39,544 bases of DNA from an uncultured Pelagibacteraceae bacterium (lineage in GTDB: Bacteria > Pseudomonadota > Alphaproteobacteria > Pelagibacterales > Pelagibacteraceae). Of the stretch, positions 1 to 39,544 are shown one piece after another; the first letter of the stretch is position 1; the number at the start of each line of letters is the position of its first letter. The stretch is from positions 1 through 39,544 of the forward strand of contig CACMNP010000008.1 of the NCBI GenBank assembly GCA_902615045.1, written 5' to 3'. A model generated the notes under the pieces. The model saw only the letters and a program-made list of their open reading frames with translations. It was not told where the DNA came from and did not search any database. A program made the position numbers and the translations under genes.

Positions 1-2
1 TA

Positions 3-437
3 AGAATAAGAGATATGAATATAATTTGTCTGAAATTTTGTTTGAAATTGAACAAGATGAGAATTTTGACAAAAAAATACCAAGAAATAATAAATTATGT
101 TAAAAAAAATGAATTTAAGGCTGCAGCATCAAAATATAGTATTTCAAATAGTTCAAATAGAGGTGGTGAAATAGGATGGGTTAAAGAAACTGTTTTATCA
201 TCAGAATTGATTGAAAAATTAAAAAAATTAAAAATTAATGAAGTCTCTGAACCTATAAGATACCCAAATGGATATTTGCTAATTAAAATAAACAAGAAGA
301 AAGAGATGAAACAAAAGATTAACTTGGAACAAGAGCTTGGTGAGAGCATAAAATATGAAAAGAATAAACAGCTTAACCAATTTTCACTTTTATATTATAA
401 AAAATTAAAACAAAATACACAGATCTATGAATATTAA
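3..437 (+). CDS. surA: SurA-like periplasmic peptidyl-prolyl isomerase, C-terminal part
   Basis: The reading frame is open to the left edge (codons before the first ATG at 15 are sense), so this is the 3' end of a longer gene. The visible 140-odd residues hold a degenerate parvulin-type rotamase domain: the GGEIGWV segment near 170-190, then a leucine/lysine helix, NEVSEPI, and NGYLLIKI, followed by a charged helical tail. Parvulin domains of SurA/PpiD chaperones, which help outer-membrane proteins fold in the periplasm, have this order. The stop overlaps the start of pdxA by 11 bases, and surA-pdxA-ksgA is the gene order known from E. coli, which supports the name more strongly than the diverged sequence alone. 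The N-terminal chaperone part is outside the window. Confidence 0.75.
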   Translation, partial: RIRDMNIICLKFCLKLNKMRILTKKYQEIINYVKKNEFKAAASKYSISNSSNRGGEIGWVKETVLSSELIEKLKKLKINEVSEPIRYPNGYLLIKINKKKEMKQKINLEQELGESIKYEKNKQLNQFSLLYYKKLKQNTQIYEY

Positions 438-1389
438 GTTTATTATTATTGTTTTAGGTGAACCCTATAGTATTTTTTCAGAAATACTTGGAAAATATTT
501 TTCGAAAAATAAAAAATTTAAAAAAAAAATTATAATAATTGGAAGTAAAAAATTATTTAAAGATCAATTAAAAAGACTTAATTATATATTTCCAATAAAT
601 GAAATTGCTAATTTCAAAGAAGCTAAAAAAAATACTGTAAATATAATAAATATTGACTTTAGTTATGATAAAATATTTACCAATATATCAAATAATTCAA
701 GTAAATATATTGAAAAGAGTTTTAAAAAATCCATAGAAATTATTAAAAAAGATAAAAATAAGTTTGTATTAATAAATGGTCCAATATCGAAAAAAACTTT
801 TTTAAATAAGAAATATCCAGGCATTACTGAATATTTGTCAAAAAAAACTCGAAGCAAAAATGAAATAATGCTAATTTATAATAATAATCTCTCTGTATCT
901 CCATTAACAACTCATATCCCTATCAAATATGTAGCAAAAAAAATTAAGAAAAAAAAAATTTATGAAAATTTATGTAATATTAATCAATTTTATAAAGATG
1001 TTCTGCGAAAAAAGATGAAATGCGCTGTATTAGGTTTAAATCCACACTGCGAAACATCTGATAAATATAGTGAGGAAGATAAAGCAATTATCCCTGCAAT
1101 AAAGAACTTAAAAAATAAAGGGCTAAAAGTAGATGGGCCCTTTTCTGCTGATACTTTCTTTTTAAAAAAAAATATTAAAAATTATAACCTTGTACTCGGA
1201 ATGTACCACGATCAAGTTTTAGCTCCAATAAAAACGTTATTTAATTTTAAAGCTATAAATATAACAATAGGTTTGCCATTTATTCGTATATCACCAGATC
1301 ATGGTCCTAATTCAGATATGGTTGGAAAAAATAAGTCTGATCCGTCCTCATTTTTCTATGCAATGGAATTTGTTAATAGATTGAATTAG
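427..1389 (+). CDS. pdxA: 4-hydroxythreonine-4-phosphate dehydrogenase PdxA
   Basis: PdxA oxidises 4-phosphooxy-threonine in the DXP-dependent route to pyridoxal phosphate in the cytoplasm. At 320 aa it is family-sized. Visible family motifs are INGPISK (about 116-122), TTHIP with metal-ligand candidate His163, GLNPHC with His207, GPFSADTFF (237-245), YHDQ with His261, then a conserved Lys269, Asn278, GLPFIR with Arg287, and DHG. Oddities: the family PGHTE segment reads PGITE (Ile133), and the usual HGTA segment reads HGPN. Both touch positions that bind substrate in E. coli PdxA by my alignment. The gene is very lysine-rich in its N-terminal third. It overlaps the preceding surA end by 11 bases and is followed by ksgA after 4 bases. 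Confidence 0.88.
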   Translation: MNIKFIIIVLGEPYSIFSEILGKYFSKNKKFKKKIIIIGSKKLFKDQLKRLNYIFPINEIANFKEAKKNTVNIINIDFSYDKIFTNISNNSSKYIEKSFKKSIEIIKKDKNKFVLINGPISKKTFLNKKYPGITEYLSKKTRSKNEIMLIYNNNLSVSPLTTHIPIKYVAKKIKKKKIYENLCNINQFYKDVLRKKMKCAVLGLNPHCETSDKYSEEDKAIIPAIKNLKNKGLKVDGPFSADTFFLKKNIKNYNLVLGMYHDQVLAPIKTLFNFKAINITIGLPFIRISPDHGPNSDMVGKNKSDPSSFFYAMEFVNRLN

Positions 1390-1393
1390 TGTA

Positions 1394-2173
1394 ATGCCAA
1401 AAAAAAGCTTGGGTCAAAATTTTCTGAAAAGCCAAGATATTCTCTCAAATATTGTTAATAGTGGAAATATATCAAAAAAAGATATTATACTTGAAATTGG
1501 ACCAGGTACTGGGAACCTTACAGAGAAAATTTTAGAGAAAGCACCTGAAAGATTTATAGTAATTGAAAAAGATAAAAAGCTTTCTGAATTATTACACAAA
1601 AAATTTAGAGGAAAAATAGAAATAATAAATAAAGATATTTTGGACTGTTATAATAGTTTTGTTTTTAATAAAAAAGTAAAAGTATTTGGCAATCTTCCAT
1701 ATAATATTTCAACAAAAATATTAATTTCATTTTTAAAAATTTATAACTTAAAAGATAAATTTGAAAAATTTATTTTCGTATTTCAAAAAGAAGTTGCTGA
1801 TCGAATTTTGGCAGAAGAAAATTCAAAAAATTATGGTAGACTATCAATACTTACTTCCTTAAAAATGAATAGTAATAAGATAACTGACATTGATCCGAAA
1901 TATTTTTATCCAAAACCTAAAGTTTGGAGTACTTTGGTAACTCTATCGCCTAAATTAGATTTTGAGGAGATGAAAAGCAATCAGCACTTAGAGCACATAA
2001 CCAATATTTTTTTTAGTCAAAGACGTAAAATGATAAAAAAACCAATGAAACAACTTTTCACTGAATTTGAGAAAGTTGCAAAAGATTTAGATTTAGATTT
2101 AAATTTGAGGCCACAAAACCTTTCAAAAAACCAATATTTAGATATTTGTAAAATATTTGATGTTTTAAACTAA
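1394..2173 (+). CDS. ksgA: 16S rRNA adenine dimethyltransferase KsgA/RsmA
   Basis: KsgA dimethylates two adjacent adenines near the 3' end of 16S rRNA during small-subunit assembly. The 259-aa protein begins with the diagnostic [10 protein letters not shown], has the SAM-binding loop EIGPGTG at 34-40, the acidic VIEKD after strand 2, and the catalytic NLPYN motif at 100-104. The C-terminal part has the family segment [11 protein letters not shown]. It follows pdxA by 4 bases, as in many proteobacteria (surA-pdxA-ksgA). Its last 9 bases overlap the 3' end of the convergent gmk. Confidence 0.95.
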
Positions 2174-2788
2174 AAGTGATTTTACATGTAAATTAATAAA
2201 CTTATTATCAAATTTAATATTATTTTTTCTTTTTATTATTCGCATTATCTTTTTGTAACAAATATTTAAGTCATCGTTTATTACAACATAATCGTATTCT
2301 TTCCATCTTAATAAATCTTTTTTAAATTCCTTCATCCTTTTTTTTACAGTTTTCATATTTTTTTTTTCTCTTTTAATAAGTCTTTTCAATAGTTCATTTT
2401 TAGAAGGTGGCAAAATAAATATTGTTGTTAATCTATAATTTAATTTTTTATTTTTAATTTGCCTTGTTCCCTGCCAATCTATATCAAATATAATATTCTT
2501 ACCTTTTTTAAGTTTTTCAATTACTAAATATTTTGACGAACCATAGTAGTTATCAAAAACTTTTGCATGCTCAAGAAATTCACCTTTTTTAATAAGTTTT
2601 TTAAACTGACCCTTTGAGGTAAAGTAGTAATCTTTTCCATTTTTTTCATTTGGTCTTGGTTGTCTGGTTGTATGTGAAACAGAAACTGAAAAGTTTTTAT
2701 TTTTTGAAATTTTTTTTACAAGCGTTGTTTTCCCAGCACCTGAAGGTGAAGAGAATATAAACATCCCACCTTTTTTAAAGCTGGACAT
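2165..2788 (-). CDS. gmk: Guanylate kinase
   Basis: Guanylate kinase phosphorylates GMP (and dGMP) to GDP using ATP. The 207-aa protein shows the P-loop SGAGKTTL at 16-23, the GMP-binding segment [17 protein letters not shown] (about 41-57), and [12 protein letters not shown]. Length matches the family (about 200-215). It is the last gene of the minus-strand run fabD-fabG-acpP-gmk, 12 bases behind acpP, and its 3' end overlaps ksgA by 9 bases, leaving no room for an intrinsic terminator outside coding sequence. Confidence 0.95.
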
Positions 2789-2800
2789 TAGACTTAGTCG

Positions 2801-3040
2801 TTAGTTTGCTTTATTTTCAATAAACTTTACGGCATCACCAACAGTTAATATCTTCTCTGCATCACTGTCTGAGATCTCTGATCCAAATTCCTCTTCAAAT
2901 GCCATTACTAACTCTACTGTATCTAAACTATCAGCACCAAGGTCGTCTATAAAACTCGACTCTTCTGTTACTTTTGCTTCGTCTATCCCAAGGTGGTCTG
3001 CAACTATTTTTTTTACTTTGGTTGAAACATCTTCTGACAT
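2801..3040 (-). CDS. acpP: Acyl carrier protein
   Basis: A 79-aa acidic protein carrying the growing acyl chain in type II fatty-acid synthesis on a phosphopantetheine arm. The attachment site is Ser38 in [10 protein letters not shown], and the rest ([15 protein letters not shown]) is the standard ACP helix II-III region. A purine-rich ribosome site (AAGGAAA, about 5 bases from the ATG on the minus strand) precedes it, one of the clearer ones in the window. Base composition is visibly less AT-extreme than in its neighbours, as expected for a highly expressed gene. It sits between fabG (upstream) and gmk (downstream); no fabF follows it here. Confidence 0.97.
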
Positions 3041-3087
3041 AATTTCCTTTTTAGTTAAAATCGTTAATAAATATTTATATTATTTTG

Positions 3088-3825
3088 TCAACTAAAATAC
3101 ATGCCTCCATTAACATGAATTGTCTCTCCAGTAATATAATCAGATAAATGAGATGATAAAAAAAGGACCGCATTGGCTACATCTTCTGGGTCGCCAAATC
3201 TTTCTAAAGAAATTTTATCTTGTAAAACTTGCCTAAAATTTTCACTTATTTTATCAGTCATTTCAGACTTGATAAATCCTGGTGAGACACAATTGATCTT
3301 AATATTTTTTTTCCCATATTCTAAAGCAAGACTTTTTGACATTCCTATTAACCCTGCTTTAGAAGCGGCATAATTTGCCTGACCAATGTTTCCTGTATGA
3401 CCTACAATTGAAGTTATATTAATAATTTTTCCATTTTTATTCTTTAGCATTTTTTTAATTACATTTTTGCTAATTAAAAAAGTAGAAGAAAGATTTATAT
3501 TGATAACTTTGCTCCACTCCTCGTCTTTCATTCTTATTGTTAGGTTATCTTTAGTAATACCCGCATTATTTATTAATACATCTATTTTATTTTTAAATAT
3601 TTCGTCACATTCATTTACGAAATTTTCAATATTATTGTGCTCTAAAATATCAAATCTTTTAATTACAACATTTTTATATTTTTCTTTGATTTTCTCTAAT
3701 TTTTCTTGATTTGTTCCGGTTGCAATTATTTTCGCGTTACAATTATCTAATATATTCAGAATTGATCCGCCTATTCCCCCAGTTGCACCTGTTAAGATAA
3801 TATTTAAGTTTTTTAAATCAATCAT
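3088..3825 (-). CDS. fabG: 3-oxoacyl-ACP reductase FabG
   Basis: FabG reduces beta-ketoacyl-ACP with NADPH in the fatty-acid elongation cycle. The 245-aa SDR has the nucleotide-binding TGATGGIGG (12-20), NNAG (86-89), and the catalytic Ser139, Tyr152, Lys156 (ITS / YAASK). The C-terminal VSPGFIKSEMTDKI and GETIHVNGG are typical of FabG rather than of generic SDRs. Its start lies inside the last 8 bases of fabD, so the two are translationally linked, and acpP follows after 47 bases. Confidence 0.93.
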   Translation of the reverse strand: MIDLKNLNIILTGATGGIGGSILNILDNCNAKIIATGTNQEKLEKIKEKYKNVVIKRFDILEHNNIENFVNECDEIFKNKIDVLINNAGITKDNLTIRMKDEEWSKVININLSSTFLISKNVIKKMLKNKNGKIINITSIVGHTGNIGQANYAASKAGLIGMSKSLALEYGKKNIKINCVSPGFIKSEMTDKISENFRQVLQDKISLERFGDPEDVANAVLFLSSHLSDYITGETIHVNGGMYFS

Positions 3826-4744
3826 TGGTGATATTTTTTATATCAGTTAAATTATTTACCTGATTTAATTTTATATTTCTATCAATTCTTTTAATTAACC
3901 CTGACAATACTTTGCCAGGGCCTATTTCAATAAATCTGTTTATTCCTAAATCAATCATATTTAGAACACTTTCCCTCCATCGAACTGGTTTTTCAATTTG
4001 ATGAATAAGCAGTTTTTTAATTTCTTCAGAATTATTTTGTGGTGATGCGGTTACATTAGAAATTATACTAATTGAGGGATCTTTAAAATTTGTATCTAAA
4101 ATTTTATTTTCCATTTCAATTGTAGCTTTTTTCATTAGCGGACAATGAAATGGGGCGCTAACTTGCAGTTGCACAAATTTAATTTTTTTTTTAATCAATT
4201 CTGTCTCTAATATTTTAATAGAGTTTAATGTGCCACTAACAACAATTTGACCAACTGAATTATCATTAGCTATAAAACACTGAAATCTACTTTTGTCTTT
4301 TAAAATCTCATTAATTTCATCAATTTTTGTACCTAATATTGCAGTCATACCACCTTCACCTTTTGGAACAGCGTTTTGCATTGCCATTCCTCTGCTCATT
4401 AATAAATTAATTGTTTGTTCAAAATTAATTGAGTCTGCACAGCATAAAGCTGAATATTCACCCAAAGAATGTCCTGCATAAAATTTTGCATCTTTGATAT
4501 TAAAATTAGTTTCTTTTTCCAAAACTTTAAATATTGAAAAACTAACTAGGAAAATAGCTGATTGAGTGTTTTGTGTTAAATCTAATTGTTCTTTTGGACC
4601 TTCTAATATAATTTGACTTAATTTTTTTTTAAGTATTTCGTCTGCAATTAAAAAATATTCCCTAACATAATCAAAATTATCATGGAATTCTTTACCCATA
4701 CCAACAAATTGTGATCCTTGACCAGGAAATATTACTGAAAACAT
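3818..4744 (-). CDS. fabD: Malonyl-CoA:ACP transacylase FabD
   Basis: FabD moves malonyl from CoA to ACP, feeding fatty-acid elongation. The 308-aa protein has FPGQGSQFVGMG (6-17), the nucleophile motif GHSLGEYSAL with Ser93, and later APFHCPLMKKA with the partner histidine, all standard for the family. It is the first gene of the minus-strand fabD-fabG-acpP-gmk run, and its 5' end faces rpsF across an 82-base divergent region. It overlaps fabG by 8 bases. Confidence 0.95.
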   Translation of the reverse strand: MFSVIFPGQGSQFVGMGKEFHDNFDYVREYFLIADEILKKKLSQIILEGPKEQLDLTQNTQSAIFLVSFSIFKVLEKETNFNIKDAKFYAGHSLGEYSALCCADSINFEQTINLLMSRGMAMQNAVPKGEGGMTAILGTKIDEINEILKDKSRFQCFIANDNSVGQIVVSGTLNSIKILETELIKKKIKFVQLQVSAPFHCPLMKKATIEMENKILDTNFKDPSISIISNVTASPQNNSEEIKKLLIHQIEKPVRWRESVLNMIDLGINRFIEIGPGKVLSGLIKRIDRNIKLNQVNNLTDIKNITND

Positions 4745-4826
4745 AAAAACGTTTATAATTAAGTGTTTTTTTATATTGTAATTAAAAATTTATAATAGTA
4801 TATCCTCATTTTTTCTATAAAATTAT
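4745..4826. promoter_or_regulatory. Divergent promoter region between fabD and rpsF
   Basis: These 82 bases separate two divergent housekeeping operons and must hold start signals for both. On the plus strand a perfect -10 hexamer TATAAT sits at 4791-4796, 30 bases before the rpsF ATG; I see no good -35 at the right distance. On the minus strand TATAAA (complement of 4752-4757) lies so close to the fabD ATG that the transcript would be nearly leaderless. Both are pattern matches in AT-rich DNA, so only the location is well supported. Confidence 0.45.
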
Positions 4827-5162
4827 ATGAACTATTACGAACACACATTAATTGCAAGACAGGATACATCTCCTTCACAAATTAAACAAATTCAAGACAA
4901 ATATTCGAAAATTATTGAAAGTAATGATGGAAATATTCTTAAGTTTGAGAGCTGGGGATTAATGCATTTATCTTATTTAATAAAAAAGAATAAAAAAGGA
5001 AATTATCTTCACTTTAAAATTGAAGGTAACGGTAACACTATTAAAGAGTTAGAAAAAAATGAAAAGTTAGACAAGAACCTTCTTAGATATATGACAATAA
5101 AAGTAAGAAAGTTAGATTTAGAAACAGATTATTTTAAGAAAAATGAAGAAGTTAACAAATAA
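4827..5162 (+). CDS. rpsF: 30S ribosomal protein S6
   Basis: S6 binds the central domain of 16S rRNA together with S18. The 111-aa protein starts with the S6 signature [16 protein letters not shown], includes [20 protein letters not shown], and ends with [11 protein letters not shown]. It opens the plus-strand rpsF-rpsR-rplI-dnaB series, the usual bacterial order. rpsR follows after 8 bases. Confidence 0.95.
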
Positions 5163-5170
5163 TATTTAAA

Positions 5171-5440
5171 ATGAAAAAAAAAATTATAAAGAAAAAAAAT
5201 ACACAAAATAATTTTTCAAAACTTAGTGTTTTCCAAAATCAAAAATATAAATTTAAAAAAAAATGCCCTTTATCTGGAAAAGGTGCTCCAATAATAGATT
5301 ATAAAAATATTAAATTATTAAAAAGATACGTATCTGAAAACGGTAAAATTTTACCATCTAGAATTACATCTGTGAGCCAAAAGAAACAAAAAGATCTATC
5401 TTTATCAATCAAAAGAGCTAGAAATTTAGCATTAATATAA
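5171..5440 (+). CDS. rpsR: 30S ribosomal protein S18
   Basis: S18 pairs with S6 on the small subunit platform. The 89-aa protein contains the core [19 protein letters not shown] and [13 protein letters not shown] segments followed by [10 protein letters not shown]. It has a lysine/asparagine-rich N-terminal extension, making it somewhat longer than the usual 70-80 aa. It lies between rpsF and rplI, only 2 bases before the latter. Confidence 0.95.
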
Positions 5441-5442
5441 TT

Positions 5443-5901
5443 ATGAAAGTAATTCTTTTAGAAAATGTTAGAAAAGTTGGTTCTATAGGTCAAATCATTG
5501 ATGTTAAAAGAGGCTTTGCAAGAAATTTTTTAATAGCCAAAAAAAAAGCGTTATTTGCTTCTAAAGAAAATATTAAAGAAGTTGAGAAAATTAAATCCGA
5601 TTTAAATAAAAAAGATCAAGACAAGAAAAATATTGCTAAGGAACTTGCTGACAAACTTAAAAATAAAGAATATGAAATTAGAAAATTAAGTACTGAAAAT
5701 AGAGAGTTATATGGATCAGTCAAACCTACAGAAATTTCAAAAATAATAAAAGAAAAAGAAAATATTGAGATAAACCCATCAATGATACAACCAACAAAAG
5801 AAATTAAAACATTAGGATTATTTGTTGTTGTTTTGAGTTTACATTCGGAAATACAATCAGAGATAAAAATTAAGGTAACACCTCAAGAAGACAATCAGTA
5901 A
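5443..5901 (+). CDS. rplI: 50S ribosomal protein L9
   Basis: L9 bridges subunits near the L1 stalk base. The 152-aa protein begins MKVILLENVRKVGSIGQI and has the N-domain loop VKRGFARNFLI, then the long charged connecting helix (lysine/aspartate/glutamate-rich, about 43-80) and the C-terminal RNA-binding domain. Order, spacing and length are typical. A 67-base gap separates it from dnaB. Confidence 0.95.
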   Translation: MKVILLENVRKVGSIGQIIDVKRGFARNFLIAKKKALFASKENIKEVEKIKSDLNKKDQDKKNIAKELADKLKNKEYEIRKLSTENRELYGSVKPTEISKIIKEKENIEINPSMIQPTKEIKTLGLFVVVLSLHSEIQSEIKIKVTPQEDNQ

Positions 5902-5968
5902 TTATACATTTTTTTCCCCAGGTAAAGTTTTACTTTGTGATTTATCTTTAAAACAAATAATATTTATT

Positions 5969-7384
5969 GTGTCGCAATCTTTAAATATTTTAAAAAGTAA
6001 GGCCGAAGAATTACCTAATAATATTGAAGCTGAACAATCAGTAATTGGATCTATTCTTTTAACAAATGAGATATTTGATGATGTTAGCATTATAGTATCA
6101 AGTAAAAACTTTTACGATCCAATTCATAAAAAAATATTTGAAGCACTAGAAAAACTCATCTATGGTGGGCTTCTAGCAAATCCAATAACTCTAAAAAATT
6201 ATTTTGAAAAAGAAAAAGATGAATTAAATATTCCAGAGTATTTAGTCAAAATAACTAAATTTTCCACCTCATCAAGACAAGCACTTGAATATTCGAAACT
6301 TATTTTTGATCTTTTTGTAAAAAGAGAATTAATAAAAATTTCAGGAGAAGTTATAGATCAAGCCAAACTAAATGATCTAGGAATAGATGGACAAAAAATT
6401 ATAGAAAATTATGAGAAATCTTTATTCGATCTTGCAGAGAAAGGATCTTTTAGTTCATCATTAATTAAGTTTGACGAAGCCATGAGGCAAACTATTGAAA
6501 TGGCATCGAATGCATATAAAAATGAAGAAGGTATAGTTGGTGTACCAACTGGATTAAGAGATTTAGATGATAGATTGGGTGGTTTGCATAAATCAGATCT
6601 TATTATTATTGCAGGGAGACCCTCGATGGGTAAGACTGCTTTAGCTACTAATATTGCATTTAATGCAGCAAAAAAAATTCAAGATAGTGGAGACAAAAGT
6701 TCAATCGCTTTCTTTTCACTAGAAATGTCATCAGAACAATTATCTACAAGAATTTTAGCAGAGCAATCACGTATTAAATCAAATGATATAAGGAGGGGTA
6801 AAATATCAGAGGAACAATTTGATAAGTTTATTGAAACTTCAAAGGATATATCTGAACTTCCATTATATATTGATGAAACGCCAGCAATAACGATAGCAGC
6901 TCTTAGCAATAGAGCAAGAAGGATAAAAAGATTGTATGGTCTAGATATGGTTGTAATAGACTATATTCAATTGATGAGAGCATCAAATGCTAATAATGGG
7001 AGAGTTCAAGAAATATCAGAAATAACACAAGGATTAAAAGCTCTAGCAAAAGAATTATCTGTCCCTGTATTGGCACTTTCTCAACTTTCAAGAGCTGTAG
7101 AACAAAGGGATGATAAAAAACCACAATTATCGGATTTAAGAGAATCGGGCTCAATTGAACAAGATGCTGATGTGGTAATGTTTGTTTATAGAGAAGCATA
7201 TTATTTACAAGGAAAAGAGCCTAGACCTGCAACTGTAGAACATGCTGAATGGCAAGCTAAAATGAATGAGGTATCGCATTTAGCTGAGTTAATTATTCAA
7301 AAACAAAGACATGGGCCAACTGGCAATGTGATGCTTGAATTTGAAGCAATGTTTACCAAATTTAAAGATATTCAAAATAATTAA
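5969..7384 (+). CDS. dnaB: Replicative DNA helicase DnaB
   Basis: DnaB is the hexameric 5'-3' helicase at the replication fork. The N-terminal domain opens with LPNNIEAEQSVIGSILL (15-31). The RecA-like domain has GVPTGLRDLD, Walker A GRPSMGKT (216-223), FSLEMS, Walker B VVIDYIQLM, LSQLSRAVEQR, LRESGSIEQDADVV and the C-terminal QRHGPTGNV. At 471 aa it is full length, with no intein. The start is a GTG at 5969; no ATG lies upstream in frame near it and no clear ribosome site is seen. It follows the ribosomal trio as in most bacteria. Confidence 0.96.
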   Translation: MSQSLNILKSKAEELPNNIEAEQSVIGSILLTNEIFDDVSIIVSSKNFYDPIHKKIFEALEKLIYGGLLANPITLKNYFEKEKDELNIPEYLVKITKFSTSSRQALEYSKLIFDLFVKRELIKISGEVIDQAKLNDLGIDGQKIIENYEKSLFDLAEKGSFSSSLIKFDEAMRQTIEMASNAYKNEEGIVGVPTGLRDLDDRLGGLHKSDLIIIAGRPSMGKTALATNIAFNAAKKIQDSGDKSSIAFFSLEMSSEQLSTRILAEQSRIKSNDIRRGKISEEQFDKFIETSKDISELPLYIDETPAITIAALSNRARRIKRLYGLDMVVIDYIQLMRASNANNGRVQEISEITQGLKALAKELSVPVLALSQLSRAVEQRDDKKPQLSDLRESGSIEQDADVVMFVYREAYYLQGKEPRPATVEHAEWQAKMNEVSHLAELIIQKQRHGPTGNVMLEFEAMFTKFKDIQNN

Positions 7385-7409
7385 ATTAAATTATAAAAGC
7401 TAATAGTTG

Positions 7410-9785
7410 ATGTTAGCCAAATTTTATCAAAATATTGTTCTAAAAAAACCAAATTTAATTATAATTCTATTAATAATTTGCCTGTGTTTCTTTGGATATA
7501 ATTCTAAAGACTTTAGACTTGATGCGTCTTCAGAAACATTACTGATAGAGGGAGATCCAGATTTAAAATATCTAAATGAGATAAACGATAGATATGGAGC
7601 AAAAGAATTCTTAGTTCTTACTTATACGCCAAAAAAAAGTATGATAGATGAAAATTCTATTGAAAATCTAATACAACTAAAAAAACAAATTCAACAACTT
7701 AACTGGGTACATAATGTAATCACACTATTAGATATACCTTTATTGAGCAGCTCTGATGAGCCACTTATTGAAAGACTTCAAAACTACTCTACGCTTAGAA
7801 CAAAAGGTATTGATAAAGAGCGAGGATTTAATGAAATATTGAATAGTCCTGTTTTTCGAAATTTTGTTATTAGTGAAGATGGCAAAACTTCTGGGATTAT
7901 AGTTTATTTAAAATCTAAAAAAAAAATAATTGAATTTAAAAGTAAAAAGGAAGAAGACTTATATAAAGATAAATTAAAAAAACAAAATCATCAAAATATT
8001 TTAGAAATAAGAAAAGTAATAAAAGATTTTAGTTCTACTAGTAAAATTCATTTGGGAGGAATACCAATGATTGCTGATGACATGATGACTTTTATAAAAA
8101 ATGATATTATTGTTTTTGGACTAGGGGTATTTATCTTTATTATTGCTACTCTTTGGTATGTTTTTAGAAGATTAATATGGGTAATTGTTCCAATAAGTAG
8201 TTGTTTTTTTTCAGTGATAATAATGACAGGACTTTTGGGTCTATTAGGTTGGAAAGTTACAGTTATATCATCTAATTTTATAGCTTTAATGTTGATATTA
8301 ACAATGGCTATGAATATTCATATTAGCACAAGATATCTTCAACTATCAAAACAATTTCCAAAATTAAACAAATTTAAAATTATTTCTTTAACAACTAGCA
8401 AAATGTTTTGGCCTATTTTATATACAGCCTTAACAACTATATTTGCTTTCTTGTCTCTGGTGTTTAGTGAAATAAAACCAATAATAGATTTTGGATTTAT
8501 GATGACTTTTGGTCTAATGATTTCATTTCTTATTACTTTTAGTTTATTGCCAACATTAATTAATTTATTTAATTTTAATAAAGTTGCTTTAAAAGAGGAA
8601 AAAGGTAGCAACATTACTAATTTTTTCTGCAACGTTTCAATTTCCAAGCAAAATACTATCTTTGGAACAAGCTTAATAATTATATTTCTTAGTATATTAG
8701 GGATTTCTAAACTTGAAGTAGAAAATAGTTTCATAAATTATTTTGATAAAAAAACTGAAATTTATAAAGGGATGAAACTTATAGATGAAAAATTAGGTGG
8801 TACAACACCACTTGAAGTTATTTTAAAATTTCCAAAACAAGATGATGTTGAACAAAAATCTGAAGATGAAGAAGACGATTGGGGTGATGAAGATGAGAAT
8901 GATGAAAAATATTGGTTTACTAAGGATAAAATTGATAAGATAAAAAAGGTCCATAACTATTTAGACTCTTTGGAGCCAATTGGAAAAGTGCTTTCTTTTT
9001 CGTCAATTATTGATGTTGCCACTCAATTAAATAACAATAAAGAACTAGGCTCTCTTGAAATGGGAGTTTTATACACAAAAATACCAGATAATATAAAAAA
9101 AGAAATTGTAGATCCTTATATCTCCATAAAAGACTCGGAAGCTAGGATAAGTTTGAGAATAAAAGACTCTCTAGATAATTTAAGGAGAAATGATTTACTA
9201 ATTAAAATAAATTCTGATCTTAAAAATAAATTAGATTTAAAAAAGGATGAGTTTAAATTAGGCGGTGTATTAATTCTTTTCAACAATCTTTTACAAAGTT
9301 TATTCAAATCTCAAATTTTAACACTTGGATTTGTTATGCTTGGAATTTTTATAATGTTTATAATTCTATTTAAAAATTTAAAATTAGCTTTAATAGGTGT
9401 TGTTCCAAATTTTATAGCAGCTTTTTTTATATTAGGATTGATAGGATTGTTAGGAATTCCACTTGATATGATGACAATTACAATAGCTGCCATAACTATA
9501 GGTATAGCCGTAGATAATAGTATTCATTATATTTATAGATTTAAAGAGGAGTATGCAAAGTTAAGAAATTATAATAAAACATTAAAATTATGTCACTCAA
9601 CTGTCGGTAAAGCTATTTTAAATACTTCAATTACAATAGTTTTTGGATTTTCGATTTTAGTAATGTCAAATTTTATACCAACAATTTATTTTGGTGTATT
9701 CACTGGGATTGCCATGTTACTTGCAATGGTTTCAGTTTTAACACTTTTACCTTCTTTATTGCTTAAAATTAAACCATTCAATTAA
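7410..9785 (+). CDS. MMPL/RND-superfamily membrane transporter
   Basis: A 791-aa protein with the RND/MMPL plan: one membrane segment near the N-terminus (about 12-29), a large outside loop, a block of five membrane segments (about 230-400), a seventh near 415-435, a second large loop, and a final block of five. The duplicated layout and segments such as GIAVDNSIHYIYRF and the final LTLLPSLLL are typical of predicted exporters related to HpnN/MmpL, which move lipids or hydrophobic compounds. The second loop carries a run of acidic residues (EDEEDDWGDEDENDE, about bases 8863-8910). A TTG at 7407 directly precedes the ATG at 7410; I prefer ATG. It overlaps cvpA by 1 base. Substrate unknown. Confidence 0.82.
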   Translation: MLAKFYQNIVLKKPNLIIILLIICLCFFGYNSKDFRLDASSETLLIEGDPDLKYLNEINDRYGAKEFLVLTYTPKKSMIDENSIENLIQLKKQIQQLNWVHNVITLLDIPLLSSSDEPLIERLQNYSTLRTKGIDKERGFNEILNSPVFRNFVISEDGKTSGIIVYLKSKKKIIEFKSKKEEDLYKDKLKKQNHQNILEIRKVIKDFSSTSKIHLGGIPMIADDMMTFIKNDIIVFGLGVFIFIIATLWYVFRRLIWVIVPISSCFFSVIIMTGLLGLLGWKVTVISSNFIALMLILTMAMNIHISTRYLQLSKQFPKLNKFKIISLTTSKMFWPILYTALTTIFAFLSLVFSEIKPIIDFGFMMTFGLMISFLITFSLLPTLINLFNFNKVALKEEKGSNITNFFCNVSISKQNTIFGTSLIIIFLSILGISKLEVENSFINYFDKKTEIYKGMKLIDEKLGGTTPLEVILKFPKQDDVEQKSEDEEDDWGDEDENDEKYWFTKDKIDKIKKVHNYLDSLEPIGKVLSFSSIIDVATQLNNNKELGSLEMGVLYTKIPDNIKKEIVDPYISIKDSEARISLRIKDSLDNLRRNDLLIKINSDLKNKLDLKKDEFKLGGVLILFNNLLQSLFKSQILTLGFVMLGIFIMFIILFKNLKLALIGVVPNFIAAFFILGLIGLLGIPLDMMTITIAAITIGIAVDNSIHYIYRFKEEYAKLRNYNKTLKLCHSTVGKAILNTSITIVFGFSILVMSNFIPTIYFGVFTGIAMLLAMVSVLTLLPSLLLKIKPFN

Positions 9786-10330
9786 TGATTGAACCTATTC
9801 AGGATTTTTTAATACAAATAACATTATTTGATTATATTTTTTTTGTATTAACCATTTATTTTTTAATTCAAGGATCTAGAAAAGGTTTTGTTTTAAGTTT
9901 ATTGTCAGCTGCCAAATGGGTTTTGGCATATATTTTAACAATTTATTTATTTCCGAAAGTAAAACCGTATTTTGAAGGTATTTTAGATAGCGAATATGTT
10001 CTTGATATAATTGTTGGTGTAATATTGTTTATCTTAATAATATTTCTTATTCTTTTAGGAAATAAAGCAATAAGTAAAGTTGTAACCTACACTGGATTAG
10101 GTTCAGTCGATAAGGTTTTTGGCTTTTTCTTTGGAATCGCTAAGAGCTATATTCTAATTGTTTGTTTATTCACAGCTATTGACGTAGTCTACGATAGCAA
10201 AAAATGGCCGTTAAATTTAAAAGATTCGTTAACATTTCCTTTGGTTGAAAAAGGTAGTATCTATCTTATAAAGGTATTTCCAAATCAAAAACAATATGAA
10301 GACGCTAAAGAAAAAGTTCAAGATGTATAA
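9785..10330 (+). CDS. cvpA: CvpA family inner-membrane protein
   Basis: A 181-aa protein with four predicted membrane segments, including the first (DYIFFVLTIYFLIQGSRKGF) with the family G-S-x-K-G-F element, and a late FFGIAKSYILIV. CvpA is an inner-membrane protein named for colicin V production; its molecular role is not settled, and its gene is typically next to purF, as here. It starts at the TAATG junction with the MMPL gene (1-base overlap) and its end overlaps the preferred purF start by 8 bases. Confidence 0.88.
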   Translation: MIEPIQDFLIQITLFDYIFFVLTIYFLIQGSRKGFVLSLLSAAKWVLAYILTIYLFPKVKPYFEGILDSEYVLDIIVGVILFILIIFLILLGNKAISKVVTYTGLGSVDKVFGFFFGIAKSYILIVCLFTAIDVVYDSKKWPLNLKDSLTFPLVEKGSIYLIKVFPNQKQYEDAKEKVQDV

Positions 10331-11765
10331 CCCTAAATTAAAAGAGGAATGTGCTGTTTTTGGTATAAGTAATACACCAGAGGCATCGACCTTAACCGCT
10401 TTAGGACTTCATGCGTTACAGCATAGAGGACAAGAGGGTTGTGGAATTGTATCATTTGACGGGGAAAAATATCACTCTGAAAAAAGATTTGGTTTAGTTG
10501 GTGACAACTTTAATGATGAAAAAGTTTTAAAAAACTTACCAGGAAATTATGCAATAGGTCACAATAGATATTCTACAACTGGCGGAACTGCTTTAAGAAA
10601 TGTACAACCGTTCTTTGCTGATACTAATTCAGGTGGAATTGGAGTTGCGCATAATGGTAATCTTACAAATGCAATAACTCTTAGAAATAAAATGGTTGAA
10701 GAAGGGTCAATTTTTTACACAACATCAGATACAGAAACGATAGTAAAACTTATAGCCAAATCAAAAAGACCCAAGACAATTGATAAAGTTATTGATGCTT
10801 TATTTCAAATTCAAGGGGGATATGCATTAGTTATGATGACACAAAATACTCTTATTGGGGTAAGAGATCCTTATGGAATTAGACCTCTAGTTATTGGAAA
10901 ATTAAAAAACTCTTATGTTTTTGCGTCTGAGACCTGTGCTTTTGATATTATTGGTGCAAAGTTTGTTAGAGATGTTGAAAATGGTGAAATTGTTTATGTA
11001 GAAAATGATGAATTAAAAAGTATTAAGCCATTTCCTCAAAAAAAAGTGAGACCATGTGTATTTGAATATATTTATTTTTCAAGACCAGATAGTATTTTAA
11101 ATGGCAAAACAGCCTACGAATATCGTAAAAGATTTGGAGCTGAATTAGCAAAAGAGGATAATTTAGATGCTGATTTGGTTGTGCCAGTACCAGATTCTGG
11201 TAATGCAGCTGCATTGGGTTACGCTGAGGAAAAAAAAATAAATTTTGATTTAGGTTTAATAAGAAATCATTATGTTGGTCGTACTTTTATAGAGCCATCA
11301 CAACAGATTAGAAGTTTAGGAGTTAAATTAAAATTAAATGCAAATGTTTCAGTTATAAAAAATAAAAAAATAATTTTAGTTGATGATTCTCTTGTAAGAG
11401 GAACAACCTCATCAAAAATTGTAAAAATGTTATATGATAATGGTGCTAAAGAAATACATGTGAGAATAGCAAGTCCAGAAATAAAATATCCAGATTTTTA
11501 TGGAGTTGATACGCCTACTAAAAAAGAACTATTAGCAGCAAACAAATCAGTGGATGAAATAAAAGAATTTATAAAAGCAAAATCACTTAAATTTTTAACT
11601 TTAGATGGCTTATATCGAGGAATGGGTTTTGATAAGAGAAATGATGCTTATCCACAATTAACTGATCATCATTTTACTGGTGATTATCCAGTAAAAATAA
11701 TTGATGAACTTGGAGAGGATAAAGTTACACAATTATCATTGTTAAGTACAGGATCGAGTAATTGA
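10323..11765 (+). CDS. purF: Amidophosphoribosyltransferase PurF
   Basis: PurF makes 5-phosphoribosylamine from PRPP and glutamine, the first committed step of purine synthesis. I choose ATG 10323 over ATG 10296: it gives a 9-residue propeptide before the nucleophile Cys10 (EECAVFGI) and only 8 bases of overlap with cvpA. The Ntn glutaminase half shows HNRYSTTG (80-87) and HNGNLTN (110-116). The PRT half shows PVPDSGNAAALGY and the PRPP loop VDDSLVRGTTSSK (about 353-365). Near the C-terminus, DHHFTGDYP stands where cluster-bearing PurF proteins have a C-x-x-C-F motif, so a 4Fe-4S cluster is unlikely. It shares one base with the next gene. Confidence 0.96.
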   Translation: MYNPKLKEECAVFGISNTPEASTLTALGLHALQHRGQEGCGIVSFDGEKYHSEKRFGLVGDNFNDEKVLKNLPGNYAIGHNRYSTTGGTALRNVQPFFADTNSGGIGVAHNGNLTNAITLRNKMVEEGSIFYTTSDTETIVKLIAKSKRPKTIDKVIDALFQIQGGYALVMMTQNTLIGVRDPYGIRPLVIGKLKNSYVFASETCAFDIIGAKFVRDVENGEIVYVENDELKSIKPFPQKKVRPCVFEYIYFSRPDSILNGKTAYEYRKRFGAELAKEDNLDADLVVPVPDSGNAAALGYAEEKKINFDLGLIRNHYVGRTFIEPSQQIRSLGVKLKLNANVSVIKNKKIILVDDSLVRGTTSSKIVKMLYDNGAKEIHVRIASPEIKYPDFYGVDTPTKKELLAANKSVDEIKEFIKAKSLKFLTLDGLYRGMGFDKRNDAYPQLTDHHFTGDYPVKIIDELGEDKVTQLSLLSTGSSN

Positions 11766-12322
11766 TGAAAAAAGTAAATTTTACTGAAATGAAAAATGGT
11801 TCAAAAGAAGATTATGAATTATTAGAAAAGTATGAAAAAAATTTTGAACGTAAAACAGCAGATAGATTACTTAAGTATCTTGCAAGTCAAACTACAACTC
11901 TTGAGGGTTATCAAATAACTAGATTAGAACATTCTTTACAAGCAGCCACAAGAGCATACAAGAACGGAGAAAGTGAAGAGATGGTTGTAGCAACTTTACT
12001 TCATGACATAGGAGACGACTTGGCGCCTATGAACCATTCTCAATATGCAGCTTCGATAATCAGACCATATGTTTCTGAGAAAACATATTGGATAATCCTT
12101 CATCATGGACTTTTTCAAACTTATTATAGCGCTCATCATTTAGGCGGGGATAGAAACGCAAGGGATAAATTTAAGGAACACAAATATTATCAAGATACTG
12201 TTGATTTTTGTGAAAAATACGACCAATCTTCTTTTGATCCTAATTATAAATCGATGTCTTTAGAAGAATTTGAACCAATGGTTAAAAAAATATTTGATAG
12301 AAAACCTTTTTATCATCACTAA
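11765..12322 (+). CDS. HD-domain metalloprotein
   Basis: A 185-aa HD-superfamily protein. Metal-ligand candidates are His56 (RLEHSLQAATRA), His80-Asp81 in LLHDIGDD, His91, His113/114 and His124. Length and motif order resemble the group often annotated as predicted HD phosphohydrolase, and also the PhnZ/TmpB mixed-valence di-iron oxygenases that cleave organophosphonates. The sequence does not decide between hydrolase and oxygenase. The ATG overlaps the purF stop (TGATG); a TTG 3 bases earlier is possible but less likely. The next gene starts 15 bases on, so it is probably co-transcribed with cvpA-purF. Confidence 0.8.
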   Translation: MKKVNFTEMKNGSKEDYELLEKYEKNFERKTADRLLKYLASQTTTLEGYQITRLEHSLQAATRAYKNGESEEMVVATLLHDIGDDLAPMNHSQYAASIIRPYVSEKTYWIILHHGLFQTYYSAHHLGGDRNARDKFKEHKYYQDTVDFCEKYDQSSFDPNYKSMSLEEFEPMVKKIFDRKPFYHH

Positions 12323-12337
12323 TTTTTAAAAGAAAAC

Positions 12338-14287
12338 ATGACTAATAGACTAAAGGAAGAGAAAAGTCCTTATTTAAAGCAGCATAAAGATAATCCTGTA
12401 AATTGGTTAGCTTGGAATAAAGAAAGTTTAGAACAAGCAAAAAAAGAGAGAAAACCAATATTTCTTAGTGTTGGATATGCAAGTTGTCATTGGTGCCATG
12501 TGATGGCACATGAAAGTTTTGAAGATGATGAAACAGCTAAAATAATGAATGAGAAATTTATAAACATTAAAGTTGATAGAGAAGAAAGACCTGATTTAGA
12601 TTATGTTTTTCAAAGAAGTTTATCTATTTTAACAGGAACTCAAGGAGGCTGGCCTTTATCCATGTTTCTTGATGAAAATGGAGTTCCTTTCACTGGTGGA
12701 ACTTATTTTCCTCCAAAAGAAATGCATGGAAGACCAGATTTTCAAAAAGTTCTTAATAATGTTTCAGATGTATATAGTAAAAATAGACAAAAAATTCTTG
12801 ATCAAGCGCCCCAAATGCAGGAAATATTTGGTAAAATTAATCAAAGATCAGCAGTATTAAATCAACCATTAGAACCGTTTTTAGAAAAAATTATACAGCA
12901 CCTTGATAAAGATAATGGAAGTTTCAAAGGAGCTCCTAAGTTTCCCCAATTTTATTTATTTGATGCAATGTTTTATTTTTATTTAAAAACAGGAAATGAA
13001 GAATACTTTAAACCCGTTGAAACTTTACTTTACAATATTTCTTCAAAAGGAATGTATGATCATCTAGCTGGTGGTATAGCAAGATATACTGTCGATGAAA
13101 ATTGGATAGTTCCCCACTTTGAAAAAATGCTTTATGATAATATCCAATATATCGGATTATTAAATAAGTTCTTTCAAAAAACCAATAATCTTTATTATAA
13201 AGGAAAGTTAGAGCAAACCATAAATTTTATCAATTCAGAATTTAAAAATAAATTTGATCTTTATGGGTCAGCATATGATGCTGATAGTGATGGTGTTGAA
13301 GGAAAATATTACGTATGGAATTATTTAGAACTAAAAAATATTCTGGGCTCTAAATTTAATTTATTTACAAAAAAATATATTTTAACTGAAAATGGAAATT
13401 TTGAAGGTAATAATATTTTAACAGAAACTCATAATAAACTTTCCGATGATGAGATTAAAGAAATCTCAAACACAGAAAAAACGTTATTAGATCAAAGAAA
13501 CAAACGTACCAAACCATTATTTGATGATAAATCTCAAACTGATCAAAATTGTTTTTTGTTAGAAACTATCCTTTTTTCATCGTTAGTAACTGATAATGAA
13601 AATTTAAAACAAAATACTCTATCAAGTATAAATATATTGGAAAAATATTTATCAGACAAAATTTTCCATTGTTATCAAGAAACAGAGATTGATGCTTTTT
13701 TGGAAGATTACGTATATTATGCAAGTCTCTTGATAACTATTTATGAATTAGACGGTGAAGATATATACATCGAAAAAGCAAAAGATATATTAATAAAAAC
13801 CTGGGAATACTTCTTTGATAAAAAATCAGGATTAATGCAAAAAAATAAAATATTAGATAATGACCTTTTTGTTCAGCCAGTAGATCTAAATGATAATAAT
13901 ATACCCAATGGAAATAGCATATATTTGAACCTATGTAATAAATTATACATAATAAGTAGTGACAAAACATGGTTTGAAAAAATTGATATTTTAAAGAAAA
14001 GTTTCCACCAAGTTTTAAACTCAAACTTTGCACAAATGTTTAGTTTTGTTAAATCATTGGATATTTGTAATGAAAGTATATCTTTTACAATTCATGGAAA
14101 GCAAAATTTAGATCCTAATATAAAAAAGTATTTGCAAAAAAATTTTTTTACTAGAGCTACATTTAAATATCTAGATAATGAAGTAAAAGAGGCAAAAATT
14201 GTTATATGTAAAAATCAAACTTGCTCTAACAAATTAAGTAATATAAAGGAAATTGAAGATTATCTAAAAAGAAACAATATAAGCTAA
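12338..14287 (+). CDS. Thioredoxin-domain protein, YyaL/SPATA20 family
   Basis: A 649-aa protein of the YyaL (COG1331) family: an N-terminal thioredoxin-like domain with NPVNWLAW and the redox pair CHWC (Cys50, Cys53), then VDREERPDLD and GGWPLSMFLDENGVPFTGGT, followed by a long alpha-helical barrel region resembling six-hairpin glycosidases (GGIARYTVDENW, HFEKMLYDN, YDADSDGVEGKYYVW). Length is near family size (600-700). The biochemical role is unknown; members are widespread and are presumed redox-active. The gene overlaps gshA by 1 base (TAATG), placing it directly upstream of glutathione synthesis, which fits a thiol-related role but does not prove one. Confidence 0.9.
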   Translation: MTNRLKEEKSPYLKQHKDNPVNWLAWNKESLEQAKKERKPIFLSVGYASCHWCHVMAHESFEDDETAKIMNEKFINIKVDREERPDLDYVFQRSLSILTGTQGGWPLSMFLDENGVPFTGGTYFPPKEMHGRPDFQKVLNNVSDVYSKNRQKILDQAPQMQEIFGKINQRSAVLNQPLEPFLEKIIQHLDKDNGSFKGAPKFPQFYLFDAMFYFYLKTGNEEYFKPVETLLYNISSKGMYDHLAGGIARYTVDENWIVPHFEKMLYDNIQYIGLLNKFFQKTNNLYYKGKLEQTINFINSEFKNKFDLYGSAYDADSDGVEGKYYVWNYLELKNILGSKFNLFTKKYILTENGNFEGNNILTETHNKLSDDEIKEISNTEKTLLDQRNKRTKPLFDDKSQTDQNCFLLETILFSSLVTDNENLKQNTLSSINILEKYLSDKIFHCYQETEIDAFLEDYVYYASLLITIYELDGEDIYIEKAKDILIKTWEYFFDKKSGLMQKNKILDNDLFVQPVDLNDNNIPNGNSIYLNLCNKLYIISSDKTWFEKIDILKKSFHQVLNSNFAQMFSFVKSLDICNESISFTIHGKQNLDPNIKKYLQKNFFTRATFKYLDNEVKEAKIVICKNQTCSNKLSNIKEIEDYLKRNNIS

Positions 14288-15582
14288 TGATAGAAACAAA
14301 GGAACAAATAATAGAACATTTTAAGTCAGGCTCAAAGGATAAATCTAATTTGAAGATTGGAGTTGAGCATGAAAAATTTATTTTTGACAAAAAAACAAAT
14401 ACGAGAATTGATTATTCCAAAATCAAGAAAATGTTTGAAAATTTATATGAGTTTGGCTGGAAACCTATTTTTGAGGAAAAAAATCCAATAGCGTTAACTA
14501 AGAATGGTAAAAGTATTACTTTAGAGCCTGGTAATCAAATAGAGCTATCTGGAGCAAAATTAAATAATATTCACGAAGCTTGTGCTGAATCTCATGAATA
14601 TTTATTTGAATTAAATCAGGTAATTGAAAAATTAGATTTTAAAATAGTAAGCGCTGGATATGATCCTATATCTAAACTTGAGGATATACCCAATAATCCA
14701 AAAAAAAGGTATGAGGTTATGACCAAAGATATGCCTGTTGGAGGAAAACTAAGTTTGGATATGATGTATAAAACTGCAGGTACGCAATTAAATTTAGATT
14801 ATACCTCAGAAGAAGACTTTATAAAAAAATTTAAGTTGGCAAACAATTTAGTTCCAATATCTATCGGACTTTTTGCAAATTCCTCTATAGTTGAAAAAAG
14901 TAATAGTGGATACTTATCTTACAGATCTAAAGTTTGGCAAGAAACATCTAGAGGTGGATTGCCTGAGTTTTTTTTAAAAGATGTAAATTTTGAAAAATAT
15001 GCAGATTATATTATGAATTATCCAATCTTATTTTTACAAAGTGAAGGTAATTATATAACTGGAAAAAAATATTTATTTAAAAACTTTATGAATGGAGAAA
15101 TTAAAGAAATTGGAAATAAAATTCCTAATACTAATGATCTTGATACGCATTTAGGAACGATATTTACGGAGAACAGATTAAAACAATATATCGAATTAAG
15201 ATCAATGGATGCGTGCGGATGGGAGTGTTTATGCGCTGGTCCTTCCCTATTCACTGGATTACTTTATGGAAATCTGGAAGAAGCTTTAGATTTAATTAAA
15301 AATTGGGAAGCTAATGAAGTGCTTTCAGCTTATAAAAATGCCCCTAAAAATGGCTTAAAAACCAATTTGATGGGCAAAGATATTTCGTATTGGGCAGAGA
15401 GACTATTAGACATATCAAAATCAGGATTAAAAAAGAGAGACTTTTTAAATAGAAAAAAATTAAGTGAAGCAAAGTTTTTAGATCACTTAGAAAAAATCGT
15501 AAAAAATAAAAAAACAAATGCTGATAATATAATAAGTAAGTATTCAAATTCCGAAAATTTGAATGATTTATATGACCAATAA
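14287..15582 (+). CDS. gshA: Glutamate-cysteine ligase
   Basis: GshA joins glutamate and cysteine with ATP, the first step of glutathione synthesis. The 431-aa protein belongs to the GCS2-like/plant-alphaproteobacterial type rather than the long E. coli type: KIGVEHEKFIF (23-33), ITLEPGNQIELSGA, DMMYKTAGTQLNLDY, IGLFANSSIVEK, and YRSKVWQETSRGG are its hallmarks. It starts at the TAATG junction with the YyaL-family gene and its end overlaps gshB, giving a coupled gshA-gshB pair. Confidence 0.93.
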   Translation: MIETKEQIIEHFKSGSKDKSNLKIGVEHEKFIFDKKTNTRIDYSKIKKMFENLYEFGWKPIFEEKNPIALTKNGKSITLEPGNQIELSGAKLNNIHEACAESHEYLFELNQVIEKLDFKIVSAGYDPISKLEDIPNNPKKRYEVMTKDMPVGGKLSLDMMYKTAGTQLNLDYTSEEDFIKKFKLANNLVPISIGLFANSSIVEKSNSGYLSYRSKVWQETSRGGLPEFFLKDVNFEKYADYIMNYPILFLQSEGNYITGKKYLFKNFMNGEIKEIGNKIPNTNDLDTHLGTIFTENRLKQYIELRSMDACGWECLCAGPSLFTGLLYGNLEEALDLIKNWEANEVLSAYKNAPKNGLKTNLMGKDISYWAERLLDISKSGLKKRDFLNRKKLSEAKFLDHLEKIVKNKKTNADNIISKYSNSENLNDLYDQ

Positions 15583-16495
15583 AATTGTTGCTATACAAGG
15601 TGATAATTTAAAAAAAATAAATATCAAAACAGATACTACTATTTTTTTAGCTAATGAAGCTCAAAGCAAGGGTTATAAATTATTTTATTATTATCCAGAA
15701 AATTTATCGAATATAAGAGGAAAAACTGTAAGTGAAGGATATTTTATTAAAATTGATTATTCAAAAAAGAAATTTTATAAAATTATAAAAAAATCAAAAT
15801 TAGACTTATCCTTTGCAAAATATATTTTAATCAGACAGGATCCACCTTTTAACTTGGAATATATTTCTACAACATTAATGTTAGATAGAATCAAAGATAA
15901 AACAAAAATTATTAATGATCCTACTTCAGTAAGAAATATTTCAGAAAAATTTTATTCTTTAAATTTTAAAAATTATATGGCAGATACAATATTTACTAAA
16001 GATTTGATTGAAATTAAAAAATTTTTCAAAAAACATAAAAAAATAATAATTAAACCTATTCATAGCTATGGTGGCAATGATATAAATCTTATCTCAGGGA
16101 AGCTTAATTTACTTAAAATAAAACAAATATTGAAAAAACACGGTCACATTATGTGTCAAAAATTTTTAAATAAAATTAAGTTTGGAGATAAAAGAGTTTT
16201 TATTATAAATGGAAAGGTTTGTGGAGCCATATCTAGAGTTCCAAAATCAGGATCAATATTGAGCAATATGAGCAAAGGTGCAAAACCTAAAATCGCATTT
16301 TTAAGTAATAAAGAGCTAAAAGTTTCAAATATAATTGCAAAAAAAATTAAGAAAGACGGAATTTACTTTGCAGGAATAGACTTTATTGATGGAAAGTTAA
16401 ATGGAGATATAAATGTAACATCACCAACGGGTATAAAAACATACTTTGATTTATCTCAGATAAACTTGGCTAAAACTTTTTGGAAAGGTTTATAG
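15572..16495 (+). CDS. gshB: Glutathione synthetase
   Basis: GshB adds glycine to gamma-glutamylcysteine with ATP. The protein (307 aa from ATG 15572, or 310 from ATG 15563) is a prokaryotic-type ATP-grasp enzyme: IRQDPPFNLEYISTT, NDPTSVRNISEKFYSL, KPIHSYGGNDI, FGDKRVFIINGKVCGAISR, then FAGIDFIDGKLNGDINVTSP ending the metal site. Both candidate starts overlap gshA (by 11 or 20 bases). The N-terminus is more lysine-rich and diverged than in relatives, but the ATP-grasp core is intact. The permease gene begins directly after its stop. Confidence 0.92.
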   Translation: MTNKIVAIQGDNLKKINIKTDTTIFLANEAQSKGYKLFYYYPENLSNIRGKTVSEGYFIKIDYSKKKFYKIIKKSKLDLSFAKYILIRQDPPFNLEYISTTLMLDRIKDKTKIINDPTSVRNISEKFYSLNFKNYMADTIFTKDLIEIKKFFKKHKKIIIKPIHSYGGNDINLISGKLNLLKIKQILKKHGHIMCQKFLNKIKFGDKRVFIINGKVCGAISRVPKSGSILSNMSKGAKPKIAFLSNKELKVSNIIAKKIKKDGIYFAGIDFIDGKLNGDINVTSPTGIKTYFDLSQINLAKTFWKGL

Positions 16496-17362
16496 TTGAA
16501 AAACTTATCAAATCAGCAAAAAGGATCATCTCTTGCATTTATAGCTGTGATGTTCATCACACCAGATTCACTTTTTATAAGATTATCTTCGATAGATACT
16601 TGGGGATTATTGTTTTATAGAGGTGCGATACCATTTGTAGCTGTATTAATTGGACTTCTTATATTTTATAAAAAAAACTTTATTAAAGCATTTTTGAATG
16701 TTGGTTATGCTGGTATTTTTTATATTATAAGTTTTTCGATTTGTAACATCACATTTATAATATCAATCCAAAATACAAATGTAGCAAATACATTAATAAT
16801 GATTGCAATGGCACCAATGCTTTCGGCAATCCTTGGTGCAATATTTTTAAAAGAGGTTCCCGATAAGAAGACTTGGATAGCTATAGCTATTACTTTAGTA
16901 GCTGTAATATATATATTCTACGACTCTCTAGAGATAGGTAACTTATTTGGTGATCTTATGGGTATAACAACAGCTTTTGGACTCGCCACCAACGCGGTAA
17001 TAATCAGGTCGGCAAAAGATAGAGATTTGCTACCTTCAGCAGTTGTCGGTAAGCTTACAGTAGCTCTATTTGCTCTCTTTTTCGTTGAAAGTTATGAGTT
17101 AGTTGAAAAAGACCTGATTTATATACCTTTAATGTGTATTTTGTGTGTAGCAATACCGTTCGTTTTGGTGACGATTGCTCCAAGATTTATACCTGCCGAG
17201 GAAGTGAATCTGTTTTTTCTTCTTGAGACCATTTTGGGACCCATTTGGGTTTGGTTAGTTATCAAAGAGCAGCCTAGTATAGAGACAATAGTTGGTGGAC
17301 TTGTAATTATATTCACTATAGCTGTTCACTCTTATCTAAAATTAAAATCTTCTTCTAAGTAA
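16496..17362 (+). CDS. DMT-superfamily (EamA) permease
   Basis: A 288-aa integral membrane protein with about ten hydrophobic segments in two repeats of five, the EamA plan of the drug/metabolite transporter superfamily. Features include ANTLIMIAMAPMLSAILGAIFLKE at the end of the first repeat (a typical EamA P-x-x-x-A-x-L-G-x-x-F-L-x-E pattern) and a matching PAEEVNLFFLLETILGPIW-type segment in the second. It starts with TTG immediately after the gshB stop and so is probably in the same transcript. Direction and substrate are unknown; a thiol or peptide is only a guess from context. Confidence 0.82.
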   Translation: MKNLSNQQKGSSLAFIAVMFITPDSLFIRLSSIDTWGLLFYRGAIPFVAVLIGLLIFYKKNFIKAFLNVGYAGIFYIISFSICNITFIISIQNTNVANTLIMIAMAPMLSAILGAIFLKEVPDKKTWIAIAITLVAVIYIFYDSLEIGNLFGDLMGITTAFGLATNAVIIRSAKDRDLLPSAVVGKLTVALFALFFVESYELVEKDLIYIPLMCILCVAIPFVLVTIAPRFIPAEEVNLFFLLETILGPIWVWLVIKEQPSIETIVGGLVIIFTIAVHSYLKLKSSSK

Positions 17363-17380
17363 ATTATTTTTCTTTTTGTC

Positions 17381-17390
17381 ACAAATTTGT
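17381..17390. promoter_or_regulatory. 10-base palindrome upstream of the MFS gene
   Basis: ACAAATTTGT is a perfect 10-base inverted repeat in the 69-base gap before the MFS gene, partly overlapping TTGTCA and TTGTCT sequences that could serve as -35 elements. It may be an operator, but such palindromes are expected by chance in AT-rich DNA and no second copy was noticed upstream of other genes here. Confidence 0.2.
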
Positions 17391-17431
17391 CTTGATTTAA
17401 AATTAGATCGCCCATAAACACCGCTAATTTT

Positions 17432-18724
17432 ATGAACAAAATTATAAAAAACTCTTGGGCTCTATTTATGGGTATGGCATTTATAATGCTAGCTCATGGT
17501 TTTCAAGGTACTCTTTTAGGTGTTAGAGCAGTTAAAGAAAATTTTGGTCTATCATCGACAGGTTTTTTATTTTCTGGATATTTTGTTGGATATTTTATTG
17601 GAGCAAAAATTATACAATCATTAATTCATAGAGTTGGACATATTAGAGTATTTGCAGCTTTTGCTTCTGTCACTTCAATTGTGGTCTTATTACACTCTAT
17701 TTTTGTAAATCCTATTTCGTGGTTTGTGCTTAGAATGATTTCTGGATTTAGCATGGTTTGTCTTTATACAATTGCTGAAAGCTGGTTAAACGATAGATCT
17801 ACAAATAAGAATAGAGGTAGTGTTTTATCAATCTACATGATTGTTATGTATGCCTCTATGGCGATTGGAATGTTTTTCATAAACTTTAGTAAACCAGAAA
17901 ACTTTCAACCTTTTATACTGATATCTTTATTTATGTCATTGTCTCTTGTTCCAATATTATTAACGAAAAGAAAGGCTCCAAACTTTAAAAAAATATCAGG
18001 TATGAAGCTAAAGGAAGTTTATAAGTCATCACCATTTGGTGTTGTAAGTTCTTTTTTAATTGGAATATCACATTCAGCTGTTTTCTCATTGATTGCAGTT
18101 TATGCTACATCGATGAATTTTAGTATTTTAGAAATATCAATAGTAACTTTTTTATTTGCTATATCTGGAGCTATATCTCAATGGCCAATAGGAAAATTAT
18201 CAGATGTTTTAGATAGAAGAATTGTAATTATTTATACAACATTTGGAGCAGCTTTATTTTGTTTTTTGGCGATTATTTCCTCGGGTCAAATGTATATGCC
18301 TGCGGGTTTAGCTACATCAAAAATATTTTTTTATATCTGTATAATGTGTTTTTCTTTTTGCAGTCTACCAATGTTTGCATTAATTTTTGCACACACAAAT
18401 GATTTTATACCAAAAGAAAAATTTGTAGCAGCAGGAGCAGGATTGCAATTTGTTTTTGGTCTTGGTGCAATTTGTGGTCCTTTTATGTGCTCATTATTTA
18501 TGGAATTTTTAGGAGAAAATGGATTTTTTATTTTCTTAATTATATTTCATTCATTTATTGGTTTATTTGGAATATATAGAATGCAAGTTAGAGAGTCTGG
18601 TGATAACCCAGACTCACAATTTGTACCTATGCCTCAAACCATAACTCCAGCTGGAATAGAACTTAATCCTTCAACTGAACCAATAGATGAACCAAATAAT
18701 TTAAACGAATTTAAGAAAATTTAG
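17432..18724 (+). CDS. MFS transporter, YcaD-like
   Basis: A 430-aa major-facilitator protein with twelve hydrophobic segments in two halves. HGFQGTLLGVRA in helix 1, YFVGYFIGAKI, and especially the IAESWLNDRS element after helix 4 match the YcaD-type group of MFS permeases, whose substrates are unknown. The second-half loop GKLSDVLDRRIVI is the repeated MFS A-motif. A hydrophilic proline-rich tail of about 45 residues follows the last helix. A 69-base gap before it suggests its own promoter; the NAD(P)-binding gene follows after 15 bases. Confidence 0.85.
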   Translation: MNKIIKNSWALFMGMAFIMLAHGFQGTLLGVRAVKENFGLSSTGFLFSGYFVGYFIGAKIIQSLIHRVGHIRVFAAFASVTSIVVLLHSIFVNPISWFVLRMISGFSMVCLYTIAESWLNDRSTNKNRGSVLSIYMIVMYASMAIGMFFINFSKPENFQPFILISLFMSLSLVPILLTKRKAPNFKKISGMKLKEVYKSSPFGVVSSFLIGISHSAVFSLIAVYATSMNFSILEISIVTFLFAISGAISQWPIGKLSDVLDRRIVIIYTTFGAALFCFLAIISSGQMYMPAGLATSKIFFYICIMCFSFCSLPMFALIFAHTNDFIPKEKFVAAGAGLQFVFGLGAICGPFMCSLFMEFLGENGFFIFLIIFHSFIGLFGIYRMQVRESGDNPDSQFVPMPQTITPAGIELNPSTEPIDEPNNLNEFKKI

Positions 18725-18739
18725 TGTAAGTTCAAAATT

Positions 18740-19396
18740 ATGAAAACAGCATTAATATTCGGTTCAACTGGATTAATTGGTGGAATATTACTTAAATTGT
18801 TAGCCAGTGATCAAAAATATAAAAAAATCAAGGTTTTTGTAAGATCTTCTACTTCAAAAATTGATCCTAAAATAGAAGTTATTCAAACAGATTTTACAAA
18901 ATTAGAAAATATTAAGCCAGAAATAAAAGGCGATGATTGTTTTTTTTGTATTGGAACTACAAGAAAAAAAACACCTAACAAACAAGAATATATAAACACC
19001 GAGTACAATTTACCTGTAACAATTGGAAAAATTTGTAGCGATAATAATGTACAAAATTTTACTTATATTTCTTCATTGGGTGCCAGTTCAAAAAAAACAA
19101 ATTTGTATCTAAAAAATAAAGGTATGGCTGAAGAAGAATTAAGAAAACTAAACTTTAAAAAATTTATTGTAATTAGACCTTCATTTTTAATTGGAAAAAG
19201 AATAGAGGAAAGATTGGGAGAAAAAATAGGTATTTTCGCCATGAAATGTATATCGCCAATTTTAGTTGGAGATTTAAAAAAATATAAATCGATAAATGCA
19301 GAAATAGTTGCCAAATCCATGATAAATATATCAAACAGTGAAATACAAAGTGGAGTATTTGAACCACCACAATTACTGGAAATTGGAAGAGAATAA
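18740..19396 (+). CDS. NAD(P)-binding Rossmann protein, HTATIP2/YtfG-like
   Basis: A 218-aa atypical short-chain dehydrogenase/epimerase-like protein. The nucleotide site is FGSTGLIGG (7-15), followed by FCIGTTRKK, then YISSLGASSKKTNLYLKNKGMAEE, which replaces the Y-x-x-x-K pair with a Y-L-K-N-K arrangement as in the HTATIP2 (TIP30)/NAD(P)H-binding group, and VIRPSFLIG. Function of bacterial members is generally unknown. It is 15 bases downstream of the MFS gene and likely co-transcribed with it. Confidence 0.78.
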   Translation: MKTALIFGSTGLIGGILLKLLASDQKYKKIKVFVRSSTSKIDPKIEVIQTDFTKLENIKPEIKGDDCFFCIGTTRKKTPNKQEYINTEYNLPVTIGKICSDNNVQNFTYISSLGASSKKTNLYLKNKGMAEEELRKLNFKKFIVIRPSFLIGKRIEERLGEKIGIFAMKCISPILVGDLKKYKSINAEIVAKSMINISNSEIQSGVFEPPQLLEIGRE

Positions 19397-19441
19397 TTTT
19401 TTATAAATCAATAAAATATTAAAAAAAATTATTTTAAGTGC

Positions 19442-19462
19442 TATAATATATTTAAAGGAGGT
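19442..19462 (+). promoter_or_regulatory. Promoter -10 and strong ribosome site of the GYD gene
   Basis: A perfect -10 hexamer TATAAT (19442-19447) is followed closely by AAAGGAGGT (19454-19462), an almost complete anti-16S match 4 bases before the ATG at 19467. The -35 region is weak (TTAAAA near 19419 at 17-base spacing). The leader would be only about 12 bases. Strong ribosome sites are rare in this window, so this decides the start of the GYD gene and suggests high translation. Confidence 0.55.
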
Positions 19463-19466
19463 ATCT

Positions 19467-19790
19467 ATGGCTAAATTTTTTTTAATGGGAAATTTTACAG
19501 AGAAAGCATTCGCAGGCTTTTTAAAAGATCCTGGATCAGATAGATCCGAGGTTGCTAGAAAGTGTTCTGAAAGCGTCGGCGCTGAAATGAAATCTTACAC
19601 ATATTTAAGAGGACCCTATGACTTTATAGTTGAAACCCATGGCACATTTGAGCAAATGGCAGCTATAAAAATGGCTACTGAAGGAAGTGGTGCACTTAAA
19701 AATATCGCTATTTGTGAGGAAACACCAATGAATGATATTGCAAATCATGCAACAAAAGTATCGAGTGGCTATAAAGTGCCTGGACAATAA
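19467..19790 (+). CDS. GYD-domain protein
   Basis: A 107-aa soluble protein of the GYD family (named for a conserved Gly-Tyr-Asp; here RGPYDFIVETHG). The ferredoxin-like pattern FLMGNFTEKA, then VGAEMKSYTYLRGPYDFIV, then TEGSGALKNIAICEETPM matches family members. Function is unknown; the fold resembles small dimeric alpha/beta barrel proteins. It is a single-gene unit: its own -10 and strong ribosome site before it, a hairpin after it. Codon use is less AT-extreme than in neighbours, consistent with high expression. Confidence 0.8.
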   Translation: MAKFFLMGNFTEKAFAGFLKDPGSDRSEVARKCSESVGAEMKSYTYLRGPYDFIVETHGTFEQMAAIKMATEGSGALKNIAICEETPMNDIANHATKVSSGYKVPGQ

Positions 19791-19796
19791 TCTTAC

Positions 19797-19825
19797 TGGT
19801 AGCTTCATTAATTATGGAGCTACCA
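19797..19825 (+). terminator. Hairpin after the GYD gene
   Basis: A 10-base stem (TGGTAGCTTC at 19797-19806 with GGAGCTACCA at 19816-19825, one G-T pair) closes a 9-base loop, starting 7 bases after the stop of the GYD gene. No T-run of note follows, so it may act as a transcript-end stabiliser or a weak terminator rather than a textbook intrinsic terminator. The inner 8 pairs are all Watson-Crick. Confidence 0.6.
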
Positions 19826-19890
19826 ATTTAAAATCGAAACTGTCAAAATATCTCATTCAAATAAAGTAATATTGATCTATTAAGAAAGTT

Positions 19891-20349
19891 ATGAACAAAA
19901 GAAAATTTATAAAATTATCTATATTTGGATCATTATTATACAGTATTTTTCCATACAAAATTTCATTAGCTGAAACCAAAAAAATAATTAATCAAAATTT
20001 AACAGAAGCTCAAAAAAAAATAATGTTTGAGGAAGCAACCGAACGACCATTCTCAAGCCCTCTTAATTACGAGAAAAGAGAAGGTTTTTATCACTGTGCA
20101 AATTGCGGAGCTAAACTATTTAAGTCTAGTTCAAAATTTGATAGTGGAACTGGTTGGCCATCATTTACAGAAGCTCTTCCTGGAGCTTTTAAAACTAAGG
20201 TTGATTATAGCTTTGGCATGAAAAGAATTGAGTACCATTGTGCAAAATGTGGTGCCCATCATGGTCATGTCTTTGAAGACGGTCCTGGATCGACAGGAAA
20301 AAGATATTGTAATAACGGCTTGTGTTTAATATTTAAACCATCATCATAA
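19891..20349 (+). CDS. msrB: Exported methionine-R-sulfoxide reductase MsrB
   Basis: MsrB reduces methionine-R-sulfoxide in proteins. The 152-aa protein has two zinc Cys pairs, CANC (69, 72) and CAKC (117, 120), the core SGTGWPSF and HHGHVFEDGPGSTGKRYC with catalytic Cys140. The tail reads RYCNNGLCLIF where most members have RYCINSASLKF. The first about 27 residues (KRKFIKLSIFGSLLYSIF...SLA) form a signal peptide; the KRKFIK element is similar to a twin-arginine motif but has KR rather than RR. So the enzyme probably acts in the periplasm. A strong ribosome site for a small gene follows within 12 bases. Confidence 0.92.
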   Translation: MNKRKFIKLSIFGSLLYSIFPYKISLAETKKIINQNLTEAQKKIMFEEATERPFSSPLNYEKREGFYHCANCGAKLFKSSSKFDSGTGWPSFTEALPGAFKTKVDYSFGMKRIEYHCAKCGAHHGHVFEDGPGSTGKRYCNNGLCLIFKPSS

Positions 20350-20361
20350 AACGGAGGAATA

Positions 20362-20547
20362 ATGAAGATATTGAGTATATTGAAAGAGGTTGAATTAGTT
20401 ATAGCAGATTTAGAAGTAAATTTGGGAGAACAGGTGAGAAGTGCACCTACGTTATGCGCAAGATACAATGGTAAAATTATACCTTTAAACACTGCTCAAG
20501 ATGGTCGACCCATTCTTATGAGAGAAGAAAACGCTTTAGAAAACTAA
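20362..20547 (+). CDS. Small conserved-looking protein, unknown
   Basis: A 61-aa reading frame 12 bases after msrB, preceded by GGAGGAAT 4-5 bases from its ATG (CGGAGGAATAATG), one of the few strong ribosome sites here. The protein is soluble and mixed in charge (for example LGEQVRSAPTLCARYNGKI) and resembles no family I know. Evidence for reality is the ribosome site, spacing, and protein-like composition with few of the Lys/Asn/Ile runs seen in shadow frames. An opposite-strand frame over the same bases is a shadow of this gene and msrB. It could act with MsrB, but nothing in the sequence says how. Confidence 0.6.
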   Translation: MKILSILKEVELVIADLEVNLGEQVRSAPTLCARYNGKIIPLNTAQDGRPILMREENALEN

Positions 20548-20566
20548 TTTTGTATTTAATTGCGTC

Positions 20567-20580
20567 AACTTAATTAAGTT
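20567..20580. promoter_or_regulatory. 14-base palindrome upstream of sodB
   Basis: AACTTAATTAAGTT is a perfect 14-base inverted repeat 31 bases before the sodB ATG, with a possible -10 (TATTAT, 20595-20600) downstream of it. Its position near a -35 would suit a repressor or activator site. The base composition makes chance occurrence possible, but 14 perfect bases are less usual than the shorter palindromes seen elsewhere. Confidence 0.35.
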
Positions 20581-20611
20581 TATTTACAAGGAAATATTAT
20601 AAAAAATAACT

Positions 20612-21205
20612 ATGACATTTGAATTACCAAAACTAAATTATTCTAATGAGGCTTTGTCTCCAATAATGTCACAAGAAACATTAGAGTTACATCATGGAAA
20701 ACATCATCAAACCTACATAACAAATCTTAACAATTTTATAAAAGATACGGACTTGGCTGAAATGTCATTGGAAGATATAATTGTTAAAAGCTCAAAAGAT
20801 AACTCAAAAGCTGGAATATTTAATAATGCAAGCCAGCATTGGAACCATAATCTTTTTTGGAAGTGCATGAAGCCAAAAGGTGGTGGGAATATTCCGTCAA
20901 AACTTGAGAAAAAAATTATTGAAGATTTTGGAAGTGTTGAAAAATTCAAAGATGAATTCAAACAAGCAGGTATAACTCAATTCGGATCAGGTTGGTGTTG
21001 GTTATCTTTAAATAATGATAAATTGGTTGTTACAAAAACAGCAAATGCCGCTAATCCTTTAATTGATAACTTAAAACCAATACTTGGTTGTGATGTCTGG
21101 GAGCATTCATATTACATTGATTATAGAAATAGAAGACCTGAATATTTAGATAAATTTGTTGATAATCTTATAGATTGGGAATTTGTTGATTCTCTATTAA
21201 TCTAA
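20612..21205 (+). CDS. sodB: Superoxide dismutase, Fe/Mn family
   Basis: Converts superoxide to oxygen and peroxide in the cytoplasm (no signal peptide). The 197-aa protein has ligands His27 (LELHHGKHHQTY), His78 (NASQHWNHNLFW), Asp160 and His164 (GCDVWEHSYY). The glutamine in NASQHW (Gln74) is at the position typical of iron-type SODs, so iron or cambialistic use is more likely than strict manganese. C-terminal RNRRPEYLD is standard. A 64-base gap with a palindrome precedes it. Confidence 0.95.
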   Translation: MTFELPKLNYSNEALSPIMSQETLELHHGKHHQTYITNLNNFIKDTDLAEMSLEDIIVKSSKDNSKAGIFNNASQHWNHNLFWKCMKPKGGGNIPSKLEKKIIEDFGSVEKFKDEFKQAGITQFGSGWCWLSLNNDKLVVTKTANAANPLIDNLKPILGCDVWEHSYYIDYRNRRPEYLDKFVDNLIDWEFVDSLLI

Positions 21206-21295
21206 ATAATCCTAGAACTTTTTGAGATAAATCAAATAGCCATTTTTAATTTTAAGGCAAATAGACTTTCATTTCAGAATCTGTTATTTTAAATT

Positions 21296-22402
21296 ATGAA
21301 AAAAATTTTTATTATTGCATTATTAATTTTTATCTCAAATACAGTTCTTAACGCAGAAACAATTAAACCAAAAAAAACACCACTAAAAAAATTATCTAAA
21401 CAACTAGGCAATGGAGAATTAATTAAGATTAATTCATATCAAGCTTCTGATTATAAAGGTATTATGGAGGGCTGGTATAAAGAGAGCCCAATAATAGTTG
21501 ATGCTCTTATTACTTATCCAAAGGGAGAAGGTCCTTTTCCTTTATTATTAATCGTTCATAGTAGTGGTGGTGCTGATGAATTTACTGCAAATTGGTTAGA
21601 GTTTATGAGAGATCAACAGAAACCTTTGTTAGATATGGGGATAGCGACAATGTATTTAGATAATTTTTCTGCGAGAGGTGCGAAACATACTTATACAGAT
21701 CAATCAAAGGCTTCTTTATGGTCTACTTATATAGATGTGTTTATGGCATTAGAGTATCTCAGCAAGGATCCAAAAATAAATATTAAAAAAGTAGGTGTCT
21801 CTGGTTATTCAAGGGGAGGAAATCTTTCAATAATGGCTGCAGAAAAAAGATTGAGAGATATATTAGTTAGCAAAGATCTTTATTTTGCTGCCTCTCAACC
21901 AAGATCTGCTGAATGTGGAATTACTGGAATGTTTAGAAATCCAACTCCAGTTAAAGAAACTAAAATTTGGTATGTACATGGTTTAGCTGAGGATTATACC
22001 TTGCCAGGTCCATGTGTAGATATAATGGAAAAAATGCAAGCTAAAGGTGCTGATATTAGAATCGATTTAAGAGAGGGATGGTATCATACATTTACTGGAA
22101 ATTATGAGCCAGAAATTGAAAAAAGAACTCAATATTTTTGGAAGTGTCCTAATTTTTACACAGAGGATGATGGGAATCCTAATAAAGAGTTCATTGATTT
22201 AATTATAAAAAATACAAAAATAAAAAGTTTGGATGAATTTAATGAGTTATCACGTAAAAATCCAAGAAAAGCTTTTAAAACAATGTTCAAGGGTCTTAAA
22301 AAAGAAAATTGTATTGGAAAAGGTGTTACTGAAGGGGGTAACCATGGAAAAACTTTTATGCCAGAATATTTAGCATTTTGGAAAGAAAATTTATTAAATT
22401 AA
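21296..22402 (+). CDS. Exported dienelactone-hydrolase-like alpha/beta hydrolase
   Basis: A 368-aa secreted hydrolase. Residues 1-20 form a signal peptide ending VLNA. The alpha/beta-hydrolase core has LLIVHSSGGADEF (oxyanion side), the nucleophile elbow GYSRGG with Ser172, an acidic turn HGLAEDYTLPGPC, and the late histidine in EGWYHTF. This order and the long N-terminal insert match dienelactone-hydrolase-family proteins with signal peptides found in marine alphaproteobacteria; substrate unknown. It stands alone between an 89-base leader and the rearranged region downstream. Confidence 0.82.
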   Translation: MKKIFIIALLIFISNTVLNAETIKPKKTPLKKLSKQLGNGELIKINSYQASDYKGIMEGWYKESPIIVDALITYPKGEGPFPLLLIVHSSGGADEFTANWLEFMRDQQKPLLDMGIATMYLDNFSARGAKHTYTDQSKASLWSTYIDVFMALEYLSKDPKINIKKVGVSGYSRGGNLSIMAAEKRLRDILVSKDLYFAASQPRSAECGITGMFRNPTPVKETKIWYVHGLAEDYTLPGPCVDIMEKMQAKGADIRIDLREGWYHTFTGNYEPEIEKRTQYFWKCPNFYTEDDGNPNKEFIDLIIKNTKIKSLDEFNELSRKNPRKAFKTMFKGLKKENCIGKGVTEGGNHGKTFMPEYLAFWKENLLN

Positions 22403-22464
22403 TTTAATTAAAAAACTCGATCTACAACTCGATAATAAAGAGATTAAACAAAGTTTTTAGTAGT

Positions 22465-22539
22465 ATGACACCAGAAAACTCAAGTAAACTTTGGAAAATT
22501 ATTCAGGAGGCTGGTGATGATTTTATATCATCAAAATGA
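22465..22539 (+). pseudogene. Truncated copy of the small gene at 23604
   Basis: A 24-codon reading frame whose residues 4-18 (ENSSKLWKIIQEAGD) match residues 4-18 of the 75-aa protein at 23604 (ENASKLWKIIQAAGD). By direct base comparison, 49 of the first 60 bases agree, and weaker similarity extends about 20 bases upstream of both ATGs. After the shared part the copy runs into a 7-base inverted repeat (TGATGAT...ATCATCA, 22515-22533) and stops. It is best read as a decayed partial duplicate; a 24-residue peptide is possible but less likely. Confidence 0.7.
22515..22533. repeat. Inverted repeat at the end of the truncated copy
   Basis: TGATGAT (22515-22521) and ATCATCA (22527-22533) form a perfect 7-base stem with a 5-base loop exactly where similarity to the full gene at 23604 stops. 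Sequence resembling the full copy (ATTTAAAT) resumes just after it, which suggests a small insertion or slip at this point. Confidence 0.45.
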
Positions 22540-22620
22540 TTTAAATAATTAGGACACTGTTTTTAATACAATAAATAAAGATTTAATAACAATAATTAAT
22601 TAAGAAAAACAGAATTAAAA

Positions 22621-23505
22621 TTAAAAAGTGAATTTTTTAATTATCTTGTTTAATTTTCTATTAATTTTTATATTAATTTTTTTTAATCCTTCTTTTAAAG
22701 CAATTTTTGTAACATTAGTAATTATGCTTAACCATATTTTAAAATTTATTAAATAATTATTTTTATAATTATCAAGCATGTGATCATTTTTATTATTATT
22801 ATGTATAAATATATTTAAGTTTGAGAGAACTTTATTAGTCATTAATGATCCATTAAAATCTATTTGAGTTTTTGGATAATCAGAATCACTCGGTTGAAAT
22901 TCAAGTAAAATAGTTCTTCTTTCATTTAAGCAAGGATACTTTCCATGGAAACCAAATGAATCAAACATTATAAGATCTCCTTCAGTTCCAGTTAAATCGA
23001 CAATATCTTTTTTATATTTTTCTAATTCAGTATGGCTAAGCTCATGTGATATTCCATGATTTAAATTGTTTGAATTCTTTATATATCTAAAACCACCAGA
23101 ATTTTTATCACCACCTTTTAGGTAAATTTGTGCTCTATACATTCCTCTTCTTAAATCTGTATGAAATTTTAATGGGTTAGGATTTTTTTTTTCAGTAAAT
23201 ATCATCACACTAGTAACAACATAATTTTTTTTTTTTTCATCATCTACAACAAGATTAAAAACATCAATAATCAGCTCCATTAAATTGATTGACTTAATGT
23301 TTATACAAGGTGTTGTAATTGCTTCTCTTGGATAAGTCTGATCAAGGGTTATTGATCCTTTATTAAAACCATTAAAAAGAACTTGAGAAAACATACCATC
23401 AAGTTCTTGATTAATTTTCTTGACAATGTCCTCTTTTAAGAAATTTTTAATTATACTGTAACCTTCATTATTAAATTGTTTTTTTAAAAATAAATTTTGA
23501 TCCAT
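22621..23505 (-). CDS. Phytanoyl-CoA dioxygenase (PhyH) family oxygenase
   Basis: A predicted Fe(II)/2-oxoglutarate oxygenase of 294 aa, starting at ATG 23505 (a start 48 bases earlier would add an implausible Tyr/Ile-rich leader). The iron triad is His115-x-Asp117 (KFHTDLRRGMY) and His187 (FGFHGKYP), with Arg197 in NERRTILLEF as the 2-oxoglutarate partner. The GYSIIKNFL start and GTEGDLIMFDSFGFHG are typical of PhyH-like proteins, which hydroxylate varied small molecules and side chains; substrate unknown. It is alone on the minus strand, AT-rich with many Lys/Asn/Ile codons, and flanked by two copies of a small gene, suggesting it arrived by insertion. Confidence 0.8.
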   Translation of the reverse strand: MDQNLFLKKQFNNEGYSIIKNFLKEDIVKKINQELDGMFSQVLFNGFNKGSITLDQTYPREAITTPCINIKSINLMELIIDVFNLVVDDEKKKNYVVTSVMIFTEKKNPNPLKFHTDLRRGMYRAQIYLKGGDKNSGGFRYIKNSNNLNHGISHELSHTELEKYKKDIVDLTGTEGDLIMFDSFGFHGKYPCLNERRTILLEFQPSDSDYPKTQIDFNGSLMTNKVLSNLNIFIHNNNKNDHMLDNYKNNYLINFKIWLSIITNVTKIALKEGLKKINIKINRKLNKIIKKFTF

Positions 23506-23603
23506 ATTTTTTTTATAAATTAAATAAGTATATATATAGGTTATATTATACAATAAAAGATTAAAAGAGTATTAGAATTAGACAATAAAAAGTTTAATGG
23601 TAT

Positions 23604-23831
23604 ATGAACAAAGAAAACGCAAGTAAACTCTGGAAAATTATTCAGGCAGCTGGCGATTATTTAAATGGTCAACTTCCTGATCATCCAAATCATCCAAAAG
23701 GGAGAAATCCATATGCTCATGTAGCAATATGTGTAAAAAACAAATTTAATTCTTCTTATAAGAATATTCCTGATGACAAATTTGATGAAGTAATCAACTA
23801 TATTAAATTTTTAAAAGAAAATCCTGGTTAA
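23604..23831 (+). CDS. Small protein with an ORF6C-like tail, unknown
   Basis: A 75-aa soluble protein. The N-terminal third is helical (ENASKLWKIIQAAGDYL); the middle is His/Pro-rich (DHPNHPKGRNPYAHVA); the end (KFNSSYKNIPDDKFDEVI) resembles the C-terminal module of phage antirepressor-like proteins of the ORF6C type, in which a Y-x-x-I-P-x-x-x-F-D-E pattern recurs. That likeness is from memory and only suggestive. A partial duplicate of the gene lies at 22465. Its end overlaps the convergent threonine aldolase gene by 4 bases. The existence of a diverged copy supports it being a real gene. Confidence 0.65.
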   Translation: MNKENASKLWKIIQAAGDYLNGQLPDHPNHPKGRNPYAHVAICVKNKFNSSYKNIPDDKFDEVINYIKFLKENPG

Positions 23832-24877
23832 TTAGATATGGTTTTTAGAAAATCGTCTACTTCACTACTTTTAGTATTCCAAGCTGTAACAAGTCTAACT
23901 ACCTTACCATCTAATTCCTCATTGCTCATCATATATTCTTCTGTATTTAAATGCTCAACCATCTTTTTTGGCAGTTTAACAAAAACTTCATTTGCCTCAG
24001 TTGGATATTCAAGTTTAACTTGATTACTAGAAACTAAACCATCGCTTAATTTTTTTGCCATTAGATTTGCGTGTCTAGCGTTTTTTAACCAAACATCATT
24101 TGAGATATATCCATCTAATTGTGCAGAAACAAAACGCATTTTAGACAATAGATGACCGGATCTTTTTAACAAAAAAGGTAAATTGCCAACTAATTCCTTA
24201 TTAAATATAATAATTGCTTCAGCTGCTATACATCCATTCTTCGTTGCTCCAAAAGATAATATGTCAATTCCTGATTTCCATGTCATTTCTGCGGGAGTAA
24301 CATCTAGTGAAACAAGCGCATTAGCGAACCTAGCACCATCCATATGTACTTTTAAGTTTTTTTTATGTGCAATTTCAGAGATATTTCTAATTTGATCTAA
24401 AGTATAAACTTCACCAGTTTCTGTTGCTTGAGTTATGCTAACAATAGATGGTTGAGTATGATGCACAATTCCAAACCCTCCAATATTATCATTTAGCTCA
24501 TCAACTGTTATTTTGCCGTCTTTACCGTTTAATGGAACAAGTTTTGCTCCACCTGTATAAAATTCAGGGGCTCCACACTCGTCAACATTGATATGAGAAA
24601 ATTTATGGCAATAAATATTTCCAAATGATGGAGACATAGCAGAAAGTGCTAAAGCATTTGATGCAGTTCCTGATGCTGTGGGGTAAACAATTACATCCTT
24701 TTCGAAAATTTTAGAAAATTTTTCTTGTAACACACCTGAAATTTCATCGTTACCATACGGAGGAGCAATACCATCATTTGCTTTGATAATTGCATCCAAA
24801 ACTTCTGGACAAGCTCCTGTCACATTGTCTGAAGCAAATTTTACTCTTTTGCGTTTTGTATTAATTTTTGCGTTCAT
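23828..24877 (-). CDS. ltaE: Low-specificity L-threonine aldolase
   Basis: PLP enzyme cleaving L-threonine (or allo-threonine) to glycine and acetaldehyde. The 349-aa protein shows FASDNVTGACPEVLDAI, YPTASGTASNALAL, HMDGARFANAL (178-188) with the PLP-contacting aspartate, and SFGATKNG with the Schiff-base Lys213. It is the last gene of a tight minus-strand trio: one base after the glycine amidinotransferase, itself 6 bases after a permease. In a cell type often short of glycine it could supply glycine to the upstream enzyme; that link is inference from operon structure. Confidence 0.9.
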   Translation of the reverse strand: MNAKINTKRKRVKFASDNVTGACPEVLDAIIKANDGIAPPYGNDEISGVLQEKFSKIFEKDVIVYPTASGTASNALALSAMSPSFGNIYCHKFSHINVDECGAPEFYTGGAKLVPLNGKDGKITVDELNDNIGGFGIVHHTQPSIVSITQATETGEVYTLDQIRNISEIAHKKNLKVHMDGARFANALVSLDVTPAEMTWKSGIDILSFGATKNGCIAAEAIIIFNKELVGNLPFLLKRSGHLLSKMRFVSAQLDGYISNDVWLKNARHANLMAKKLSDGLVSSNQVKLEYPTEANEVFVKLPKKMVEHLNTEEYMMSNEELDGKVVRLVTAWNTKSSEVDDFLKTISN

Positions 24878-24878
24878 T

Positions 24879-25994
24879 TTATTGTTTTGGAAAATAATCT
24901 TTTAAAGTACCTTCTCTATAAACATCGGCTGTACAACAATGAAGGCCTCCACCAAAAGCATATGCATCTCTCAATTCTACAGGGATAACTTCCATACCTA
25001 ATTTATCTAACTGTTCAGCTTGATATTTTTCACTTTTTTCAACGCATACAGTTTTAGGGTCAAGAACTAAAACATTCATTGATAGCCATACTGAAGAGTA
25101 ACAAAGTGGTGGTGGAGTATTATGAGCAGGTTGTGCAGAATCAATAATTTCCCATCCATTATCTTCAAATAATTTTCTTTGTTCTTTTGGAAGTCTCCGT
25201 TGTGGATTATTAATAATTAACCCTTCTTTAATTGGGGTAAAGGTTGCATCAATATGAATTGGATAAGGATCGCCTGGGAAATTTACAGCATGAACTCTAT
25301 GATCCTTAAAATGTCTTTTTATCCAATCAATTCCTTTTAAGTTAGTTGTAAATCCGTGTTGTACAACCAAATCCTTTCCAAATCTTAGAATATCTGCGGC
25401 ATCAAATAATGGCTCTTCCTCGGTTGTGACAAAGTATTTATTTTCTGTCCATTCAAGTCTTTTAGTTACACCAATTTTATCTGATAAATAATCTTTTCTA
25501 TAATCAGCATCTGTTAATCTGGGTTTTGGCGCTGACTCATGTCTCATATTTGGATCTTTATTATAATAGTCTTTTAATAATGGTCTGTAACATAGGTACT
25601 CAAACCATCTGCACCTGTAGCTCATTGTAGCTTCTAATATTTCATTTCCCACAGTTAACAAAACATCTCTAGGTGGCATACATCCAAACATAGTTTCGGC
25701 TTTCCAGTCAGGAGTTGATGTTGGTTGATTGAAATCTAAAGGTGTTGGTCTATCAACTTTTATTCCCCTTTTTTCAAGCAAATTTGAAAAGTTATCTAAT
25801 AATTCATTAGCTTTATCGACAGTGTCCTTAGTTCTTGGACCATAAGTTCCTCGCATATCAGAGTCTTCTGGAACTTTAGCATCTAAAGCAGGCTCAGGTG
25901 CTGGAATACAAGTGCCATCTGCTCTTCCAACAATTACATGTTTTAATGGATCCCATTCATTCCAACTATTAACAATCTTATTATTTTGAACCAT
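24879..25994 (-). CDS. Glycine amidinotransferase-like enzyme
   Basis: A 371-aa protein of the amidinotransferase family close in motif to L-arginine:glycine amidinotransferase, which makes guanidinoacetate and ornithine from arginine and glycine. Catalytic residues are in place: an Asp in LFDAAD (198-201), His247 in YPIHIDATF, and Cys353 in GGGLHCCTADV, the last near-identical to the vertebrate GGGFHCWTCDV motif. WNEWDPLKHVIVGRADG at the start is also family-typical. Relatives using other amidine acceptors exist (toxin and antibiotic pathways), so the acceptor is not certain. Neighbours are a DMT permease upstream (6 bases) and threonine aldolase downstream (1 base). Confidence 0.88.
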   Translation of the reverse strand: MVQNNKIVNSWNEWDPLKHVIVGRADGTCIPAPEPALDAKVPEDSDMRGTYGPRTKDTVDKANELLDNFSNLLEKRGIKVDRPTPLDFNQPTSTPDWKAETMFGCMPPRDVLLTVGNEILEATMSYRCRWFEYLCYRPLLKDYYNKDPNMRHESAPKPRLTDADYRKDYLSDKIGVTKRLEWTENKYFVTTEEEPLFDAADILRFGKDLVVQHGFTTNLKGIDWIKRHFKDHRVHAVNFPGDPYPIHIDATFTPIKEGLIINNPQRRLPKEQRKLFEDNGWEIIDSAQPAHNTPPPLCYSSVWLSMNVLVLDPKTVCVEKSEKYQAEQLDKLGMEVIPVELRDAYAFGGGLHCCTADVYREGTLKDYFPKQ

Positions 25995-26000
25995 GTAAAA

Positions 26001-26906
26001 TTAATTTAATCCAATAAATCTTCTATTAGATTGCATTATCATACTATAATAAAAAATAGCTAAAAAAATAAAGAAGCCACCAATAATTGTATTAGTTGAA
26101 GGAATTTCATTTATTCCAAGCCATGGCAGCCAAACCCAAAATATTCCTCCTATTACTTCAGTCAAAGACAATAGAGTCAAATCAGCTGCAGGAATATGTT
26201 TAGACCCAATTGAATAAAGAATTAAGCCCATGCACACAAGTGTTCCATGAGTAGCAAATAATGCTTCATTTTTATTTGAAGATAAGAAATTTGCATCATT
26301 ATTTAAAAGCATAACTGTTGAAAATAAAAAACAAAATAAGCCTGCTATAGCAACTGTTGTAAACTTGGGAGTTTGTTTTCTCCATCTCAGACTTACTGAA
26401 AAAATTGAAAAACCTAGTGCTGATACTAATCCAAATATTAAACCCATTAAAGAATTTTCTCCAGTATTACCGTAGGCCATTACAATTATACCAAATGCTG
26501 CAACTAAAATTGATATCCAAACTGTGATTGATATTTTTTCTTTCAAAAAAAGAAAGCCAAGTAGTGCGGTTATAAAAGGCATTGCAGCTAAACATAATAA
26601 AGTTACTGCTGCTGTCGTGTTAGTAATTGACCAAATAAAAGTTATCATTGCTGTTCCTAAACCAACACCACCTATAATTCCAGATATCCCAATTTTTAAA
26701 TAATTTTTATAAAACGAAATTCCTTCTTCCAAGAATAAGTAAATATTGAGCAATAAAAAAATAACAATACCTCTTGCAAACAAGTATTGCCAAGGGACAG
26801 TTTCGGGTTGGTCTATATGTCTTACAACATATGGTCCAAATGACCAAAGTATGCCTGCAAATAAAACAATTGGAATAGCTACTTTAGGATTTTTTAAATC
26901 AGGCAT
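26001..26906 (-). CDS. DMT-superfamily (EamA) permease, first gene of the amidinotransferase unit
   Basis: A 301-aa membrane protein with ten hydrophobic segments in two EamA repeats; CLAAMPFITALLGFLFLKEK and DLTLLSLTEVIGGIFWVWLP are the paired repeat ends. It is transcribed first in a trio with the glycine amidinotransferase (6-base gap) and threonine aldolase. The layout suggests it moves a substrate or product of those enzymes (arginine, threonine, guanidinoacetate or ornithine), but which, and in which direction, cannot be read from sequence. It shares only the fold, not close similarity, with the permease at 16496. A 47-base divergent gap separates it from the IscU-like gene. Confidence 0.82.
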   Translation of the reverse strand: MPDLKNPKVAIPIVLFAGILWSFGPYVVRHIDQPETVPWQYLFARGIVIFLLLNIYLFLEEGISFYKNYLKIGISGIIGGVGLGTAMITFIWSITNTTAAVTLLCLAAMPFITALLGFLFLKEKISITVWISILVAAFGIIVMAYGNTGENSLMGLIFGLVSALGFSIFSVSLRWRKQTPKFTTVAIAGLFCFLFSTVMLLNNDANFLSSNKNEALFATHGTLVCMGLILYSIGSKHIPAADLTLLSLTEVIGGIFWVWLPWLGINEIPSTNTIIGGFFIFLAIFYYSMIMQSNRRFIGLN

Positions 26907-26953
26907 AAATTAATTTATTTTTTATAAATTTTTAGTGATATTATTAAATAAAT

Positions 26954-27355
26954 ATGGATTTAGATATAATAAAAATTGCATCCGACACGACTAATAATAA
27001 AATATTGAAAGATTACACTCATAGATCGAAATATAAAAATAAAACTTGTGGCGATATAATTGAAATGAGAGTTAATATTAAGAAAAATATAATACAAGAT
27101 ATTGGGTATCAGACAAAATCCTGTGTTTACTGTCAAGCTTCTGCAAGCTTAATATCTCATAAACTTATTAAAAAAAGTAAAAATAAAATTAATTATTTAT
27201 TAAAAAATCTTATCGATTATTTTGAAAATGAAATTAAACCTTTGCCAAAAAATCTAAATAAATTTAATAAATTGTTTAATAAAAAAAATATATCTAGAAA
27301 AAACTGTGTATTAATGCCATTAATTGCAATTAAGAAACTCAGCATTGATGAATAA
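26954..27355 (+). CDS. IscU/NifU-like iron-sulfur scaffold protein
   Basis: A 133-aa protein resembling the N-terminal domain of NifU/IscU/SufU scaffolds, which assemble Fe-S clusters. Ligand candidates are Cys32 in TCGDIIEM (the family C-G-D), Cys57 (with Cys60 close by, SCVYCQASASL, where the family has G-C-x-x-x-x-A-S-x-S) and Cys118 in RKNCVLMPL. The extra Cys60 and the unusually lysine-rich C-terminal half set it apart from canonical IscU, so it may be an accessory scaffold. The HPP-family gene starts 8 bases before its stop. Confidence 0.75.
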   Translation: MDLDIIKIASDTTNNKILKDYTHRSKYKNKTCGDIIEMRVNIKKNIIQDIGYQTKSCVYCQASASLISHKLIKKSKNKINYLLKNLIDYFENEIKPLPKNLNKFNKLFNKKNISRKNCVLMPLIAIKKLSIDE

Positions 27356-27812
27356 TTTAGATATTAAAAAACCTGCTATCGCTGCAATATTTTCTACTAT
27401 GACAATTGGGGTTTTGTCATTGCTTACTTATAAAACACCTTATGGATTATTTTTGATTGCTTCCTTTGGTTCTACAATGGTTTTGCTTTACGGGTATCCA
27501 GAAAGTCCTTTTGCAAAACCTAAAAATATATTTTTTGGTCATTTTTTAACTTCACTTGTTGGTGTGATATTTGTGAATTTCGTTCCACTTCCGATATATA
27601 TTATTATACCTGTTGCTGTTGGAATAGGTGTCGGATTAATGATTATTCTTAATGTAACCCACCCTCCTGCAGGAGGAAATCCTATAATTGTGATCATGGG
27701 GTCAGTTTCATTTGAATATTTAATTTCCCCAGTTATAAGCGGATCAATTATTGTGATAGTTTTTGGCATAATCTTGAACAAATTTATTGCTAAAAGGAAT
27801 TACCCAAAATAA
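27348..27812 (+). CDS. HPP-family membrane protein
   Basis: A 154-aa membrane protein with four predicted helices and the eponymous motif THPPAGGNP. HPP proteins are integral membrane proteins; a plant member has been linked to nitrite transport, but bacterial roles are mostly unknown. I prefer ATG 27348 (overlap of 8 bases with the IscU-like gene) to ATG 27324, because the upstream extension (MQLRNSAL) is just the IscU-like coding sequence in another frame and the family begins close to the first helix. Confidence 0.85.
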   Translation: MNNLDIKKPAIAAIFSTMTIGVLSLLTYKTPYGLFLIASFGSTMVLLYGYPESPFAKPKNIFFGHFLTSLVGVIFVNFVPLPIYIIIPVAVGIGVGLMIILNVTHPPAGGNPIIVIMGSVSFEYLISPVISGSIIVIVFGIILNKFIAKRNYPK

Positions 27813-27824
27813 ACACAATTTGTT

Positions 27825-27893
27825 TGCTAGTCCTATTTAACTTGTGCTAGTCTTTTCAAATAATAATTAATAATTCAGCTTAGAGAAGCTAGT
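27825..27893 (+). promoter_or_regulatory. Repeated TGCTAGTC elements before formate dehydrogenase
   Basis: Direct repeats TGCTAGTC at 27825-27832 and 27845-27852 are exactly 20 bases apart, about two helical turns, and a related GCTAGT occurs at 27888-27893 next to a short hairpin (AGCTT-AGAG-AAGCT). The ribosome site AGGAG follows, 6 bases before the ATG at 27907. The spacing is what a dimeric regulator binding one face of the helix would need. No regulator gene is nearby, so this is a candidate operator only. Confidence 0.4.
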
Positions 27894-27906
27894 AATAGGA
27901 GTAAAA

Positions 27907-29106
27907 ATGAAAGTACTTTGTGTATTGTATGATGATCCAAAAGGAGGAATGCCTAAATCTTATCCTCTGTCGGATTTACCAAAATTAGAGAAATATCCAG
28001 ATGGAATGACATTGCCATCGCCTAAAGGAAGAGATTTTACACCAGGCCAATTACTTGGTTGTGTTTCAGGTGAACTTGGTTTGAGAAAGTTTTTAGAGAG
28101 TAATGGACACGAATTGGTTGTTACTAACAGTAAAGATGGAGATGGATGCGAAGCGGATAAACATATTGTTGATGCTGACATTGTTATCTCTCAACCATTT
28201 TTCCCTTATTATTTAACTAAAGAAAGAATCGCTAAAGCTAAAAACCTTAAGATGGCAATAACAGCAGGAATAGGTTCTGATCACGTTGATTTACAAGCAG
28301 CAATGGATAATAAAATTGATGTTGTTGAAGTAACTTTCTGTAATTCTAGATCAGTTGCTGAACACATAGTAATGATGATTGTTTCAATGGTTAGAGATTA
28401 TCACAATCAACATAGAATAGTTAATGAAGGTGGATGGAATATTGCAGATGCTGTTCAAAGAAGTTATGACGTTGAAGGAATGCATATAGGAACCGTTGCT
28501 GCTGGAAGGATCGGATTAGATGCACTTAGAAAAATGAAACCATTTGATGTTCATTTGCACTATTTTGACAGACATAAATTACCTGACAGTGTTGAAAAAG
28601 AACTAAACTTAACTTTTCATGAATCAGTGGAGTCTATGGTAAAAGTTTGCGACGTTGTTACAATTAATTGCCCACTTCATCCTGAAACTGAAAATTTGTT
28701 TGATGATGAAATGATAAGTAAAATGAAAAAAGGAGCATACATAGTTAACACTGCAAGAGGTAAAATTTGTAATCGAGATGCAATAGCTAAAGCCCTAAAA
28801 AGTGGACAGCTAAGTGGTTACGCAGGTGATGTATGGTTTCCACAGCCTGCTCCAAACGACCATGTATGGAGAACAATGCCAAATCATGGAATGACACCTC
28901 ACACTTCTGGTACATCTTTATCTGCTCAAGCAAGATATGCAGATGGTGTTAGAGAAATATTGGAATGTTTCTTTGAAGGAAAAGAAATTAGAAATCAATA
29001 TTTGATCGTAAAAGATGGCCAATTAGCAGGAATGGGTGCGCATTCTTACAGTAAAGGGTCTGCAACTAGTGGATCAGAAGAAGCTGCTAAATATCAAAAA
29101 AAATAA
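27907..29106 (+). CDS. fdh: NAD-dependent formate dehydrogenase
   Basis: Oxidises formate to CO2 with NAD+ in the cytoplasm, without metal cofactors (D-2-hydroxyacid dehydrogenase fold). The 399-aa protein follows the well studied Pseudomonas enzyme almost residue for residue, with the catalytic set at the same numbers: Ile122, Asn146 (FCNSRSVAEH), Arg284 (NTARGK), Gln313 (FPQPAP) and His332 (TPHTSGT). Asp221 in YFDRHKLP marks preference for NAD+ over NADP+. The nucleotide loop is GTVAAGRIG. It has its own leader with repeats and is followed by a strong hairpin, so it is probably a single-gene transcript. It would serve C1-compound oxidation for energy. Confidence 0.96.
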   Translation: MKVLCVLYDDPKGGMPKSYPLSDLPKLEKYPDGMTLPSPKGRDFTPGQLLGCVSGELGLRKFLESNGHELVVTNSKDGDGCEADKHIVDADIVISQPFFPYYLTKERIAKAKNLKMAITAGIGSDHVDLQAAMDNKIDVVEVTFCNSRSVAEHIVMMIVSMVRDYHNQHRIVNEGGWNIADAVQRSYDVEGMHIGTVAAGRIGLDALRKMKPFDVHLHYFDRHKLPDSVEKELNLTFHESVESMVKVCDVVTINCPLHPETENLFDDEMISKMKKGAYIVNTARGKICNRDAIAKALKSGQLSGYAGDVWFPQPAPNDHVWRTMPNHGMTPHTSGTSLSAQARYADGVREILECFFEGKEIRNQYLIVKDGQLAGMGAHSYSKGSATSGSEEAAKYQKK

Positions 29107-29116
29107 AATAGATTTA

Positions 29117-29153
29117 TTAAAGGTATGCTACTTAAATAAGTAGCTACCTTTAA
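29117..29153 (+). terminator. Hairpin after formate dehydrogenase
   Basis: A long stem formed by TTAAAGGTA-T-GCTACTT (29117-29133) and AAGTAGC-TACCTTTAA (29138-29153), 16 pairs with a single bulged T, closes a 4-base loop 10 bases after the stop. It is the most stable-looking hairpin in the window. The arm ends are A/T-rich, so it could serve as a bidirectional terminator, but no plus-strand gene faces it from the right. Confidence 0.65.
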
Positions 29154-29192
29154 TACCATAGATTTAAACCCTCATTATTATATATTTTAGAT

Positions 29193-29765
29193 ATGAGGTT
29201 ATTTTACTACTTTTTACTATTATTTCTTGTATCGACATCATTCTCTCATTCAAAAGATAAAGCGTATTTTGCAGGAGGTTGCTTCTGGTGCATGGAAGAA
29301 TCTTTTGAAATGTTGGAAGGTGTAGAAGAAGTTATATCTGGTTACTCAGGAGGGATCACTGCAAATCCAACATATAGGGAAGTCACTTATGGAGATACTG
29401 GTCATTTTGAGGTTGTTGAAATAATTTATGACAAAGAGAAAATATCCTATAAAGAACTCTTAAAAAACTTCTGGCTTAATATTGATCCATTTGATGCTTA
29501 TGGCCAGTTTTGCGATAAAGGATACAGCTACAGATCTGTAGCATTTTATGAAAACGATTATCAGAAAGATTTAATTGATAAAGATATAAAAAGATTAGAA
29601 AAGAAATTTAAAAAGAAGGTAGTCACATATGTTAAAGAATTTGAGATTTTTTACAAAGCAGAGGATAAACATCAAGATTACTATCAAGTATATTTAGAAA
29701 ATTATTTAAAATATAAGAAAGCATGCAAAAGAGAGAGAATACTTGATATTATTTGGGGATCATAA
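29193..29765 (+). CDS. msrA: Exported methionine-S-sulfoxide reductase MsrA
   Basis: MsrA repairs methionine-S-sulfoxide. The 190-aa protein has the catalytic Cys30 in AGGCFWCMEE, then GYSGG, YREVTYGDTGHFEVVE and YCDKGYSYRS-type segment (FCDKGYSYRSVAFY), all standard. The first about 20 residues (LFYYFLLLFLVSTSFSHS) form a signal peptide, so like MsrB in this window it probably works in the periplasm. The late Cys in KKACKRER may act as resolving residue. It ends 3 bases before the MDR-family reductase, so the two are probably co-transcribed. Confidence 0.93.
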   Translation: MRLFYYFLLLFLVSTSFSHSKDKAYFAGGCFWCMEESFEMLEGVEEVISGYSGGITANPTYREVTYGDTGHFEVVEIIYDKEKISYKELLKNFWLNIDPFDAYGQFCDKGYSYRSVAFYENDYQKDLIDKDIKRLEKKFKKKVVTYVKEFEIFYKAEDKHQDYYQVYLENYLKYKKACKRERILDIIWGS

Positions 29766-29768
29766 TTA

Positions 29769-30776
29769 ATGCCTGTAACAAGCAAATTTGTAGCTTTAAA
29801 AAACTATATCCCTACAGGTTTACCAAAAGAAACTGACTTTGAAATAAAAACTAAGGAGATATCTTTAGATACTAAGAACAATATATTGGTTTTAAATTTA
29901 TGGATTTCAGTTGATCCTTATATGAGGGCAAGGATGACTGAAAGAAAAAACTATAAACCGCCTTTTAATATTGGTGAAGAGATGGAAGGTTATGCTTTAG
30001 GTATAGTTAAAGAGTCTAAAGACAAAAATTTTAAAGAAGGAGATATTGTTTTTAGTAATTTCGGAATGAGAGATTACTTTGTTTGTAATTCCAATGATCT
30101 AAAAAAAATTGAGCCAATGAATATTCCTATACAAACATATCTAGGTCCACTTGGAATGACAGGTCATACAGCTTATATAGGACTTTTTAAACATGGTGAA
30201 TTAAAACCAGGTCAAACAATCCTTGTTTCTTCAGCTGGAGGTAGTGTTGGATCTACTGTTTGTCAAATTGCAAAAAATATGGGTTGTAAAGTAATTGCAA
30301 GTACAGGATCTGATGAAAAAGTTAAATGGCTGAAAAATGATTTAAAAATTGATCATGCGTTTAACTATAAAAAAATTGAAAATCTTGTTTTACATCTTAA
30401 AGAAGTTTGTCCTGAAGGATTTGATTTATATTTTGATAATGTAGGTGGCGATTTCTTAGAGTCAGCTATTTTTCAAATGAAGAACTTTGGAAGAATTGTA
30501 ATTTGTGGAAGGATATCTCAAATGAATGCAACTAATCCTGGCTCTGGTTTAAAAAATATGGCTCATGTTCTTGTAAAAAGACTAACTATTAAAGGTTTTA
30601 TAATTTTTGATCATGAAAATGATCGAGAACAGTTTGAAACCGATATGGCTAAATGGCTATTAGAAGATAAAATTAAATTTAAAGAAACTGTTTACGAGGG
30701 TATAGAAAATACGCCAAAATCATTCATTGATTTATTAGAAGGTAAAAACATAGGAAAAATGCTTGTAAAAATTTAA
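29769..30776 (+). CDS. NADP-dependent MDR-family reductase (CurA/leukotriene-B4 dehydrogenase-like)
   Basis: A 335-aa zinc-free medium-chain dehydrogenase/reductase. WISVDPYMRARM, the GEEMEGYALGIV segment, GPLGMTGHTAYIGL, and the nucleotide loop SAGGSVGSTVCQIAK are the hallmarks of the group that includes prostaglandin/leukotriene reductases, plant alkenal reductases and CurA, which reduce double bonds of enones and reactive aldehydes with NADPH. It follows msrA by 3 bases; a detoxifying role for lipid-peroxidation products would fit that neighbour, but is inference. Confidence 0.88.
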   Translation: MPVTSKFVALKNYIPTGLPKETDFEIKTKEISLDTKNNILVLNLWISVDPYMRARMTERKNYKPPFNIGEEMEGYALGIVKESKDKNFKEGDIVFSNFGMRDYFVCNSNDLKKIEPMNIPIQTYLGPLGMTGHTAYIGLFKHGELKPGQTILVSSAGGSVGSTVCQIAKNMGCKVIASTGSDEKVKWLKNDLKIDHAFNYKKIENLVLHLKEVCPEGFDLYFDNVGGDFLESAIFQMKNFGRIVICGRISQMNATNPGSGLKNMAHVLVKRLTIKGFIIFDHENDREQFETDMAKWLLEDKIKFKETVYEGIENTPKSFIDLLEGKNIGKMLVKI

Positions 30777-30787
30777 TTAGAATTTTT

Positions 30788-30958
30788 ATGAATTTTTTAA
30801 AGAAGTTTTATAGACCTTTTTTATTAACTTATATTTTTTTAAGTATTGCTATCAGTTTTTATCCATCATTTAATTTTTACTCATTAAAAGGTCAAATTCT
30901 TATAATTGCCGTGTCTTTTTTTAATGGGATGATGGGAGTTTACGTAAAAAAATTATAA
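30788..30958 (+). CDS. Small predicted membrane protein
   Basis: A 56-aa frame starting 12 bases after the reductase stop. It has a basic start (NFLKKFYRP) and two hydrophobic stretches (FLLTYIFLSIAISF and ILIIAVSFFNGMMGVYV) ending in KKL, a plausible two-helix inner-membrane protein. Its stop overlaps the stop of the convergent flavin oxidase gene by 6 bases, so no coding-free space would remain at this junction if it is real. No family recognised. AT-rich DNA makes hydrophobic frames by chance, which limits confidence. Confidence 0.45.
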   Translation: MNFLKKFYRPFLLTYIFLSIAISFYPSFNFYSLKGQILIIAVSFFNGMMGVYVKKL

Positions 30959-32056
30959 GACGTAGGGCTCAGGTCTTGCAGAACTATTTAATACTCTTTC
31001 GACTGCGAAAACACTAATATCTATAGTTTGATAACTGCCTGTAGTTATTAATTCAGTTAGAGCTCTACCAATTCCTGGTGCTTGCATTAAACCTCTGCCA
31101 GTAAATCCTGAGGCCATGTAAACATTTTCATATTTTGGATGTTTTCCAACTACGGCATTATTATCTAATTTGTTACAATCATAATATCCAGCCCATCCAC
31201 CTGTTAATTTGAGTTCTTCAAATGCTGGTATTCTTTTTGCAAGAGCAGGCCAAACTAATTCTTCAAAATCATTCCATGCAGGTTCGAGATCTTCTGCATC
31301 AAAAACTGAAATTGGAGAACCTGCTAAATATTCTTTTCCTTCTGGTCTCCAATATACTCCTGTTGTTAGATCTCCAGATAATGGCATCTCTGGAATATGT
31401 TTAGGACATTTAACTCTAAAGACTGTATGTTTTTGAGGTACTACAGGAATATCTTCAAGTAGTTCCTTAGTCCAGCACCCAGCTGCGGAAATAATTGTCT
31501 TTGCATTAATTTCAGATAAGCTCTTAACCTCTCCCTTAATAAATTCTGCCCCAAGATCAATTGCTTTATGCTTTAAAGCGCTATGAAATAAAAATGGATC
31601 AATCCATCCCTCACTCTTGTTATCAGTAAATGTTGCAGTTTCAATTCCTTCCTCATTAATGTAAGGAAAATAGTTTTTCAATTCAGAACCTTTAATATTT
31701 TTTGTACCCGCTTCACATTCTTTATGATTTTCTAAAGCTCTGTATTGCTCTTCTGCATGATCTGGTCCAAACATTAGAAGATATCCATTGGGCACCATGC
31801 TAGCTGTTGGATTTGGATTTTTTTCAGTTTTCAATAATTCTGGTATTTGAAATATAAATTCCCTTGCAAATTTTCCTAAAAGAATATTTTCTTTTTGAAA
31901 AAACTGTCGTCTAAATCCACCCAGTGATAATGGGAATGATGCAGTTTTATAAGTTGGATCCCTTTCAATGACTTTTACTTTTCTGCCTTCTTTGGACATA
32001 AAGTATGCAGTTGCAGCTCCAATTATACCACCACCTACTATTACAACATCATCCAT
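30953..32056 (-). CDS. FAD-dependent DAO-family oxidoreductase
   Basis: A 367-aa flavoprotein of the D-amino-acid/sarcosine/glycine oxidase superfamily. The FAD loop VIVGGGIIGAATAYFMSKEG is at 5-24, ISAAGCWT marks the second FAD contact, and the C-terminal YMASGFTGRGLMQAPGIGRALTE is the family's closing motif. FRRQFFQKENI and GGWAGYYD resemble glycine/sarcosine/dimethylglycine-oxidase-like and FOXRED1-like members. The substrate cannot be fixed; an N-methylated amino acid would suit the glycine/C1 theme nearby. It follows tspO by 1 base on the minus strand. Confidence 0.86.
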   Translation of the reverse strand: MDDVVIVGGGIIGAATAYFMSKEGRKVKVIERDPTYKTASFPLSLGGFRRQFFQKENILLGKFAREFIFQIPELLKTEKNPNPTASMVPNGYLLMFGPDHAEEQYRALENHKECEAGTKNIKGSELKNYFPYINEEGIETATFTDNKSEGWIDPFLFHSALKHKAIDLGAEFIKGEVKSLSEINAKTIISAAGCWTKELLEDIPVVPQKHTVFRVKCPKHIPEMPLSGDLTTGVYWRPEGKEYLAGSPISVFDAEDLEPAWNDFEELVWPALAKRIPAFEELKLTGGWAGYYDCNKLDNNAVVGKHPKYENVYMASGFTGRGLMQAPGIGRALTELITTGSYQTIDISVFAVERVLNSSARPEPYVL

Positions 32057-32057
32057 A

Positions 32058-32525
32058 TTAGTTTATCAAAAAAATGTTTATATTTAAAAGCAATGCAAAA
32101 CAACACCATAACAAATATGGAATCATCAAATACATGCTTAATAGACTTATATTCTTATATTTAAATACCAATAAAACAATAAATATAATTAACACAACAA
32201 GATTTAAAATTGCTAAAGAAATATTATGGAAACCAAAGAAAACAACACTCCAAGTTGTATTAAAAAAAAGATGAATGAAATATAAAAATACAATATTTAA
32301 ATTTTTTGTGTTTTTATGCCACGCATTCCATATGGCTATTGTCATAAATAAATAAAGTAATGTCCATACTGGCCCAAATATCCAATCTGGTGGATTGTAT
32401 TGAGGTTTAGATAAATTTGAATACCAAGGTTCTTTAAAATTTATAGTAACCAAACCTCCAATAAATGAAGCTGAAAACGTAGTAATTGCAAAGAGAATAA
32501 AAGATAAAATTTTATTTTTTAGCAT
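32058..32525 (-). CDS. tspO: TspO/MBR family membrane protein
   Basis: A 155-aa, five-helix membrane protein. WYSNLSKPQYNPPDWIFGPVW, LYLFMTIAIW, NTTWSVVFFGFHN and PYLLWCCFALLLN are the classic TspO signatures. TspO binds porphyrins and affects tetrapyrrole and oxidative-stress responses, and is linked to light-dependent regulation in Rhodobacter. It is the first gene of a two-gene minus-strand unit with the flavin oxidase and is divergent from the SDR with a 24-base gap. Confidence 0.92.
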   Translation of the reverse strand: MLKNKILSFILFAITTFSASFIGGLVTINFKEPWYSNLSKPQYNPPDWIFGPVWTLLYLFMTIAIWNAWHKNTKNLNIVFLYFIHLFFNTTWSVVFFGFHNISLAILNLVVLIIFIVLLVFKYKNISLLSMYLMIPYLLWCCFALLLNINIFLIN

Positions 32526-32549
32526 TTAAGTACTATACAGCAGTTAAAT

Positions 32550-33308
32550 ATGAATAAAAAAGTAATTTGGATCACCGGCGGAAGTACAGGAATTGGCAAA
32601 GCACTTGCGTTAAAATTTGCTAATAATGGATGGACAGTTGCTATTTCTGCAAGAAGAGAAAATTTATTAAAAGAAATCGAAGATAAGCATCAAAATATTA
32701 AATCTTTTCCACTTGATGTAAATGATAAGGAAAAGTGTAAGTCTGTTTTTGAAAATATAAAAAAGGAACTTGGTGACATCGAAATTTGTTTTTTTTCTAC
32801 GGGAACTTGGGATCCAAAAAAAGAAAGAGAAATCGATGTAGAACAAATTGAAAATGTATTTAAGGTAAACTTTTTTGGAACATTAAATTGTATAAAGGCA
32901 GTTGAAACTCATTTTCGTGAACGAGAAAAAGGCATTATTACCATTGTATCTTCGATTGCAGGATATAAAGGCTTACCTAATTCAAGTGGCTATGGACCAT
33001 CCAAAGCAGCTTTAAGTAATCTTGCTGAAAGTCTACATTTTGATTTTGGAAGATATGGTGTAAGGGTTTGTTTAGTTTCTCCAGGTTTTATCAAAACACC
33101 AATGACTGATAAGAATGATTTTAAGATGCCGTTTCTAAAAACTCCAGAATTCTCAGCAGAAAAAATTTACGATGGACTTATTAATGGCTCTAATTTTGAA
33201 ATACATTATCCAAAAGAATTAACTTTGATCCTTAAATTTTTAAAAATAATTCCTGATCGACTATATTTTTATTTAATACGGAAATTGACTAAATTACAAA
33301 AAAAATAA
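32550..33308 (+). CDS. Short-chain dehydrogenase/reductase
   Basis: A 252-aa classical SDR: TGGSTGIGKALA (7-18), then VNFFGTLNCI, catalytic Ser in VSSIAGYKG and the YGPSKAALS Tyr/Lys pair, VSPGFIKTPMT. The C-terminus has a hydrophobic/basic stretch (LKFLKIIPDRLYFYLIRKL) like membrane-associated SDRs acting on lipids. Close relatives in Vibrio and alphaproteobacteria sit beside FAD oxidoreductase-DUF1365-cyclopropane synthase-DUF3833 clusters, as here, where it converges on the DUF3833 gene with a 2-base gap. Substrate unknown. Confidence 0.87.
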   Translation: MNKKVIWITGGSTGIGKALALKFANNGWTVAISARRENLLKEIEDKHQNIKSFPLDVNDKEKCKSVFENIKKELGDIEICFFSTGTWDPKKEREIDVEQIENVFKVNFFGTLNCIKAVETHFREREKGIITIVSSIAGYKGLPNSSGYGPSKAALSNLAESLHFDFGRYGVRVCLVSPGFIKTPMTDKNDFKMPFLKTPEFSAEKIYDGLINGSNFEIHYPKELTLILKFLKIIPDRLYFYLIRKLTKLQKK

Positions 33309-33310
33309 AA

Positions 33311-33859
33311 TTAATCTTTAACAAACATTACAGTCAATTCAGCGACTTTAATTCCAAATTTTGTCATTTTCGCTCTGTTGATAGCTACTCTTTCGTCTTG
33401 CATAAATATCCAATCATCAAATGTAATTTTGATATTTTTTCCTTTCACTGGAACTAACAAAACATACTCAAATTTAAATGCTGGGCCATACGAATACCCC
33501 CTAGCCTTTCCAACTACATCGCCTGCAGTTCCCTCATAATTATGTTCATCAATTTTATCTATTACCCATTGCCTATTTTGTATTTCACCGTCATTCCAAA
33601 TAAATTTTTCATCTAATATAAGTTGTTTGCCATCCCACTTACCGTCCAAGTCTGCTGAAAATTGTCTTGTAACTTTACCTGATCTGTTTTGTAGTATACC
33701 CCAAGCTTTGACGTTTCCGCTTAAATATTCTTCAATTATTAATCTTGGTTTTTGATTTTTAAAATCTTCTGGTTTCATAGATTGATTATTTATACAGCTT
33801 GTAATTAATCCTGTAAAAATTATCAATAAAAATACTTTAAAAAATTTTCTGTTAATCAT
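33311..33859 (-). CDS. DUF3833 lipoprotein
   Basis: A 182-aa lipoprotein: signal peptide with lipobox LITSC (Cys22), then a single domain matching DUF3833 in character (LIIEEYLSGNVKAWGILQNR, TRQFSADLDGKWDG, GTAGDVVGKARGYSYGPAF, DDWIFMQDERVAINRA). The family is a regular companion of DUF1365 and cyclopropane-synthase-like genes and resembles lipocalin-like proteins, so a role in handling modified lipids at the membrane is plausible but unproven. It is the last gene of the minus-strand lipid cluster, 1 base after the methyltransferase. Confidence 0.85.
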   Translation of the reverse strand: MINRKFFKVFLLIIFTGLITSCINNQSMKPEDFKNQKPRLIIEEYLSGNVKAWGILQNRSGKVTRQFSADLDGKWDGKQLILDEKFIWNDGEIQNRQWVIDKIDEHNYEGTAGDVVGKARGYSYGPAFKFEYVLLVPVKGKNIKITFDDWIFMQDERVAINRAKMTKFGIKVAELTVMFVKD

Positions 33860-33860
33860 A

Positions 33861-35042
33861 TTAAATTTTATTTTGCATGGAAAATTGAATTAAATCTATA
33901 TTCTTTGATTTAAAACCTGCTTCACAATATGACAAATAAAAATGCCACATACGTTTAAATTTATTATCAAATCCATGTTTTGAAATCTCTTCCCATTTTT
34001 TTAGGAATTCATCTCTCCATATTTTTAAGGTACTGGAATAGTGAGATCCATATGACTCATATTTTTTAATTTCTAAACCGTTGCTACTAGATAAATCATA
34101 TAATCTTTTTTTTGATGGCAAAAAACCTCCAGGAAATATGTATTTTTGTATAAAGTCTTCTTTGGTTTTATATCTGTCAAATAAACTATCATCGATTGTT
34201 ATAGCTTGTATCGCAGCCCTTCCGTTCTCAGATAAATTTTTTTTAATACTTTTAAAATAATTGACTAAATAATTTTGCCCAACCGCTTCTATCATTTCTA
34301 TAGATGCGATAGAGTCATATTTGTTTTTTACATCTCTATAATCTTTCAAAAATATATTAACTTTTTCATTTAATCCATTTTCAAATATTCTTTTTTTTGA
34401 AAATTCAAATTGCTCTTTAGAAATAGTTATACAATCTAATTTTACATCATAATTTTTACCCACATATTCTGCAAAGCCACCCCAGCCACAGCCAATTTCT
34501 AAAATTTTATTTCCTACGTTTGGCTTTATTAATTCTGTAAGCTTTTTATATTTATTTTGTTGAGCAGAGAATAAATCATCTTTTTGCTTTTCAAAAATTG
34601 CACTTGAATAAGTAAGTGATGGATCTAACCATAATGAAAAGAAATCATTTCCTAAATCATAATGTTTTGAAATATTTTTCTTACTTCTACTTTTGTTATT
34701 TTTTATGAAAATACTCTTTATTTTATTTATCATTGATAAATCAAAGATACCTGAAAATTTATAAACAAGTTTTATATTTTTAGCTGTTATTTCTATTAGA
34801 TTAGTTAGATTATCTGTTTCAAATTCATTTCGCATGTACGCTTCTGCAAGTCCTACACTTCCTGATTTTATTATTTGAAGTGTTAGACCGGGTTTGTTAA
34901 TTTTAATCTTTGCTTTTAATAATTCACTCTCATTGCCAAACTTATATATTTTGTTATCATGATTTTGAATTTCAAGAAATCCATGCTTTATTAGTTTAAG
35001 AGAATTAAATACGATTTTATCTGACAAAATATTAAAATTCAT
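33861..35042 (-). CDS. Cyclopropane-fatty-acid-synthase-like methyltransferase
   Basis: A 393-aa SAM-dependent methyltransferase that acts on double bonds of membrane acyl chains. HYDLGNDFFSLWLDPSLTYS (128-146 region), the SAM loop LEIGCGWGGFAEYV (181-194), CITISKEQ, IEMIEAVGQ, and FIQKYIFPGGFLPS are family hallmarks. It overlaps DUF1365 by 4 bases and precedes DUF3833. The enzyme could make cyclopropane fatty acids, or methylated precursors of other products: in Rhodobacter a related methyltransferase takes part in furan fatty-acid synthesis. Which product is made here cannot be read from sequence. Confidence 0.9.
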   Translation of the reverse strand: MNFNILSDKIVFNSLKLIKHGFLEIQNHDNKIYKFGNESELLKAKIKINKPGLTLQIIKSGSVGLAEAYMRNEFETDNLTNLIEITAKNIKLVYKFSGIFDLSMINKIKSIFIKNNKSRSKKNISKHYDLGNDFFSLWLDPSLTYSSAIFEKQKDDLFSAQQNKYKKLTELIKPNVGNKILEIGCGWGGFAEYVGKNYDVKLDCITISKEQFEFSKKRIFENGLNEKVNIFLKDYRDVKNKYDSIASIEMIEAVGQNYLVNYFKSIKKNLSENGRAAIQAITIDDSLFDRYKTKEDFIQKYIFPGGFLPSKKRLYDLSSSNGLEIKKYESYGSHYSSTLKIWRDEFLKKWEEISKHGFDNKFKRMWHFYLSYCEAGFKSKNIDLIQFSMQNKI

Positions 35043-35806
35043 TTTTTTTCAAAAGTAATATTATTTTTTATTTTTATATTTTTTTTAACCAACTTAACTC
35101 CCTTTAACCATAATTTTAATGCTTCATAATGAATTGCGGCAATAACTTTAAAAGTCATTAAAGGGTGAGAAATATAAGATATAAGTATATTTTTATTGTT
35201 AATTTCTTTTGCAACCCCGTCTTGTGAAGCATATAACAATTTTCCCTCTTTATCACTTTGATCAATTATTACGGATAACATTTTTTCAGGTTTAAGGATT
35301 CTAAAATTATATTTACTTTTCATTTCAATAAATGGAGAAACGAAAAACTTTTTCTCACAACTATTTGTAATTATTCTTTCGTCGTTGACTTTAAATATAT
35401 AAGTATGTTGCTCACCAAATGTATTTTTAACTTCATACAAAATAGCTATAATTTTTGAATGATTATCATAAACGAAAAAAATACTTAATGGATTAAATAC
35501 GTAACCAAATATTCTAGGATAACAAAGTAATTTTACCTTTATGTTTTCAAATTGAATATTGTTTGATTTTAAATTTTCTATTACCCAGGCTTTTAAATCA
35601 CCACCATCTCTAGGTCCATGATCTTTGTCATAAAAACTTAAAATATTAAAACTATTGTTAGAAAAAATTTTAATTTTTTTTTGTATCAAATTAATCTCAT
35701 CAAGATCTAAAAAGAGTGAGAAAACATTGTATTTAAAAAAGTGATATTTTGGCTTAAATCTTTTATGAATTACTTTACCTTCGTAAATATTGGAATTCTT
35801 AATCAT
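35039..35806 (-). CDS. DUF1365 protein
   Basis: A 255-aa DUF1365 protein: NIYEGKVIHKRFKPKYHFFKYNVF at the start, then CYPRIFGYVFNPLSIFFVYD, EVKNTFGEQHTYIF and KKFFVSPF are the family's core. Function unknown; the gene is nearly always beside an FAD oxidoreductase and a cyclopropane-synthase-like gene, as here (8- and 4-base overlaps on its two sides), implying the three products act on the same lipid. Confidence 0.9.
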   Translation of the reverse strand: MIKNSNIYEGKVIHKRFKPKYHFFKYNVFSLFLDLDEINLIQKKIKIFSNNSFNILSFYDKDHGPRDGGDLKAWVIENLKSNNIQFENIKVKLLCYPRIFGYVFNPLSIFFVYDNHSKIIAILYEVKNTFGEQHTYIFKVNDERIITNSCEKKFFVSPFIEMKSKYNFRILKPEKMLSVIIDQSDKEGKLLYASQDGVAKEINNKNILISYISHPLMTFKVIAAIHYEALKLWLKGVKLVKKNIKIKNNITFEKK

Positions 35807-37037
35807 TTAGGTTTTCAATCATATTAATGGATGATTTTATTCCATCTTCATGAAAACCGTAACCAAAATAACTTCCACAAAACAATACATTTCTTTTATT
35901 TTGTATTTCTTTTAATAATTTTTGATTATTCAAAGCATCTTGATCAAAATAAGGGTGAGTAAAAGTAACTTTTTGTAGGATTTTATTGTGATCTATTTCA
36001 AAAAAAGGATTTAAGGTTAAGAAAATATTTTTTTCTGTTTTCAGATTTTGTAATAAGTTCAACCAATAAGTTAATGATGTCTTACTAATATCTGATTTAT
36101 CAACTGAGGAATTCCATGAAGACCAAACTTTTTTATTATTTGGCATACATACATCATCAGTATGTATTACTGCTAGATTGGATTTATATTTAAAATTTGA
36201 AAGTATTTTTTTTTCATCATCAGTTGGCTCGCTCAAAATTTTCAATGCATCATCTGCATGAGTAGCGATAACAACTTTATCATAGTCAAAAAATTCGTTG
36301 GTAGCACCGTAATATACTTGAACACCAATTTTATTTCTTTTTATCGAACTAATTTTATAATTTTTAAAATATTCTCCGCTTATTTGTGTTAATACTTTCT
36401 CTACATAAGTTCTACTTCTTTTGGTAACTGTGTACCATTGTGGTCTATTTTTTAATTTAAAAAGTCCATGATTTTGAAAAAATTTTAAGAAAAATTTAAT
36501 TGGCATTTGATTTGCTTCTACTGGTGGCATTGACCAGATAGCAGAAACCATTGGGATTAGATGAAAATTAATAAAATTTTTTGACCATTTATTTTTTTCA
36601 AGAAATTCACCAAGAGTAATTTCTTCATTTAAACTTTTAATTTGATCACACTTTTTGTAGAAATTTATAATATCAAAAAACATTTTTAAAAATTTTAAAT
36701 TAAAAAGATTAGCTTTGTTTGCAAAAATTCCGTTTAAACCTCTGCCACAATATTCATAATTTGTATCTTTTACAGAAACAGAAAATGACATATCGCTTTT
36801 TTCAATTTCAATTTTTAATTCATTAAAAAAATTTATTAGATTTGGATAAGTTTCATAATTAAAAACAATAAAGCCAATATCTACAGGAACTTTTTTACCA
36901 TTAATTAAAGTATCTAAGGTATATGAATGACCACCAAAATGATCTTCACTTTCAAATAAATCAACATGGTGTTTTTTGGAAAGCTTTTGTGCTGCTGATA
37001 AACCAGAGATTCCTGATCCAATTACTGCAATTCTCAT
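35799..37037 (-). CDS. FAD-dependent oxidoreductase of the DUF1365/cyclopropane-synthase cluster (COG2907-like)
   Basis: A 412-aa flavoprotein with the N-terminal FAD loop IGSGISGLSAAQKLS (6-20), FGGHSYTLD, and a fatty-acid desaturase/amine-oxidase-like build (PVDIGFIVFNYETYPNL). HADDALKIL and FCGSYFGYGFHEDGIKSS at the end are typical of the COG2907 group. It probably oxidises or isomerises a membrane acyl chain or isoprenoid, inferred from its steady association with the next two genes. It begins 5 bases after the gcvP stop, so it may be read through from the glycine cleavage operon. Confidence 0.88.
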   Translation of the reverse strand: MRIAVIGSGISGLSAAQKLSKKHHVDLFESEDHFGGHSYTLDTLINGKKVPVDIGFIVFNYETYPNLINFFNELKIEIEKSDMSFSVSVKDTNYEYCGRGLNGIFANKANLFNLKFLKMFFDIINFYKKCDQIKSLNEEITLGEFLEKNKWSKNFINFHLIPMVSAIWSMPPVEANQMPIKFFLKFFQNHGLFKLKNRPQWYTVTKRSRTYVEKVLTQISGEYFKNYKISSIKRNKIGVQVYYGATNEFFDYDKVVIATHADDALKILSEPTDDEKKILSNFKYKSNLAVIHTDDVCMPNNKKVWSSWNSSVDKSDISKTSLTYWLNLLQNLKTEKNIFLTLNPFFEIDHNKILQKVTFTHPYFDQDALNNQKLLKEIQNKRNVLFCGSYFGYGFHEDGIKSSINMIENLND

Positions 37038-37042
37038 TAAGG

Positions 37043-39544
37043 CTATGCTGCGTCTTCTTTAAACTCATCCATGCTAGGACATGTACAGAATATATTTTTA
37101 TCTCCATAAACATTGTCTACCCGAGCAACTGGAGGCCAAAATTTATTTTGTTTTAGAAAACTTGCAGGATATGCTGCTTCTTGTCTTGAATATTTATGTT
37201 CCCATAAATCTGATGATAATTCAGTATCAGTGTGAGGAGCGTTTTTAATTGGATTATCAATTTTATCAAATTCACCTGATTTAATTTTTTCAATTTCTTG
37301 TTTAATCTTAATTAAAGTGTCACAAAATCTGTCTATTTCTGATAACCCTTCACTTTCAGTTGGCTCTATCATCATAGTGCCAGCTACAGGCCATGACATA
37401 GTTGGTGCGTGAAATCCAAAATCTATCATTCTTTTCGCAATATCTTCTTCGGTTACCCCTGTTTCAGATTTAATATTTCTAATATCAATTATGCACTCAT
37501 GTGCAACATTGCCATTTGCACCTTTGTATAAAATTGGAAAGTGATCTTTTAGTCTATGAGCAATATAATTTGCGTTTAAAATTGCAACTTGAGTAGCAAG
37601 CTTTAATCCTTCTGATCCCATCATTTTAATATACATCCAAGAGATTGATAGAATACTTGAGCTACCCCAAGGAGCTGCTGATACTGCTCCAATTCCACTT
37701 GTTGGGCCGCAATCTTTTATTACTGGATGATTAGGCAGATAAACTTGTAAATGTTTTTTACAAGCTATAGGTCCCATTCCAGGTCCGCCACCACCGTGTG
37801 GAATACAAAATGTTTTATGCAGATTAATATGACAAACATCTGGACCAAAATTTCCAGGCTTTGCAACTCCAACAAGGGCATTTAAATTTGCTCCATCCAT
37901 ATATACCTGTCCACCATGTTTATGAACTAACTCACAAATATCAGTTATTTTTTCCTCAAATACTCCATGGGTAGATGGGTAAGTTACCATTAAAGCTGCG
38001 AGATTTTCTGAATGTTGCTCTACTTTTTTCTTTAAATCATCGAAATCTACATTTCCCTCTTTATCACAATTAACAACAACCACTTTCATTCCAACCATTT
38101 GTGCGCTTGCTGGATTTGTACCATGTGCCGAACTTGGGATTAAACATATATTACGATGAGCTTCATCTCTATCTAGGTGGTACTTTCTTATAACCATTAG
38201 ACCTGCATATTCCCCTTGAGCGCCTGCATTAGGCTGTAGAGAAACACCAGAAAAACCTGTTATAGATCTCAACCAATTTTTTAAATCAGTAAACAAATCT
38301 CTAAAACCTTCCATTTGTTCAACAGGAACAAAAGGATGAGGTTCTGCAAATTCTTTCCAAGAAATCGGGATCATTTCAGCAGCAGCATTTAACTTCATTG
38401 TGCAGGAACCAAGTGCTATCATAGTTCTATTCAATGCTATATCCTTATCCTCTAGCTTTTTAAGATATCTAAGCATTTCAGTTTCTGAATGATATAAGTT
38501 AAAAATTGGATGCTCTAAATATTTTGAAGTTCTTAATAAATTTTTTGGTAAATTGGGTAATTTAACTGAAGGATCCTCTTTTTTTATTGATTCTGCAGCA
38601 TTAAATATTTTTAATAATTGATTTACTCTATAAACATTTTTTCTTTCATCAAAAGAGACAGCAAGCATTTCAGAATTTACTTTTCGTATATTAACTTTCT
38701 GATTTAGAGCATTTTTATAAATTTGATCAGTCTTTTCTTTGGTAATAATTGTAACAGTATCAAAAAAATAATCAGAATAAATTTCATAACCTGACTGTTT
38801 TATTTTATCAGCAAAACTTTTTGCTAATTGAGAAACTCTTTCAGAAATATTTTTAATTCCATCTGGACCATGATAAATAGCATATGCTGCTGAAACAATT
38901 GCTAATAAAGCTTGTGCAGTACAAATATTGCTTGTCGCCTTATCTCTTCTAATGTGTTGCTCTCTAGTTTGTAAAGATAATCTGTATGCCTTTTTACCAT
39001 GTCTATCAACTGACACACCAACAATTCTACCAGGCATCGATCTCTTATACTCATCTTTAGTTGCAAAAAATGCTGCATGTGGACCTCCATACCCCATCGG
39101 TATTCCAAATCGCTGAGAGCTTCCTACTGCTATATCAGCACCAAGTTCTCTTGGAGTTTTTAATTTTGCTAAAGCTAATAAATCACAAGATAATACAGCC
39201 TTACCGTTTTTTTTATGAATTTTGCTAATTGCTTCACTTGGGTCTTTAATATCTCCTAAAGTTCCAGGATATTGTAAAATTCCACAAACTAGATCTTCTT
39301 TTAATTGATCTAAAACTTCATCTTCTTTTCCAACTAAAACTTTTAAACCCATTGGTTCAGCTCTAGTTTGAATTACATTTATTGTTTGAGGATGGCAACT
39401 CTCAGATACAAAAACTAAATTACTATCTTTTTTATTTAATCTATGACTAAGACTCATAGCTTCCGCTGCTGCTGTACCTTCATCCAATAAAGAAGCATTA
39501 GCGATATCCATTCCAGTAAAATCAACAATCATTTGTTGAAAGTT
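37043..39544 (-). CDS. gcvP: Glycine dehydrogenase (decarboxylating), P-protein, N-terminus cut by window edge
   Basis: The PLP subunit of the glycine cleavage system, which decarboxylates glycine and passes the aminomethyl group to the H-protein. The frame is open through the right edge (NFQQ precedes the internal ATG at 39532), so about 120 N-terminal residues are missing. Visible motifs: ANASLLDEGTAAAEAM, GSSQRFGIPMGYGGPHAAFF, TREQHIRRDKATSNICTAQ, MIALGSCTMKLNAA, SSAHGTNPASAQ, YMDGANLNA, and the PLP lysine in HINLHKTFCIPHGGGGPG. It is a single-chain (fused) P-protein, not the split type. gcvT/gcvH and any glycine riboswitch would lie beyond the edge. Confidence 0.95.
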   Translation of the reverse strand, partial: NFQQMIVDFTGMDIANASLLDEGTAAAEAMSLSHRLNKKDSNLVFVSESCHPQTINVIQTRAEPMGLKVLVGKEDEVLDQLKEDLVCGILQYPGTLGDIKDPSEAISKIHKKNGKAVLSCDLLALAKLKTPRELGADIAVGSSQRFGIPMGYGGPHAAFFATKDEYKRSMPGRIVGVSVDRHGKKAYRLSLQTREQHIRRDKATSNICTAQALLAIVSAAYAIYHGPDGIKNISERVSQLAKSFADKIKQSGYEIYSDYFFDTVTIITKEKTDQIYKNALNQKVNIRKVNSEMLAVSFDERKNVYRVNQLLKIFNAAESIKKEDPSVKLPNLPKNLLRTSKYLEHPIFNLYHSETEMLRYLKKLEDKDIALNRTMIALGSCTMKLNAAAEMIPISWKEFAEPHPFVPVEQMEGFRDLFTDLKNWLRSITGFSGVSLQPNAGAQGEYAGLMVIRKYHLDRDEAHRNICLIPSSAHGTNPASAQMVGMKVVVVNCDKEGNVDFDDLKKKVEQHSENLAALMVTYPSTHGVFEEKITDICELVHKHGGQVYMDGANLNALVGVAKPGNFGPDVCHINLHKTFCIPHGGGGPGMGPIACKKHLQVYLPNHPVIKDCGPTSGIGAVSAAPWGSSSILSISWMYIKMMGSEGLKLATQVAILNANYIAHRLKDHFPILYKGANGNVAHECIIDIRNIKSETGVTEEDIAKRMIDFGFHAPTMSWPVAGTMMIEPTESEGLSEIDRFCDTLIKIKQEIEKIKSGEFDKIDNPIKNAPHTDTELSSDLWEHKYSRQEAAYPASFLKQNKFWPPVARVDNVYGDKNIFCTCPSMDEFKEDAA

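Follow-up and report, generated by a model that had tools for sequence, protein, structure and literature searches.

A small gene and its truncated copy enclose an oxygenase gene

The window, the whole stretch of DNA analysed here, is 39,544 nucleotides long and comes from an uncultured Pelagibacteraceae bacterium (SAR11). It carries a small gene of 75 codons and, on the same strand further upstream, a truncated copy of the start of that gene. These features and their neighbours are given below, with the strand in brackets.

20612..21205 (+), sodB-like superoxide dismutase gene, conserved left flank (open reading frame and allele series; named by eye)
21206..21239 (+), putative remnant of the region upstream of the small gene (CCTAGAACTTTTTGAGATAAATCAAATAG), in which the old flank meets the inner motif of a cassette
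21296..22402 (+), dienelactone-hydrolase-like gene, cargo of an earlier insertion (Pfam DLH, 30.1 bits for a cut-off of 21)
22415..22453 (+), end of the hydrolase cassette on its right side, with ACTCGATCTACA/ACTCGATAATAA as tandem variable repeat and GAGATTAAACAAAG after it
22465..22524 (+), truncated 5′ end of the small gene (about 20 codons), read as the old gene start and left junction of the oxygenase insert
22525..22620 (+), stretch where the left arm of this insert would be expected; no canonical repeats can be recognised, through decay, deletion or divergence
22621..23505 (-), PhyH-like oxygenase gene, putative cargo (sub-threshold Pfam PhyH)
23520..23603 (+), upstream region probably brought with the oxygenase gene; canonical right arm not recognisable
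23604-23831 (+), target gene, 75 amino acids (open reading frame); start probably supplied by the insert; proposed attB at about codons 8-20
23828..24877 (-), threonine-aldolase-like gene, right flank (open reading frame; name from an earlier note on this DNA and by eye)

The earlier note, made from the letters alone, had reported that the start of the gene at 23604 is repeated at 22465, and this is the case: 49 of 60 bases agree. In blastn the two copies align over 51 bp at 88% (E 9e-14), the top non-self match in the window. The likeness claimed upstream of the ATG is weak, with 11/20 and 10/20 bases agreeing in the two 20-base blocks next to it. A perfect 7-base inverted repeat does exist at 22515, as had been noted. 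It does not mark the boundary of the copy, since the similarity runs to about codon 20, which is the break point of most other truncated copies described below. Fifty-two such repeats (loop 3-8) occur in the AT-rich window, no more than expected by chance, and the repeat was discarded as a boundary. No third copy of the gene start was found at E≤10 in the window's genome, which is 74% complete.

The oxygenase open reading frame lies between the two copies on the minus strand, as claimed. It extends over 22621-23553 from a TTG codon and encodes 294 amino acids from the ATG at 23505. Its naming as PhyH-type is a weak assignment (Pfam E 0.015, 16 bits for a cut-off of 22). Among the 201 genomes of the genus, the oxygenase gene occurs in one, the window's own. 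The hydrolase is at least 92% identical in 8 of the 201, its own genome counted; its cluster is also cargo in another locus (L119) and stands ahead of the first truncated copy in a further one (L127). A second hydrolase gene of the window's genome (G000:C9:1087-2121) encodes a protein 40% identical to that at 21296. The threonine aldolase cluster (c3) lies 3′ of the target gene in many, not all, of the loci compared. As to the 75-amino-acid protein, Pfam gave a sub-threshold DUF2281 match alone, PHROGs and NCBIfam gave nothing, and comparison with solved structures returned two insignificant matches (E 0.61 and 0.81). It may hold a domain of the phage antirepressor type.

The truncated copy as the old gene start

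Loci of relatives were compared with sodB in view. Before deduplication there were 45, with the site empty in 30, occupied by the hydrolase gene only in 6 and by other cargo in 8, the one remaining locus being the window. Distinct loci comprise 14 with nothing between sodB and the small gene, 5 with the hydrolase gene only and 8 with other cargo, plus the window; relatives having one copy of the gene and no oxygenase, which the earlier note had named as support for its reading, are thus at hand. At the empty sites, the small gene begins 44 or 17 bases past sodB.

The hydrolase-only locus of AG-917-G09 (L063) tells the two copies apart. The 100 bases upstream of its intact gene agree with those upstream of the window's truncated copy at 96 positions, as compared to 45 of 100 for the region upstream of the window's full copy; therefore, the truncated copy corresponds to the old start. 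Truncated copy and L063 gene start share 54 of 60 bases, the first 35 being identical, and over codons 22-75 the window's full gene shares 155 of 162 bases with that of L063. It follows from the comparison with L063 that a new upstream region and start arrived with the oxygenase gene. Read in this way, the original gene start survives as the truncated copy, and the full copy received its new start with the insert. Six bases differ at the inner end of the truncated copy, and these could have arisen by decay once the insertion had taken place.

The hydrolase gene is itself an insert, earlier than the oxygenase gene. At 21206..21239 the remnant of the old flank is common to the empty sites of L044 and L010 and to the hydrolase-only alleles, and the inner motif joined to it is as in intact left ends. 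A first truncated gene start may have been lost there. On the other side of the hydrolase gene, the motif class of 22415..22453 is also found upstream of other copies of the small gene. One count at this site goes against the model developed below: 13 of the 15 insert-bearing loci at sodB have no truncated copy, so that either the truncated copy is often deleted or some insertions arise otherwise.

Truncated gene starts recur across the family

The small gene is present in 59 of 147 genomes and in 10 of the 14 genera of the family. Searching the 201 genomes of the genus with the 75-amino-acid protein gave a match at E≤1 in 137, and two or more matches in 43. Most second matches, among those listed, correspond to the first 20-37 codons, on the same strand and upstream of the full copy; the exceptions among them are matches to the 3′ part in G153 and G197. 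At least one truncated copy occurs in 16 of 80 named loci similar to the protein, the upstream sequence being short in some of the 80. A DNA profile of the first 60 bases had more than one match in 44 of 150 loci, with mixed strands in none. Overall, 38 of 112 distinct loci have an extra truncated copy (first 20 codons or so, same strand, upstream), a proportion inflated by the many regions chosen for having extra copies, and L137, counted among the 38, gave a weak match. Truncated copies are also found in other genera and in three single-contig genomes (G226, G235 and G209, the last from another genus), which argues against assembly error as their general cause. Successive gene starts are 227 to 8638 bases apart (median 2012, n=45).

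The search across genomes that the earlier note had suggested thus returned truncated copies in many of them, each marking a cassette. Its reading of the window as a partial duplication bracketing an acquired gene holds for the bracketing and the acquisition. The duplication is not a one-off event; it follows a pattern recurrent at the small gene. Remnants, said in the note to be rare in genomes of this type, are common at this locus.

The start of the gene varies independently of its 3′ part. Among 104 distinct intact genes (those with in-frame stops, too little flank or a duplicate sequence being excluded), identity over codons 1-8 was uncorrelated with identity over codons 23-75 (r -0.01). 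Controls taken from within the 3′ part gave r 0.52 for a block of equal length and r 0.64 for two halves. The value of -0.01 fits replacement of the start at each insertion; codons 1-8 vary little, 76 of the 104 genes beginning with MNKENASK or VNKENASK, and this in itself lowers r.

Two unusual arrangements were seen. The 121-kb contig of L188 (G257:C2:108000-118000) has two truncated starts, at 4909 and 7489 of the region, and the intact gene lies on another contig; explanations would be another site, a relocated array or a break between contigs. G332:C15 and G304:C19 have an intact small gene near both ends, in opposite orientation and with equal scores, perhaps through a palindromic assembly artefact.

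Cassettes have a common anatomy and mostly matched ends

The canonical cassette consists of the old gene start, the cargo and the new gene start supplied by the insert. Its left end covers about 175 bp past the truncated start and contains the core GATTATTTG, repeats of about 10 bp of the type ACACTACYTC, a conserved AT-rich stretch, two copies of a variable repeat (ACTaGnnnn...) and the motif GAGATAAATCAA. The right end, ahead of the next gene start, has a similar repeat pair and GAGATAAA-CAA, often preceded by TATAGGATTTTATAGGATA.

Within most cassettes the variable repeats of the two ends match. The first set contained 43 cassettes, the window, L137 and the short duplicates L017 and L019 having been left out beforehand, and 36 could be anchored (no anchor in 7). 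Own ends scored 13.1 on average and mismatched ends 2.0, a difference reached in 0 of 20,000 permutations, and the own partner ranked first in 22 of the 36. In the 14 others the anchor was misplaced in some cases (e.g. L098, L129) and the ends differ in others. A second set of 12 further cassettes, ten of them from other genera, replicated the result (23.5 as compared to 15.1, 0 of 20,000 permutations; own partner first in 7 of 12). Here, one of 13 cassettes was dropped as already in the first set, units below 350 bases were left out, and loci with a single match give no pair. Both permutation tests treat cassettes as independent though some share ancestry.

In L187, three tandem cassettes each have their own matched pair. 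Unlike ends were observed in L109, L132, L193 and one cassette of L117. The smallest spacing corresponds to 227-base units between gene starts found in two genera (L083 5774-6001; L185 9019-9246); that of L083 consists of two element ends and has no open reading frame of at least 60 amino acids.

Canonical arms are partly or wholly absent from L094, the first unit of L130, L137, L184, L188 and the window. Both canonical arms are missing from the window's oxygenase insert, whose two ends resemble each other no better than shuffled sequences do (631 of 2000 reach the score). A 123-nt left-end query gave nothing better than E 0.018 in the window's genome. The insert was assigned by allele comparison, and would be an armless insert of the same kind as the cassettes.

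Cargo

A total of 92 clusters of cargo reading frames of at least 60 amino acids was listed; the 77 of at least 85 amino acids were scanned for protein families, 20 of them also singly. Matches include type I restriction-modification (L071), a Z1-domain ATPase (L095), a helicase with a nuclease domain (L085) and a ResIII-Mrr protein (L105). The first 25 families tallied also comprise a type II methylase and restriction enzyme, caspase and trypsin-like domains, a TRAP transporter component, a short-chain dehydrogenase and TetR regulators. All of these assignments are sequence matches, several PADLOC matches being to general helicase or methylase models; anti-phage defence genes are among those matched.

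The largest interval (L112 281-8919, 8.6 kb, oriented with the small gene on the plus strand) encodes a MORN-repeat/caspase protein, whose gene adjoins sigma-factor-like and regulator-like reading frames recognised by eye. In L122, a TypA/BipA gene and a DEAD-box helicase gene stand between two gene starts (9698-13386); genes of this housekeeping type may belong to the host and have been enclosed through a rearrangement.

The core precedes a recombinase gene in three circular elements

No relative of two integrases of the elements described below was found in a cassette (tblastn, E≤1e-3, 168 loci). Likewise, the Pfam family Phage_integrase (PF00589) had no match on the array contigs of 25 genomes (24 and the window's). 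On other contigs it had a match in 18 of the 25, in an open frame of 307-325 amino acids, and in a 19th, in a frame of 201 amino acids; 5 of the 25, including the window's 74% complete genome, had no match. This search was not fully sensitive, as it missed a decayed integrase on G159:C14.

The exact core pattern was found in two viral contigs, L152 and L153/L173. In L152 the core stands directly 5′ of a gene for a 581-amino-acid protein matching the PHROG 1 integrases (E 1e-22; Pfam 26.1 bits for a cut-off of 27.1), and the contig also encodes an AEP-type primase with a DUF5906 region. Residues R396, K423, R520, H544 and Y554 are invariant in the three proteins aligned (L152, L154 and L162), which places them among the tyrosine recombinases; we take these five to be the catalytic residues.

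Exact terminal repeats, as circular molecules give, were found in L154, L170, L171 and L172 (8.98-9.27 kb) and L169 (14.2 kb), with a length of 77-127 bases, and in L152, with a length of 29. These six sequences are therefore regarded as circular. The truncated start or core lies directly before the tyrosine recombinase gene in three of the six (L152, L154 and L170). In these three, the left variable repeat falls within the first 30 or so codons of the integrase gene and by eye resembles the repeat before the core. In L171 and L172 the integrase gene is present with no match to the core, and L169 has another, shorter recombinase-like reading frame recognised by eye.

On the chromosomal side, a decayed integrase lies together with other element genes in the genome G159, about 6.4 kb upstream of the intact small gene and on its strand. 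This decayed element at a contig edge is the only one seen; no complete autonomous element was found at the small-gene site of a chromosome. The element integrase occurs in 4 of the 201 genomes of the genus and in 1 of 147 of the order. Relatives of the elements in G120 and G168 sit in tRNA-Leu(TAA); integrase-primase elements in this tRNA gene are delimited as follows.

L162 8972-17819 and L163 4454-12317, integrase-primase elements in tRNA-Leu(TAA), 7.8-8.8 kb

There, the 5′ half of the tRNA gene, not its 3′ end, is duplicated, as repeats of 42 bases in G120 and 41 bases in G168 located 8.8 and 7.8 kb away, respectively. By eye, the left end of the cassette in L099 retains the start of the integrase reading frame. 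This remnant points to an origin of the cassettes from such elements, whose stretch between the inner repeats would have been exchanged for cargo.

The arrangement in L153 (13895-14119, minus strand), also seen in L173, is not explained by the model: an intact small gene lies 584 bases from the end of the viral contig, with element replication genes 3′ of it on the opposite strand. This is perhaps an element carrying the whole gene, or a rearranged insert. A 215-amino-acid protein of L153 resembles by eye the product of a cassette gene in L078. L169 encodes at 7069-12478 a run of small proteins of secreted type (several beginning MKKLL...), similar by eye to those of chromosomal cassettes.

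Among INPHARED phages, neither the 181-base att-core query nor the recombinase had a match, and the primase matches, in 222 records, were all below 60% identity. The left-end pattern was absent from the viral contigs. For the ten reading frames of L152, Pfam reported no relaxase and no capsid family; PHROGs reported no capsid family for six of them. That the circular elements come from a collection of viral contigs hints at a phage satellite, and is suggestive only.

A model for the locus and its alternatives

The order of events at the window's locus, the recurrent anatomy and the matched ends of most canonical cassettes are shown by the sequences compared. Taken together, they make it highly probable that the first 20 or so codons of the small gene contain an attachment site for integrative elements of SAR11, that insertion splits and restores the gene, and that cassettes stack at this site. 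An element or a cassette circle would recombine at the core in the gene start. The gene would be split past about codon 20, the old start being left behind as a scar, and the insert would bring a new upstream region and start, thereby restoring the gene. Since the site would be rebuilt at each insertion, it would be open to the next insert and tandem cassettes would result. In the window, the hydrolase cassette would have come first and the oxygenase cassette second, leaving the copy at 22465; the truncated copy that belonged to the hydrolase cassette would later have been lost by recombination between two GAGATAAATCAA motifs. The same recombination could also empty a cassette, as in the 227-base units. 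Catalysis may be provided by the recombinase of the circular elements, from which the cassettes themselves may originate and which would move them in trans, the variable repeats may serve as arm sites, and cassettes may pass between cells.

Homologous recombination alone was considered, with the conserved small gene and its flanks as a landing pad and no site-specific recombinase. The cassettes searched have no recognised recombinase, and the loss of truncated copies between GAGATAAATCAA motifs does look like recombination at short repeats. However, most truncated copies break at one codon and continue into the same arm of about 175 bp, the core precedes a tyrosine recombinase gene in three circular elements, and the ends match within most cassettes. 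As an account of the insertions, homologous recombination is thus unlikely.

It could also be that the pair in the window arose by ordinary partial duplication of the gene and has nothing to do with the cassettes of relatives, as the rarity of the oxygenase gene (1 of 201 genomes) and the unrecognisable arms of its insert would allow. This we judge very unlikely, because the pair shares strand, break point near codon 20 and locus with the canonical cassettes, and because the truncated copy has the upstream sequence of the L063 gene start (96/100). Finally, it is very improbable that a host Xer-like recombinase of about 325 amino acids moves the cassettes, as in Xer-dependent elements: a cassette would then need no recombinase of its own, and the frames of 307-325 amino acids found off the array contig in 18 of 25 genomes were read as Xer from their size, but the circular elements using the same site have their own recombinase directly beside it, and the relatives with their own recombinase use tRNA-Leu.

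We conclude that the locus is an integration hotspot of SAR11 filled by non-autonomous, CIME-like cassettes, and that the truncated copy in the window is most likely the scar of a docked gene cassette. A broader proposal, which we put forward tentatively and hold to be somewhat short of probable, is that of a cassette-exchange system proper to SAR11. Cargo slots of 0.2-9 kb between matched variable tandem repeats, acting as a specificity tag, would be moved in trans by circular primase-recombinase elements of about 9 kb, resulting in family-wide swapping of phage-defence and metabolic genes at one docking gene.

In the ocean, SAR11 bacteria reach an extreme abundance (PMC7029224), and they are regarded as streamlined (PMC10872708). 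The locus offers a concrete route by which they could gain and lose phage-defence and accessory genes. With a docking gene, definable ends and candidate recombinases, this route is testable in E. coli and traceable in metagenomes.

Comparison with known systems

Integrons hold arrays of exchangeable small cargo cassettes at one site, and the SAR11 site too holds such an array. Two points set them apart: array contigs had no Phage_integrase match in the 25 genomes searched, and the SAR11 site is the start of a coding gene.

The statements on published systems that follow are limited to the available parts of the sources cited. A 2007 survey of SAR11 variable regions looked for attC sites, saw none associated with them, and places an integrase gene in HVR2 and tRNA genes next to HVR4 (PMC2217521); a 2025 study describes tyrosine recombinases and tRNA genes adjoining a transferred operon in Pelagibacterales (PMC12416821). 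The literature searched, mostly without subscription papers and hence weak evidence of absence, holds no description of the docking site, the matched repeats or the circular elements. Charybdis elements were dropped from the comparison, being archaeal, 4.6 kb in size and, in the text available, without a recognised replication gene (PMC12324425).

Tycheposons of streamlined marine bacteria are cargo elements of 4-200 kb bordered by tRNA genes and provided with a tyrosine recombinase (PMC10872708). By contrast, the SAR11 target is a protein gene, and the cassettes measure 0.2-8.6 kb and have no recognised recombinase. Use of a tRNA gene as in tycheposons was observed with the element relatives of G120 and G168 alone (tRNA-Leu).

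CIMEs have att sites and no integration genes, and accrete in tandem at one site (PMC5704250). The SAR11 cassettes are alike in all three respects: integration genes are missing from those searched, they stack in tandem, and the canonical ones have att sites in the form of a truncated start on the left, a restored start on the right and mostly matched arms. At the window's insert both gene starts are in place, and the arms are not. CIMEs are, however, decayed ICEs or IMEs tied to conjugation, whereas the SAR11 relatives that keep a recombinase are circles of about 9 kb with a primase-helicase, in which no conjugation gene was noticed.

Genomic islands at dusA integrate near the 5′ end of a protein gene and replace that end, using direct-repeat att sites and a tyrosine recombinase (Farrugia et al. 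2015, PMC4482086). Replacement of the 5′ end of the target gene is common to these islands and the SAR11 cassettes. All that the islands universally share is the integrase, whereas no recombinase was recognised in the cassettes, the integrase being present in the circular elements L152, L154 and L170-L172. The cassettes further differ by their tandem arrays, their mostly matched variable repeats, and another target gene and host. Overall, as far as these sources reach, 5′-end replacement is already known from dusA islands, integrase-less tandem elements from CIMEs and marine cargo elements at tRNA genes from tycheposons.
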